Positions 1-64,000 of a stretch of 64,000 bases of DNA are shown piece by piece. The stretch is from Acidimicrobiaceae bacterium (GTDB taxonomy: Bacteria > Actinomycetota > Acidimicrobiia > Acidimicrobiales > Palsa-688). The first letter of the stretch is position 1, and each line of letters begins with the position of its first letter. The position numbers were made by a program, and so were the translations under genes. The stretch is taken from the NCBI GenBank assembly GCA_003166025.1, contig PMWT01000151.1, positions 6,624 through 70,623 of the forward strand, written 5' to 3'. A model generated the notes under the pieces. It searched no databases, had not been told where the DNA came from, and was given only the letters and a program-made list of their open reading frames with translations.

Positions 1-281
1 AGGGCACCGGCAACATGGAGCTGCGTCTCGACCGCAAGCTGGCTGAGCGGCGTATCTACCCGGCGTTGGACGTGAACGCCTCTTCTACTCGCCACGAAGA
101 GCTGCTCTTCGACCGCAACCAGCTCGCGCAGGTCTGGAAGCTCCGTCGTGTGCTAAACGCCCTGGCCTCAGACGGCAATGCTGCGGCCGGCCTGGAATTA
201 CTGGTCGACAAGATCCGTTCTACTCGGAGCAACGAACAGTTCCTGGCCGAGATCGCCAAGACCCCGGCCCCTGCGATCTAG
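1..281 (+). CDS. rho: Transcription termination factor Rho, C-terminal part (gene begins left of window)
   Basis: Frame open to the left edge; [24 protein letters not shown]...RKLWKLRRVL-type Rho C-terminus. Confidence 0.93.
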
Positions 282-298
282 CTAGTCTGGAGGACGCC

Positions 299-523
299 AT
301 GAAAGCCGACACCCATCCCGAGTACGTCCAGGCCAAGGTCGCTTGCTCCTGCGGCAACACCTTTACCACCCGTTCCACCAAGCCGGAACTGCACACGGAG
401 TTGTGCAACGAGTGCCACCCGTTCTTCACGGGCAAGCAGAAGCTCGTCGATACCGGAGGACGCGTCGAGCGTTTCGAGCGCCGCTACGGCCGGCGGGGTG
501 CGAGGTCGGGCGCCGGGAGCTAA
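299..523 (+). CDS. rpmE: 50S ribosomal protein L31 (zinc-binding CxC/CxxC type)
   Basis: [27 protein letters not shown]...[30 protein letters not shown]. Confidence 0.96.
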
Positions 524-1597
524 GTGTTCGAACGGCTGGACGACCTTGTAGGTGAATACGATGCCGTCCTCTCGCAGCTTTCCGACCCGGCCGTAATAGC
601 GGACCAGCGCAGGCTGAGAGAAGTGTCGCGGCGCCAGCACGAGCTCGAGCCCATCGTTGGCGCCTACCGGTCCTACCTGACAGCGCAGGGCGACCTCGAG
701 GTGGCGCACGACCTTTTCGTGGGAGCGGAGGGCGACGACAGAGACGTCGTGAGCGACGAGATCGCCGGGGCCGAGAAAAGACTGGCCGAGATCGAGGACG
801 AGCTCAAGGTCCTCCTGCTCCCGAAGGACCCCAACGATGGTCGCAACGTGATCGTCGAGATCAGAGGGGCCGAAGGTGGAGAGGAAGCCAACCTCTTCGC
901 CCGGGACCTGCGCGACATGTACCTTCGCTACACCGAACGGGTGGGCCTAAAAACTGAAGTGCTGTCGAGCGACCCCTCGCCCATGGGCGGGGTAAACGAG
1001 GTTACCTTTGTGGTGAAAGGTCACGAGGCGTGGACGCGCCTCAAACACGAGGGCGGTCCTCACCGGGTGCAGCGGGTCCCCGTCACTGAGTCCCAGGGGA
1101 GGGTGCACACATCGTCAGCGACGGTGACTGTCTTGCCCGAGGCGCGTGAACTGGAGATCCAGATAGAAGAAAAGGACCTGAGGGTGGACGTTTACCGCTC
1201 CACCGGGCCCGGTGGCCAATCGGTCAACACCACCGACTCGGCTGTGAGGGTCACGCATTTGCCCACCGGGATCGTCGTCTCCATGCAGGACGAAAAGAGC
1301 CAGATCCAGAACCGGGCCAAGGCCATGCAGGTCTTGAGGGCCCGCTTACTGAAGGCGGAACAGGACCGCCAGGCGGCCGAGCTTTCCAAAGCGCGCCGCA
1401 GCCAGGTCGGCGGCGGTGGTCGCTCGGAAAAAATACGTACTTACAATTATAAGGAAAACCGCGTCACCGACCATCGCATCAATCTCACGCTTTACAAGTT
1501 GGACAGGGTGCTGCTCGGTGAACTGGACGAGATCGTCGACGCCCTGTTGGAAGATGAACGCGCCAGCCAGCTCGCCGGGGCCAGCGGCCCGGGGTGA
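524..1597 (+). CDS. prfA: Peptide chain release factor 1
   Basis: GGQ motif in STGPGGQSVNTTDSAVRVTHLPTG; GTG start directly after the rpmE stop. Confidence 0.96.
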   Translation: MFERLDDLVGEYDAVLSQLSDPAVIADQRRLREVSRRQHELEPIVGAYRSYLTAQGDLEVAHDLFVGAEGDDRDVVSDEIAGAEKRLAEIEDELKVLLLPKDPNDGRNVIVEIRGAEGGEEANLFARDLRDMYLRYTERVGLKTEVLSSDPSPMGGVNEVTFVVKGHEAWTRLKHEGGPHRVQRVPVTESQGRVHTSSATVTVLPEARELEIQIEEKDLRVDVYRSTGPGGQSVNTTDSAVRVTHLPTGIVVSMQDEKSQIQNRAKAMQVLRARLLKAEQDRQAAELSKARRSQVGGGGRSEKIRTYNYKENRVTDHRINLTLYKLDRVLLGELDEIVDALLEDERASQLAGASGPG

Positions 1598-2433
1598 CGT
1601 GGCGCCACCTCTACCTGGAGGCCCTGGAACGCCTCGCTGACCGCCAAGCGGCCCAATGGTTCGTAGAGGAGGCCTCGGGAGGGACGTGGCCCTCGGTGCT
1701 GGACGAGCCTGTCCCCGGACGGGCCGATGGGGCGTTCCGTTCGATGCTGGCCCGGCGCGAGACGGGCGAGCCCGTCCAGTACGTCCTGGGGCACTGGGCC
1801 TTCAGGCACCTGGACCTCATGGTCGACCGCCGAGTGCTCATACCCCGGCCCGAGACGGAAGTGGTGGTAGAGGTGGCGCTGGGGGAACTGGCCCGCCTGA
1901 GCGGGCCCCGGCTGGTGGCCGACTTGGGCACCGGGTCGGGCGCCATAGCCCTGGCCATCGCCACCGAATGCGCCGGCGCCGAAGTCTGGGCTACGGACGT
2001 GTCCGAGGACGCCCTGGCGGTGGCTTCCGCCAACTTGGCCGGTTTGGGCACGGTCGCGGCCGGCAAGGCCCGGCTCGTGCAGGGCAGCTGGTGGCACGCC
2101 CTGCCCCGAGCCCTCAAGGGCACGCTCGACCTGGTCGTGGCGAACCCCCCGTATATAGCCGAGAACGAAGTCGAGTCCCTTCCTTTCGAGGTGTCGAGAT
2201 GGGAGCCCCTCCAGGCGCTGGTCGCCGGTCCTAGCGGGCTCGAAGCCCTGAGAGCCATAACGGTCGACGCTCCGGCCTGGCTCGGTGCGCGCTCCGCGTT
2301 GGTGGCTGAGATCGCCCCCCATCAGGACAGGGCGGCGGTGGACCTGGCCTACTCGGCCGGTTTCGCGGAAGCCTTCGTGAAGCCCGACCTGACGGGCCGG
2401 CCCCGAGTGCTGGTCGCCCGCCGCGGCGGCTGA
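1594..2433 (+). CDS. prmC: Peptide chain release factor N5-glutamine methyltransferase
   Basis: Rossmann MTase DLGTGSGAIALAIA and NPPYIAENE motif; overlaps the prfA stop. Confidence 0.94.
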   Translation: MTWRHLYLEALERLADRQAAQWFVEEASGGTWPSVLDEPVPGRADGAFRSMLARRETGEPVQYVLGHWAFRHLDLMVDRRVLIPRPETEVVVEVALGELARLSGPRLVADLGTGSGAIALAIATECAGAEVWATDVSEDALAVASANLAGLGTVAAGKARLVQGSWWHALPRALKGTLDLVVANPPYIAENEVESLPFEVSRWEPLQALVAGPSGLEALRAITVDAPAWLGARSALVAEIAPHQDRAAVDLAYSAGFAEAFVKPDLTGRPRVLVARRGG

Positions 2434-2456
2434 GCCGGAGGTAGCGTTAACCTCGC

Positions 2457-3080
2457 ATGACCACTGTAAGCGCCCGTGGTGACCCCCCGCCGGCGACTGC
2501 GATCGCCATGGCAGTGGATGCCCTGTCTGGAGGCGACATTATCGGGATGCCGACCGACACGGTCTACGGTCTCGCTGCCGACCCCTTCCACACCGGCGCC
2601 GCGGACCGCCTTTTTCGTCTGAAGGGCCGCCCCCGACATGTCGAGCTGCCGGTGCTCGTGGCCAGCGAGGAGCAGGCTCTCTCGCTGTGCACGGCAGTGC
2701 CGGTGGAGGCCCGTCGTCTGATGGAGCGTTATTGGCCTGGACCTCTCACCCTGGTCCTGCCGCGGCGACCCGACCTGGATGCCGACCTGGGCGAGGAGGA
2801 CGCCACCATCGGCATCCGGTGCCCCGCCCACCCGGTGCCACTCGCCATCTGTGCCAAGGTAGGACCGATCGCCACCACCAGCGCGAACCGCCACGGGGAA
2901 CCGGCCATCACGACTGCCGGAGGAGTGGCGAAGGCCTTTGGGCCCGAGATCGCCCTGGTGCTCGACGGCGGGAACTGCGACCAGTTGCCTTCGAGCGTCG
3001 TCGACTGCACCGGCGGCGCGCCAAAGGTGCTGAGGGAAGGGCGCATCTCGGTCGCCGAGATCCTTGCCTCCCTCGTCTGA
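2457..3080 (+). CDS. L-threonylcarbamoyladenylate synthase (Sua5/YciO/YrdC family)
   Basis: MPTDTVYGLAADP, RLFRLKGRPRHVELPVLVAS, TSANRHGEPA motifs. Confidence 0.92.
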   Translation: MTTVSARGDPPPATAIAMAVDALSGGDIIGMPTDTVYGLAADPFHTGAADRLFRLKGRPRHVELPVLVASEEQALSLCTAVPVEARRLMERYWPGPLTLVLPRRPDLDADLGEEDATIGIRCPAHPVPLAICAKVGPIATTSANRHGEPAITTAGGVAKAFGPEIALVLDGGNCDQLPSSVVDCTGGAPKVLREGRISVAEILASLV

Positions 3081-3155
3081 CCTGGCGCACCCGCTCCCGC
3101 CGGCACCTCTGGGCGCCAGGGACGTTGGTCCTTGGGCTGGCCCAACGGTAGGCTC

Positions 3156-4391
3156 GTGGTGGTGCAGTCCGACACTGAACTTTTCGCCATCATCGCGGAC
3201 GAAAAAGAGCGCCAGAACACCACCCTCCAGCTGATCGCCTCCGAGAATTTCGCCTCCAGGGAGGTGCTGGCCGCCACCGGCTCGGTGCTGACCAACAAGT
3301 ACTCGGAGGGTTACCCCGGCAAGCGCTATTACGGGGGCAACTCGGTCATCGACAGGGCCGAAGACCTCGCCCGACGGCGGGCGTGCGAGCTCTTCGGGGC
3401 CGAACACGCCAACGTTCAGCCCCACTCGGGCGCCAATGCCAACCTCGCCGCCTATCTCGCCGTGCTCGAACCGGGCGACACCGTGCTCGGCATGCGCCTG
3501 GACCAGGGCGGCCATCTGACCCATGGCTCGCCGGTCAATGCCAGCGGGCGCCTCTTCAACTTCGTCAGCTACGGGGTGAGCGAAAGCGACGAGCGCATCG
3601 ACTTCGAGGCCCTGGCGGACCTGGCCGAGAAGCACCGCCCCAAGATGATCGTGGCCGGCGCCACGGCCTACTCGCGGGTGATAGAGCCAGAGCCGCTGCG
3701 CAAGATCGCCGATTCCGTGGGCGCACTGCTCCTGTTCGACGCCGCCCACATCGCCGGGTTGGTGGCCGGGGGTGCCCATCCCAACCCCGTGCCGTTCTCG
3801 GACATTGTCACCTTTACGACCCATAAGACCCTGCGGGGGCCCCGTGGAGGCTGCATCGTGTGCCGGCAGGGCTTGGCCCAGGCCATCGACAAAGCCGTTT
3901 TCCCCGGACTTCAGGGTGGCCCGCTCGAACACGTCATCGCCGCCAAGGCCGTCGCCTTCCATGAGGCGATGCAGCCGGAGTTCAAGCAGTACTCGGCTCA
4001 GATCGTGAGCAATGCCCGGGCCCTGGCGGGGGCGCTGGCGGCGCAGGGCTTTCGGATCGTTTCGGGCGGCACCGACAACCACCTGATGCTGGTCGACCTG
4101 CGCAGTTTCGACCCCGACCTGACCGGCAGATCTGCTCAGGAAGCGCTCGACAAGGCGGGCATTACCCTCAACCGCAACCAGATCCCGGGTGACCCCAGGT
4201 CGCCCTTTGTCACCAGCGGCCTGCGCATCGGTACCGCCGCGACGACCACGACGGGCATGCGCGAGCCGGAGATGATCGAGATCGCCGAGCTGGTCAGGCG
4301 GGTCCTGGCCGACCCGGGCGACGAACTTGTACGAGCGGCGGTGCGCGAGGAGGTGGCAGCGCTTTGCTCCAAGTTCGTGCCTTACCCTTGA
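3156..4391 (+). CDS. glyA: Serine hydroxymethyltransferase
   Basis: [41 protein letters not shown]-lysine [15 protein letters not shown] start chosen inside ORF 3132..4391. Confidence 0.96.
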
Positions 4392-4442
4392 GCGAGACAT
4401 CGGGCAGCTGAAGCCCGGTACCACCACTGGGAGCGCTCTCTC

Positions 4443-5879
4443 TTGATCCGGTTCCGGGAGTACATCATCGTCTTTGCCGTGGCCGCTCTGGCCACGTGGT
4501 TGACGACGTTCGTGGTGCGCTCCCTAACGAGGCGCCATTCGCTGCTCGTCATGCCCGACGAGCGCCGAGTGCACGAACGGCCCACGCCTACGGCGGGGGG
4601 GACGGCGATGTACTTGGGCTTTCTGGTGTCCATGGCGGTCGCCTCCCAGATGCCGGCCTTTGGGCCTGTCTTCAGAGGCAGCTCCGCGCCCCTGGGCGTG
4701 GTGCTGGGGGCGACGGTGATATTCGGGGTCGGCCTATCCGACGACATGCGAGAGATGTCCCCACCGGCCAAGCTCGCCGGGCAGGTACTAGCGGGTACCG
4801 TGCTCTACTTCTTCGGCGTCGACATGCTCTTCTTCCACGTCCCGCTGGCGCAGACGACAGTGGTCCTGAGCCCTGACCTCGCCGTACTGGCCACGGTCCT
4901 GTGGGTGGCCGTGATGGCGAATTCAGTCAACTTCATAGATGGCTTGGACGGGCTGGCCGCGGGCATCGTAGCCATCGGGGCCGGGGCCTTTTTCATCTAT
5001 GCGCACCAGCTCGGCGACGTGGGCAACATCTCCTCCGGCAACGCCGGGCCGCTCATCGCCGTGATCGCGGTCGGGATCTGCGTGGGCTTCCTGCCCCACA
5101 ACTTCTACCCGGCCAAGATCTTCATGGGGGACTCGGGGGCCATGCTCTTAGGCGTCCTAGTGGCTTCGTCGACTCTGTCAGTCGTAGGCCAGGATCCCTA
5201 CGAGTTCAGTGGGCGCACCTATTTTTTCTTCGCCCCCATCATTATCCCCTTCTTCATCCTCGGCATCCCCATGCTGGACACGGTCTTTGCTGTCGTGCGC
5301 CGGGCGGGCCAGCGGACCAGCCCGGCGGTCGCCGACCTGAACCACCTGCACCACCGGCTTATGCGGCTGGGCCATGGCCACCGCGCCGCCGTCATCATCC
5401 TGTGGGCGTGGACCGCCTTGCTCTCAGGCCTCGTGCTGTGGCCCGGCGTCACCAACTCTCACAACGAGATCCCGCCGATTGCCGTGGGCGCCTTGTCGAT
5501 TGTCCTTTACACGCTCTTCGCTCCCCGGGGGCGGGCCAGTGCCGGCAACAGTGACAACGAGCGCGGGCCTGGTCAAGAAGCGGCGGTCGGTACTGCCAAC
5601 GGGAACGGGGCGCCGGCCAAGCGTCCGACGTGGACGTCGAGGCGCACCGTGGGCACGGACCGGCCCGGGGTAGTGGGCGCGGGCCAGCCTGGGGTAGTGG
5701 GCGCGGGCCAGCCTGGGGTGGGGAAGGGCGAGCCCGAGGTGGGGACCAACGGTCACCGCGGCCCGAGAGCCGTCCCTGCAACTCCGGCCGCTCCTGCCCC
5801 GGTGGTCACGCCCCGCGTACGCATAATTCCGCCCGGAGACCCGGCCGAGCACTCCGAGCACACCCTGGGCGGGCTCTGA
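4443..5879 (+). CDS. Undecaprenyl-phosphate N-acetylglucosaminyl/glycan 1-phosphate transferase (MraY/WecA family), with low-complexity C-terminal tail
   Basis: PDERRVHERPTPTAGGTAMYLGF, NFIDGLDGLAAG, HNFYPAKIFMGDSGAMLLG, multiple TM segments. Confidence 0.92.
   Translation: MIRFREYIIVFAVAALATWLTTFVVRSLTRRHSLLVMPDERRVHERPTPTAGGTAMYLGFLVSMAVASQMPAFGPVFRGSSAPLGVVLGATVIFGVGLSDDMREMSPPAKLAGQVLAGTVLYFFGVDMLFFHVPLAQTTVVLSPDLAVLATVLWVAVMANSVNFIDGLDGLAAGIVAIGAGAFFIYAHQLGDVGNISSGNAGPLIAVIAVGICVGFLPHNFYPAKIFMGDSGAMLLGVLVASSTLSVVGQDPYEFSGRTYFFFAPIIIPFFILGIPMLDTVFAVVRRAGQRTSPAVADLNHLHHRLMRLGHGHRAAVIILWAWTALLSGLVLWPGVTNSHNEIPPIAVGALSIVLYTLFAPRGRASAGNSDNERGPGQEAAVGTANGNGAPAKRPTWTSRRTVGTDRPGVVGAGQPGVVGAGQPGVGKGEPEVGTNGHRGPRAVPATPAAPAPVVTPRVRIIPPGDPAEHSEHTLGGL
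5667..5714 (+). repeat. Two perfect tandem copies of a 24-bp unit GGGGTAGTGGGCGCGGGCCAGCCT plus a partial third copy
   Basis: Direct reading; encodes GVVGAGQP repeats in the WecA-like tail. Confidence 0.95.
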
Positions 5880-6031
5880 GCGACGTACGGGGCACAGTGC
5901 CTTCACACCCCGCCGGGCAGGCACCGGCCCGAGGAGTTGCAGTGTTACGGGCGTGTTTCCTAGCCTGAACAGAGTGGGCGCGAGCGGTAAGGTGCTGCTG
6001 GGATGGCAAGTCGGCGCGACGTGCAGCGGTC

Positions 6032-6280
6032 ATGGCCATGAGCGCTCCCGAACCGGGGGGGCAGCCGGCCGGGCCGGAACCGGACAACTACCCCGGGCCG
6101 ATGGCGTACGCCGGCATCGGCATGCTTGGTGCGGTATGCCTAGGCGCCGGAGGGGTGCTCGGTTGGTTGGCCGATTCGGCGTTGGGCACCCTGCCGGTTT
6201 TCCTCCTGGTCGGCCTGCTGGCCGGGGCGGGCGCCGCTGTCCTGGGCGCCAGGGCGGAGCTACGCCGCTACAAATCCTGA
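6032..6280 (+). CDS. Small two-TM protein, AtpZ-like
   Basis: Two hydrophobic helices, position immediately upstream of the atp operon. Confidence 0.6.
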   Translation: MAMSAPEPGGQPAGPEPDNYPGPMAYAGIGMLGAVCLGAGGVLGWLADSALGTLPVFLLVGLLAGAGAAVLGARAELRRYKS

Positions 6281-6377
6281 GGTCCTCATGCAACGCGACG
6301 TCCCCATGTAACATGGCATGGCCCTGTGAGCATGCGCTGCGCTCCCGAGCCGACGCTTTGCCATTGATCGGACCCTG

Positions 6378-6908
6378 TTGATGTTCACAGATTTCCCTGT
6401 CCTCTACGTCGACGTCATCGTGCGGCGCACGATCGTCGCGTGCATAGCCCTGGCTGTCGTCGCGCTGGCCGCAGGCGTGCTGCTTAGCCAGCCCTTGGCC
6501 GGTGCCGGAGTCGTGTTGGGGCTGGCTGGGGCCACGGCGAACCACCGCTTGTTCCAGGTTTCGACCGCCCGCTACAGCAACGCCGAAGGCCATCTCCAGC
6601 GCAAGCCGTACGCGGGCAGCGTGGCCGCCCGGCTCGGGGGGCTCACGATTATCGCCTTCGCCCTGCTTTTCCTCGTCCGCCCCATGGGCTTCGGGATGGT
6701 GGGCGGCCTGGTCGCCTTCCAGGGCTTGCTGATGGCCAACGCCTTTGGGGCCCTTTGGCGTTACCAGCGGGCGCAGCTGTCCGGCGTCGCTCTAGCCCCG
6801 AGCGTCACCGCCCAGAGCCATGCCATGGACCTCCCTGTCCCTGGCGGTCCTGGCGAGGGCCCTCCTGCCGGTCGCCCAGCGAAGGACGCGGGCGAAGCCC
6901 ATGCCTAG
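6378..6908 (+). CDS. ATP synthase subunit I-like membrane protein
   Basis: Four hydrophobic segments; stop overlaps the atpB start; position in operon. Confidence 0.6.
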   Translation: MMFTDFPVLYVDVIVRRTIVACIALAVVALAAGVLLSQPLAGAGVVLGLAGATANHRLFQVSTARYSNAEGHLQRKPYAGSVAARLGGLTIIAFALLFLVRPMGFGMVGGLVAFQGLLMANAFGALWRYQRAQLSGVALAPSVTAQSHAMDLPVPGGPGEGPPAGRPAKDAGEAHA

Positions 6909-7644
6909 CAGTCCCGTACCCCGCCTGCTGGCCATAAACATACCGGTCGGTGACCACGTGGTATGGCGCGTGGCGGGCCTCAATTTCGACGCCGACACGA
7001 TATGGACTTCTTTGCTCGCCTCTGCCGCCGTCCTCGGTCTGGGCTTCTATCTACGCGCCAAGATCACATCAGGCGTCCCCAGCAAGATGCAGCTGCTCTG
7101 GGAAGTTGTTGTGGGCTGGGTGGCCGATCAAGTCGAAACCGGTTTGGGCAAGCGTTACCGCCACGTCGTGCCGTTGGCCGTGACCATCTTCATGCTGGTG
7201 CTGGCGGCCAACTGGGTAGAGCTGTTCCCAGGCCTGTGGCACAACACCGATTACCTCCCATCGCCGACCGCCGACGTCAATTTGACCTACGCCCTCGGTG
7301 CTGTCGTGTTCGTTCTGACGAATGGGGCGAGCATCCGGGCCAAGGGCCTGGGCGGGTACATCAAGTCCTTCTTCGCCCCCCCACGCTGGCTGGCGCCCAT
7401 CCGTGCCCTCGAGGAGCTCATGAAGCCCGTCACCCTGGCGTTGCGGCTTTTCGGCAACCTCTTTTCGGGCGGCATCATGATCGCGCTCCTGCTGGCGATC
7501 CCGATCTACTTCTTCCCTGCCTCGATAGCTTTCAGCGTGGTCTGGAAGCTCTTCGATATGTTTATCGGCGTCATCCAGGCGTTTATTTTCGCCTTGCTGA
7601 CGATCCTTTATTACCAGTTCGCAGTGTCCACCGAAGGCCACTGA
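6901..7644 (+). CDS. atpB: F0F1 ATP synthase subunit a
   Basis: PVTLALRLFGNLFSGGIMIALL motif; ATG at 6901 overlapping the upstream stop. Confidence 0.95.
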   Translation: MPSSPVPRLLAINIPVGDHVVWRVAGLNFDADTIWTSLLASAAVLGLGFYLRAKITSGVPSKMQLLWEVVVGWVADQVETGLGKRYRHVVPLAVTIFMLVLAANWVELFPGLWHNTDYLPSPTADVNLTYALGAVVFVLTNGASIRAKGLGGYIKSFFAPPRWLAPIRALEELMKPVTLALRLFGNLFSGGIMIALLLAIPIYFFPASIAFSVVWKLFDMFIGVIQAFIFALLTILYYQFAVSTEGH

Positions 7645-7682
7645 GCTCAAAACCGGAAAATCAGACGGAATAGGAGAACCAA

Positions 7683-7949
7683 ATGGCTGCAAGCATGGAG
7701 AAGGCGGTCGAACTGGCCGGCGCCTTCGTCGGCGGTGGTCTGGCATTGGGTGGCGGCGCCGTGGGCGCCGCTGTCGGTGACGGTCTTGCCGGTAGCCAGA
7801 CGATCGCGGGCATCGCCCGCCAGCCCGAGGTCCAGGGCCGGCTGTACTCGACGATGTTCCTGATCGTCGGCCTTGTGGAGGCCATGTACTTCATCAACCT
7901 CGCCTTCACGGCGCTGTTCGTGTTCGTGCTCGCCACGGGCAAAAGCTAG
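7683..7949 (+). CDS. atpE: F0 ATP synthase subunit c
   Basis: Glycine-rich helix, [31 protein letters not shown]. Confidence 0.96.
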
Positions 7950-7973
7950 AGCGGCAAAAGGGGCTCCAGACCT

Positions 7974-8540
7974 GTGCTAGTCGCCTCATCCAACTTCCTG
8001 GTCCCCGGCCCGACATTCGTCGTCGAGCTGGCGATCTTCTTGATCGTCCTGTGGGCTCTCAACAAATGGGTGCTCCCGCCCGTCAACCGCGCCATGGAGG
8101 CTCGCCAGAAGACCATCGAGCGCAGCTTGTCCGAGGCCGAAGAGGCGACCAAGCGCGCTCACGAGCTGGAGGAGCAGCGCGAACGGATCCTCCAGCAAAG
8201 CCGTGACGAGTCCCGGGCGCTCAAAGACGAGGCCGCCCGCGTGGGCGAGCAATTGCGGGAGCAGCTACGCAAGCAAGGTGAGGAGGAGTACGAGCGCCTT
8301 GTCAGCCGGGCCAGTGCCGACATCGAGGCGGCGACCAGGAGGGCCGCTGAAGAGCTGCGGGCCCAGGTCGCCGGGCTGGTGGTGAACGTCGTGGAACGGG
8401 TGCTCGAAGAAGGGGTCACCCTCAGCGCGCAACGGGAGCTGATCGAGCGGGCAATCACCGAGGTGGAGGCCCAGGCCACTGTGGCAGGGCACGGTGCCAT
8501 CGGGCCTGTCCCCGCCGGGGCGACGCGAGCTGGTCGCTAG
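7974..8540 (+). CDS. atpF: F0 ATP synthase subunit b
   Basis: N-terminal TM then long charged helix, operon position. Confidence 0.94.
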   Translation: MLVASSNFLVPGPTFVVELAIFLIVLWALNKWVLPPVNRAMEARQKTIERSLSEAEEATKRAHELEEQRERILQQSRDESRALKDEAARVGEQLREQLRKQGEEEYERLVSRASADIEAATRRAAEELRAQVAGLVVNVVERVLEEGVTLSAQRELIERAITEVEAQATVAGHGAIGPVPAGATRAGR

Positions 8541-9467
8541 ATGCACGAACGGGTGGCGGGCTACACCGATGCTGTCCTCGAGGACCTGGGGAGCAAGGTC
8601 GGCCCGGTGGCGGGCGAACTAGAGGCCTTCTTGCTGTTGCTGGAGCAGTCGGACGACCTACGTTTCGCCCTGGCCAATTCCAGCGCCTCGGTGCCGGTCC
8701 GCAGGGCGATAACCCAGGAGCTCCTGGGCAAGAAGTTGTCGCGTCCAACGCTCGACCTGCTCAGTTTTGCGGTACAGAGCGGTCCAGGTGCGGACTATGT
8801 CCAGGACGTTGCGGGCATCGCCGCGGCGGCCGCAGCTAGGCGTGACGGTATGGTGGCCAGGGACGAAGGCCCGCTGGGCCGCACGGCGGCGGCACAGCGC
8901 CTGGAGGGCTATGCGACGGCAGTGCTGTCCGGCGTACGCGGGGAGCGTCACCTTGGAGAGGTCGAGGACGAGTTGTTCCGGTTCATGATGACCGTGCAGG
9001 GCAACGACGAGCTCAACGCTGTCCTCATCACCGCTGAAGTGCCCGCCCATTTGCGCCAAGCCGTGGTCCGGGACCTTCTGGCCCGAAAGGCCACACCGGC
9101 GACCACGCGCTTGGCTGCCTATGCCGTTGCTATCGGGCGCCCGCGTGACTACCCGGTGCTCCTGGAGGGGCTCGTCCAACGCGTTGCCGAAGAGGCCGAC
9201 CGCCAGGTGGCCGACGTCCGCTCGGCGGTGGAGATGACCGAGGCCCAGCGTTCGCGCCTGGCGGCGGCCCTCACGCGCTTCGCCGGTTACCAAGTCGATG
9301 TGCGGGTCAGTACCGAGCCCAGGCTCCTGGGCGGTTTTGTCGCTTCTGTGGGCGACACGGTCTTCGACGCCAGCCTGCGTCGCCGTCTCGAGCAGGCCCG
9401 GAGCCTCCTCTTCGCTCCGTCGACCTCGCTCGGCGAAGTGGCCGGGAACGGGCCGGGCCAAAGTTGA
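8541..9467 (+). CDS. atpH: F1 ATP synthase subunit delta, long form (308 aa) with duplicated N-terminal domain
   Basis: C-terminal delta/OSCP signature [18 protein letters not shown]...[27 protein letters not shown]; two N-domain-like repeats. Confidence 0.93.
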
Positions 9468-9483
9468 AAGGATCCATGACCGC

Positions 9484-11151
9484 ATGGCTGAGCTGAACAT
9501 CAACGCCGCCGATATCGCCGAAGTCCTCCGGCGCAACCTGGAGAACTTCACGCCCGGGGTGACGGGCGAGGAAGTGGGGCGCATCCGCGAGATCGGTGAC
9601 GGGATCGCACGGATCACGGGGTTGCCCAATGTCGCTGTCAACGAGTTGCTCGAGCTCGAGGGAGGCGTCACCGCCCTGGCCCTCAACCTCGACGAAGACT
9701 CCATCGGCGCCGTCATCCTCGGCGAGACGGGCGCTCTTCAGGAAGGACAGCTGGCACGAGCGACGGGACGCATCCTGTCGGTACCGGTCGGCGACAACTT
9801 GCTCGGGCGGGTGGTGGACACCCTGGGCCGTCCCCTTGACGGTCTCGGCCCCATCACCACGCACGAGACCAGGCGATTGGAGGTGCAGGCCCCCGGGATC
9901 ATCTCCCGCCAGCCCGTGAAGGAGCCTCTCCAGACCGGGATCAAGGCCATCGACTCAATGACCCCCATTGGGCGGGGCCAGCGGGAGCTGATAATCGGCG
10001 ACCGCAAGACCGGCAAGACCTCGATTGCCGTCGATACCATAATCAACCAGGCGGGCCAGGGCGTTAAGTGCATCTATGTGGCCATCGGCCAAAAGGGTTC
10101 GACGGTCGCCCAGACGGTCGACACCCTGCGCTCTCACGGGGCCATGGAGTACACGGTCGTCGTCAACGCCCCGGCGTCCGACCCGGTGCCCTACAAGTAC
10201 CTGGCCCCATATGCCGGCTGCGCCATGGGCCAGCACTGGATGGAGCATGGCGAGAGCGCCTTGATCGTCTACGACGACCTCTCCAAGCAGGCCGAGGCCT
10301 ACCGGACGCTGTCGTTGTTGCTGCGCCGTCCGCCAGGGCGGGAAGCATACCCGGGGGACGTCTTTTACCTGCACAGTCGCTTGCTCGAACGCGCGGCCAA
10401 GCTCAATGACGAGCTCGGGGCCGGATCCATGACGGCGCTGCCCATTGTCGAGACGAAGGCCGGTGACATCTCCGCCTACATTCCGACCAACGTGATCTCG
10501 ATCACCGACGGGCAGATTTTCCTCGAGACGGACCTGTTCTATGCCGGGATCCGGCCCGCCATCAATGTCGGGCTGTCGGTGTCACGGGTGGGCGGGGCGG
10601 CTCAGATCAAGGCCATGAAGTCGGTGTCTGGCGCTTTGAAGATCAACCTGGCGCAGTACCGGGAACTGCAGGCCTTCGCCACGTTCGGGTCCGAGCTCGA
10701 CCGGGTCTCCAGGGCCCAGCTCGATCGCGGCGCTCGGCTCACCGAGCTGCTCAAACAATCGCAAAACTCGCCGGTGCCCGTCGAGGAGCAGGTCGTCGCC
10801 ATTTTTGCCGGGACCAACGGGTTGGTGGACGACCTCGCCGTGGAAGACGTCCGCCCCTTCGAACTGGCCCTGGTCCAGCACCTGCGGGCCAACCGGGCCG
10901 ACCTTTTGGAGCATATCCGCACTACCAGGGAGATGCCGCCCGCCGGCGAGCTCGAAGAGGCGATACGCGAGGTGAAAAAAGGCTTCAAGACCATAGACAA
11001 AGCGACGAAAGACGACGGGGCCACTGAAGACGGGGGCACGCAGGACGAGGCCTCAGAAGATCAGCAGGATGCCAGTGCCGCCACGCCCGCGGGCGCCGCC
11101 CCTCAAACACCAGCACCGGGGCCGGCCGCTGGGACGGGCGGAGGAGCCTAA
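9484..11151 (+). CDS. atpA: F1 ATP synthase subunit alpha, with acidic/Ala-Pro C-terminal extension
   Basis: [10 protein letters not shown]-loop, [20 protein letters not shown] at 9484 in frame within ORF 9298..11151. Confidence 0.97.
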
Positions 11152-11155
11152 GCCC

Positions 11156-13557
<2,402 letters not shown>

Positions 13558-13563
13558 GCAACT

Positions 13564-13830
13564 TTGGCTACGACGCAGGTGGAGCTGGTCACGCCGAGCG
13601 GGATGCTGTACTCGGGGCAAGCCGACATGGTGGTGTGCCGCACGGCCGGCGGGGACATAGCTTTCCTCGCCAACCACATGCCCTATGTGGGGGCCCTGGA
13701 GCCCCATCCCCTGCGTATAGTGCACCCCGGGGGGGGTGCCGACGAGCTTCGGTTCGAGGTGGAGGGCGGCTTCGTCGAGGTCAACGACAACCGCGTCATC
13801 ATCCTTTGCGACGCCGCTGAGCCCAGCTAG
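13564..13830 (+). CDS. atpC: F1 ATP synthase subunit epsilon, short form (88 aa, beta-sandwich domain only)
   Basis: VELVTPSGMLYSGQADMVVCRTAGGDIAFLANHMPYVGALEPHPLRI; stop directly after the beta-sandwich. Confidence 0.93.
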   Translation: MATTQVELVTPSGMLYSGQADMVVCRTAGGDIAFLANHMPYVGALEPHPLRIVHPGGGADELRFEVEGGFVEVNDNRVIILCDAAEPS

Positions 13831-14812
13831 TGCCACCTCTGCCCCGGCCGGGCCCAGCGGGGCCCGCCGCCACCGCCTGGGGGTAGCTCTTGTCCTGGAC
13901 GCCCCCCTCGCGTACGAAGTGCAAGGTCTGCGCCGGGCCCTCGGGGACGGGTCGCTCCAGCGCATCGCTCCGCACCTGACCCTGGTGCCGCCGGTCAATG
14001 TTCGTGCCGGCGCACTGGACGAGGCCGTGGCCGTGCTGCGCGCGGCCGCCTCGGACCAGGGAGGCACGCTCGAGCTCGACCTCGGACCGGCCGGCACCTT
14101 CCTGCCGTTGAACCCGGTGGTTTTCCTGGACGTCAACGGGCCCGGGCTCGCTGATCTGGCTCGGCTCCACCGGGCCGTCCGGGCCGGCCCTCTGCTGCGT
14201 GAGGAGCGTTGGCCCTGGAAGCCGCACGTCACTCTCTGCGACGAAGCACCGGTCGAGCGCGCCGTCGCTGCTGCCGCCGCCCTGAGCGAGTACCGGGCGG
14301 CGCTGTCTTTCGACCGCGTCGTGCTCCTGCAGGAGACCGAGAGGCGCTGGCTGCCTGTCGCCGATGCCTGCCTGGGCCGGGCGGCGGTCGTAGGGCGGGG
14401 CGGGCTCGAACTCGAGATCACCGCGGGCCGTCTTCTAGGCCCGGACGCCAGGGCCATGCTCGAGCGTCAAGATGAGGCCCTAGGGGTCGTCGGGGCCTTG
14501 CCGGCGGCAGGCCAGCCCGGTGCTGTTCAGAGCGATGGCCCCGGACAGGTTGTGCTCACCGGCCGCCGGGACGGAGCTGTGGTGGGCGTGGCGGTGTCAT
14601 GGGCCGAGCCGGGCCCCGGCGGCCGGGTGCACGTCCTCGTGCTGGTCGACGCGGCGAGCCGGCGTCAGGGTGCGGGCCGTGCCCTGCTGCTCGCTCTGGA
14701 GGCCGGCCTGCGCCACCGTGGCTGGGCCATGGGCCGGGCCCGGGGCCACGGACCTGCGGCGTTCTTCGCCGCTTGCTGCGCCTGGGGCAGCCACTTCGAG
14801 CCCGCCGGCTGA
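13817..14812 (+). CDS. 2H phosphoesterase (2'-5' RNA ligase-like) fused to GNAT acetyltransferase-like domain
   Basis: Two HxTx motifs (PHLTLVPP and PHVTLCD); C-terminal RRQGAGRALLLALE GNAT acetyl-CoA-binding motif. Start codon uncertain (CTG at 13817 or elsewhere; no ATG/GTG/TTG in frame near the atpC stop). Confidence 0.7.
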   Translation: MSPASATSAPAGPSGARRHRLGVALVLDAPLAYEVQGLRRALGDGSLQRIAPHLTLVPPVNVRAGALDEAVAVLRAAASDQGGTLELDLGPAGTFLPLNPVVFLDVNGPGLADLARLHRAVRAGPLLREERWPWKPHVTLCDEAPVERAVAAAAALSEYRAALSFDRVVLLQETERRWLPVADACLGRAAVVGRGGLELEITAGRLLGPDARAMLERQDEALGVVGALPAAGQPGAVQSDGPGQVVLTGRRDGAVVGVAVSWAEPGPGGRVHVLVLVDAASRRQGAGRALLLALEAGLRHRGWAMGRARGHGPAAFFAACCAWGSHFEPAG

Positions 14813-14920
14813 AGCCCTTAGGCGGCGCCGGCTGCACTCGCCAGCGGTGCCGATGCCCGGCGTGAAGGGGGCCTCCGCCCGGGCTCGGCCCCTGTGGGCG
14901 AACACCAGGGGCCCTGTACT

Positions 14921-16552
14921 GTGTCCACAGTGGCGACCGCAGTTACGCCCGCTCCCAGTGTCCTCGCGCCGGGAAAGCCGCAGCCCGGGGCCGGTTGGCG
15001 CCAGTGGCGGCCTCGGCTTCCCGAGCGGGGCTTGGCGCGCCTGGGCATGCTGGTGGCGGGGGCCGTGGTGGCGGCCGGTGTAGTGCTCAGGTTCATCGCC
15101 CCCAACGGCCTCTGGCTGGACGAGGCGCTGTCGGTCAACATCTCCCGGTTGCCCCTCCAACAGATACCGGGAGCGCTGGTCCAGGACGGCTCGCCGCCCC
15201 TCTACTACTTGATGCTCCACTACTGGATGCTCGCTTTCGGCCAGGGCGAGGTGGCGGTGCGGGCGCTGTCGGGCATCACCTCTGTCGTCACACTGCCCTT
15301 CCTGTGGGCGGCCGGCAAGCGAGTGGGCGGGAGGCCGGTGGCGTGGGCGGCACTACTGCTGGGGGCCAGCTCGCCGTGGGCGGTCTACTACGGCACCGAC
15401 ACCCGCATGTACTCGCTCATGGCCCTGGAGGCGCTTCTTTGGTACCTCTCCATCCGCCGGGCGGTGGAGCTCCCGAGCCGGGGCCGCCTGATCTGCGTGC
15501 TCGTCCTCACGGCGGCGTTGATGTACACCCACTACTGGGATCTCTACCTCGTGGGCATCGGCGCCTTATGGGCGTTGTGGCGCGCCGTGGTCGAGGCCCG
15601 CCGGGGCGTCGTGCCGCCGGGTGCCTACCCCCGGGCGGCCCGCAAGGTGCTGCTCGCCATGGTGGCAGGCGGCGTGCTGTGGTTGCCGTGGTCACCGGTG
15701 TTCATCTTTCAGGCCCTGCACACCGGCACGCCGTGGACGAGCCCTCCCGGGCCTCAGGACCTGCTCTTGGTGTTCGGCTACTTCGGCGGCGTGGGGGGTT
15801 GGGGCGAGCTCCTCACCTTCATTCTCTTTGCCCTGGTCGGCTTGGCCCTGCTGGCGCGGCCCGGTCCGAGGTCGACCAGCGTGGTCCTGGAAATGAAGGT
15901 GCAGCCCCGGTCGGCGCTGGTGGCGTGGTTGGTCATGGGGGCCCTCGGCGTGGCCGTGGTCGCCGGCCTGTTGACCGGGGCGGCGTTCGACAGCCGTTAC
16001 ATAGGCGTGGTTTTCCCCCTCTTCGTGCTGCTCTGCGCACTGGGCCTGACGGCGTTCAGCTCCCGCGCCGTCACCTCGGTCGTGCTCGCCGTCGCCTGTG
16101 TGGCCGGCCTCTTGTCCGCCCAGTCGTGGAACTCCCAGCCCCGCACCCAGGCTGTACAGGTAGCCGCCGTGCTCAACGCCCAGGCGCAGCCGGGCGACAT
16201 GATCGTCTACTGCCCGGACCAATTAGGCCCGGCGGTAGACCGCCTCCTCACCGTGCCCGACGTCACCGAGCTGACCTATCCCCGCATGATGGGACCGCAG
16301 CGCATCGACTGGATCGACTACGCCGCCACTATCCAGAACACCTCCCCCGCCACGGTGGCGCGAGAGACCGTGTCCCAGCTCAACCCCGGGAGCACGCTGT
16401 GGCTGGTGTGGCGCAACGGCTACAAGGTGTTCGGGAGCAGCTGCGGAGACCTGGCCAACTGGTTGGAGATGTACCACCCCGGCGGTGAGACGGTCATGAG
16501 CCAGAACCTTAACTACTACGAGCCGGAAAACCTCGTACGCTTCCCGAGCTGA
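14921..16552 (+). CDS. Polytopic membrane glycosyltransferase (GT39/ArnT-like, GT-C fold)
   Basis: LWLDEALSVNISRLPL...DGSPPLYYLMLHYWMLAFGQGEVAVRALS; many TM helices. Confidence 0.85.
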   Translation: MSTVATAVTPAPSVLAPGKPQPGAGWRQWRPRLPERGLARLGMLVAGAVVAAGVVLRFIAPNGLWLDEALSVNISRLPLQQIPGALVQDGSPPLYYLMLHYWMLAFGQGEVAVRALSGITSVVTLPFLWAAGKRVGGRPVAWAALLLGASSPWAVYYGTDTRMYSLMALEALLWYLSIRRAVELPSRGRLICVLVLTAALMYTHYWDLYLVGIGALWALWRAVVEARRGVVPPGAYPRAARKVLLAMVAGGVLWLPWSPVFIFQALHTGTPWTSPPGPQDLLLVFGYFGGVGGWGELLTFILFALVGLALLARPGPRSTSVVLEMKVQPRSALVAWLVMGALGVAVVAGLLTGAAFDSRYIGVVFPLFVLLCALGLTAFSSRAVTSVVLAVACVAGLLSAQSWNSQPRTQAVQVAAVLNAQAQPGDMIVYCPDQLGPAVDRLLTVPDVTELTYPRMMGPQRIDWIDYAATIQNTSPATVARETVSQLNPGSTLWLVWRNGYKVFGSSCGDLANWLEMYHPGGETVMSQNLNYYEPENLVRFPS

Positions 16553-16671
16553 AACCCGACTGAGTAATCCGGTGCCACCTGGCCCGCGGCCCTGCTGAAG
16601 CGGCAGAATGGGTGGTCGGCCCGGCCGGCCGCGCGCTGGTGCCCGAACCGTAACCTTGCAGGAGCGAACCC

Positions 16672-18243
16672 TTGCCCGTTTCATCTCAGCCCGAGAACCC
16701 GCCTGAGCCGCCCGAGCCCCTCGGTGACGCGCCGAGCAGGCAGGCGGACGACGTCGTCATCATCGGAGCGGGACCGGCCGGTCTCACCGCCGCCTACGAG
16801 CTGGGCCGCCTGGGCAAGATCTGCACCGTCCTGGAGGCCGACGACGAGGTTGGCGGCATATCCCGCACGACCGAGCGCGATGGCTGGCGGTTCGACATCG
16901 GGGGTCACCGCTTCTTCACCAAGGTCAAGGTCGTCGAGGATTTCTGGCACGAGATCCTGCCCGGGGAGGAGTTCATGCTCCGGCCCCGCCTGTCACGCAT
17001 CTACTACCGGGGCAAGTACTACGACTACCCGCTCAAACCGTTCAATGCGCTGCGCAACTTGGGCCTGGTGGAGTCTTTGCGCTGCGCCGGCTCCTACGCA
17101 TGGGCCCGAGCCCACCCGCCCAAGGACCAGGGCACTTTCGAGGGCTGGGTGGCGGCGAGGTTTGGGTGGAGGCTCTACCGGCACTTCTTCAAGACCTATA
17201 CCGAGAAGGTGTGGGGTTACCCCGGCTCGCAGCTCCAAGCCGACTGGGCCGCGCAACGCATCAAGAACCTCAACCTCTTCACCGCCGTGAAGAGCGCCCT
17301 TTTCCCGAAGAAAGGCCAGCGCGAGATCACCACCCTCATCGACCAGTTCGAGTACCCCCGCCTCGGTCCGGGCATGATGTGGGAGCGCTGCCGGGACAGG
17401 GTCGAAGCGGCCGGCTCGAAGGTGCACATGCGGGCCATGGTCAACCGCGTCCGCCACGAAGGCGGTCGTGCCGTCGCCGTCAGCTCCGTGACCGACGGGG
17501 CGGTCACGGAGCACCAGGCCAGCGCCGTGATCTCTTCCATGCCGCTTTCGGCGCTGGTGAGGGCGTTGGACCCTCCGGCTCCCCCGGAGATCCTGGCCGC
17601 CGCCGACGACCTCAATTACCGGGACCACATGACGGTTGCATTGGTGGTGCCCGAGATGGCGAGCTTTCCCGACAACTGGGTCTACGTGCACGATCCCACG
17701 GTGCGCATGGGACGGATCCAGAACTTCGGCCGCTGGTCCCCCTACATGGTGAAAGACGGCCGCACCTGCCTGGGCCTCGAGTACTTCGTTTTTGAGGGCG
17801 ACGACCTCTGGTCGATGGCGGACGACGACCTGGTCGAGATGGGCAAGCGCGAGATCGGCGCCCTCGGGCTAGTGGACCCGGCCACCGTCGAGGCCGGTTA
17901 CGTGGTGCGCATGCCCAAGGCGTACCCCTACTACGACGCGGACTACAAACGGAACGTCGAGACTTTGCGCGCCTGGTTGGATGCCAACGTGGCCAATGTT
18001 TATCCTGTTGGACGCAATGGGATGCACCGCTACAACAACCAGGACCACTCCATGTACACAGCCATGCTGACGGTCGAGAACCTCATGGGAGCGTCCCATG
18101 ACGTATGGTCGGTCAACGTCGAAGAGGAGTACCACGAAGAGATGAAGGCCACCGGGCCGGGTGCCCCGCAGGGCCCCGCCGGCGCGGGTTCGGGCCGCGA
18201 TGCTCCCGTACTGCCCAAGAGAGCGAAGGCGGGAGCGGCGTGA
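16672..18243 (+). CDS. FAD-dependent oxidoreductase (UDP-galactopyranose mutase/amine oxidase-like)
   Basis: DVVIIGAGPAGLTAAYELGRLGKICTVLEADDEVGGISRT; DIGGHRFFTK. Confidence 0.88.
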   Translation: MPVSSQPENPPEPPEPLGDAPSRQADDVVIIGAGPAGLTAAYELGRLGKICTVLEADDEVGGISRTTERDGWRFDIGGHRFFTKVKVVEDFWHEILPGEEFMLRPRLSRIYYRGKYYDYPLKPFNALRNLGLVESLRCAGSYAWARAHPPKDQGTFEGWVAARFGWRLYRHFFKTYTEKVWGYPGSQLQADWAAQRIKNLNLFTAVKSALFPKKGQREITTLIDQFEYPRLGPGMMWERCRDRVEAAGSKVHMRAMVNRVRHEGGRAVAVSSVTDGAVTEHQASAVISSMPLSALVRALDPPAPPEILAAADDLNYRDHMTVALVVPEMASFPDNWVYVHDPTVRMGRIQNFGRWSPYMVKDGRTCLGLEYFVFEGDDLWSMADDDLVEMGKREIGALGLVDPATVEAGYVVRMPKAYPYYDADYKRNVETLRAWLDANVANVYPVGRNGMHRYNNQDHSMYTAMLTVENLMGASHDVWSVNVEEEYHEEMKATGPGAPQGPAGAGSGRDAPVLPKRAKAGAA

Positions 18244-19727
18244 GCAATAAGGTCTGGTTCTGCGCTAGGTGCGGGTACGAGGTCAATAGCCGGGGCCGCT
18301 GTCACAGCTGCGGAGAGAGGTTGGTAGCCTCGCCCTTGCCCGAGCTCGAGTCCGGGCCCGAGGACGACGAAGTCGGTTACCGGCTCGACCTATGGGACGA
18401 CGAGACCCGGGGCCGCCTCATCCAGGTGCTCATTTCTGCCGGTACCCGTCATCGCTTCGAAGAGGAAGAGCTTGTCATTCTGGCTGCCGACGAAGCCAGG
18501 GTCGACAGGATCGTGGCCCAAGTCACGGGCGCGTTGGCGGACGACGACGAGGATGAGGACGACGAGGGACTGGGCCGGGGGGGCACGAACACGGGCGAGA
18601 ATGTCGCCCGAGACCTTTACGACGCGGCAAAGGTGCTGCGTGATGACCCCACGGACATGCAGGCTGACGTGGCCCTGGGGGAGTCTTCGGCCGCCGTTTT
18701 CGCGGCTGATTCCCTTCCTGACCTCGACGAGGACCAACTCGCCGCCGTGGGCCGCGTCACCCGTCGGTTGCTCGGGGCCCTTGGGGCCGACGAGGCCCTA
18801 GAGGACGAGATACGCCACCAGGCTGAGGTCCTGTGCCGGCTGCTCGCCCCCGCCGCGGGCGAGGCCGAGCTGGCCGCGGAGATCGAGCGGGCGCGGCAGC
18901 GGCTCGAGGCCGGGGCCAAGCAAAAGAGAAGGCCGGTCGCCCTCCCTCGGTCCCCGGTCACCCCGGGCGGGGAGATGGGCGAGGCGGCGCTTGTCGCCAC
19001 GACGGTGCCTGGCGAGACGGTGCTTGGCGCGACGGTGCCCGGCGGTGAGGTGGACGGCGGCACGGACGGGGGCGTCGGCACGGACGGGGGCGTCGACAAC
19101 ATTGCCGTCCCGGCGCAAGCCGCGGACCTGCCGGCGGGAGCTGTCATCGCGGCGGCGTCTGCGCCGCCGCTGGACCTGGCCTCCGGCGCCGACGACAACT
19201 CCGAGGACGGGTCGTTCGACGCGGGGACGGACGGGGAGGAGAGCGAAGTCGAGGAAGACGAGGAGGAGGAGGATACTGGAGAGCTCGTCTACGAGCTGGT
19301 AGAGTGGCTGCCCGAACAGAGGGTCGAGCTGTCCGCCCTGCTTGAGGGGGCGGGCATCGCCTATTCCTGGGACGGGGCCGACCTCACCATCGCCGAAGAG
19401 CACGAGGCTGAGGTCGATGGGCTCTTCGAGCAGGTCCATGGGGCGCTGGACGACGATGACGAAGCCCGTTACCGGTCCATCGAGGAACTTTTCGGAGCTG
19501 TGGACCGCTTGGCCAACGACCCCGGCAGTGAGGAGCGTCGCACTGGCTTTCTCGAGGCCGTGGGAGCGGTGGAGCTGCCCACACCGGTGGGGGTGGACGA
19601 CGCGTACTGGTGGCGGGTCCGGAGCCAGGGCCACGTCGTGGTCGCCGCCCTGGACCACCAGGCCCGCAACGAGGAGATTTCGAGAGAGGCGGCCCTGTTG
19701 GCCGAGATGCTTCACGAGATGGTCTGA
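18240..19727 (+). CDS. Zinc-ribbon protein with internally duplicated alpha/beta plus helical module separated by acidic low-complexity linkers
   Basis: GTG at 18240 overlaps the upstream stop; CARCGYEVNSRGRCHSCGERL; two similar ~55-aa segments. Confidence 0.82.
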   Translation: MSNKVWFCARCGYEVNSRGRCHSCGERLVASPLPELESGPEDDEVGYRLDLWDDETRGRLIQVLISAGTRHRFEEEELVILAADEARVDRIVAQVTGALADDDEDEDDEGLGRGGTNTGENVARDLYDAAKVLRDDPTDMQADVALGESSAAVFAADSLPDLDEDQLAAVGRVTRRLLGALGADEALEDEIRHQAEVLCRLLAPAAGEAELAAEIERARQRLEAGAKQKRRPVALPRSPVTPGGEMGEAALVATTVPGETVLGATVPGGEVDGGTDGGVGTDGGVDNIAVPAQAADLPAGAVIAAASAPPLDLASGADDNSEDGSFDAGTDGEESEVEEDEEEEDTGELVYELVEWLPEQRVELSALLEGAGIAYSWDGADLTIAEEHEAEVDGLFEQVHGALDDDDEARYRSIEELFGAVDRLANDPGSEERRTGFLEAVGAVELPTPVGVDDAYWWRVRSQGHVVVAALDHQARNEEISREAALLAEMLHEMV

Positions 19728-19730
19728 CGC

Positions 19731-20318
19731 TTGAGCCGGTGGGGCTTACTGCTCGCCCCGGGAGCGTCTGCCGGCCGGGACCAACCTGGGCTGGTGGCCA
19801 TCGACGACGCGGTTGCCGCCCTCGGCGCGACAGTGCGCCGGATCGATTTTCCTTACCGGCTGGCGGGCCGGCGTGCTCCTGACCGACCGGATGTCCTCGT
19901 AGCCACCGTGGTAAGGGAGGCGAGGTCTCTGGCCGACGAGGCCGGCATTGCCCCGGGGCGGATTTTCGTGGGCGGAAGGTCCATGGGCGGGCGCATCTGC
20001 TCGATGGCCGTGGCGGCAGGGATGTCGGCCGCCGGCTTGGTGTTGGTTAGCTACCCTTTGCACCCCCCCGGCCGGCCCGACCGGCTGCGCACCGAGCACT
20101 TCGGGTCCCTCGACGTGCCGTGCCTGTTCGTGTCCGGTACGTCCGACGCTTTTGCCCCGCCGACGGAGCTGGAAGCGGCTCTGGCCGCCATTCCCGGGCC
20201 GGTAACGGTGCGATGGCTGGAGGGTGGGGACCATGGGCTCCGTCGCCGTGACGGCGAGGCGGCCGAGGCTGTGGCGTCCTGGTTGGCGGGGCAACCTCTG
20301 ACCAGCTCGGCGCCCTGA
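19731..20318 (+). CDS. Alpha/beta hydrolase (dienelactone hydrolase/TEX30-like)
   Basis: FVGGRSMGGRICSMAV nucleophile elbow, GTSDAFAPP, GGDHGLRR catalytic His region; TTG start. Confidence 0.8.
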   Translation: MSRWGLLLAPGASAGRDQPGLVAIDDAVAALGATVRRIDFPYRLAGRRAPDRPDVLVATVVREARSLADEAGIAPGRIFVGGRSMGGRICSMAVAAGMSAAGLVLVSYPLHPPGRPDRLRTEHFGSLDVPCLFVSGTSDAFAPPTELEAALAAIPGPVTVRWLEGGDHGLRRRDGEAAEAVASWLAGQPLTSSAP

Positions 20319-20349
20319 CGGGCCGGTCGAAAATGCTCTGTCGAAGGTA

Positions 20350-21531
20350 TTAAGTGGAGGGCTGAGCGGGCTCGGCGCCGAAGGAGCGGTAGAGGTCGGC
20401 GTAGGCGGCGGTGGCCTCCACGAGCTGGCTGACGGCGGCCCACTCGTCAATCCCGTGAGCCTGAGCTATGTCGCCAGGGCCGCAGACCACGGCGGGGATG
20501 CCGCCCTGGTTGCGGACGAACCGGGCGTCCGTGGTGAACGACATCCCGATGGTGGGCGTGGGGCGGCCGGTCACGCCGGTTACGCACTGCCTGACCAGCG
20601 TCGCGAAGGGGTGGTCGGCGCTCATCTCGCTGCCCTCGCCGTAATCATGGACCACGATGTCGTACTGGCCCGCGCCCAATCCGAGGCTGTCAATGCGTTG
20701 GCGCAACCCGTCGACGGCCTCGTCGAGGCTTATCCCGGGAAGTAGCCGGCGGTCAAAACCGAGGCGGGCTTGCTCGGCGACGACGTTGAAGGCGCTGCCA
20801 CCCTGAAAGGTGCCTACATTGGCCGTCGGCTGGCCCAGGAGAGGATGGTCCGGGCCGCCGAAATCGGCCGCGTGCAGGGCGAGAGCAATCTGAGCACCGA
20901 TCTCGACGGCAGAGACGCCTTCCCGGGGCCGGCTGCCGTGCGCCGGCTGACCCTTGATGAGGATCTCCCCCTGCAAGAGCCCCCGCTCGGCCACGCAGAC
21001 GGCGAGAGAGGTGGGTTCGGGGACCAGGCAGGCGTCGCCCTGGATGAGCCCTGACTCAAGCAGGACGCGGGTGCCGAGCGCCCCGCCCCGTTCCTCGTCG
21101 GCCACGAACTGGAACACGATGTCGCAGGCCGGCTCATGGCCCGCGGCCTTGAGGGTGGCCAGCGCGCAAATGGCCGCCGCCAGCCCCCCTTTCATGTCGG
21201 CGCTGCCCCGCCCGTAGAGCCGACCGTCGACCACCGAGGGCCGGAACGGGTCGGAGGACCAGCGCTCGGGCACGGCCGGCACCACGTCGGTATGGCCGTT
21301 GACGATCAGGGTAGGACGGGCCCCGCGGTCCCCCCCGTCGGGCAGCCGGGCTACGAGGGACAGCCGCCCCGGGGCGGGCTCGACCTCCGTCCAGGACGGC
21401 TTCCAGGGGGCCAGGGCGCCCCGCAGGACAGCAGCAACGGCCGCCTCGTTGCCCGGGGGGTTGGGGGTGCCCACCGCGATCAGGGCGCGGGCCAGGTCGA
21501 TGAGCCGCTCGACGTCGACATGTTCCTGCAC
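20350..21531 (-). CDS. M20-family metallopeptidase (ArgE/DapE/acetylornithine deacetylase-like)
   Basis: NGHTDVVPA, GRGSADMKGGLAA, ADEERGGALGT. Confidence 0.92.
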   Translation of the reverse strand: MQEHVDVERLIDLARALIAVGTPNPPGNEAAVAAVLRGALAPWKPSWTEVEPAPGRLSLVARLPDGGDRGARPTLIVNGHTDVVPAVPERWSSDPFRPSVVDGRLYGRGSADMKGGLAAAICALATLKAAGHEPACDIVFQFVADEERGGALGTRVLLESGLIQGDACLVPEPTSLAVCVAERGLLQGEILIKGQPAHGSRPREGVSAVEIGAQIALALHAADFGGPDHPLLGQPTANVGTFQGGSAFNVVAEQARLGFDRRLLPGISLDEAVDGLRQRIDSLGLGAGQYDIVVHDYGEGSEMSADHPFATLVRQCVTGVTGRPTPTIGMSFTTDARFVRNQGGIPAVVCGPGDIAQAHGIDEWAAVSQLVEATAAYADLYRSFGAEPAQPST

Positions 21532-21634
21532 CCAACCGAGACTAGGCCGAACTTACGGCGGTTGGACTAAGGGCTGGCTGCGCCGCTTAGGTGCGGGGAA
21601 GACGTCGAACGGGCCGAGCTCTACCCGGTGTTGT

Positions 21635-22390
21635 TCATTCGCGGCGAAGGGCGGAGGCGGCGGGAGTACGTGCAGCCACGACCGCAGGAAGACCGGCCAG
21701 GGCCGTCCCGGCGACCAGCAGCGCGAACAGCCCCCCGGCCAGGCCCGCCAGCGGCACTACCGTCACTGGTACGACGCCGATCGACGACGCGAAGCCGTTC
21801 CAGGCCCAACGGCCCGTGGCCGCCCCAAGCGGCAAGCCGACCACAACGGCGATCACCAAGAGCGTGACTGTCTGCCAGGCCACGACGCTCGTCGTCTGCC
21901 GCCGGGTGAGGCCTAAGGACTTGAGAACGGCCAGTTCGCGGCGTCGCCGGTGGGCGCTCGCGGTCACGGCGGCGCCCAATGAGATGAGCACGGCGACGCC
22001 CAGCACCACCGCCAGGGCCACAGGCTGCCCGCTCATCTGCCCGGCGTTGACGACGGCAGCCCCGAGCACCCGCTGGACCTGGTAGATCGCTCCTGGTTCG
22101 TTGCCGGGGTGAGCGGCCACGATCCTGTTCACGAGAGGGCCGGCCGGGAGGCCCGGGCCGAGGTCGATCGCCAATGTGGACGGAAGAGCGGAAAAGGCCT
22201 CGGCGGCGTTGGGGTTGACCGCGCTGAGGTTTTCGATGCCCAGCAGCGTGCTCTCCGGGAGCATCGCACCCCGGCCGAGCGACACGTGGTCGGACAACGT
22301 CACCCCGATGGACGGCAAGGTGACGACCCCTACGATGGTCAGCCGACGGGCGGTCGCCCCCGTTCCCACGAGGACGCTGTCTCCGACGGT
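21635..22390 (-). pseudogene. FtsX/MacB-family ABC transporter permease, C-terminal remnant (N-terminal half missing)
   Basis: Same frame continues after the glgP stop: TVGDSVLVGTGATARRLTIVGVV...RRRRELAVLKSLGLTRRQTTSVVAWQ...AARTPAASALRRE; starts mid-domain. Confidence 0.8.
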
Positions 22391-24934
22391 TCAGGAGCCG
22401 GCCCAAGCCACGCAGCCCATCTCCAGGGGTACGGGGAGATCGGGGTGGGCGGGCACGACACGGACGGTGAAGCCGTGGCGTCCGGCGACGTCGCAGACGA
22501 AGCTGCCCCGCCAAAGGGTGGTGCCGGGGTTGGTCCCGGGCCCTTCCATCTCCATGGGGACGGTCTGCCAGTCCTCGATCTCGTCGGGGCCCCGCACCGG
22601 GCCGTGGAGCAGTTCGACAGCCACCTCCGTCGGCTTCAGGTCGCCCAGGGAAACCTCGGCAGTGGCCTGCCTGGTGGCGCCCAGGTCGGTCACCAGCGCC
22701 GCCGAGTCGACGTCGACGGAGACGACCGCGACCTTGTCCCACACCCCGACCAGGTTGGCCTTCCACGCCGCCAGGACCTTGGCCCGGGCGAAGTTGTTGG
22801 CGGTGAGGACGTCGGCCCGCTTGGCCATGGGCTCGTACATTTGCCTGGTGTAGTCCCGCACCATTCGCGACGCTTGGACACGGGGCCCGAGAGAACTGAG
22901 CGAGTCCTTGATACGGGCCACCCATTGGCGGGGGAAGCGGTCCCCGCCACGGTCGTAATAGAGCGGGACGACCTGGCGCTCCAAGATTTCGAAGAGGCTG
23001 TTGGCCTCGACCTCATCGCGCCGCTGCAGGTCGGTGTACGTCTCGGCCGAGGCGATCTGCCAGCCGTTCTTGCCGTCGAACATCTCGTCCCACCAGCCAT
23101 CGAGCACCGACAGGTTGAGAGCACCGTTGAGGGCTGCCTTCTGGCCGCTGGTACCGCTGGCCTCCATTGGCCGGCGGGGGTTGTTGAGCCAGACGTCGCT
23201 GCCCTGGAGCAGGGTCCGGGCCACGGCGATGTCGTAGTCCTCGACGAAGGCGATCCGGTGGCGGACCTCCGGGCCCCGAGCGAACTGGACCAAATGGCGG
23301 ATCATTTCCTTGCCCAGGTCGTCAGCCGGGTGGGCCTTACCGGCGAATATGAACTGGACGGGCCGTTTGGGGTCGAGGAGCAGCGCCTTCAGCCGGTCGG
23401 GCTGGGAAAGCAGGAGCGTAGCCCGCTTGTAGGAGGCGAACCGGCGGGCGAAACCGATGGTGAGGAGGGTCGGGTCCAGGGCCTCGTCCGCCCAGGCGGC
23501 GTCGACAGGGGACGCGCCCTTTTCCACGAGCGACGACTTCAATTGTGAGCGGACAAAACCGATCAGGGCCTCTTTACCCTGTTCGCGCGCCCTCCACAGC
23601 TCGTCGTCCCGGGCCTCGCCGATACGCGCCCAGTCCGCCGGGCCGGCATCCTCCCATGACGGGTTGATGTACTTGCTGAACAGGTCGTTCATGGCCGATG
23701 AGACCCACGTCCGCCCATGGACGCCGTTGGTTACCGATCCGATGGGCACCTCGTCTACCGGCACCGCCCGGTAAAGCTGCTGGAACATGAGGCGGCTTGT
23801 CTTGCCATGCAGCTTGGAGACCCCGTTGGCCATGCTGGCCAGGCGCAGGCCCATAACGGCCATGTTGAACGGGGCCGACGCAGGCTCGCCCGGGGCGTGG
23901 CCGAGCGCCATCAGGTCGGTGATGTCCACACCGCATTCGTCCGCCCACCCGGAGAAGTACTTCTCCATCAGGTCGGCTGGGAACCTGTCGATCCCGGCCG
24001 GCACGGGGGTGTGCGTGGTGAAGATCGTCCCCGCCCGGGCCGCCTCCACCGCCTCGGTGAAGGACAGGCCCTTCTGGGTGACCAGTTGGCGGATGCGCTC
24101 GAGGCCCAGGAACCCGGCGTGGCCCTCGTTGGAATGGAAGATCTGGGGCTGCTCGTCCAGTGCCTCGAGGGCGCGCACCCCGCCGATGCCGAGCAGGATT
24201 TCCTGGCGGAGGCGGTGCTCAGTGCCGCCGCCGTAAAGCCGGTCGGTGACTTCACGCAGGTCATCGGTGTTATCGTCGATGTTGGCGTCCAGAAGGTACA
24301 ACTTCACCCGGCCGACGTACGCCACCCAGATGCGGGCCGTCAGGACCTGCCCGCCGAGGTCGACGGTGACCCGGGTGCCTTCGACCGGGGCCAAGGCCAT
24401 GGCATGGGGGTCCATGCCCGGGTAGCGCTCCTCCTGCCACCCGTCGGCGTTGAGGCGCTGGCGGAAGTAACCTTCCCGGTAGAGAAGGCCGACGCCGACC
24501 ATCGGGACCCCGAGGCTGCTGGCGGCCTTTAGGTGGTCCCCGGCCAGTATCCCGAGGCCCCCCGAGTACTGCGGGAGAGCCTCGGCGATGCCGAACTCGG
24601 GGGAGAAGTATGCCACCTTGACCAGGGCCGAGCGCCCACGGTTCTGGAACCAGCGGTGGACGTTCATGTAGCGGCGCAGGTCGGCATGTATCTCGCCCAG
24701 GAACGACATGAAGGCATTGTCCTTGGACAGGGCCTCGAGGCGTTCCCGGGCCACCAGGGACAGGACCCTGACCGGGTCGTGCTGGGTACGTTCCCACAGG
24801 TTGGGGTCGACCCAGCGAAAAACGTCGCGGGTACGTTCGTCCCACGACCACCTCAGGTTGAAGGCCAGCTCCTGCAGGGGGGCCAATGGTTCGGGGAGCC
24901 TGGCCCTGACGGTGAAGCTTCTGTACGCTTTCAT
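22391..24934 (-). CDS. glgP: Alpha-glucan phosphorylase (actinobacterial GlgP type)
   Basis: NLRWSWDERTRDVFRWVDP; VWLNNPRRPMEASGTSGQKAALNGALNLSVLDGWWDE. Confidence 0.95.
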   Translation of the reverse strand: MKAYRSFTVRARLPEPLAPLQELAFNLRWSWDERTRDVFRWVDPNLWERTQHDPVRVLSLVARERLEALSKDNAFMSFLGEIHADLRRYMNVHRWFQNRGRSALVKVAYFSPEFGIAEALPQYSGGLGILAGDHLKAASSLGVPMVGVGLLYREGYFRQRLNADGWQEERYPGMDPHAMALAPVEGTRVTVDLGGQVLTARIWVAYVGRVKLYLLDANIDDNTDDLREVTDRLYGGGTEHRLRQEILLGIGGVRALEALDEQPQIFHSNEGHAGFLGLERIRQLVTQKGLSFTEAVEAARAGTIFTTHTPVPAGIDRFPADLMEKYFSGWADECGVDITDLMALGHAPGEPASAPFNMAVMGLRLASMANGVSKLHGKTSRLMFQQLYRAVPVDEVPIGSVTNGVHGRTWVSSAMNDLFSKYINPSWEDAGPADWARIGEARDDELWRAREQGKEALIGFVRSQLKSSLVEKGASPVDAAWADEALDPTLLTIGFARRFASYKRATLLLSQPDRLKALLLDPKRPVQFIFAGKAHPADDLGKEMIRHLVQFARGPEVRHRIAFVEDYDIAVARTLLQGSDVWLNNPRRPMEASGTSGQKAALNGALNLSVLDGWWDEMFDGKNGWQIASAETYTDLQRRDEVEANSLFEILERQVVPLYYDRGGDRFPRQWVARIKDSLSSLGPRVQASRMVRDYTRQMYEPMAKRADVLTANNFARAKVLAAWKANLVGVWDKVAVVSVDVDSAALVTDLGATRQATAEVSLGDLKPTEVAVELLHGPVRGPDEIEDWQTVPMEMEGPGTNPGTTLWRGSFVCDVAGRHGFTVRVVPAHPDLPVPLEMGCVAWAGS

Positions 24935-24982
24935 CTCCGGCCAACGTACCAAGACCAGCGGACCTCGTTAGGTTGGGGGGCC

Positions 24983-27007
24983 ATGACCACCGAGGCTGCT
25001 CACCCCAGGACCGGTCGCCGGGCCCGGATGCCGTCCCGTACCGAGGCGCAAAAGCCGCAAGCGGTTTCGCCGAGTACGCTCCTCCACATCGTTGTGCAGG
25101 ACCTGCGCCCGTCGACTCCCCATGGCTACCCGGCGAAGGCCGTCGTGGGCGAGGCAGTACCGGTGCGGGTGAACATCTTCAAAGACGGCCATGACGTCCT
25201 CGCCGCGCGCGTCCTGTTGCGCAAGGACGGTGAAGTGGTCGATGCCTGCGCCCTTGTCCACACCGGCAACGACGAATGGTCGGGCACGGTACGGCCGGCC
25301 GAGATGGGCCTTCACGAACTGGTCGTGCAGGCCTGGACGGACCGTTACGCCACTTGGGCCCATCGGGCGGCGGTCAAATTGGCGGCGCGCCAGGATGTGC
25401 ACAACGAGATTGCGGAGGCCGTAGCCCTCCTGTCCGAATGGTGGGGCCCGGATGGGGAAGTGGGCGCCGACGGGCCGATCGCCCAGGCCCTGGCCGCATT
25501 GCGCGATGAAGCCCTCGACGACGCCGCTCGTATAAACCGTGCCCTGTCCGCACCCGTGGCCGAGGCTCTGGCGGGCGAAAAGTTTGCCACCGACTTGACT
25601 ATTGCGCCCCCCGGCTCCATCTGGGCCGATCGTCCCCTCGCCGCCGTCGGGGCCTGGTACGAGCTGTTCCCTCGCAGCTTCGGGGGCTTGCGGGGTGCGG
25701 CCGGGCAGGTCCCCCGGCTGGCCGGGCTGGGTTTTGACGTCCTGTACCTTCCGCCCGTCCACCCGATCGGCCACACTTTCCGCAAGGGAAGGGACAATTC
25801 CCTCACCGCCGGGCCAGGGGACCCCGGGAGCCCCTGGGCCATCGGGTCGGAGGAGGGAGGCCACACCGCCCTGCACCCTGACCTCGGCACGTTCGACGAC
25901 TTCGACCACCTGGTCCGGACAGCGGCCGCTCACGGCATGGAAGTGGCCCTGGACTACGCGCTCAACTGCACGCCGGACCATCCCTGGGTCAAGGAGCACC
26001 CCGAGTGGTTCTATCACCGCCCGGACGGTTCGATCGCCTATGCCGAGAACCCGCCGAAGAAGTACCAGGACATTTACCCGCTAAATTTTTGGCCGCGGTC
26101 CGAGACGGCCCGGTTGGCGCTCTGGGAAGCATGCAAGGGGATCATCGACTTCTGGGCCGACCGGGGCGTACGCGTTTTCAGGGTGGACAACCCCCATACC
26201 AAACCGTTCGCCTTCTGGGAATGGCTGGTGAGCGCGCTGCGCCGGGAGCGCCCTGACATCGTCCTGCTGGCCGAAGCCTTTACCCGCCCCAAAGTGATGG
26301 CCCGCCTGGCCGAGGTGGGCTTTTCCCAGGGATATACGTACTTCACCTGGCGGACCGTCCAGTACGGGCCCGAAGGTTTGCGTACCTACGTGGAAGAGCT
26401 CGCCCACGGCCCGCTGGCCGACTACATGAGGCCCAACTTCTGGCCCACCACACCCGACATCCTGTCGGGCCCGCTGCGGGGAGGCCCTCCCGGCGTTTTC
26501 GCCTTGCGCTTCGTCCTGGCCGCCACCTTGTCGCCGTCCTACGGCATCTACAGCGGGTACGAGTTGTGCGAGAACCTGCCTGCATCTGCGGACAACGAGG
26601 AGTACCTGGCCTCGGAGAAGTTCGAGCTGAAACAGAGGGACTTCTCCCAAGCCGGCCTGACCCCGCTCATAAAGGCGGTCAACGACGCCCGGCGTCGCCA
26701 CCGCGCCTTTGCCAATCTCCGCGGCGTGCGCTTCCATGCTTCGGACAACCCCGACATCATGGTCTACTCGAGGATCTCGGACGACGGCGGAGATGTTGTG
26801 GTGGTCGTCGTGACCCTCAACCCGTACGCGGTCGGGGAGGCTACCCTGCACCTCGACACGGAGGCCCTCGGGCTGGGCTCGGCGACTTCTTTCGAGGTGT
26901 ACGACGAGCTATCCGGGGAACGTTATATGTGGAGCGCCGGTCCTTATGTGAGGCTCGACCCCCTTTACCGTGTGGCCCATATCCTTCACGTGCGCAACCA
27001 GGTCTGA
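24983..27007 (+). CDS. glgE: Alpha-1,4-glucan:maltose-1-phosphate maltosyltransferase
   Basis: [68 protein letters not shown] at 24983. Confidence 0.96.
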
Positions 27008-27009
27008 AG

Positions 27010-28845
27010 ATGAGCATGCCCAGGCCCCCCGGAGGAGGGGTCGCGCCCGTCTCGGGCACAGCCAGCCAGGACGTCCGCTGGTACCAGCGGGCGGTTTTCT
27101 ACGAGGTCCTGGTACGCGGTTTCTACGATGCCAACAACGACGGGACGGGCGACATCCCGGGCCTCATGAACAAGTTGGACTACCTGCAGTGGCTGGGGGT
27201 CGATTGTCTCTGGCTGTTGCCCTTCTACCAGTCGCCCTTGCGGGACGGCGGTTACGACATATCGGACTACTGGACCGTGCTGCCCGAGTACGGGCAGGTG
27301 GCTGACGTGGCGCAGTTGGTCGATGACGCCCACCGTCGGGGGATCCGGGTCATCGCCGACCTGGTAATGAACCATACGAGCGACCAGCACCCATGGTTCC
27401 GGGAGTCCCGCCAGGACCGGACCAACCCCAAGGCCGATTGGTACGTCTGGAACGACGACGACCAGCGTTACGGGGAAGCTCGCATAATTTTCGTTGACAC
27501 CGAGAAGTCGAACTGGGAGTGGGACCCTCAGCGGGGCCAGTACTATTGGCACCGCTTCTTCTCGCATCAACCGGACCTCAATTTTGACAACCCCGAAGTC
27601 GCCGACACGATGCTGGACGTGGTCCGCTATTGGCTCGACATCGGCCTCGACGGTTTCCGCCTCGACGCCGTGCCGTACATGTTCGAACGCGACGGCACCG
27701 AGGGCGAGAACTTGCCCGAAACTCATGCCTACCTGAGGAGGCTGCGCAAGGAAGTCGACTCCCTTTACCCGGGTAAAGTCCTGCTGGCCGAGGCAAACCA
27801 ATGGCCTGAGGACGTCGTCGAGTACTTCGGCGGGGGCGAGGAATGCCACATGTGCTTCCACTTCCCTCTGATGCCCCGCATGTTCATGGCTGTCCGGCGC
27901 GAACAGCGTTTTCCCATAACCGAAATACTGGCCCGGACCCCGGCCATCCCCGACGGCTGCAGTTGGGGAATATTCCTGCGCAACCACGACGAGCTCACGC
28001 TGGAGATGGTGACCGACGAAGAGCGGGACTACATGTGGTCGGAGTACGCCAAGGACCCCCGCATGAAGCGCAACATCGGGATCGGGCGTCGCCTGGCCAC
28101 CTTGGTCGACAACGACCGGCGGGTGGCCGAGCTCCTGCACTCGTTGTTGTTCAGCCTGCCCGGGTCCCCCGTGCTCTATTACGGGGACGAGATCGGGATG
28201 GGGGACAATATCTATCTCGGCGACCGCGACGGTGTGCGGACACCTATGCAGTGGGCCCCCGACCGTAACGGAGGTTTTTCCCGGGCCGACTTCGCCCAGC
28301 TCTACCTCCCGCCCCTCATGGACCCGGTGTACGGCTATCAGGCCGTAAATGTCGAAGCCCAGATGCGCAACCCGAGCTCTCTTTTGCACTGGATGCGCAG
28401 CATGCTCGAGGTACGCCGGGCGCACCCGGTGTTCGGTACGGGGAGCATGGAAGTCGTCTCGACCGACAACCCTTCGGTCCTCGCCTACGTACGCTCCTCG
28501 GGCGCCCCGGTGCCCGCCCCGGGCGCCGGCCCGGCTGCTCCCGGTGCGCCCGCCGCTCCCGGTGCGCCCGCTGCTACCGAGGCGCCCGCCGCTCCCGGTG
28601 CGGCCGCTACGCCGGACCCGGGGGCGGCCCACGGCGACTGCGTGCTGTGCGTGAGCAACCTCTCACGTTTCGCCCAGCCCGCCCAGCTCCCCCTCCAGCG
28701 GTGGGAGGGCCTGACCCCGGTGGAGCTTCTCGGCCGCATCCCTTTCCCCCCTATAGGCGAGCTGCCTTATTTCATAACGCTCCCGCCTTACGGCTTCTAC
28801 TGGTTCGGGTTGGTCGACCGTCACCCGAGCCCGACTGGAGGTTGA
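27010..28845 (+). CDS. treS: Maltose alpha-D-glucosyltransferase/trehalose synthase
   Basis: GH13: [62 protein letters not shown] at 27010. Confidence 0.96.
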
Positions 28846-28846
28846 C

Positions 28847-30268
28847 ATGGACAAGGGGCTGACCGAGCGGATGGAGCTGCCGGGCGAACTTTTCGAGGCC
28901 GTAGGGCCGTACCTGGCCCGCCAAAGGTGGTACGCAGGCGAGGGCCCGCCGGTGTCGATGAACGTGGTTGAGGCCCGCGTGCTGGCCGAGCTGAAGGACG
29001 GCCCGAGCCGGCTGCTGTGGGCCGTTGTCGAGGCTGAAGGCGCTGATTACCAGCTCGTCATTGCGGAGAGGCCGGTCGCTGGCGACCGCCTGCGAGGCCA
29101 CGAGGAAGCTTTCATAGCCGGGTTCGGGGACCGCGTTTACTACGACGCCACCGTGGACTCGGAGATGGCCCTTGAGCTCCTGGGCGTGGCCAGTGGCGGT
29201 GCCGAGCACGCTGAACGTGCCCGGCCGCTCGGTGTCGAGCAGTCCAATACCTCCTTGGTGTACGACGACCGCGTGATCCTCAAGTTGTTCCGCCGCCTCT
29301 CAGTGGGCCCGAACCCGGACGCCGACGTGACCGCTGCCCTGGCTGCCACCGGCTTCAAGCATGTAGCGCTGCCGGTGTTGCGGTGGCAACGCGACGGCCG
29401 GGACCTGGCTTTCGGCCAGCAGTACCTGGCTGGCGGGACCGACGGCTGGGCCATGGCGCTCACCTCGCTGCGGGATTATTACGGGGCGGCCACCTCCCAT
29501 GCTCCGGTCCATCCGGCCCTCTCGGGCGGGGACTTCGCCGCCGAGGTGTGCCGCCTAGGACAAGTGACCGGTGAGATGCACCTGGCCATGGCCGAAGCCT
29601 TCGGGGTGTCCGAGCAAGGCCTGGGCGAGCAGTGGGGCGCCCTGGTCGCTTCGATCGAAGTCAGGGCCCGTCACCTCGTCCCCGAACTAGTGGAGGCGGC
29701 CCAGCCCCTCCTCCAGCGGTTAGGTGCTGTTCAGGACTTCGGGCCCGCCGTGAGGGCTCACGGTGATTATCACCTGGGCCAGGTGATGCGCACGGACCTG
29801 GGCTGGTACGTCCTTGATTTCGAGGGCGAGCCCAGCCGGCCCTTGGAGGAGCGCCAGCGTCACACTTCGGTGCTGAAAGACGTTGCCGGGATGCTGCGCT
29901 CGCTCAATTACGCCACCCAGTTCGCCGTGGGGGACCGGGCCGAGAGCGACACCGAGCTGTTGCAACCCTTTGCCCAGGCGTGGGAGGACCGCAACCGGTC
30001 GGCTTTCGTGCGCGGCTACAAGGACTGCAAGGGCACAGAGGAGCTGCTGCCACCCGCACCCGACGACCGCGGCGCAGTGCGTGTGGCCTTTGAGGTAGAC
30101 AAGGCCTTGTACGAGCTGGCCTATGAACAGGACTTCCGACCGGACTGGGTGCGCATACCCCGTTTGGCGCTACAACGCCTGTTGTCTGCCCCGGTGGCCG
30201 AACTGATCGCCGGGCCGGTCGACCTGCGCGACCCGGCCGAAGCCGGGGATGAGGACCGCGAGATCTAG
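28847..30268 (+). CDS. mak: Maltokinase (Pep2/Mak family)
   Basis: FRRLSVGPNPDADV, RAHGDYHLGQVMRTDLGWYVLDFEGEPSRPLEER; adjacent to treS. Confidence 0.93.
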   Translation: MDKGLTERMELPGELFEAVGPYLARQRWYAGEGPPVSMNVVEARVLAELKDGPSRLLWAVVEAEGADYQLVIAERPVAGDRLRGHEEAFIAGFGDRVYYDATVDSEMALELLGVASGGAEHAERARPLGVEQSNTSLVYDDRVILKLFRRLSVGPNPDADVTAALAATGFKHVALPVLRWQRDGRDLAFGQQYLAGGTDGWAMALTSLRDYYGAATSHAPVHPALSGGDFAAEVCRLGQVTGEMHLAMAEAFGVSEQGLGEQWGALVASIEVRARHLVPELVEAAQPLLQRLGAVQDFGPAVRAHGDYHLGQVMRTDLGWYVLDFEGEPSRPLEERQRHTSVLKDVAGMLRSLNYATQFAVGDRAESDTELLQPFAQAWEDRNRSAFVRGYKDCKGTEELLPPAPDDRGAVRVAFEVDKALYELAYEQDFRPDWVRIPRLALQRLLSAPVAELIAGPVDLRDPAEAGDEDREI

Positions 30269-30286
30269 GAGGGTATTACAACCGCT

Positions 30287-32617
30287 ATGACTACCACCTC
30301 CATCCAAGGGCCCAAGAAGCCTGGGCCCGGGCTCCAGAAGAGCGGCCCACCAGAGCAAGGTCCGGCCAGCATCCCTGAGTTCGAGGTGCTGGTCCAGGGC
30401 CGCCACTATGACCCGCATTCGCTCCTCGGCCGCCATGACGGGCTGGTACGGGCGCTGCGGCCCGGAGCGAGCGAGATGTACCTGCTGGTAAAGGGCCCGG
30501 ATGCCGACAGCGACGTTGTGGCCAGGGCCCCTATGGCCTTGGTGCACCCAGGAGGCCTGTGGGAAGCGCCCCTCGACCCGACGGCGCCCGGGTACCGTTT
30601 GGAAGCGCTCTATGGCGGGCCGGGTTCGCCCGGCTTCGTCTTCGATGACCCCTACCGCCACTGGCCCACCCTTGGGGACCTTGACCTGCACCTCTTCAAC
30701 GAGGGACGCCACCGGCGCCTCTGGGAAGTGCTCGGTGCGCACCCCCGGACGCACGAGGGAGTGGCCGGGACGGCGTTTGCCGTTTGGGCACCCAACGCGA
30801 AGGGGGTCAGGGTCGTCGGGGACTGGAACTTCTGGGACGGCCGCGTCCATCCCATGCGCTCTCTCGGCAGCTCGGGCGTCTGGGAGCTCTTTATCCCCGG
30901 CGTCGAGCCCGGTGCGCGCTACAAGTACGAGATCGTGGCCGCCGACGAACGGCTGACGCTCAAAGCCGACCCGTTCGCTTTTGCCACCGAGGTGCCGCCG
31001 GGCACGGCGTCAGTCGTAGCAGAGCCCTCCCACCACCGCTGGGAAGATGCCGGCTGGGCAGCCAAGAAGTTGGAGGGAGATCCTCTCGAGCGGCCGATGT
31101 CGGTGTACGAGGTCCATGTCGGTTCCTGGCGCTGGACTGACGATGGTGCCGGAGGCGCCCGTCCCCTCACCTACCTCGAGCTCGCCGAACAGTTGCCTGC
31201 CTACGTGGAGGAAATGGGCTTTACCCACGTCGAGTTCCTGCCTATAGCCGAGCACCCTTTCGGGGGTTCCTGGGGTTACCAGGTGAGCGCGTACTACGCC
31301 CCGACGGCCCGCTTCGGTAGCCCCGACGACTTCCGCGCCCTGGTCGAGGCGTTGCACCGTAAGGACATCGGCGTCATCGTGGACTGGGTGCCCGCCCATT
31401 TCCCGCGGGACGACTTCGCTTTGGCGACCTTCGACGGGACGCACCTTTACGAGCACTCCGGCCTCATGGGCTCCCAACCTGACTGGGGCACGCTGGTTTT
31501 CAACCTGGGCCGCCACGAGGTAAGGAATTTCCTCATTGCCAACGCCCTTTTCTGGGTGGACCAGTACCACGTGGACGCCCTAAGGGTCGACGCCGTGGCT
31601 TCGATGCTCTATCTCGACTATTCGCGCCAGGCGGGCGAATGGGTGCCTAACGAGTTCGGGGGAAATGAGAACCTCGAAGCCGTTTCGTTCTTAAAGGAGT
31701 TGAACGAAACGATGTTCTCCATTTACCCGGGGGCCACGACGATCGCGGAAGAATCGACGTCATGGCCGGGAGTTTCCCGGCCCACCTATCTTGGAGGGCT
31801 TGGTTTCGGGTTCAAATGGAACATGGGCTGGATGCACGACACGCTCCAGTACTTCGAAGTCGACCCCCTTTTCCGCCGCTACCACCAAAACGACCTGACT
31901 TTCGGCCTTCTTTACGCCTGGCACGAAAACTTCCTGCTGCCGCTCTCTCATGACGAGGTCGTGCACGGCAAGCGCTCGATGCTCAACAAGATGCCCGGGG
32001 ACCGTTGGTCCCAGCTCGCCAACCTGCGCGCCCTGTACGCCTGGATGTGGGCCCACCCAGGCAAGAAGCTGCTCTTCATGGGGGGGGAGCTGGCTCAGGA
32101 ACGGGAGTGGTCCAACGAGCGGTCACTGGACTGGTGGGTGTTGGACGAATGGGCCGACCACGCCCGGCTGCACAATATGGTGTCCGAGCTGAACAAGCTT
32201 TACCGGGCCCAGCCGGCCCTGTGGGAGAGGGACTTCAGCCCGCTGGGGTTCCGCTGGATCGACGCCAGCGATTCGGACCACAACGTGTTCTCCTTCTACC
32301 GTTCGCGCCGGCACCTCTCGAATGGCCAGGCCGACCAGGGCGAGCGTCCCGGAGGCGGGCCCGTCGCGCCGGGGAGCGACATCGTCGTCTGCTTGGCCAA
32401 CCTGTCGCCCGTACCCCAGATCAGGTACCGGGTCGGGTTGCCTAGGCCCGGGCGCTGGGCTGAGCTGTTGAACACTGATGCCCACGACTGGGGCGGGAGC
32501 GGGCTCGGCAACATGGGCGAGGTCTGGGCCTCGGGCACGCCATGGCACGGCCAACCTAATTCGGCAGAGGTGGTCCTTCCCCCGCTCGGCGTCGTATGGC
32601 TGGCCCCGGTACCCTGA
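30287..32617 (+). CDS. glgB: 1,4-alpha-glucan branching enzyme
   Basis: FAVWAPNAKGVRVVGDWNFWDG; FGGSWGYQVSAYYAPTARFGSPDDFRALVEALH; LRVDAVASMLYLDYSR. Confidence 0.97.
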   Translation: MTTTSIQGPKKPGPGLQKSGPPEQGPASIPEFEVLVQGRHYDPHSLLGRHDGLVRALRPGASEMYLLVKGPDADSDVVARAPMALVHPGGLWEAPLDPTAPGYRLEALYGGPGSPGFVFDDPYRHWPTLGDLDLHLFNEGRHRRLWEVLGAHPRTHEGVAGTAFAVWAPNAKGVRVVGDWNFWDGRVHPMRSLGSSGVWELFIPGVEPGARYKYEIVAADERLTLKADPFAFATEVPPGTASVVAEPSHHRWEDAGWAAKKLEGDPLERPMSVYEVHVGSWRWTDDGAGGARPLTYLELAEQLPAYVEEMGFTHVEFLPIAEHPFGGSWGYQVSAYYAPTARFGSPDDFRALVEALHRKDIGVIVDWVPAHFPRDDFALATFDGTHLYEHSGLMGSQPDWGTLVFNLGRHEVRNFLIANALFWVDQYHVDALRVDAVASMLYLDYSRQAGEWVPNEFGGNENLEAVSFLKELNETMFSIYPGATTIAEESTSWPGVSRPTYLGGLGFGFKWNMGWMHDTLQYFEVDPLFRRYHQNDLTFGLLYAWHENFLLPLSHDEVVHGKRSMLNKMPGDRWSQLANLRALYAWMWAHPGKKLLFMGGELAQEREWSNERSLDWWVLDEWADHARLHNMVSELNKLYRAQPALWERDFSPLGFRWIDASDSDHNVFSFYRSRRHLSNGQADQGERPGGGPVAPGSDIVVCLANLSPVPQIRYRVGLPRPGRWAELLNTDAHDWGGSGLGNMGEVWASGTPWHGQPNSAEVVLPPLGVVWLAPVP

Positions 32618-32630
32618 TCCATAACGGGCG

Positions 32631-32669
32631 GGACACTGGGCTAGGACGCTGGGCTAGGACACTGGGCTA
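32631..32669. repeat. Three tandem copies of a 13-bp unit GGAC[A/G]CTGGGCTA
   Basis: ggacactgggcta ggacgctgggcta ggacactgggcta, 13 bp after the glgB stop. Confidence 0.95.
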
Positions 32670-32694
32670 GGGAGGACGAGGTAGCCCTCCCTAG
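32667..32694 (+). terminator. Possible rho-independent-like hairpin without T-tract after glgB
   Basis: CTAGGGAGG-acgaggtagc-CCTCCCTAG, perfect 9-bp stem with 10-nt loop. Confidence 0.45.
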
Positions 32695-32720
32695 GGACTA
32701 GGAGCATCTATGCGGCCATC

Positions 32721-34715
32721 GTGGGGGCGTTTGCCTCTAGCCTGCTAGGTGTGGCCAGAAAGGTCTGGCGGCGTCCTAGCCGCCAAGAAGGTTTCAGCGC
32801 GGGCGGGACCGCCATACTTGTGGGCGGGGTCGCTGTCGTGGGCACCCTCCTGGCGGTGGCGATCGTCGGCGGCTTCTCGACGGCGTCGCATTCTGGCACG
32901 CACGGGGCTGGTGCCGTCGTCCAGCACACCACCGGTCCGGCCAAGACCGCGGCCAGTACGACCAGTACCACGACGCACCAGATGGCCATCGACCACCTGC
33001 TGTCTGAGGTAGTCGTTTCGCCGGCGGACGGGGCCACACGCCAGAAGCTCAGCACCGTGGTGACACTTCTTGCCCGCACCGGACGGCTGGCAGACGTGCA
33101 CGTCTCGGCGAGTACGGACGCCACCGTGCTGCGGGGCAGGTTCAACTCCGCCGCCGAGGAGTGGCGGTCGACGAGCCCGCTCTGGCCCGGGACCACGTAC
33201 ACAGTCAGCTACGTGGTGAGCGACGGTACCGGGCTGAGGGCGCAAGGTTGGGAAAGTTTCGCGACTGCCGCCGCGCCACAGTCCGTCACAACCAGTGTCT
33301 TCCCGAGCCCGGGCATTTCCGTCGGCGTGGGCCAGCCCATCGTTTTCACCTTCTCTCAGCCCGTGGGCACCTATGCCGCCCAGCAGGCCGTACTTTCCCG
33401 CCTGCACATCGCCATGAGCCAGCCGGTGCCCGGCGGTTGGCACTGGTTCAGCGCCGTGGAGCTGCACTTTCGTCCCACCTCCTACTGGCCCGTCGGCGAG
33501 CAGGTGGAGGTTTCGGGCGACCTCAACGGCTGGGACATCGGCGGGGGCGAATGGGGGCAGGGCACCGTTTCCACCGCCTTCATCGTCGGCGACAGCCACA
33601 TCTCGACCGTGAACCTCCTCACCCATGAGATGACGGTCACCGACAACGGCCAGGTCCTCTACGACTGGCCTGTAAGCGCCGGCTCCGAAGTGTGGCCGAC
33701 CATGGACGGTACTCACATCGTCCTGGACCGGGAGTCCGTCGTCCACATGATCTCGTCGAGCGTGGGCATACCCCTCAACTCCCCCGAGGGGTACAACGAG
33801 TTCGTTTACTGGGACGTCCACATCTCCGACAGCGGGGAGTACGTGCACGCGGCTCCCTGGGACATCTCCGAGCAGGGCGTCGAAAACGTCTCGCACGGTT
33901 GCGTCAACCTGAGCCCGGCCCGAGCCGAGACCTTCTTCCATTTCAGCCGGGTCGGTGACGTCATCCAGATAGTTGACGGTCCGCGGTCACCCGCACAGGG
34001 CGACCACGGCGTGATGGACTGGTCGTTCGACGGTCCCACGGTCAGCTGGACGCCGGCCACCGTCACCCAGCTCATCACGACCGTCACCACCTTGCCGACC
34101 ACGACACTGCCCCCGCCCCCCGGGGCACCCACCAGCCCGCCCGTGCCGGCTAACGGGCCCAGCAGCACAACAGCCAGTACGGCACCGGCTCCCGGCACCA
34201 CGAGGCCTGTGCCACCAACGTCGGTCCCCAGCACCGCTCCCTCCTCCAGTACGACAACCACCAGGCCGACAACCACCTTGGCGCCCACCACGACCAAGCC
34301 GGCTCCGACAACCACTCGACCGCTGCCGACCACGACCCGACCGCTGCCGACCACCACCCGACCGCTACCGACCACCACGAGGCCCGCTCTCACCACCACC
34401 AAACCGGTGTTGACCACGTCGACGAAGGCGGCGAAGGCGGCGGTAGTCGGCTCGACCACCACCAGGACGGCCCCGAGCACAACAAGGCCGGCGCCGACGA
34501 CTGCCCCGACCACCACGACCACCAGGCCCCCGACAACGACCACGAAACCGACCACGACGACCACGAAACCGCCGACGACTACCACCGCGAAGGCGACCAC
34601 CACGACCACGACCAGGCCGACCACGACCACCACCAGCTCGACCACGACCACTTTGCCCATCACAACGACGACGGCCGGTGCCAGCGCGACCTCGAGCACC
34701 ACGACGACGGCATGA
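32721..34715 (+). CDS. L,D-transpeptidase (YkuD domain), N-terminal TM, Ig-like domain, long Thr/Pro-rich C-terminal tail
   Basis: SHGCVNLSPARAETFFHFSRVGDVIQI catalytic motif; TTTRPLPTTTRPLP repeats. Confidence 0.88.
   Translation: MGAFASSLLGVARKVWRRPSRQEGFSAGGTAILVGGVAVVGTLLAVAIVGGFSTASHSGTHGAGAVVQHTTGPAKTAASTTSTTTHQMAIDHLLSEVVVSPADGATRQKLSTVVTLLARTGRLADVHVSASTDATVLRGRFNSAAEEWRSTSPLWPGTTYTVSYVVSDGTGLRAQGWESFATAAAPQSVTTSVFPSPGISVGVGQPIVFTFSQPVGTYAAQQAVLSRLHIAMSQPVPGGWHWFSAVELHFRPTSYWPVGEQVEVSGDLNGWDIGGGEWGQGTVSTAFIVGDSHISTVNLLTHEMTVTDNGQVLYDWPVSAGSEVWPTMDGTHIVLDRESVVHMISSSVGIPLNSPEGYNEFVYWDVHISDSGEYVHAAPWDISEQGVENVSHGCVNLSPARAETFFHFSRVGDVIQIVDGPRSPAQGDHGVMDWSFDGPTVSWTPATVTQLITTVTTLPTTTLPPPPGAPTSPPVPANGPSSTTASTAPAPGTTRPVPPTSVPSTAPSSSTTTTRPTTTLAPTTTKPAPTTTRPLPTTTRPLPTTTRPLPTTTRPALTTTKPVLTTSTKAAKAAVVGSTTTRTAPSTTRPAPTTAPTTTTTRPPTTTTKPTTTTTKPPTTTTAKATTTTTTRPTTTTTSSTTTTLPITTTTAGASATSSTTTTA
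34320..34382 (+). repeat. 21-bp tandem repeats encoding PLPTTTR in the L,D-transpeptidase tail
   Basis: ccgctgccgaccacgacccga-type unit repeated three times with minor variation. Confidence 0.85.
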
Positions 34716-34742
34716 TCCGGTGGGCCGCTACGGTGGGAAGCC

Positions 34743-35951
34743 GTGCCGGCCTATCTCGACCATGCCGCCACGTCCCCGCTGCTAACCGAGGCGAAGGAGG
34801 CCATGGGGCCATGGCTGGCGGGCGGTTTCGGTAACCCTTCCGGTTCGCACTCCATAGCCCGGGCGGCGCGCAAAGCCATCGAGGAGGCTCGCGACACGGT
34901 GGCCGACTGCCTGGGAGTTCTTCCCGGGAACGTGGTATTTACCGGGGGAGGCACCGAGAGCGACAACCTGGCCGTGCTGGGCCGGGCTCGGGCCGTCCCT
35001 GGGCCATTGGCGGTAAGTGCCATCGAGCACCACGCCGTGCTCCACGCTGCCCATGCAGCCGAGCGCCTCGCCGGTACGCCCGTGCGGACCATCGGCTGCA
35101 GTACTGACGGCATCGTCGACTTGGACGCCCTGGGCTCCGCTCTGGACGACAGCGTGAGCTTGGTCTCCGTTCAGCTGGTCAACAACGAGGTGGGGACCCT
35201 GCAACCTTTGGCCGAGGTCGCTCGCATAGTGCGCCGACGCGCCCCGGGTGCGGCATTGCACACAGACGCCGTCCAGGCCGCGCCCTGGTACGACGTCGCC
35301 CAGTTGGGGGCGGGTGCTGACCTGGTGAGCGTCAGTGCCCACAAGTTCGGCGGGCCGCAAGGTGTGGGCGCCCTGGCTTTCCGGCGGCCCGTGGAGCTGG
35401 AGCCGCTCCTTTACGGCGGTCCTCAGGAACGAGAGCGAAGGGCGGGCACGCATAATGTCGCCGGGATCGTCGGCATGGCGGCCGCTCTCGAAGTTACGGC
35501 GCGGCAGCGCGACGCGGCGTGCCGCCGCGTCCGGGCCCTGCGGGACCGGCTGTTGGCTGGATTGCTCGTCCGCACAGCTTCGACGTACGAGACGGCGGCG
35601 GGACGGGAAAAGGCGCCCGGCCACTGTCACGTAACGATTGACGGCGTTGAGAGCGAAGCGTTGCTCGTACTGCTGGATGGTTACGGTGTCTGCGCCTCGG
35701 CCGGTTCGGCGTGCGCCAGCGGGGCCATGGAGCCGAGCCACGTCCTGACGGCCATGGGCTATAGCGCTGAGCAGGCGCTCGGCGCGCTCCGCCTCACGCT
35801 CGGCCACGCCTCCACGGAAGCAGACGTCGATCTGGCGCTGCGGGCCGTCCCCGCCGCGGTCGCCCAGCTGCGCGGCTTCTCGCCTCGGGGCGCCGGGGCG
35901 CCGGCCCCAATCTCGTGGACGCCTGGCCAAACTGCGGGAGCTTTGGCGTAA
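34743..35951 (+). CDS. Cysteine desulfurase (NifS/IscS family)
   Basis: YLDHAATSPL, SAHKFGGPQGVGAL PLP-Lys, SAGSACASGAMEPSHV catalytic Cys. Confidence 0.94.
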   Translation: MPAYLDHAATSPLLTEAKEAMGPWLAGGFGNPSGSHSIARAARKAIEEARDTVADCLGVLPGNVVFTGGGTESDNLAVLGRARAVPGPLAVSAIEHHAVLHAAHAAERLAGTPVRTIGCSTDGIVDLDALGSALDDSVSLVSVQLVNNEVGTLQPLAEVARIVRRRAPGAALHTDAVQAAPWYDVAQLGAGADLVSVSAHKFGGPQGVGALAFRRPVELEPLLYGGPQERERRAGTHNVAGIVGMAAALEVTARQRDAACRRVRALRDRLLAGLLVRTASTYETAAGREKAPGHCHVTIDGVESEALLVLLDGYGVCASAGSACASGAMEPSHVLTAMGYSAEQALGALRLTLGHASTEADVDLALRAVPAAVAQLRGFSPRGAGAPAPISWTPGQTAGALA

Positions 35952-37009
35952 TGCGTGTGCTGGTGGCCATGTCGGGCGGTGTCGACTCCTCGGTGGCTGC
36001 TGCTCTCATGCTCGAGCAGGGCCATGAGGTGGTAGGGGCCACCATGAAGCTGTGGGGCGGCCCGTCCGATTCCGGTTGCTGCTCGGTGGCTGACGTGGAG
36101 GACGCCCGTCGGGTCTGCCAGCAACTCGGTGTAGACCACCACGTTTTCAACTTCACGAGCGAGTTCGAGCGCCAGGTCGTGGCGCCTTATGTCGCCGCTC
36201 ACGGGGAGGCCAGGACACCGAACCCCTGCATCGCCTGCAACGCCCACCTGAAGTTCGACCGCTTCTTGCAGCGCGCCGCGCAACTCGGCTTCGACGCCAT
36301 TGCCACCGGCCACCACGCTCGGGTGGCGTGTACGGCAGGGTACTGGGAGCTCCGCCGGGGCCGCGACGACGCCAAGGACCAGTCGTATGTGCTCTACATG
36401 TTGGGCCAGGCGGAGCTGGGCCGGCTGTGCCTTCCGATCGGGGAGCTGACCAAGACCGAAGTGAGGCAGCTGGCCGGTGTGCACGGCCTGCGCACAGCCA
36501 CAAAGCCCGACAGCCAGGACGTCTGCTTCATCTCCAGGGTCGGGGGGAGGGAGAGCTTCATCTCCGAGCGGATCCCGGTCCGCCAGGGCCGGCTGGTGGC
36601 GAGGGACGGTGAGCAGCTAGGGACTGTCGACGCTCTGGAGCTGGTGACCGTCGGGCAGCGCCGTGGCCTCGGGCTCGTCACCCGCTCGCGGCCCGAGCGC
36701 CGTTACGTCCTCGATGTCGACTTGCTCAGCCGCACGGCGACGGTGGGGACCCTGGACGACCTACTGGTCGACCGGGTGGAGGTCGACCAGCTGTCCTGGT
36801 GTGCCGGACCGGTCGCCGCCGGCACCGTGGTCCAGGCCCAGTTCAGCGCGCATGGGAGCCCGGTCACGGCGCAGTGGGACGGTGACGACCGGGCCGGCGC
36901 GGTAGCCCTGGCCCGCCCAGTACGTCGGGTCGCCCCCGGCCAGGCGGTGGTCCTGTACCGCCAGGGCCAGGACGGGGACGTGGTGCTGGGCGGCGGGACG
37001 GCGGCGTAG
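35951..37009 (+). CDS. mnmA: tRNA 2-thiouridine synthase
   Basis: RVLVAMSGGVDSSVAAALMLEQGHEVVGATMKLW; NPCIACNAHLKFD; ATG at 35951 overlapping the desulfurase stop. Confidence 0.96.
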   Translation: MRVLVAMSGGVDSSVAAALMLEQGHEVVGATMKLWGGPSDSGCCSVADVEDARRVCQQLGVDHHVFNFTSEFERQVVAPYVAAHGEARTPNPCIACNAHLKFDRFLQRAAQLGFDAIATGHHARVACTAGYWELRRGRDDAKDQSYVLYMLGQAELGRLCLPIGELTKTEVRQLAGVHGLRTATKPDSQDVCFISRVGGRESFISERIPVRQGRLVARDGEQLGTVDALELVTVGQRRGLGLVTRSRPERRYVLDVDLLSRTATVGTLDDLLVDRVEVDQLSWCAGPVAAGTVVQAQFSAHGSPVTAQWDGDDRAGAVALARPVRRVAPGQAVVLYRQGQDGDVVLGGGTAA

Positions 37010-39085
<2,076 letters not shown>

Positions 39086-39173
39086 GCACGGGGCAGGACC
39101 GTCCTCGACCAGCTCCATAGGCGCCGGAGCGAGGGTCCACCTGGGCCACGTCCCTCGTAGTTAGCCTCGTTAG

Positions 39174-41210
39174 ATGGCCGTGTCGCGCAGCTCGGAGCTC
39201 GTGGGCCGGGTCGTGGGCGGCCGGTACCGTCTCTTACGCCCTGTGGGCAGTGGCGCCTCCGCCCACGTGTACGTGGCCGAGGACGTGCGCCTAAAACGCA
39301 GGGTCGCCCTCAAGCTGCTCCACCCGGCTCTGGCCACCGACGCTGCCTTCCTGCGCCGCTTCCAGGCCGAGGCCCAGACGGTGGCGGCGCTTCGTCACCA
39401 GGGCATTGTGCGGGTCTACGACTGGGGCGAAGACGCCGGGAACGCCTATCTGACCATGGAACTGCTGGAGGGGGGCAGCCTGCGTTCCCTACTGGACAGC
39501 GGTCGTCGCCTCAGTGTCTCGCAGGTGGCCGCGCTGGCGCTCGACGTCGCCTCGGCCCTGGCCTACGCCCATGCCCGGGGCCTGGTCCATCGTGACGTGA
39601 AGCCGGCCAACCTGCTGTTTGACGAAGACGGCCATGTGAGCGTGGCCGATTTCGGTATCGCCCGAGCACTGGCCGAGGCGAGCTGGACCGAGCCCCTCGG
39701 CGCCATGCTGGGCACGGCCCGTTATGCCGCTCCCGAACAGCTGAAGGGAGCCCCTCTTGACGGGCGCGCCGACGTTTATTCGCTGGCCGTCGTGGCGGTG
39801 GAGTCGGTCACCGGCGATGTGCCCTTCAGCCGCGACACGGCCTTAGGTGCCCTCATGGCCCGGGCCGGGCAACCCCTCTCAGTGCCGGGAGAACTGGGCC
39901 CGCTGGCACCGGTCCTCGAAAGAGCCGGGACTGTCTCGCCCGAGGACCGCCTGAGCGCCGAGGCCTTCGCTCAGGGGATAGCGATGGTGGCTCGCCAGCT
40001 GCGGGCGCCGGCGCCCTTGCCGTTGCCGGGCATCGCCGCCAGTTCGGAGGGCGTTTTCGGCCGGGAGCCGACGGAGCTCGCGGGAGGGCATCGTCGGCCC
40101 CATGACGCCGGGATCACCATCTTGGTGGACGACCTAGAGATCATGGCGCCGGCTCCCGGCGCCGGCTCGCCCAGTACCCACTGGCCCGAGAGTGGCCCGC
40201 CCGAGAATGGCCCGCCTGAGAATGGCGCACGGGCGGCCACGGCGACCGGGCCTCCCGTGCGGGCCACCGCTGCCGAGCCCGTCGCGGGCACCGTCGCACT
40301 TCACAGGGCAGGGAGGGGAGGACGCCGGCGCTGGCTACAGCGGTCCCTCGTCGTTGCGGTCGCCGTAGTCCTCCTCGGCGGTGCCGCCAGCGCGGTATTG
40401 GTGCTGAAGCGGCCGGCACCGACCTACGCCGTGCCCCGGTTGGGCGGGGAGGCTCTCGGGGACGCCCGCGCAGTGTTGGCGGGCGACCACCTGCTACTTG
40501 CCGTAGTCGGTACGCAATGGGACACCGCCGCCAAGGGCTCGGTGATCACCCAATACCCACTGGCCGGGACGAGCCTTCGCGCCCATTCGACCGTCGGGGT
40601 GACGGTCTCTCTTGGCCCCGAGCCCGTCGCCGTGCCCGATCTGTCCACCCTCGACCTGGCCCAGGCCATTTCGGAGCTGCGATCGGACCGGCTGAGGCTG
40701 GGCCGGGTGGCGCGCCGCACGAGCATGACGGTCCCTGACGGGAGCGTGATCTCATGGTCGCCGCGGGGCCGGCGCGTGCTGCCGGGAACGGCCGTCCAAC
40801 TGGTGGTCTCCGAAGGCAGGCCCATGGCCGTCGTGCCACCGGAGGCGGCGAGCACGAGCTTCGCCGCCCTGCAGGCGGCGCTAAGAGGAGCCGGCTTCAA
40901 AGTGGCCGAGCTCACCGCGTACAGCGATGGTGTGCCCGCGGGCGATGTGGTTTCGGTGAGCCCGTCAGCGGGGACCAGGGAGGTTGTCGGGAGCACCGTG
41001 ACCGTCATCGTCTCGATCGGGCCTCATACGGTGACGATCCCCGCCGGCATCGTCGGTTTGTCCGCCGACCAGGCCGGAAAGGTCCTGTTGAGGCTGGGCC
41101 TGTACGTCTACGAGGTCCAGGGGAGCCCGCTGGCCCCAGTCACCGGTTCCCAACCGGCGGTGGGCACGGCCGTGCTCTACGGGAAATCGGTGGTCCTCGT
41201 TACGCGCTGA
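39174..41210 (+). CDS. Serine/threonine protein kinase with C-terminal PASTA repeats (PknB-like)
   Basis: HRDVKPANLLFDEDGHVSVADFGIA; single TM; about four PASTA-like repeats. Confidence 0.93.
   Translation: MAVSRSSELVGRVVGGRYRLLRPVGSGASAHVYVAEDVRLKRRVALKLLHPALATDAAFLRRFQAEAQTVAALRHQGIVRVYDWGEDAGNAYLTMELLEGGSLRSLLDSGRRLSVSQVAALALDVASALAYAHARGLVHRDVKPANLLFDEDGHVSVADFGIARALAEASWTEPLGAMLGTARYAAPEQLKGAPLDGRADVYSLAVVAVESVTGDVPFSRDTALGALMARAGQPLSVPGELGPLAPVLERAGTVSPEDRLSAEAFAQGIAMVARQLRAPAPLPLPGIAASSEGVFGREPTELAGGHRRPHDAGITILVDDLEIMAPAPGAGSPSTHWPESGPPENGPPENGARAATATGPPVRATAAEPVAGTVALHRAGRGGRRRWLQRSLVVAVAVVLLGGAASAVLVLKRPAPTYAVPRLGGEALGDARAVLAGDHLLLAVVGTQWDTAAKGSVITQYPLAGTSLRAHSTVGVTVSLGPEPVAVPDLSTLDLAQAISELRSDRLRLGRVARRTSMTVPDGSVISWSPRGRRVLPGTAVQLVVSEGRPMAVVPPEAASTSFAALQAALRGAGFKVAELTAYSDGVPAGDVVSVSPSAGTREVVGSTVTVIVSIGPHTVTIPAGIVGLSADQAGKVLLRLGLYVYEVQGSPLAPVTGSQPAVGTAVLYGKSVVLVTR
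40185..40229 (+). repeat. Three tandem 15-bp units (PESGP/PENGP/PENGA) in the kinase juxtamembrane linker
   Basis: cccgagagtggcccg cccgagaatggcccg cctgagaatggcgca. Confidence 0.93.
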
Positions 41211-41225
41211 TCCCGGCTGGACCGC

Positions 41226-41627
41226 CTACTGCTGGCGCGCCCGGTCGAGTTGACGACGCTCGCGTTTGGTCGGCCTCCCGGTCCCCCTGTCCCGGGCGAA
41301 GTTGGGCGAACCGACCTCCTCTTTGGTGGGGGGAGGAGGACTGTGGTCCACATAGCAAGCGGCGGCGATGGCCGCTCCCGCCCGCTTCTCGATCAGGGCG
41401 GTCACTTCGAGGGCCCGCAGGCGGTCGCCGGTCCTCGTTTCGATGTGGTCACCGGGCTTGACCACCGACGCCGCCTTGCCCGCTATCCCGTTCAGCTTCA
41501 CGTGGCCGGCGCGGCAGGCGTCCGTGGCCGCGGTGCGGGTCTTATAGAGGCGGGCTCCCCACAGCCACTTGTCCAGGCGGGCCCCGGCCGGCGCGGCCGG
41601 TGGGCCGTTGTCAGCGCCTCCCGTCAC
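41226..41627 (-). CDS. S4-domain RNA-binding protein (Hsp15-like)
   Basis: RLDKWLWGARLYKTRTAATDACRAGHVKLNGIAGKAASVVKPGD. Confidence 0.88.
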   Translation of the reverse strand: MTGGADNGPPAAPAGARLDKWLWGARLYKTRTAATDACRAGHVKLNGIAGKAASVVKPGDHIETRTGDRLRALEVTALIEKRAGAAIAAACYVDHSPPPPTKEEVGSPNFARDRGTGRPTKRERRQLDRARQQ

Positions 41628-41633
41628 GCCCGC

Positions 41634-42203
41634 TCATTCCGTTATCTCCTTCAGGCGCGTGGCCAGGGCGAGTGCCTGCACCCCCGGTAAGCCGAGCTCC
41701 GGCTGAGGCCGGCCATTGCCACCGTTGTCCGAGGCACCTGGCGGGCCCCCGGCGGGACCACTGAGGCCTTCGCCGGCACCCCCGGCACCCCCGACGCCGG
41801 GCTGGGCCGGCGGCGCCCAGCTGGTCGGTGCCGTGGGCCAGATGCCGCTGCGGGGGTCCAAGAGCTTGCTGAGATCCCCGTCGACCCTGATCCGTCCTCC
41901 CAGAAATGCCTGCATAACGGTCTGCACGTCGCCGGCGACGAACAGCGCCCGGGCCGTGCCGTAACCCATGGAAACGGTGACGTCCGGGCTCGGCAGGTGC
42001 CCCGTGCTTATGGTCACGCCACCGGACGACGTGTCGACATGGGCGTCGATGGGGCGGTCGGAGAAGGGTGCGTCAGTGATGACCAGGTTGACCCGCACGG
42101 GCGAGAACGAGGCTCCCGCCAAGCCACCCGACGCCTCGACCTCGGCGTATATCCGCTGGGCCTCGACGACCCACTCATCGCTCAAGAAAGGGTACTTCGG
42201 CAT
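41634..42203 (-). CDS. SCP2 sterol-binding domain-like protein with Gly/Pro-rich linker
   Basis: DVTVSMGYGTARALFVAGDVQTVMQAFLGGRIRVDGDLSKLL; start at MPKYPFL. Confidence 0.7.
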   Translation of the reverse strand: MPKYPFLSDEWVVEAQRIYAEVEASGGLAGASFSPVRVNLVITDAPFSDRPIDAHVDTSSGGVTISTGHLPSPDVTVSMGYGTARALFVAGDVQTVMQAFLGGRIRVDGDLSKLLDPRSGIWPTAPTSWAPPAQPGVGGAGGAGEGLSGPAGGPPGASDNGGNGRPQPELGLPGVQALALATRLKEITE

Positions 42204-42304
42204 GTTCCCCTCGACCTGGCAGGCCCACCGCCCGCTCGTGATAGATGTGCCCTCCGAAGATAGCGCTTCCTCACCGGGCCCCCGACTGTAGTTACGATGG
42301 CCGG

Positions 42305-42607
42305 GTGGCCCAGCCCCTTTCCAAAGATGATGTAGCCCATGTCGCCCGGCTGGCGCGCCTGTCCCTGTCAAGCGAGGAACTCGAGCGCTACACGACCCAA
42401 CTGGCCAGCGTCCTCGAGCATGCCGCAGATATCGGTGCTCTTGACATAGAGGGTGTCCCGCCTACGGCGCACCCCTTCCCATTGGTGAACGTCTTCCGCC
42501 AGGACGTACCGCGACCGTGCCTGGACAGGGACGAGGTGCTCTCCCAGGCACCCGAGGTCGAGGACGACAGGTTCCGCATCCCCCGGATCCTGGGGGAGGC
42601 ACTATGA
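42305..42607 (+). CDS. gatC: Asp-tRNA(Asn)/Glu-tRNA(Gln) amidotransferase subunit C
   Basis: [35 protein letters not shown] start 42305. Confidence 0.95.
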
Positions 42608-44046
42608 CGTCGGTGGTGGAGATGGCGGCGGCGGTCCGGCGGGGCGAGCTTTCGGCCGTAGCGATTATTGAGCAACACCTCTCTCGCATCGATCAGGACG
42701 AGGCCGACATCCATGCCTTCAACCTGGTGATGGCGGACCACGCCCGAGCCCGGGCGGCGGAGGTCGATGGGATGGTCGCCAGGGGCGAGGACCCCGGTGC
42801 CCTGGCGGGCGTACCGGTCGCCTTGAAGGACCTCATTTGCACCCGAGGGACGCCGACTACGTGTTCGTCGCGCATCCTCGAGGGCTGGGTGCCCCCTTAT
42901 GACGCCACCGTGGTCAGCAGGCTGACCGAGGCCGGGGCGGTCTTCGTGGGCAAGACCAACATGGACGAGTTCGCCATGGGCTCGTCGACGGAGAACTCGG
43001 CTTTCGGGCCTACGCGCAACCCCCGTGACCTGAGCCGCGTCCCCGGGGGATCCTCCGGGGGCAGCGCCGCGGCGGTGGCAGCAGGGTTTGCCGCGATCGC
43101 CCTGGGGAGCGACACCGGAGGCTCCATCCGTCAACCCGCCGCGCTCTGCGGCGTCGTGGGCGTCAAGCCCACCTATGGGATGGTCTCCCGGTACGGCCTG
43201 GTTGCTTTCGCCAGCTCGCTCGACCAGATCGGGCCGTTCGCCACCAGCGTGGCCGATGCGGCCCTGGCCCTGGACACCATTTCCGGCCACGACGAAGCCG
43301 ACTCCACCAGCCTCCCGACCGACAGCGCACGGGCCCGGGAAAACCTCGGCCGCGGTGTCGAGGGTTTGCGCGTGGGGGTGATAGCCGAACTCGCCGGGGC
43401 CGAGGGCATAGCCCCGGACGTGGCCGCCCGTATCAGGGAGGCAGCCGAAGCCCTGGCCGCCTCCGGGGCCAAGGTGGAGGAGACGAGCGTGCCCGCCGTG
43501 CGTTACGGCCTTTCCGCCTACTACATGATCGCTCCGGCGGAGGCCTCGTCCAACCTCGCCCGTTACGACGGCGTCCGCTACGGCCTGCGCAAGCCCGGGG
43601 CGGACATCACCGAGATGTACATGGCCACCCGCTCGGCCGGCTTCGGGCCGGAAGTGAAGAGGCGCATAATGTTGGGCACGTACGTCCTTTCGGCCGGTTA
43701 TTACGACGCCTACTACGGCAAGTCGCAGAAGGTGCGCACCCTGATAATCCGGGACTTCGAAGAGGCTTACCGGTCCTTCGACGTCCTGTTGTCGCCGACG
43801 GCACCGACGACGGCGTTCGAACTGGGCACAAAGACATCCGACCCGCTCACCATGTACCTGAGCGACATCTGTACGATCCCCTCAAATCTGGCCGGGCACC
43901 CCGCCATCAGCGTGCCTTTCGGCACCGGTGACGACGGTCTGCCGGTGGGGGCGCAGGTCCTGGCGCCGGCCGCTGGAGAGCCAGTCATGTTCCAGGTGGC
44001 CGAAGTCCTCGAAGCGGCGGCTGCCGCGAAGGGTGGTGGGAGATGA
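42604..44046 (+). CDS. gatA: Asp-tRNA(Asn)/Glu-tRNA(Gln) amidotransferase subunit A
   Basis: Amidase signature [39 protein letters not shown] at 42604. Confidence 0.97.
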
Positions 44047-45506
44047 GCCAGTCAGGCCAAGCAATCCAATCGAGCGATTGGGAAACCGTTGTGGGTTTAG
44101 AGGTGCACTGTGAACTGCGGACGCAGACCAAGTTGTTTTGCGGGTGCCGCAACGCCTTTGGCGACGAGCCCAATACCAACGTGTGCCCCGTGTGCCTGGG
44201 CCTGCCCGGTTCTTTGCCGGTGCTGAACGAGCAGGCGGTCGAGTACGCACTGCGCATCGGTGCCGCGCTGCGTTGCCGCGCCCAGCGATCGCTTTTTCAC
44301 CGGAAAAACTATTTTTACCCTGACATGCCCAAGGACTACCAGATAAGCCAGTACGACGTACCGATAAATATCGGCGGCTGGTTGGAGCTGCCCTCAGGCA
44401 AAAGGATAGGGATAGTACGCGCCCACATGGAGGAGGACACGGGCAAGACCACTCATATCGGTGGCGGCGGCCGTATTCACCAGGCGGGTCATTCACTGGT
44501 CGATTACAACCGGGCCGGCGTCCCACTCGTCGAGATCGTTTCCGAGCCCGACATGCGCAGCGCCGACGAGGCTCGTGAGTATGTCGAAGAGCTGCGGGCC
44601 GTGCTCGTTGCCGCCGGGGCCACCGACGGGAAGATGGAAGAGGGCTCTCTGCGCGTCGACTGCAACGTGTCGGTCCGTCCTCAGGGATCGACCGATCTCG
44701 GCACGCGCTGCGAGATCAAAAACATGAACTCCCTGCGCAGCTTGGCCCGGGCCGTGGCCTACGAAGCCGAGCGCCAGATCGAGCTGATCTCCAACGGTGG
44801 CCGGGTGGACCAGGAGACGAGGCACTGGGACGAGGCCGACGCCCGGACCCACTCGATGCGGTCCAAGGAAGAGGCGTTCGACTACCGCTACTTCCCCGAG
44901 CCCGACCTCGTGGTCCTCGACCCGGGGCCCGAGTGGGTGGCGGCGGTGGCCGCCAGCCTGCCCATCCTCCCGGCGGAAAGACGGGCGCGAGTGGCCGGCG
45001 CCGCCGGTGTCCCCGCTTCCTCCGAAGCGGTGGCGACGGTTGTCCGCCTGGAACTGGACGGGATCATCGGTGCCGCCGTGATGGCTAACGCGGACGCCGC
45101 CCTGGCCCTTCGCCGGCTGGCCAACGAAGTCGCCGGGGAGCTGGCGGAGGGCGACAAGGGGGCTCTCGACGCCGATGCGTTCATCGGCCTGGTGCTGATG
45201 GAGCAGCAGGGCGAGCTCACCTCCGCCCAGGCCCGGACGGTGTTGAAGGTCCTGGTGGCCGAGGGCGGTGACCCCAAAGTCATAGCGGTGCGCCTCGGTT
45301 TCGAGGTGATGGCGGCCGGCGCCCTGGCCGAGGTGGTGGACCAGGTCATCGCGGCCAACCAGCGCGAATGGGCCCGCTACGCCGGGGGCGACGACAAGCT
45401 GGCCGGGTTCTTCATAGGCAAGATAAAGGCGGCGACGGGTGGCAATGCCGACCTGCGCGCCGCTACGCAGCTATTGCAGCAGCGCCGGGCGGCCCAAGAG
45501 GCTTAG
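44043..45506 (+). CDS. gatB: Asp-tRNA(Asn)/Glu-tRNA(Gln) amidotransferase subunit B
   Basis: [46 protein letters not shown]. Confidence 0.97.
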
Positions 45507-45597
45507 CGCCACCCTGGCCCAGAAAGTGGGCTCGGCAGTTCGGGCTTTTCCCGCAGCTCTGACTGGTCGACTTCGCCAGCTTGGCCAGCCCGTATGT

Positions 45598-46224
45598 CTA
45601 CACCGTGACGATCGATGTTGCCGGTGACGGCCCGTCGACCTGGAACCGTAGGACTGGGTGATTTCTCTTTATCCAGTCCCCCGAAGACGGCGACACAGCC
45701 AAGAACCGTTGCGCCCGTTTGTTTTCGGCGTCCTTGCAGATGCAGCCCCGGAGGGCGATGAGATCTTTGGTGACCTTCCCGTTGCCATTGCCGCTGGCGC
45801 CGGCCACGTCACTGACCTCGAAGACCATCTTCCCGCCCGGCCCGGTTACCACTAGGTCATGCGAGCAACTGCCCTTTCGCCCTCCGCTGGTAGCCGGGTG
45901 GCACTGCTCAACAGTGTCCATTTGCTGGCCCACAGCCCAGTCCAGGGCGTCGATGAGCCGTTCGACCGTGGCTAGTTGGTTCACCACTTCACTGAACGGC
46001 TGGGACTCGACGCCCTCGGGCACCATGGGGACGCCACCCACGTCTACCGGGCTGCGCTTGATCTGGACCACCCAGTGAGCGGCACCTAGCGGGGGAGGGG
46101 TTACCTTCCCCGCCGTCGTGACCAGCCGGGCCGTGAGGGCGGCATGAGCCGCGCTTAGCCCCGACCTATATGCCGAGAGCGCCTCGGGCTCGGTGACCGG
46201 CGCAAGTAGGTGCATCCGGGCCAT
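45598..46224 (-). CDS. Hypothetical protein, possible degenerate nuclease-like fold
   Basis: 208-aa ORF; CSHDLVVTGPGGKMVFEVSDV...KVTKDLIAL; visibly lower GC than neighbours. Confidence 0.55.
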   Translation of the reverse strand: MARMHLLAPVTEPEALSAYRSGLSAAHAALTARLVTTAGKVTPPPLGAAHWVVQIKRSPVDVGGVPMVPEGVESQPFSEVVNQLATVERLIDALDWAVGQQMDTVEQCHPATSGGRKGSCSHDLVVTGPGGKMVFEVSDVAGASGNGNGKVTKDLIALRGCICKDAENKRAQRFLAVSPSSGDWIKRNHPVLRFQVDGPSPATSIVTV

Positions 46225-46242
46225 TTGCCGATAGTACCGGGC

Positions 46243-46506
46243 CTAAAGGGGGGCCACGAACAGCGTCCGTCCGCCCCGGTCTTCAACGACCAGGACCTCG
46301 CAGCCGACCGTCACCGGGCCGTCGGAGACGGCCATGTAGGTCTCGCCGCCGCCCCGGACCTGGACCACGACCTCGCCCCGCCGCGGTCCGCCCGGGACGA
46401 ACGTGGTGACCGTTGCCAACCTTCCGGCCAGCCCGGCTGGCACCCCGTCGTTGTCGGGCTTGGCCCGCCTCAGGCTCATTTCGCGCTCCTTGGACGATGT
46501 GGGCAC
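46243..46506 (-). CDS. Small OB-fold NfeD C-terminal-like protein
   Basis: LAGRLATVTTFVPGGPRRGEVVVQVRGGGETYMAVSDGPVTVGCEVLVVEDRGGRTLFVAPL; likely starts at the internal MSLRRAK. Confidence 0.55.
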   Translation of the reverse strand: MPTSSKEREMSLRRAKPDNDGVPAGLAGRLATVTTFVPGGPRRGEVVVQVRGGGETYMAVSDGPVTVGCEVLVVEDRGGRTLFVAPL

Positions 46507-46519
46507 CTACAAGCCGAGT

Positions 46520-47062
46520 TCAGGCCGGGCCGTAGGGGAGCAGGCGGACCTGGAGCGTGCCGGCGGTAGACGTGATTGTCACCACCACCTCGCGCTGCAC
46601 GCCGCCCACTTCCGCGCCGCACCTGAATGTGCGCCCGGGCGGCGCGACCAGCAGAGCCGGGCCCGCGCAGGCCACCGCGACCTTCATGCCCGAGGCCCGG
46701 GCGAGGTCACGACTGATCTGCGCCCGGGCGTCGGCCAGCACGACCACGGCCGTAGCCGGTTTGACGGCGACGGCCCCTCGGGGGCCAGCGACCTCTCCCG
46801 AGACGGTCAGCGGCTGCCCGTCGAGCATGGTGGTACAGGAGAACTTGGAGCCGACGGTGGCGGGCACGGCGGCCGGGCAATGGACCTGAGGGAGGGTGAC
46901 GGTGTAGCTGTCCGCCAGTTGGGTGGAAATCTTGGCCTCGAGGCTGGCGGCCGAGAGCAGGTCCTTGGCCTTGACCGAGCACCCGGCCACAGTGCTGAGG
47001 GCGACCACGGCGGCCAGGCAGCTCAGCGCGGCGTGCAGGCCCGAGCGCGTGCGGAAGACCAT
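46520..47062 (-). CDS. Lipoprotein-like protein with two DUF4333-like domains
   Basis: Signal peptide with VAGCSV lipobox; two LEAKI/ISRDLA...V.C...F.C repeats. Confidence 0.7.
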   Translation of the reverse strand: MVFRTRSGLHAALSCLAAVVALSTVAGCSVKAKDLLSAASLEAKISTQLADSYTVTLPQVHCPAAVPATVGSKFSCTTMLDGQPLTVSGEVAGPRGAVAVKPATAVVVLADARAQISRDLARASGMKVAVACAGPALLVAPPGRTFRCGAEVGGVQREVVVTITSTAGTLQVRLLPYGPA

Positions 47063-47142
47063 TCCTACCTATCGGAGGGCCGCGACCCCGGGTTGACTGG
47101 AGCACAACAGCCGGGCTCAGGGCCGTTCACTAAGGTGGCCGT

Positions 47143-48825
47143 ATGCCGAGCGAGATCAAGCCCCGAAGCCACGAAGTCACCGACGGCCGGGAGCGGGCGC
47201 CGGCGCGGGCCATGCTCAGGGCCGTTGGGATGACCGACGCCGACTGGGACAAACCCCAGGTCGGCGTGGCCTCGTCCTGGAACGAGGTCACCCCGTGCAA
47301 CCTGCCTCTGGACCGTTTGGCCAAGCGGGCCAAGCAGGGCGTGCGGGACGCCGGCGGGTTCCCGCTCGAGTTCGTGACCATTGCTGTTTCCGACGGCATT
47401 TCCATGGGCACCGAGGGCATGAGGGCGTCCCTGGTGAGCCGTGAGATCATCGCCGACTCGGTGGAAGCGATGATGCATGCGGAGCGCTTCGACGGCCTGG
47501 CCACCTTCGCGGGGTGCGACAAATCGCTGCCAGGGATGCTCATGGCCGCCGCCCGCCTCAACCTTCCTGCCGTTTTTCTCTACGGGGGCACGATCCTGCC
47601 CGGCCGGGGAGCAGGGGGCGAGGCGTTGGACATCGTGAGCGTGTTCGAGGCCGTGGGGGCCAATGCCGCCGGCACCCTCAGCGATGACGAACTGGCGCTC
47701 ATAGAGCGGAGGGCGTGCCCCACCGAGGGCAGTTGCGCCGGGATGTTCACCGCCAACACGATGGCGTGCGCGGCCGAAGCCCTAGGGATGGCGCTCCCGG
47801 GCAGTTCCACGGCACCGGCAGTGGACCGCCGGCGAGACGACTTCGCCTACGAGTCGGGAAGGGCGGTGGTCCGGTTGCTCAAGACGGGGACTCGCCCCCG
47901 CCAGATCCTGACCAAGGAGGCATTCGAAAACGCCATCGCCGTAGTAATGGCCCTCGGTGGTTCTACCAACGCCGTCCTGCACCTTCTCGCCATCGCCCAC
48001 GAGGCGCGCGTGGACCTGACGCTGGACGACTTCGACCGGGTCGGCAAAAGAGTCCCGCACCTGGCGGACATGAAACCCCACGGCCGCTACCACATGGTCG
48101 ACCTGGACCGCATCGGCGGGTTGCCTGTCGTCATGCAAGAGCTGCTGGACGCCGGTCTGCTCCACGGCGGGTGCCTGACGGTCTCGGGCCTGACGCTGGC
48201 CGAGAACCTCGCCGCGGCGCGCCCACCGGCACCGGAAGGCCAAGTCGTCCACCGGCTCTCCGAACCCATCCATGCGGATGGTGGGTTGGCCATCCTCCGG
48301 GGCTCGCTCGCCCCGGCGGGCGCCGTGGTCAAGGTGGCGGGCCTGGATTTTGCCCGCTTTGAGGGAGTGGCCCGGGTCTTCGACGGTGAGCAGCCGGCAC
48401 TGGAGGCGATCCTGGCCGGTGCCATCGAGCCGGGCACGGTGGTCGTCATACGTTATGAGGGCCCGAAGGGGGGCCCGGGCATGCGTGAGATGCTGGCGGT
48501 GACGGGGGCGATGAAGGGTGCCGGGCGGGGCGGCGACTGCGCCCTGGTGACCGACGGGCGCTTCAGCGGCGGCACGCACGGTTTTTGCATAGGCCACGTG
48601 GCCCCGGAAGCCGTTGACGGCGGCCCGATCGCCTTCCTGGCCGACGGGGACCGGATAATCATCGATGTGACCAAGCGCAGCATCGACGTCGCCCTGAGCC
48701 CTTCCGAGCTGGCCGCCCGCAAGACAGGCTGGAAGCTCCCCGAGCCCCGCTACCGCCACGGGGTACTGGCCAAGTACGCACGCCTCGTGACCGGGGCCGA
48801 CCAGGGCGCGGTCACCGAGCCCTGA
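47143..48825 (+). CDS. ilvD: Dihydroxy-acid dehydratase
   Basis: [78 protein letters not shown]. Confidence 0.96.
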
Positions 48826-48830
48826 GGCCG

Positions 48831-49433
48831 GTGGCCGTCCTGTGGGACCTGGGCGGCGTCCTGTTGGACTGGGACCCGCGCCACCTCTACCGCAAACTGT
48901 TCGGCGACGACGAGGCCGCCATGGACGACTTCTTGGCTCGCGTCTGCAGCCCGCAGTGGCACGCGCAGCAGGACTTGGGCAAAGCGACCGCCGAGGCATG
49001 CGCCGAACTGGCGGCGGAACACCCGGGTCAAGCCGAGATGATCAACGCCTGGGCCGAGCGAAATGAGGAGATGGTGGCCGGGGTCATTAGCGGCAGCGTC
49101 GAGGTCCTGGCCGAGCTACGGGCAGCCGGGACGGCTTGCTACGCGCTGAGCAACATGGAGAAGGAGAGCTTCCAGCGCCGGCTCCAGCTGTACGACTTCC
49201 TGAGCTGGTTCGACGGCTGCTTTATATCCTCCTTCGAGGGCGTCATGAAGCCGGACCTCGAGTATTTCGAGCGCGCCTTGGCCCGGTTCGGGCTGAGCCC
49301 GGCTGACTGCCTTTTCATCGACGACCGGGCCCAGAACATCGAGGCGGCCCGGTCGCTGGGCATCCCGGCCGTCCTGTTCGGGTCCCCCGAGCAGCTGCGA
49401 GCGGAACTCGAGGGCAGGGGCCTGCTCGCCTGA
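48831..49433 (+). CDS. HAD-superfamily hydrolase
   Basis: VLWDLGGVLLDWDPRHLY; LSNMEKESF; CLFIDDRAQNIEAARSLGI. Confidence 0.88.
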   Translation: MAVLWDLGGVLLDWDPRHLYRKLFGDDEAAMDDFLARVCSPQWHAQQDLGKATAEACAELAAEHPGQAEMINAWAERNEEMVAGVISGSVEVLAELRAAGTACYALSNMEKESFQRRLQLYDFLSWFDGCFISSFEGVMKPDLEYFERALARFGLSPADCLFIDDRAQNIEAARSLGIPAVLFGSPEQLRAELEGRGLLA

Positions 49434-49439
49434 GCCCGG

Positions 49440-50732
49440 TTAGGCGTCCACCCCGGCCACCCCGGCCACCCCCGGCCCGGCGCGGCGATCCAGGGCGCGG
49501 CTGGCCAGGGCGCGGCTGGCCAGGGCGCGACCGGCCAGGGCGGCGGAGATGCGGCTGAGGATCTCCCGGAGCAGTCCCGGGCTGGTGGCGAAATTGAGAC
49601 GGGCAAAGCCCGGTCCGCCCGGCCCGAAGCTGAGCCCCGAGCTCAGCATCACCCTGGCTTCCTCCAGCAACCAGGCGGCGGGGTCGTCGCCGAGCCCGGC
49701 GGGGCGGAAATCGAGCCAGGAGAGGTAAGTCGCCTCGGGAGGGTACCCGTGCACACCGGACGCGGCGCCTTCTCCCGCCAGCCAGTCGCCCAGGATCCGG
49801 CGGTTGTCCTGCAACCGGGCCACACAGCGCTCCAGCCAAGCGTCGCCCTCTGCGGACCAGGACGCCAGAGTGGCGGCCACGGCGGCGACTCCGGCTCCTC
49901 CGAGCAGGTGAGAGGGCAAGTCGGCGAGTTGACGCTCGATGCCGGTGTGCCCCACGTGGGCGACCGCACAACCCATGCCCCCAAGGTTGTGGGACTTGCT
50001 GGCTGAATAGAGCGTAAGCGTGCGTTGGGCCAGTTCCTCTGACAGCGAGGCGAACGGGACATGGTCCCCGGGACCAGCCAGCCCCAGGTCGGCATGGATC
50101 TCGTCCGAGATGACGATGAGGTTGTGCCGCAGGACGATGTCGCCCAGGGCCAGGAGCTCAGTGCGAGCCAGTCGGCGGCCTGTCGGGTTGTGGGGGTTGA
50201 CGAGGAGAAGGACCTTGGCCTGCGCCGCCAGGTCGGCGGCCGTCTCCATATCGAACGACCATCCCGTCCCGTCGTCGACGACAGGCGCGGCCAGGAGGCG
50301 GCGCCCCATGCTCTCGACCGTGTGGGGGAACGGGGGATAGGCGGGGGCAAAGAGCAGGACGCCGTCGCCGGGCGAAGTGGCCAGGTGCGTAACGATCTGG
50401 ACTATCTGGATCAGGTCGAAGAAGACGCGCAGGTGGCCGGGGGCGGGGGACCAGGCGTAGCGTTGCGCCATGCGAGCAGCCCATTTCTCTTCCAACAGGG
50501 CGGCCCGGTCGTTACGGGGGTAGCCGAGGTCCCCGCTCTCGGCCAGCTGGCTTAGGGCGTCGCGAACAGGCCTGGGAGCGGGGTAGTCCATGTCGGCGAC
50601 CCAGCACGGCAGGACATCGGGGGCGGCGAGGCCCCATTTGATCCCGGGCTTGGAGCGCAGCCATTTCTCATCGAGATCGTCGAACCCCTCATCGGCCCAG
50701 GTGCCGGGCCCATCTATCGCGGACAGTGCCAC
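49440..50732 (-). CDS. MalY/PatB-type PLP-dependent aminotransferase/C-S lyase
   Basis: KWGLAAPDVLPCWVADMDYPAPRPVRDAL; LVNPHNPTGRRLAR; SASKSHNLGGMGCAV; GTG start 50732. Confidence 0.9.
   Translation of the reverse strand: MALSAIDGPGTWADEGFDDLDEKWLRSKPGIKWGLAAPDVLPCWVADMDYPAPRPVRDALSQLAESGDLGYPRNDRAALLEEKWAARMAQRYAWSPAPGHLRVFFDLIQIVQIVTHLATSPGDGVLLFAPAYPPFPHTVESMGRRLLAAPVVDDGTGWSFDMETAADLAAQAKVLLLVNPHNPTGRRLARTELLALGDIVLRHNLIVISDEIHADLGLAGPGDHVPFASLSEELAQRTLTLYSASKSHNLGGMGCAVAHVGHTGIERQLADLPSHLLGGAGVAAVAATLASWSAEGDAWLERCVARLQDNRRILGDWLAGEGAASGVHGYPPEATYLSWLDFRPAGLGDDPAAWLLEEARVMLSSGLSFGPGGPGFARLNFATSPGLLREILSRISAALAGRALASRALASRALDRRAGPGVAGVAGVDA
49491..49535. repeat. Three tandem 15-bp units CAGGGCGCG[GCT/ACC]GGC in the C-terminal coding end of the PatB-like gene
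   Basis: Encodes ALASRALASRALDRR on the minus strand. Confidence 0.92.
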
Positions 50733-50777
50733 AGCGCATGTTAAGGCACGAGGGACGCCCGCCCAAGTCCTGGGGCC

Positions 50778-50806
50778 TTGCAGCACCCAGTGAGCTGTGG
50801 CATTAT
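50778..50806 (+). promoter_or_regulatory. Candidate sigma70-type promoter of ilvBNC
   Basis: TTGCAG (50778-50783), 17-bp spacer, CATTAT (50801-50806); predicted start near 50813. Confidence 0.6.
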
Positions 50807-50812
50807 GACGAG

Positions 50813-50893
50813 ATGGCAGGCGCACACAAGGGCACGGCTAGTCCCAGTGCTCCTGCCGGTATGGCCTTTTCCGGCCTTGTAGTACTTACCTGA
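50813..50893 (+). CDS. Putative leader peptide of the ilvBNC attenuator, MAGAHKGTASPSAPAGMAFSGLVVLT
   Basis: 26-codon ORF with Leu-Val-Val-Leu-Thr just before TGA, directly upstream of hairpin and terminator; ATG falls at the predicted transcription start. Confidence 0.65.
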   Translation: MAGAHKGTASPSAPAGMAFSGLVVLT

Positions 50894-50919
50894 CGCACGC
50901 GGCCATCAACGCGTGCGTC
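50892..50919 (+). promoter_or_regulatory. Leader RNA hairpin overlapping the leader peptide stop
   Basis: GACGCACGCG-gccatcaa-CGCGTGCGTC, perfect 10-bp stem. Confidence 0.75.
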
Positions 50920-50920
50920 C

Positions 50921-50954
50921 AACGACCTCCCTAACGGGAGGTCGTTTTGTTTTG
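50921..50954 (+). terminator. Intrinsic terminator in the ilvB leader (attenuator)
   Basis: AACGACCTCCC-taac-GGGAGGTCGTT followed by TTGTTTT; 11-bp perfect stem with T-rich tract. Confidence 0.85.
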
Positions 50955-50986
50955 CGAGCCAGCCCGACGACAGCGAGGCGCCGAAA

Positions 50987-52729
50987 ATGCAACTGACCGG
51001 GGCGCAAGCCCTAATAAAGAGCCTGGAGATGGAGCATACGGAGGTCATTTTCGGCCTGCCGGGCGGTGCCATCCTGCCTGCCTATGACCCCCTGCTCGAT
51101 TCGCCCATACGCCACGTGCTCGTGCGCCACGAACAGGGCGCCGGGCACATGGCCGAGGGGTATGCCGATGTGACCGGCCGCCCCGGCGTGGCCATGGTGA
51201 CGAGCGGCCCGGGGGCCACCAACCTGGTCACCCCTCTTTGTGATGCCTACATGGACTCCGTGCCCATGGTGGCCATCACCGGGCAGGTGGCGAGGCCCAT
51301 CATCGGGACCGACGCCTTCCAGGAGGGCGACACCGTCGGCATCACCCGTTCGGTCACCAAGCACAACGAGCTCGTGATGCGGGCCGAGGACATCGCCCTG
51401 TCAGTGCGCCAAGCTTTCCTATTGGCTACGACGGGCCGGCCCGGGCCCGTGCTGCTGGACATCCCCAAGGACATCCTCCAGGCTCAGACCGAGTGGTACT
51501 GGCCGAACGACGATGAAGTCGCCGCCTCTCTGCCCGGCTACCGGCCCAACACCAAAGGCCACCCCCGCATGGTGAGGGAGGCGGTACGGCTGATAACCGC
51601 CTCGCAGCGGCCGGTAATTTATGCCGGCGGCGGGATCTTGAAGGCCCGGGCCTCCGAGGCCCTCATGAAACTGGCCGAGCTTATAAATGCGCCCGTCGTG
51701 ACCACCTTGATGGCTCGGGGCGCTTTCCCTGACAGCCACCGCCAGTGCCTGGGGATGCCGGGCATGCACGGCAATTACACAGCAATTACGGCCATGCAGG
51801 AGGCGGACCTGCTCATAGCTCTGGGTACCCGTTTTGACGACCGGGTCACGGGGCGGGTGAGCTCGTTCGCCCCTGGTGCCAAGGTGGTCCACGTCGACAT
51901 CGACCCCGCTGAGCTCGGCAAGATCCGCCGTCCGGAGGTCCCCATAGTCGGCGATTGTCGTCTGGTCATCGAAGAGCTGGTGCGCGTGCTGACGGCCAGT
52001 GGGGACGTTCAGCCGGACCGGGCGCCGTGGTGGGGGCGACTGAAGGAGTGGGCCTTGCGGTTCCCCCTGCATTACGAGCCACAAGCCGAGGGCGACCCGC
52101 TCAAGCCACAGGCCGTCATAGAAGCGATCCGGGACGCCAGCCCGGCCGACACCACCGTCGTGTCGGGGGTCGGCCAGCACCAGATGTGGGCCAGCCAGTA
52201 CTGGCGTTTCGATTACCCGTACACCTGGGTCAATTCTGGCGGCCTGGGGACGATGGGCTTCGCCGTGCCCGCCGCCATAGGGGCTAAGGTCGGGCGTCCC
52301 GACCGCACGGTGTGGGCCATTGACGGTGACGGCTGTTTCCAGATGACAGCGCAGGAACTGGTCACCGCGTCAAGCGAGCGCATACCGATAAAGGTGGCCA
52401 TCCTCAACAATGCCTACCTCGGCATGGTCCGCCAATGGCAGGAAATGTTCTACCAAGAGCGTTATTCCGAGGTGTACCTCTCGCCGGACCTACCCGATTA
52501 CGTCAAGTGGGCCGAAGCCATGGGCTGCGTCGCCTTCCGGGTCGAGCACCCCTCCGACGTCGGTCCCGTGATCGACAAGGCCAACGCCATCGACGACCGC
52601 CCGGTCGTCATCGATTTTCGGACCGACTCGCAAGAGAAAGTCTTCCCGATGGTCCCGGCCGGCGCCTCCAACAGCGATGTTGTCGTGCACCCGGCCCTGC
52701 GCCCGGGCGGGGAAAGGGTGGTCCAGTGA
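50987..52729 (+). CDS. ilvB: Acetolactate synthase large subunit
   Basis: [38 protein letters not shown] motif [12 protein letters not shown]...[12 protein letters not shown]. Confidence 0.96.
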
Positions 52730-53301
52730 TGTCGCTTTCCAGTACGGGGGCCACCTGGGCCTCGGGCAGCGGGCGCGTGCGCCACCAGACAATTTCTGTG
52801 ATCGTCGAGAACCGGGCCGGCGTGCTGGCCCGCGTATCGGCACTTTTTGCCCGCCGGGGCTTCAACATAATCTCTCTGGCCGTCGCTCCGAGCGATGACG
52901 ATTCGTTCAGCCGGATCACGATCGTCGTGGACCTGGACGAAACGTCGGTGGAGCAGTTGACCAAGCAGCTTTTCAAGCTCGTCAACGTAGTGAAGATTAC
53001 CGAGATGACGCCGGGCGAAGCCATAGAGCGCGAACTGGCCCTTCTCTCTGTACGCTGTGCCCCTCCCGGGGGGGCCGGGCCCTCCCGGGGCGAGGTGGGC
53101 GACTTGGTCCGCATTTTCGGTGCCACCATCGTGGACGTGGGCCAGGAGGCGCTTACGGTTATGCTGGCCGGGCAGCCTTCGCTGCTGGACGATTTCGAGG
53201 AACTGCTGCGCCCGTACGGGATAATCGAGATCCAGCGCACTGGGCGGGTGGCGTTGCCGAAGTTGGAACGCCCGCCCGTCCATCACAAGAACCGCAACTG
53301 A
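52729..53301 (+). CDS. ilvN: Acetolactate synthase small subunit
   Basis: ACT domain [51 protein letters not shown] 52729 overlaps the ilvB stop. Confidence 0.95.
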
Positions 53302-53311
53302 AAGGCAGGCA

Positions 53312-54337
53312 ATGGCCACCATTTACTACGAGCACGACGCCGACCCCTCTGTCATCACGTCTCGGAAGGTAGCCATAATCGGCTATGGCTCCCAGGGCCA
53401 CGCCCATGCCCTCAACCTCCGGGACTCTGGGGTGGACGTGAGGGTGGGGCTGCGCCCGGGCTCGTCCTCGCGGGCCAAGGCCGAGGCGGCCGGCCTTCGG
53501 GCCCTGAGCTCGGCCGAGGCCGCGGCCGAGGCAGACGTGATAATGATGCTGGCACCCGATACCGCCCAACAGGAGATTTACAAACAGGACATAGAGACCA
53601 ACCTGCGCCCGGGTGACGTCTTGATGTTCGCTCACGGTTTCAATATCCGCTTCGGCCTCATCGACCCCCCCGAAGGAGTCGACGTGGCCATGGTGGCCCC
53701 CAAGGGGCCAGGGCACCTCGTCAGGCGCACCTATGAGGGCGGGGGCGGCGTACCCGCGCTGCTGGCTGTGGAGCGCGACGCCACCGGCAAGGCCAAGGCG
53801 CTGGGGCTCTCATATGCCTGGGGCATAGGCGCCACCAGGGCGGGCGTGCTGGAGACGACGTTCAAAGAAGAGACTGAGACCGACCTCTTCGGTGAGCAGG
53901 TGGTCCTGTGCGGCGGGCTCACGTCGTTGATAAAAGCAGGCTTCGACACCCTGGTCGAGGCCGGTTACCAGCCCGAGTCCGCCTATTTCGAGTGCCTGCA
54001 CGAGGTGAAGCTCATAGTCGACCTCATTTATGAGCACGGCATCACCGGGATGCGGTACTCGATCTCGACCACGGCCGAGTACGGCGACATGACGCGTGGC
54101 CCCAGGCTCATCAACGGCTCGGTCCGGGCCGAGATGAAGCAGATCCTGGCCGACATCCAGTCCGGGGCGTTCGCGCAGGAGTGGGTGAAGGAGAACCGTG
54201 ACGGCCTGCCTAATTACCACCGGCTGCAAAAGGAGGGCGCCGAGCACCCCGTCGAAAAGGTGGGCGCGCAATTGCGGTCCATGATGCCCTTCTTGGCCTC
54301 GGGAAGCCCGCGGCCCCAGGACGTCTCTGGAGGTTGA
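53312..54337 (+). CDS. ilvC: Ketol-acid reductoisomerase
   Basis: [71 protein letters not shown]. Confidence 0.97.
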
Positions 54338-56105
54338 CGTCGGCTTCGACTATGACGTCGTAGTTGTCGGGTCGGGCTTCGGTGGCTCGGTCGCGGCCCT
54401 GCGCCTATCCGAGAAGGGTTACCGGGTGGCGGTGTTGGAAGCCGGCCTCCGTTTTGGTGCGTCGAGCCTGCCGCGTACCTCCTGGGACATCAGGCGTTTC
54501 CTGTGGGCGCCACTACTCGGGTGCTTCGGCATACAGCGCGTGCACTTCCTGCGCCACGTCGTCGTCCTGGCCGGAGCAGGCGTAGGTGGTGGCTCGCTCA
54601 ATTATGCCAACACCCTTTGCGAGCCCATGGAAGCGAGCTTCTATGACGACCCCCAGTGGGCCGCACTGGCCGACTGGCGCTCAGAGCTGGCGCCTTATTA
54701 CGACCAGGCCAAGCGGATGTTGGGGGCGACCGAGAACCCGACTATGACCCCGTCCGACGAGGCCATGCTCGAGGTGGCAAGCGAAATGGGCGTGGCGGGC
54801 AGCTTCCAGATGGCGTCTGTCGGGGTGACGTTCGGGCCCCCGGGCACCCCGCCGGGCGCACCGCTGGCCGACCCGTACTTCGCCGGGGCCGGCCCGTCCC
54901 GTCGGTCCTGCCTGGAGTGTGGGGAGTGCATGACCGGCTGCCGGCATGGGGCCAAGAACACCCTGCCGACCAACTACCTGTACCTGGCGGAGCGGGCGGG
55001 AGCGGTGATCATGCCCCTGACAACGGTCCGGTCTGTGCAACCGGGCGCCGAAGGGGGCTGGGAGGTGGGCACGGTTGCCACCGGGTGGTCGGGGGCCTGG
55101 CGCCGGCGGCGCCTATTGCGCTCCCAGCATGTTGTGCTGGCCGCAGGGGCCTTTGGGACCCAGCAGCTGCTGCATGCCATGGCCATGGAGGCCAAGCTCC
55201 CCGACTTGTCATCCCGGCTCGGGCAGTTGACCCGCACTAATTCCGAGTCGTTGCTGGGGGCCGTTGTCGGCCGGGGCCGGCCGCACCCGGATTTCAGCCG
55301 TGGCGTAGCCATAACTTCGTCCTTTAGCCCCGAGCCCGGTACGCACGTCGAGCCCGTCCGCTACGGGCGGGGCTCCAACATGATGGGTCTTTTCGGTACT
55401 TTGTTGGTGGACGGCCCTGACGGTCAGCGGACGCGGCCGCCGGGATGGTGGCGGTTCCTGCGAGCGGTCGTTCGCCAACCGGGGGCTTTCTTTCGCCAGT
55501 TCGACCTCCGGGCCTGGTCCGAGCGCACCGTTATCGCCCTGATCATGCAGTCCCGGGACAACTCCCTCACCGTGTCGGCGCGACGGCGCTTCCTGGGCGG
55601 CTGCCGGCTTACGACCCGCCAGGGGCACGGCCGTCCCAACCCGGCCTGGCTTCCCGTAGGCCATGATGTGGCCCGTCGCCTGGCGGGTAGGAACGGGGGT
55701 AGCCCGTCGGGTACCTGGGGCGAGATATTCGGGGTCCCCATGACGGCGCATTTCCTCGGAGGATGTGCTATCGGCGCCTCGGCTGCCGATGGCGTTATCG
55801 ACCAGTGGCACCGGGTGTTCGGCTACGAGGGCCTCCATGTGGTGGACGGGTCGGCAATGCCCGCCAACCCCGGGGTCAACCCGTCCCTGACCATCACGGC
55901 CATGGCCGAGAGAGCATTTGCCTACTGGCCCAACCGTGGTCAGGCGGACCCGAGGCCGGCGCCGGTACGGGGCCGCTTAGCAACGCAGACCGTGCCCTCG
56001 GCCACGTCGGCCTGGCCCCAGCCTGTGTTCCCGCATCGACCGGTCGTGCCGGCGGGAGCCGCCGGCGAGCTCCGCCAGGCTCGCGGGCTCACGGCCGTCT
56101 CCTAG
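54327..56105 (+). CDS. GMC-family FAD oxidoreductase (cholesterol oxidase-like)
   Basis: [65 protein letters not shown]. Reading frame extends upstream of ORF-track start 54426; true start uncertain, probably overlapping the ilvC end. Confidence 0.85.
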
Positions 56106-57043
56106 CTGCGGGTGAGCACGATCTTGCCGAACTTCCCGCCTACGGCGAACCGCTCGTAGGCCTCCTGCGCCTGCTCGAAGGGGAAGGCGGCCTCCACGAC
56201 CACCTTTACGCGGCCTTGGTCGACAAAGGGCAGGACATGGTGCTGGACGGCGATGGTGACCAGCGCCTTGTCTTCCAGTGGGCGGGCTCGGAGGGTGGAT
56301 CCCATGACCTTCGCCCGGCGGCTCATAAGCCGGGACATGTCGAGCTCGCAACGAGACCCCGCCCCGGTCCCGATCACCACGACACGGCCCCGGGGGGCGA
56401 GCCCGGCCAGTGCCCGAGGCAGGCTGTCGCCGCCCACAAGCTCGAGCACGACGTCGAAGGGCCCGAGCCCGAACGCATCGACCGGTCCGGCGCTGGTCGC
56501 GCCTAACGCCGTCAGGCGGTCGTGGACGCCACTGTCGCGGGCGCTGGCTACGACGCTGGCACCGGCGCACAGGCCGAGCTGGATGCCTGCCATGCCCACG
56601 CCCCCTGCCGCCCCCGTCACCAGGAGCCGCTCGCCCATAGCCAGGCCAGCCTGGGAGAACAAAGCGTCGTAGGCGGTATAGAACACCTCGGGGAAGCCGC
56701 CCGCTTCGGTCATCGACATGGCGGGCGGGACGGGCAGGGTGAGACGCTCGTGCAGAAGGGCGAGCTCAGCCTGGGCCGCCCCGCCAAGTAGGCCCATCAC
56801 CCGGTCCCCGGGCGCGAACGCCCGCACCCGGTCGCCCACCTCCTCCACGACGCCGGCACATTCCATTCCGGGTTGGTCAAGGGGGAGCCCCGGCGGTGGC
56901 GGGTAAAGCCCGGCCCTTTGCAACAAGTCGGCGCGGTTGATGCCGGCTGCCTCTACCCGCACGAGTAGTTCGTCGGGACCGGGCACGGGCGAGGGGCGCT
57001 CGTCCCAGAAGACGGCACCGTCGGAGATGACGACTGCTCTCAT
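56102..57043 (-). CDS. Zinc-type/quinone NAD(P)H oxidoreductase (MDR superfamily)
   Basis: MRAVVISDG...VEAAGINRADLLQRAGLYPPPPGLPLDQPGMECAG; VTGAAGGVGMAGIQLG. Confidence 0.92.
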   Translation of the reverse strand: MRAVVISDGAVFWDERPSPVPGPDELLVRVEAAGINRADLLQRAGLYPPPPGLPLDQPGMECAGVVEEVGDRVRAFAPGDRVMGLLGGAAQAELALLHERLTLPVPPAMSMTEAGGFPEVFYTAYDALFSQAGLAMGERLLVTGAAGGVGMAGIQLGLCAGASVVASARDSGVHDRLTALGATSAGPVDAFGLGPFDVVLELVGGDSLPRALAGLAPRGRVVVIGTGAGSRCELDMSRLMSRRAKVMGSTLRARPLEDKALVTIAVQHHVLPFVDQGRVKVVVEAAFPFEQAQEAYERFAVGGKFGKIVLTRS

Positions 57044-57111
57044 CTTCACGACCCTAACGAGGCGGGCGAGGCTTCGGGCCAACGGCAGGGCCGGGCCCAC
57101 CTATAGGGTTT

Positions 57112-58089
57112 GTGGCCGTGGCTGCGGCTGAAAAGACCTTGTTGGTGGATTGCGACACGGGGGTGGACGATGCCATCGCCCTGCTCTACCTGCTGGCTGA
57201 CCCGAAGGTTGAGGTGTGCGGGATCACCACTGTTTTCGGCAACATCTCCGCCACCATGGCGGCCCGCAACACGCTGTGCGTGCTCGATGTCGCCGGGCGG
57301 ACCGGCTCTGTGCCCGTCGCCGTCGGCTCCGAGGTGACCTTGACGGGCGAGGCGCCGGTCCACGGCACCCACGTCCACGGCAGCAACGGTCTTGGCGGCG
57401 TGAAGTTGAGCGCGCCGGCGGGCCGGCCGGAGACCGTGAGCGCGGCCGAGATGATCGTCCGCACCGCCAGGGAGCGTCCCGGAAAGGTCCACATGTTGGC
57501 CACGGGGCCCCTTACCAATTTGGCGGTGGCGCTCAGGTTGGAGCCCAAGCTCCCCCAGCTGATCGCGGGCGTGACCATCATGGGCGGGGCGGCGTCGGCC
57601 CCCGGCAACGTCACGCCGGCGGCGGAGGCCAACGTCTGGCATGACCCCGAGGCTGCTCAGGCCGTTTTCAGCGCGCCCTGGGCGACGACGCTCGTACCCC
57701 TCGATGCCACCATGGGAGAGGTGATGAGCGAGCAGCAACGCCTCTCGCTGGCGGCATCGAGGTCACCGACGGCGCGGTTCGCCGCCGCCATCCTCGACCA
57801 CTACTTCGACTTCTATACCCCGATCTTCGGCCGCAGGAGCTGCCCCTGCCATGACGCGCTGGCGGCCGGCGTCGCCACCGGCGAGGTGGTGCCCCAACGG
57901 GCCATGACTGTCGGCATCACCGTGGAAACCGGCTGCGGCCCGGCCCGGGGGGCCACCATTTGCGACCTCAGGGGCAGCTATAGAGGGGAGCAACGCCAGC
58001 CCGGCGCCACGTGCACGGTCGTGCTGGAGACAAGCGGCCGGTTTGCCGAAGACATCGTTAGAAGGCTGGTGGGCGGGCCCGGCGCGTGA
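57112..58089 (+). CDS. Nucleoside hydrolase (IunH family)
   Basis: LLVDCDTGVDDAIALLYLL; MLATGPLTNLAVAL; VTIMGGAASAPGNVTPAAEANVWHDPEAA. Confidence 0.93.
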   Translation: MAVAAAEKTLLVDCDTGVDDAIALLYLLADPKVEVCGITTVFGNISATMAARNTLCVLDVAGRTGSVPVAVGSEVTLTGEAPVHGTHVHGSNGLGGVKLSAPAGRPETVSAAEMIVRTARERPGKVHMLATGPLTNLAVALRLEPKLPQLIAGVTIMGGAASAPGNVTPAAEANVWHDPEAAQAVFSAPWATTLVPLDATMGEVMSEQQRLSLAASRSPTARFAAAILDHYFDFYTPIFGRRSCPCHDALAAGVATGEVVPQRAMTVGITVETGCGPARGATICDLRGSYRGEQRQPGATCTVVLETSGRFAEDIVRRLVGGPGA

Positions 58090-58092
58090 AGT

Positions 58093-59589
58093 TCAGGGGT
58101 GCTCGTGGGGTCGGTAGGAAGCCATGAGCTGCTCCCTTCGTCGCCTGGCTCCGGCAATGCTGCTCATCGGCCCCGGCCTCGTAGTCGCCGGTCTCATCGG
58201 CGCCGAGCTCATGGGCCCCGGCCCCGGCCGGGAGGGCCCATGAGTACGCCGGCCCTGACCGTAGACCTGTTGCAGGGACCACAGTTCCCACAACGCGAAC
58301 AAGGCAGCGACCGCCGCCAGGTACAGGAGCACCTGGGCGGGCCATGCCGCGAGCACCGAGCTCAGGCCGTGCCTCGATGGTGCGGCCGCCCCGCTGCCGA
58401 CGGCTCCGGCTCCCGAGCCCAGCGCTACCGGCCCGGCCCGGCGCGGGGACTGTGGTTCCCGCGCTGCGCCCAGATTGGTGCCTGCCCGGGCCCGAGGGTG
58501 ATGGGCCGGGCGCACATGATGACTAGAGACGTGGTGTAAGGACAACTTGCTCAGGGCGACCGGGCCGGGCAGAGCCGGTGGCGGTAGACGATCGTTAGTG
58601 GGCTCGGACCCTACCCGGGTCTGAAAGCCCTGGTTGAGCAGGTCGATAGCGCTCTGGGTGGGGTTGTAGCCGTTCATCACGACCGCCAGCATCGTGCGTC
58701 CCTGGCGCCGGGCCGCCGCCATGATGCAGCTCCCGGCCTTGTCCGTGAACCCCGTCTTTATGCCGATGGCACCGGGATAGCTCTCCAGGAACAGGTTGTT
58801 CATGCTCGGGAGGTAGTGGGCGGCACCGGTGGGGTCGACGAAGTGGTAGCTGTCCTGGACGACGATGCGGGCGAGCTCGGGGACGTCGAGGAAGTCGCGT
58901 CCGACGATGGCCAGGTCGCGGGCGCTCACCAGGTTGCCGCCCTCGAACCCCTCGGTCCCGTCCAGGCCGGCAGGGTCATGGAAGACGGGTGAATCGGTCA
59001 TCCCGACCTGCTTCGCCGATCGTTGCATGACCGAGGCGAAGGTGGCCAACGAGCCGCTTATCCGTTGCGCCAGCGCATAGGCGGCGTCATTTGCCGACAG
59101 GACCAGAAGCGACTCGAGCACGTCATGGAGGGGCCAGGCCACGCCCTTTTCGATGCCCACATCGTTCGGGTAGGCCTCTAACGACTCTTTGGTGCCGCGG
59201 ACCCCGGCGCCCGCGCGCAGGTAATCGACGGCTATGAGGGCCGTCAGCACCTTTGTGAGACTGGCGGGTGGGAGCCGAAGGTGTTCGTTGTCGGCAGCGA
59301 GCACATTTCCGGTGTTGACGTCGACCAGTACATACGCGGCCGAGGGGGGCAGCGCCACGGTGGCCTGAGGGGCGATAGGTTTACCAGGCCCCCGAACGGG
59401 GGATGTCAACACCGCCGGCGCGTGGCGCGAAGGCGGCAACGCTGCGGCCGTGGCGGGTGTGGACCAAAGCGTCAGAAACGCGAGCAACAACAAAAAACCG
59501 GCCACACGCGGGACCCGTTTGGTCCGAGACGGCGCCGTGCAGGCCGTCGAAGCCCAGGCACAAGCGCCCGCGCCCGCGTTACTGCCCAT
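58093..59589 (-). CDS. D-alanyl-D-alanine carboxypeptidase (S11/DacA-like) with C-terminal TM extension
   Basis: PPASLTKVLTALIAV (SxxK), SANDAAY (SxN), IKTGFTDKAG (KTG); start likely MGSNAG at 59589. Confidence 0.92.
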   Translation of the reverse strand: MGSNAGAGACAWASTACTAPSRTKRVPRVAGFLLLLAFLTLWSTPATAAALPPSRHAPAVLTSPVRGPGKPIAPQATVALPPSAAYVLVDVNTGNVLAADNEHLRLPPASLTKVLTALIAVDYLRAGAGVRGTKESLEAYPNDVGIEKGVAWPLHDVLESLLVLSANDAAYALAQRISGSLATFASVMQRSAKQVGMTDSPVFHDPAGLDGTEGFEGGNLVSARDLAIVGRDFLDVPELARIVVQDSYHFVDPTGAAHYLPSMNNLFLESYPGAIGIKTGFTDKAGSCIMAAARRQGRTMLAVVMNGYNPTQSAIDLLNQGFQTRVGSEPTNDRLPPPALPGPVALSKLSLHHVSSHHVRPAHHPRARAGTNLGAAREPQSPRRAGPVALGSGAGAVGSGAAAPSRHGLSSVLAAWPAQVLLYLAAVAALFALWELWSLQQVYGQGRRTHGPSRPGPGPMSSAPMRPATTRPGPMSSIAGARRRREQLMASYRPHEHP

Positions 59590-59693
59590 TGACCGAGGAT
59601 AGTGGACCACTGCCGCCGGGCTCGTTTATCTACCCGTCCTCGAGGGCTTTTTAAAGGGTGCGGACGAACGGCGTGCTGCGCGAGCATGTTCGT

Positions 59694-60905
59694 ATGGCCC
59701 CTGCTCCTCGACAACGCGTTTCCGCTCGTATCGCCGCCGTTTCCGAGTCCGCCACCCTCGCCGTGGACGCCAAGGCCAAAGCCTTGAAGGCCCAGGGCGA
59801 GGATGTGATCGGTTTCGGGGCCGGGGAGCCGGACTTCCCCACTCCCGCCCATATCGTGGAGGCAGCCGCGGCGGCGTGCCGTGAGCCGCGCAACCACCAT
59901 TATACGCCGGCCGCGGGCCTGCCCGAGCTGCGGGACGCCATTGCCACGAAAACGGCCCGAGACAGCCAGTTCGACGTGACGGCGGCGCAGGTGCTGGTGA
60001 CCAACGGCGGCAAGCAGGCGGTCGAGGAAGCGTTCGCTAGCTTGCTCGACCCGGGGGACGAGGTGCTGCTCCCGGCGCCCTATTGGACCACCTACCCCGA
60101 GGTGGTGCGCCTGGCCGGCGGGGTGCCCGTCGAGGTCCAAACCACGCCGGAAAGTGGCTACAAGGTGACCGTCGAGCAACTTGAGAGGGCTCTCACGCCC
60201 CGGACCAAAGTGCTTTTGTTTGTCTCGCCCTCCAACCCGACGGGCGCCGTCTATGGCGAGGACGAGATGCGTGCCCTGGCCACTTGGGCGGACGAGCGCG
60301 GGCTGTGGGTGGTGACCGACGAGATCTACGAGCATCTCGTGTACGGCTCGGCCCGGTTCCACTCGATGCCCGTGCTGGTGCCGGAACTAGCCGAGCGTTG
60401 CATCATCGTCAACGGTGTGGCCAAGACCTATGCCATGACCGGCTGGCGGGTGGGATGGCTGATCGGTCCCCTGGACGTCGTTAAGGCGGCCGCCAACCTT
60501 CAGAGCCATTCCACTTCCAATGTCTGCAACGTCGCCCAGATGGCGGCCTTGGCCGCCCTCTCCGGGGGCCTCGAAGACGTCAAGGAGATGCGCTCGGTCT
60601 ACGACCGGCGCCGCCGGGCCATCGTTGCCGCCCTATCAGACCTTCCCGGTGTACTGTGCCCCGAGCCCGAAGGCGCCTTTTATGCTTTCCCCAGCTTCGC
60701 AGGGGTACTCGGCCGTCCCTTCGCCGGTCTGGGAAAGGCGCCCACGACCACCCTTGAGCTGGCCGAGCTCGTTTTGGAGGAGGCGAAGGTGGCGTTTGTG
60801 CCCGGTGAAGCGTTCGGAGCGCCGGGGTGCGGACGGTTTTCCTATGCCCTGGCCGACGATGACCTCGCCGAGGGTATGGCCCGACTGGCCAAGTTGTTCG
60901 GCTAG
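59694..60905 (+). CDS. Pyridoxal phosphate-dependent aminotransferase (aspartate aminotransferase-like)
   Basis: [46 protein letters not shown]. Confidence 0.94.
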
Positions 60906-60910
60906 CCGGC

Positions 60911-60955
60911 CCCTGTCAGACGGGCCCCTGTCAGACTGGCCGCTCTCAGACTGGC
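60911..60955. repeat. Three tandem 15-bp units CCCTGTCAGAC[G/T]GGC between convergent gene ends
   Basis: ccctgtcagacgggc ccctgtcagactggc cgctctcagactggc. Confidence 0.93.
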
Positions 60956-61938
60956 CGGGCTAGAAGGTCCACGTGGTCTCGGCCCGGAGCGGCCGCCAGG
61001 GCGAGGATCTTGCTGTCGTCGCAGTCGCCCTCTCCCTCGTGCCCGATCACCGACAGGCGGTAACCGAAGGCGCGCAGGGTGCTGAGGTAGCTCTGGGCAC
61101 TCCCCCATGGCGAACTGTCCAGGGCGAGGGGGAAGAACTCGCTGATCAGGACGGGTGGCCCGGTGCTGAAAGTAGCCCTAGCGCCTTGCAGGACGAGTGG
61201 CTCGGCTCCTTCGACATCCATCTTTACGACATCGGCTCGCCCGATGTCGGCCGAGGCGAGCACATCGTCCAGCGGGTAGCTTGCCACCACGAACTCGGCC
61301 TCCACCGGCGTCGCCGGAGGCCCGTCGACGGGGATGATCCGCCCGTTGCTCCCGTCTGTCTCCAAGGCCACGGCGCCCGGGCGCTCGGACAGGGCGACCG
61401 CTATCACCTCGATGTTGTCGAACCCGTTGTCCTTGGCGCTCTGGCGCAGCAGGGCAACGTTGCGCGGGTTGGGCTCGATGGCGACGACGCGGCCGGCGGC
61501 GCCCACCAGTGAGGCTCCGAGCAGGCTGAACCATCCGATGTTGGCCCCGATGTCGACAAAGGTCGCGCCCTGGCCGAGCACGGAGCGCAACGTGGCTGAG
61601 ACATCAGGTTCGTAGCTACCGGTCCGGGCCAATGTGTGGCCGACGGCATAATCGGTGGGGTCGACGTGGATGCGAAAGCCTTCGCACGTGTTGACCACCT
61701 CGTGGGCCCTGCGGTCGCCCGGCCGGCCTAAAGCGTGCGCCCGGGCGAACTCCACACTTCCGAGGAACTCTTCGACCAGCTCGTGCACGCTGACGTTGTC
61801 CGAGCTCAGGCGCCGGTCGTAGTGAGCAAAGCCCTCGGCGTCTGGGAGGCGCTCCAAGAGCAGTCGGTAACAGGCGGTGACGTCCGCGAAGGTGGCGAGG
61901 TCGCTCCAATCGCCCCGTCCGGGACGGCTTGCTGGCAC
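60946..61938 (-). CDS. FkbM-family methyltransferase with N-terminal DUF4214-like domain
   Basis: FVDIGANIGWFSLLGASLVGAAGRVVAIEPNPRNVALL; N-term CYRLLLERLPDAEGFAHYDRRL...VEEFLGSVEFA; GTG start 61938. Confidence 0.82.
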   Translation of the reverse strand: MPASRPGRGDWSDLATFADVTACYRLLLERLPDAEGFAHYDRRLSSDNVSVHELVEEFLGSVEFARAHALGRPGDRRAHEVVNTCEGFRIHVDPTDYAVGHTLARTGSYEPDVSATLRSVLGQGATFVDIGANIGWFSLLGASLVGAAGRVVAIEPNPRNVALLRQSAKDNGFDNIEVIAVALSERPGAVALETDGSNGRIIPVDGPPATPVEAEFVVASYPLDDVLASADIGRADVVKMDVEGAEPLVLQGARATFSTGPPVLISEFFPLALDSSPWGSAQSYLSTLRAFGYRLSVIGHEGEGDCDDSKILALAAAPGRDHVDLLARPV

Positions 61939-61986
61939 TGGCGCTATGCTACCGCCCGGAATGGACAGCTTAACTGGGGGCCCTTC

Positions 61987-63177
61987 ATGTCCGAACAGCT
62001 GAAGCGGCGGGTCGCCTTCGTCAGCCCTCGCTTCGGTGCCGAGATAATCGGGGGCGCCGAAGCCGTGGTACGTGACATCGCGCTGGGCCTGGTGGAGCGG
62101 GACTGGTCGGTGGAAGTGCTTACGACCTGTGCCGTCAACCCCTACACGTGGGCCAACGAACTGCCGGAGTCGTCCGAGGTGCACGACGGCATCTTGGTGA
62201 GGCGCTTCGAAAACGTGCTGGCGGCGTCGGCCAGCAAGGAGCACGCCGTCCACGGGCGGATTTACGCCGGGGAGGTGCCGTCCCTGGACGACCAGGTCAC
62301 CTGGCTCAACGCCCTGTTCCGCACGCCGGGGCTGTTCGAGGCCCTGCTCAGGGAGAAGGACACTTTCGACGCCGTCATCTTCGCCCCCTATTTGTTCTGG
62401 ACCACGACGGTCTGCATGCCCGCGGTGGCCGACCGCGCCGTCGTCATGCCCTGCCTGCACGACGAGGTCTACGCCTACCTGGACGTAATGCGCCACGTCC
62501 TGTCTTTGCCGGCATCGGTGTGGTTCCTTTCCGGCCCCGAGCACGACCTGGCCCACCGGATGGGGCCTGTCACGCCCAATCACAGCGTTATCGGATCGGG
62601 CATGGAGGTCCCCAAGATTTACCGGCCCGACAAGTTCCGCTCGGAGTACGGTATCGATTCCCCGTTCCTGCTCTATGTAGGGCGCCGTGAGGCCGACAAG
62701 GGGTGGCCGTGGCTGGTCGACCTGTTCTCCCGCACCGAGTTGCCGGTCAAGCTGGTGTGCGCCGGGGCGGGGGACGCCGAGGTGCCTCCCCGGTTGCGGG
62801 GAAGGGTCATAGACGTCGGCTTGCTGAGCATCGACCAGCGCAACAATGCCCTGGCCGCGGCGCTCGCCTATGTCCAGCCGAGCCTCAACGAGAGCTACTC
62901 GCGCACAGTGATGGAGTCATGGCTGGCGTCCCGTCCTGTGCTGGCCCGCAAGGGCAGCACCGTCGTCGAGTGGCACTGCGCCCGCAGCGGGGGTGGGACC
63001 GCCTTCGGGACGCCGCGCGAACTGGCCGGTCATGCCGAGCGGCTGCTGGCGGACACCGCCCGGGCCAAGGAGATGGGCGAGCGGGGGCGGGCGTACGTGC
63101 TTGAGAACTATCAGTGGCCGCACGTCCTCGACCTCATCGAGGCCGATCTTTTCTCATTGAAGGCCAACTCTCGCTGA
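61987..63177 (+). CDS. Glycosyltransferase (GT4-like, GT-B fold)
   Basis: VAFVSPRFGAEIIGGAEAVVRDIALGL; LLYVGRREADKGWPWLVDLF; PSLNESYSRTVMESWLASRPVLA. Confidence 0.88.
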   Translation: MSEQLKRRVAFVSPRFGAEIIGGAEAVVRDIALGLVERDWSVEVLTTCAVNPYTWANELPESSEVHDGILVRRFENVLAASASKEHAVHGRIYAGEVPSLDDQVTWLNALFRTPGLFEALLREKDTFDAVIFAPYLFWTTTVCMPAVADRAVVMPCLHDEVYAYLDVMRHVLSLPASVWFLSGPEHDLAHRMGPVTPNHSVIGSGMEVPKIYRPDKFRSEYGIDSPFLLYVGRREADKGWPWLVDLFSRTELPVKLVCAGAGDAEVPPRLRGRVIDVGLLSIDQRNNALAAALAYVQPSLNESYSRTVMESWLASRPVLARKGSTVVEWHCARSGGGTAFGTPRELAGHAERLLADTARAKEMGERGRAYVLENYQWPHVLDLIEADLFSLKANSR

Positions 63178-63220
63178 CGGGCGCCCGCCCGATGACCGGC
63201 GCCTGTTGACCGGCGCCCGT
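63176..63220. repeat. 14-bp tandem repeat TGACCGGCGCC[T/C]GT x2 plus a degenerate upstream copy between convergent genes
   Basis: tgaccggcgcctgt tgaccggcgcccgt at 63193-63220. Confidence 0.88.
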
Positions 63221-63233
63221 TAGAGCCGGGGCA

Positions 63234-64000
63234 TTAGGGCTCCCAGCCGGCCCAGCGGTCCCACACGTCTTGGGGGCGGACCGTCCACTGCCGGGACAGG
63301 CGGGCGCGCGTAGCCAACGCCCAGGGCAGTAACGCGGCGGTCCCGGCCCGCACCCCGCCGTCCGGTCCCTCGGAGAGCCGTTGGCGCAATGCGTCGAGCA
63401 CCAAGCGGGACGGCCCGTTGCGCACCATGGAAAGGGTACGGTTGCGCTCGGCCATCACTCTCACCCAGGGCTCGTGCTCGCCCCCGGAACTGGCCGAGCG
63501 GCGGTGCACCACCGTCCCGGCCGGGTCGTACCACACCTTCATCCCGGCCAGGTGCGCCCGCCAGCACCAGTCGATGTCCTCGTAGTAGGCGAAGTAGCGG
63601 CGGGCGAATGGCCCGAGCCGGCGCCACGTACCCCGCCGGGTCACGAAGGCGGCCCCGGATACGGCAAAGCGTTCGCTGGGCTCATCGAACCGGCCGTCAT
63701 CTCTGGTGTCAGCACCGATGTCGCCGGCGTACCCGCGCTTGTCCAGGAACGCACCGGCGCCGTTGAGCAGGCGGACCACCCGGCCGGGCGGGGCGGGCCG
63801 GCCGTTTATGACTAGCTTCGTGCCCTCCCCGTCCCCGGTCAGAGGCACGTACCAGGGCTCTGGCCCCGACGTCCAGCGCCATCGGTCGTCACCGTCGTGC
63901 TCGAGCCGGTACAGGCCGGGCCCGGAGGCGACCTCCAGCATCTCTATCCCGTCAACCCTCACCGAGCGCACCTGGCGCCCCAGCGGACGGCCGTCGCCCG
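63234..64000 (-). CDS. GT2-family glycosyltransferase, C-terminal part (gene runs off right edge)
   Basis: FAVSGAAFVTRRGTWRRLGPFARRYFAYYEDIDWCWRAHLAGMKVWYDPAGTVVHRRSAS; frame open to edge. Confidence 0.85.
   Translation of the reverse strand, partial: GDGRPLGRQVRSVRVDGIEMLEVASGPGLYRLEHDGDDRWRWTSGPEPWYVPLTGDGEGTKLVINGRPAPPGRVVRLLNGAGAFLDKRGYAGDIGADTRDDGRFDEPSERFAVSGAAFVTRRGTWRRLGPFARRYFAYYEDIDWCWRAHLAGMKVWYDPAGTVVHRRSASSGGEHEPWVRVMAERNRTLSMVRNGPSRLVLDALRQRLSEGPDGGVRAGTAALLPWALATRARLSRQWTVRPQDVWDRWAGWEP

Follow-up and report, generated by a model that had tools for sequence, protein, structure and literature searches.

Textbook attenuators need two mutually exclusive folds. In C. glutamicum, transcription of ilvBNC begins 1 nt from the start codon of the leader, and the antiterminator hairpin adjoins the terminator with an overlap of just three bases (PMC11857589). 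The S. lividans ilvL, leuL and trpL leader peptides are likewise leaderless (PMC8079986), and in mycobacteria leaderless transcripts are known more widely (PMC4633059).

We describe here the ilvBNC leader found in a 64,000-nt stretch of DNA from an Acidimicrobiaceae bacterium (contig PMWT01000151.1 of assembly GCA_003166025.1; hereafter the window). By computation we define the parts of this leader, their conservation and covariation, and the codon choice of its short open reading frame. With a probability of roughly 0.65, we read the element as a ribosome-mediated ilvBNC attenuator that senses charged Val, Leu and Ile tRNA and in which a hairpin beginning in the leader stop codon, H1, would sterically block the terminator.

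Results

The leader locus in the window

The features of the locus are collected in Table 1. The promoter hexamers and their 17-nt spacer, the ATG at 50813, the 26-codon ORF ending in Gly-Leu-Val-Val-Leu-Thr and TGA (50891-50893), the perfect 10-bp hairpin overlapping that stop codon, and the 11-bp terminator with its T-rich tract all lie, to the base, where a first-pass annotation had placed them. The ilvB ATG is 40 nt past the terminator stem and 32 nt past the T-rich tract, and the 32 nt given by the annotation matches the latter distance. H1 and the terminator are separated by 1 nt. A terminator scan of the locus returned exactly one terminator, the hairpin at 50921, and the leader has a minimum free energy (MFE) of -74.4 against -51.3 +/- 4.0 for shuffled sequences (z = -5.85, far beyond chance). 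A promoter scan at the ilvB leader found no consensus sigma-70 promoter because TTGCAG and CATTAT are weak by E. coli standards. The nearest named relative, 'Acidimicrobiaceae bacterium fen_671', has an IlvB with 93% identity.

The promoters of ilvBNC and of the divergent aminotransferase sit in one short intergenic region. The longest ORF of the aminotransferase extends into the ilvL leader, and its true start is probably further inside that ORF. The searches made found no copy of the attenuator element before ilvD.

Table 1. Features of the ilvBNC leader locus and its neighbors in the window, with the leuA leader loci of relatives
Feature	Position or locus	Strand	Basis or remark
ilvD	47143-48825	+	NCBIfam-confirmed; 5' of ilvBNC, HAD-like hydrolase and aminotransferase between
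PatB/MalY-like aminotransferase, divergent	49440-50825	-	Named from sequence
-35 element TTGCAG	50778-50783	+	Sequence; TTG kept in relatives
-10 element CATTAT	50801-50806	+	Sequence; 17-nt spacer from TTGCAG
Leader peptide ORF ilvL, 26 codons, MAGAHKGTASPSAPAGMAFSGLVVLT*	50813-50893	+	ATG 50813 is the predicted transcription start; candidate leaderless
Control codons CTT GTA GTA CTT (Leu Val Val Leu)	50876-50887	+	Codons -5 to -2 before the stop
Hairpin H1, perfect 10 bp	50892-50919	+	50892-50901 with 50910-50919; begins inside the stop codon
Intrinsic terminator	50921-50954	+	11-bp hairpin, 50921-50931 with 50936-50946, then U-rich tract TTGTTTTG
ilvB, acetolactate synthase large subunit	50987-52729	+	NCBIfam NF005860, 898 bits, above cut-off
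ilvN, acetolactate synthase small subunit	52717-53301 (start approximate)	+	NCBIfam NF008864, 178.6 bits, above cut-off
ilvC, ketol-acid reductoisomerase	53312-54337	+	NCBIfam NF004017, 548.8 bits, above cut-off
leuA leader loci	L188, L193-L195, L268, L270, L274, L277, L281, L295, L301		

Conservation of the leader peptide and its codons

We collected 110 ilvB loci and parsed the 83 distinct upstream regions that reached far enough. An automatic terminator search found a hairpin with a T-rich tail in 82 of the 83, and the remaining leader (L091) differs in having a weaker T tract behind this hairpin. The layout of leader ORF, H1 and terminator is present in all 82 parsed ilvB leaders, a count that, like the others given here, is inflated by related sequences and drawn from genomes or metagenome assemblies. 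This conservation strongly supports the annotated branched-chain amino acid (BCAA) leader peptide and terminator.

The leader ORF has 11 codons in 41 of the 82 leaders and 12 in 15, by comparison with which the 26 codons in the window are long; start codons were picked by script and may be placed too far upstream in a few long ORFs. The annotation had suggested looking for Leu, Val and Ile codons upstream of ilvB in relatives, and these are indeed conserved: positions -5, -4, -3 and -2 relative to the stop hold BCAA codons in 77, 81, 77 and 67 of the 82 leaders. Position -1 does so in just 7. The choice of Val codon is extreme, with GTA accounting for 127 of 183 leader Val codons (69%) against 1.2% of the 4387 Val codons in the same ilvB genes; it stands at -4 in 59 leaders and at -3 in 48. 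Theory holds that a control codon rare in the proteome should sharpen the response, provided that its cognate tRNA loses charge (PMC1183508), and under this proviso the use of GTA would be expected to do so here.

Promoter position and the predicted leaderless start

A TTG at a spacing of 15-19 nt is present in 74 of the 82 leaders, against 2-3 in shifted controls, and it is because of this conservation that we take the window promoter to be real despite its weak hexamers. The lineage consensus of the -10 element is cAnacT, with A2 in 82 and T6 in 81 of 82 leaders, figures that reflect hexamers selected with a preference for these two bases. So that the choice of promoter would not be drawn toward start codons, we also made an unbiased search for TTG-N3-N(16-18)-NANNNT that ignored the ORF. 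This pattern was matched in 72 of the 82 leaders, and in 63 of the 72 the -10 element ends 6-9 nt before the first in-frame ATG or GTG, leaving no room for a Shine-Dalgarno site between promoter and start codon. On the evidence of promoter position, it is therefore strongly supported that the leader mRNA is leaderless, starting at or adjacent to the leader start codon. The first-pass annotation had suggested that the start might be of this kind, and had seen in a leaderless leader peptide the unusual element of the locus; this feature was already known from C. glutamicum (PMC11857589) and S. lividans (PMC8079986).

Covariation and the ribosome-dependent fold of H1

In an alignment of 65 leaders, 93.3% of the H1 and terminator cells are paired, against 34-59% when the structure is slid along the sequence. 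The covariation score is 0.182, compared with 0.126 +/- 0.006 after shuffling (0 of 500 shuffles as high), and reaches 0.318 against 0.184 in a set of 55 leaders from several genes and classes. At its base H1 is closed by a pair with the third position of the stop codon, so that TAG goes with C and TGA with U; among the 55 leaders this pair is G-C in 36, A-U in 11, G-U in 2 and something else in 6. H1 and the terminator lie 0-5 nt apart in 78 of the 82 ilvB leaders, and the spacing is likewise short in other genes and classes. The terminator hairpin is strong by itself, with a mean MFE of -18.4 and a U tract behind it.

In a small test of whether ordinary terminators shun abutting hairpins, such hairpins occurred in 2 of 19 cases against 1.5 expected, 800 kb having yielded only these 19 terminators. 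By the strict criteria used, strong U-tract terminators are very rare in these genomes (G033:C1 and G037:C1, first 400 kb of each; L198-L237), yet almost all relatives have retained the one before ilvB.

We modeled the effect of the ribosome with a footprint assumed to reach 12 nt past the first base of the codon in the A site, a value for which an error of 3 nt is a register shift of one codon. In the window, H1 has an MFE of -20.7 with the A site at -4 or earlier and of -0.3 with the A site at the stop. The mean over the 82 leaders, in energies that are thermodynamic approximations, is -18 kcal/mol for A sites from -6 to -4, -13 at -3, -6 at -2 and -2 at the stop. Ribosome position in this model toggles the fold of H1, and the GTA peak at -4 coincides with the last register that leaves H1 free.

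Search for a classical antiterminator

Full-length equilibrium folding was rejected as a diagnostic, since it lets the terminator prevail even for E. coli trp. The RNA was folded up to a point before the terminator 3' arm, with the ribosome in place. In the E. coli controls with the ribosome on the control codons, the terminator 5' arm paired upstream with P of ~0.7 for trp, 1.0 for thr and 0.75 for his; for trp and thr this pairing dropped to ~0 with the ribosome at the stop. Textbook trp and thr attenuation has just this loss of pairing of the terminator 5' arm when the ribosome reaches the stop.

None of the 82 leaders sequestered the terminator 5' arm upstream with P > 0.5 for any A site from -6 to -2, the mean P being 0.07 at -5, 0.014 at -4 and 0.08 at -3. 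Duplexes between the H1 region and the terminator arms are no stronger for a leader's own arms than for swapped ones (-4.4 against -4.5, and -10.3 against -10.3), where the corresponding duplexes in E. coli trp, thr and his reach -10.9 to -18.3 kcal/mol. In these folding models an antiterminator sharing bases with the terminator is not there in the classical sense. The annotation, having identified no clear antiterminator by eye, had pointed to one competing with 50921-50931 as something to be sought by folding; with the E. coli controls positive, this folding revealed none in any of the 82 leaders. Of the ribosome-mediated attenuation that the annotation proposed, the leader codons, the terminator and the leaderless start stand; the mutually exclusive fold, which it had called unproven, is not supported.

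Distribution and re-coded copies

A covariance model of the element (R1) found it in 57 of 61 relatives and in all 35 relatives that were at least 90% complete and clean. Of 150 genomes taken from the phylum, 49 had it at E < 0.01, and its place before ilvB recurs in several other classes. Neither the window nor the paralog loci matched at threshold any of the 4227 Rfam families, amino-acid leaders included, the best weak match, to Phe_leader, scoring 27.2 bits where 55 are required.

A second copy of the cassette is present in most genomes. The one in the source genome (G000:C113, locus L182) has the leader codons VVITT and lies before leuB and ilvE, both identified by NCBIfam. The leuA copies in relatives read LLLL or LLL in 11 of 11 (Table 1), and those before the citramalate synthase gene cimA read III, IIII or VII in 4 of 4 (L187, L196, L287, L171), NCBIfam having confirmed L187 (cimA) and L188 (leuA) and the other leuA and cimA copies being named from sequence. 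The leuB leaders have mostly Val and Ile codons. Nothing argues more strongly for the codons being the sensor than this match between the leader codons and the product of the gene controlled.

A second model (R2), made of the two hairpins only and used to look for Trp, His and other codons, gave no convincing copy with such codons in 59 relatives; its convincing matches (E < ~1e-6) with a readable downstream gene all precede BCAA genes, and matches with E > 1e-4 were judged spurious or ambiguous by eye. Three loci of another class (L163, L177 and L178, ~1501-1592; family f40) have an H1-terminator pair after short ORFs without a BCAA run, upstream of a gene that its sequence suggests to be isocitrate lyase (aceA); a GAAC-N4/5-GTTC inverted repeat lies close by. 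In L133, from a genome farther off within the phylum, ilvB has a longer BCAA-containing leader of different layout, with a similar terminator, ACGACCTACC...GGGAGGTCGT.

Discussion

Proposed mechanism

That ilvBNC is attenuated by BCAA supply is very probable, given the match of codons to products and the homologous ilvB systems. RNA polymerase would begin transcription at the ATG or beside it, and the leaderless 5' end would take up a 70S ribosome. When BCAA are plentiful, the ribosome would pass the LVVL codons to the stop and cover ~12 nt ahead, which is the entire 5' arm of H1; with H1 blocked, the terminator would fold and transcription end. When BCAA are scarce, the ribosome would come to a halt as Leu or the first GTA enters the A site, stopping just short of H1. 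The hairpin could then form with its full stability, within 0-5 nt of the terminator base. For a response in the useful direction, stalling, with H1 formed, would have to give readthrough.

How H1 would achieve this is the more tentative part, and the hypothesis of a steric block falls just short of an even chance. We propose that H1 acts sterically, because it has no sequence in common with the terminator and yet lies 0-5 nt from it: the mouth of the RNA exit channel would not have room for two abutting helices, the terminator could not close its basal pairs, and polymerase would read through into ilvB. Our literature search found no precedent for a steric antiterminator hairpin. The ANTAR dual hairpin overlaps its terminator and needs a protein (PMC8934654). 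Counting against the steric step is a survey holding that hairpins next to each other favor termination instead of preventing it (PMC8355165); also on the negative side, altering candidate ilvB leader codons in S. coelicolor reportedly left regulation unaffected (PMC1262725).

Alternative explanations

The closest studied systems work by a pairing antiterminator (PMC11857589, PMC13236596, PMC10272879), and the element could be a classical attenuator whose antiterminator went unseen. Upon stalling, a terminator arm would then be bound by the 3' arm of H1, once free, or by a segment that is more distant or pseudoknotted, on the pattern of E. coli trp and C. glutamicum ilvBNC. The terminator 5' arm does pair upstream in some paralogs (P 0.4-0.9), but with the ribosome at the stop, which is the wrong state, and for a gain of only ~1-4 kcal/mol. 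The mean P of just 0.01-0.08 at the stall codons and the failure of own arms to outdo swapped ones make this explanation unlikely. The polarity might also be reversed, with H1 and the terminator forming a two-hairpin terminator: a stalled ribosome would mask H1 and weaken termination, and after its release both hairpins would form and transcription would stop. Hairpin clusters have been reported as termination units (PMC8355165), and H1 is weakened by a stall at -3 or -2. Against this, the terminator is strong alone, and the GTA peak falls at -4, a position that leaves H1 intact. The stall nearest the stop should work best in such a scheme, yet codon -1 is the one that so seldom specifies a BCAA. 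The codon register speaks against this arrangement, which we consider improbable.

Pause hairpins belong to known attenuators and are established for trp and his. H1 might be a mere pausing or synchronizing hairpin of this kind, letting the ribosome catch up on a very short leaderless ORF while the terminator is regulated otherwise or hardly at all; a pausing role has been proposed for a C. glutamicum hairpin (PMC11857589). The conserved closeness to the terminator and the pairing of the stop codon with compensatory changes would then go unexplained, and we regard a pause-only role as quite improbable. An ordinary terminator behind a chance ORF, with no regulation, has next to no probability: adjacent hairpins do arise by chance at terminators in GC-rich genomes, as in the 2 of 19 above, but this reading is refuted by conservation, being contradicted class-wide by the codons, their position, the promoter, the covariation and the re-matching of codons to leuA or cimA.

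Comparison with known systems

What is new is a class-wide family of Acidimicrobiia attenuators that is absent from Rfam and has no classical antiterminator. The family keeps the sensor and the terminator and drops the shared sequence, in dozens of bacterial families and before four kinds of target gene. It is the first described amino-acid regulon for the almost uncultured class Acidimicrobiia, and our literature search found no paper linking this class to leader-peptide attenuation. It is possible, though somewhat less likely than not, that a stalled ribosome here switches genes on without any competition for base pairing, the stop-codon hairpin excluding the abutting terminator purely sterically, and that an ORF of ~11 leaderless codons with two hairpins constitutes a minimal sensor re-codable for ilvB, leuA, leuB and cimA. 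If the steric reading is true, it represents a simpler principle of antitermination that could be re-coded as a biosensor.

Like the E. coli trp, thr and his attenuators, the element combines product-matched control codons, a stop and a terminator; in E. coli, however, an antiterminator sequesters the terminator 5' arm and the ribosome binds by a Shine-Dalgarno sequence. S. lividans ilvL, leuL and trpL resemble it as leaderless leader peptides in an actinobacterium (PMC8079986), but they and the candidate ilvB leaders have their BCAA codons far from the stop (MRTRILVLGKRVG*) and no stop-codon hairpin abutting the terminator (PMC8079986, PMC1262725). M. tuberculosis ilvB1NC shares the operon, the LVVI control codons with GUA, a terminator in the leader and a ribosome at the stop that masks the ON structure, and differs in its 166-nt leader, a U tract ending at +126 and mutually exclusive terminator and antiterminator folds (PMC13236596).

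The closest likeness is to C. glutamicum ilvBNC and the ilvB-II motif, which have the same operon, a BCAA leader peptide, control codons that include GUA, transcription beginning 1 nt from the start codon and a stop-spanning hairpin adjoining the terminator (PMC11857589, PMC10272879). The C. glutamicum peptide is 15-17 aa long with its run in the middle, whereas the Acidimicrobiia peptide usually has 11 aa with the run at the end. In C. glutamicum the antiterminator and terminator share a GCC trinucleotide, or the 3' shoulder of the terminator pairs with an upstream loop; the Acidimicrobiia element shares nothing, a terminator base shared as in ilvB-II being absent with a spacer of 1 nt in the window and 0-5 nt in 78 of 82 leaders, and no preference for own arms. 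Since the C. glutamicum hairpin also adjoins its terminator, with only three common bases, the Acidimicrobiia form may be the end point of a trend, seen in C. glutamicum, toward minimal overlap between the two hairpins.
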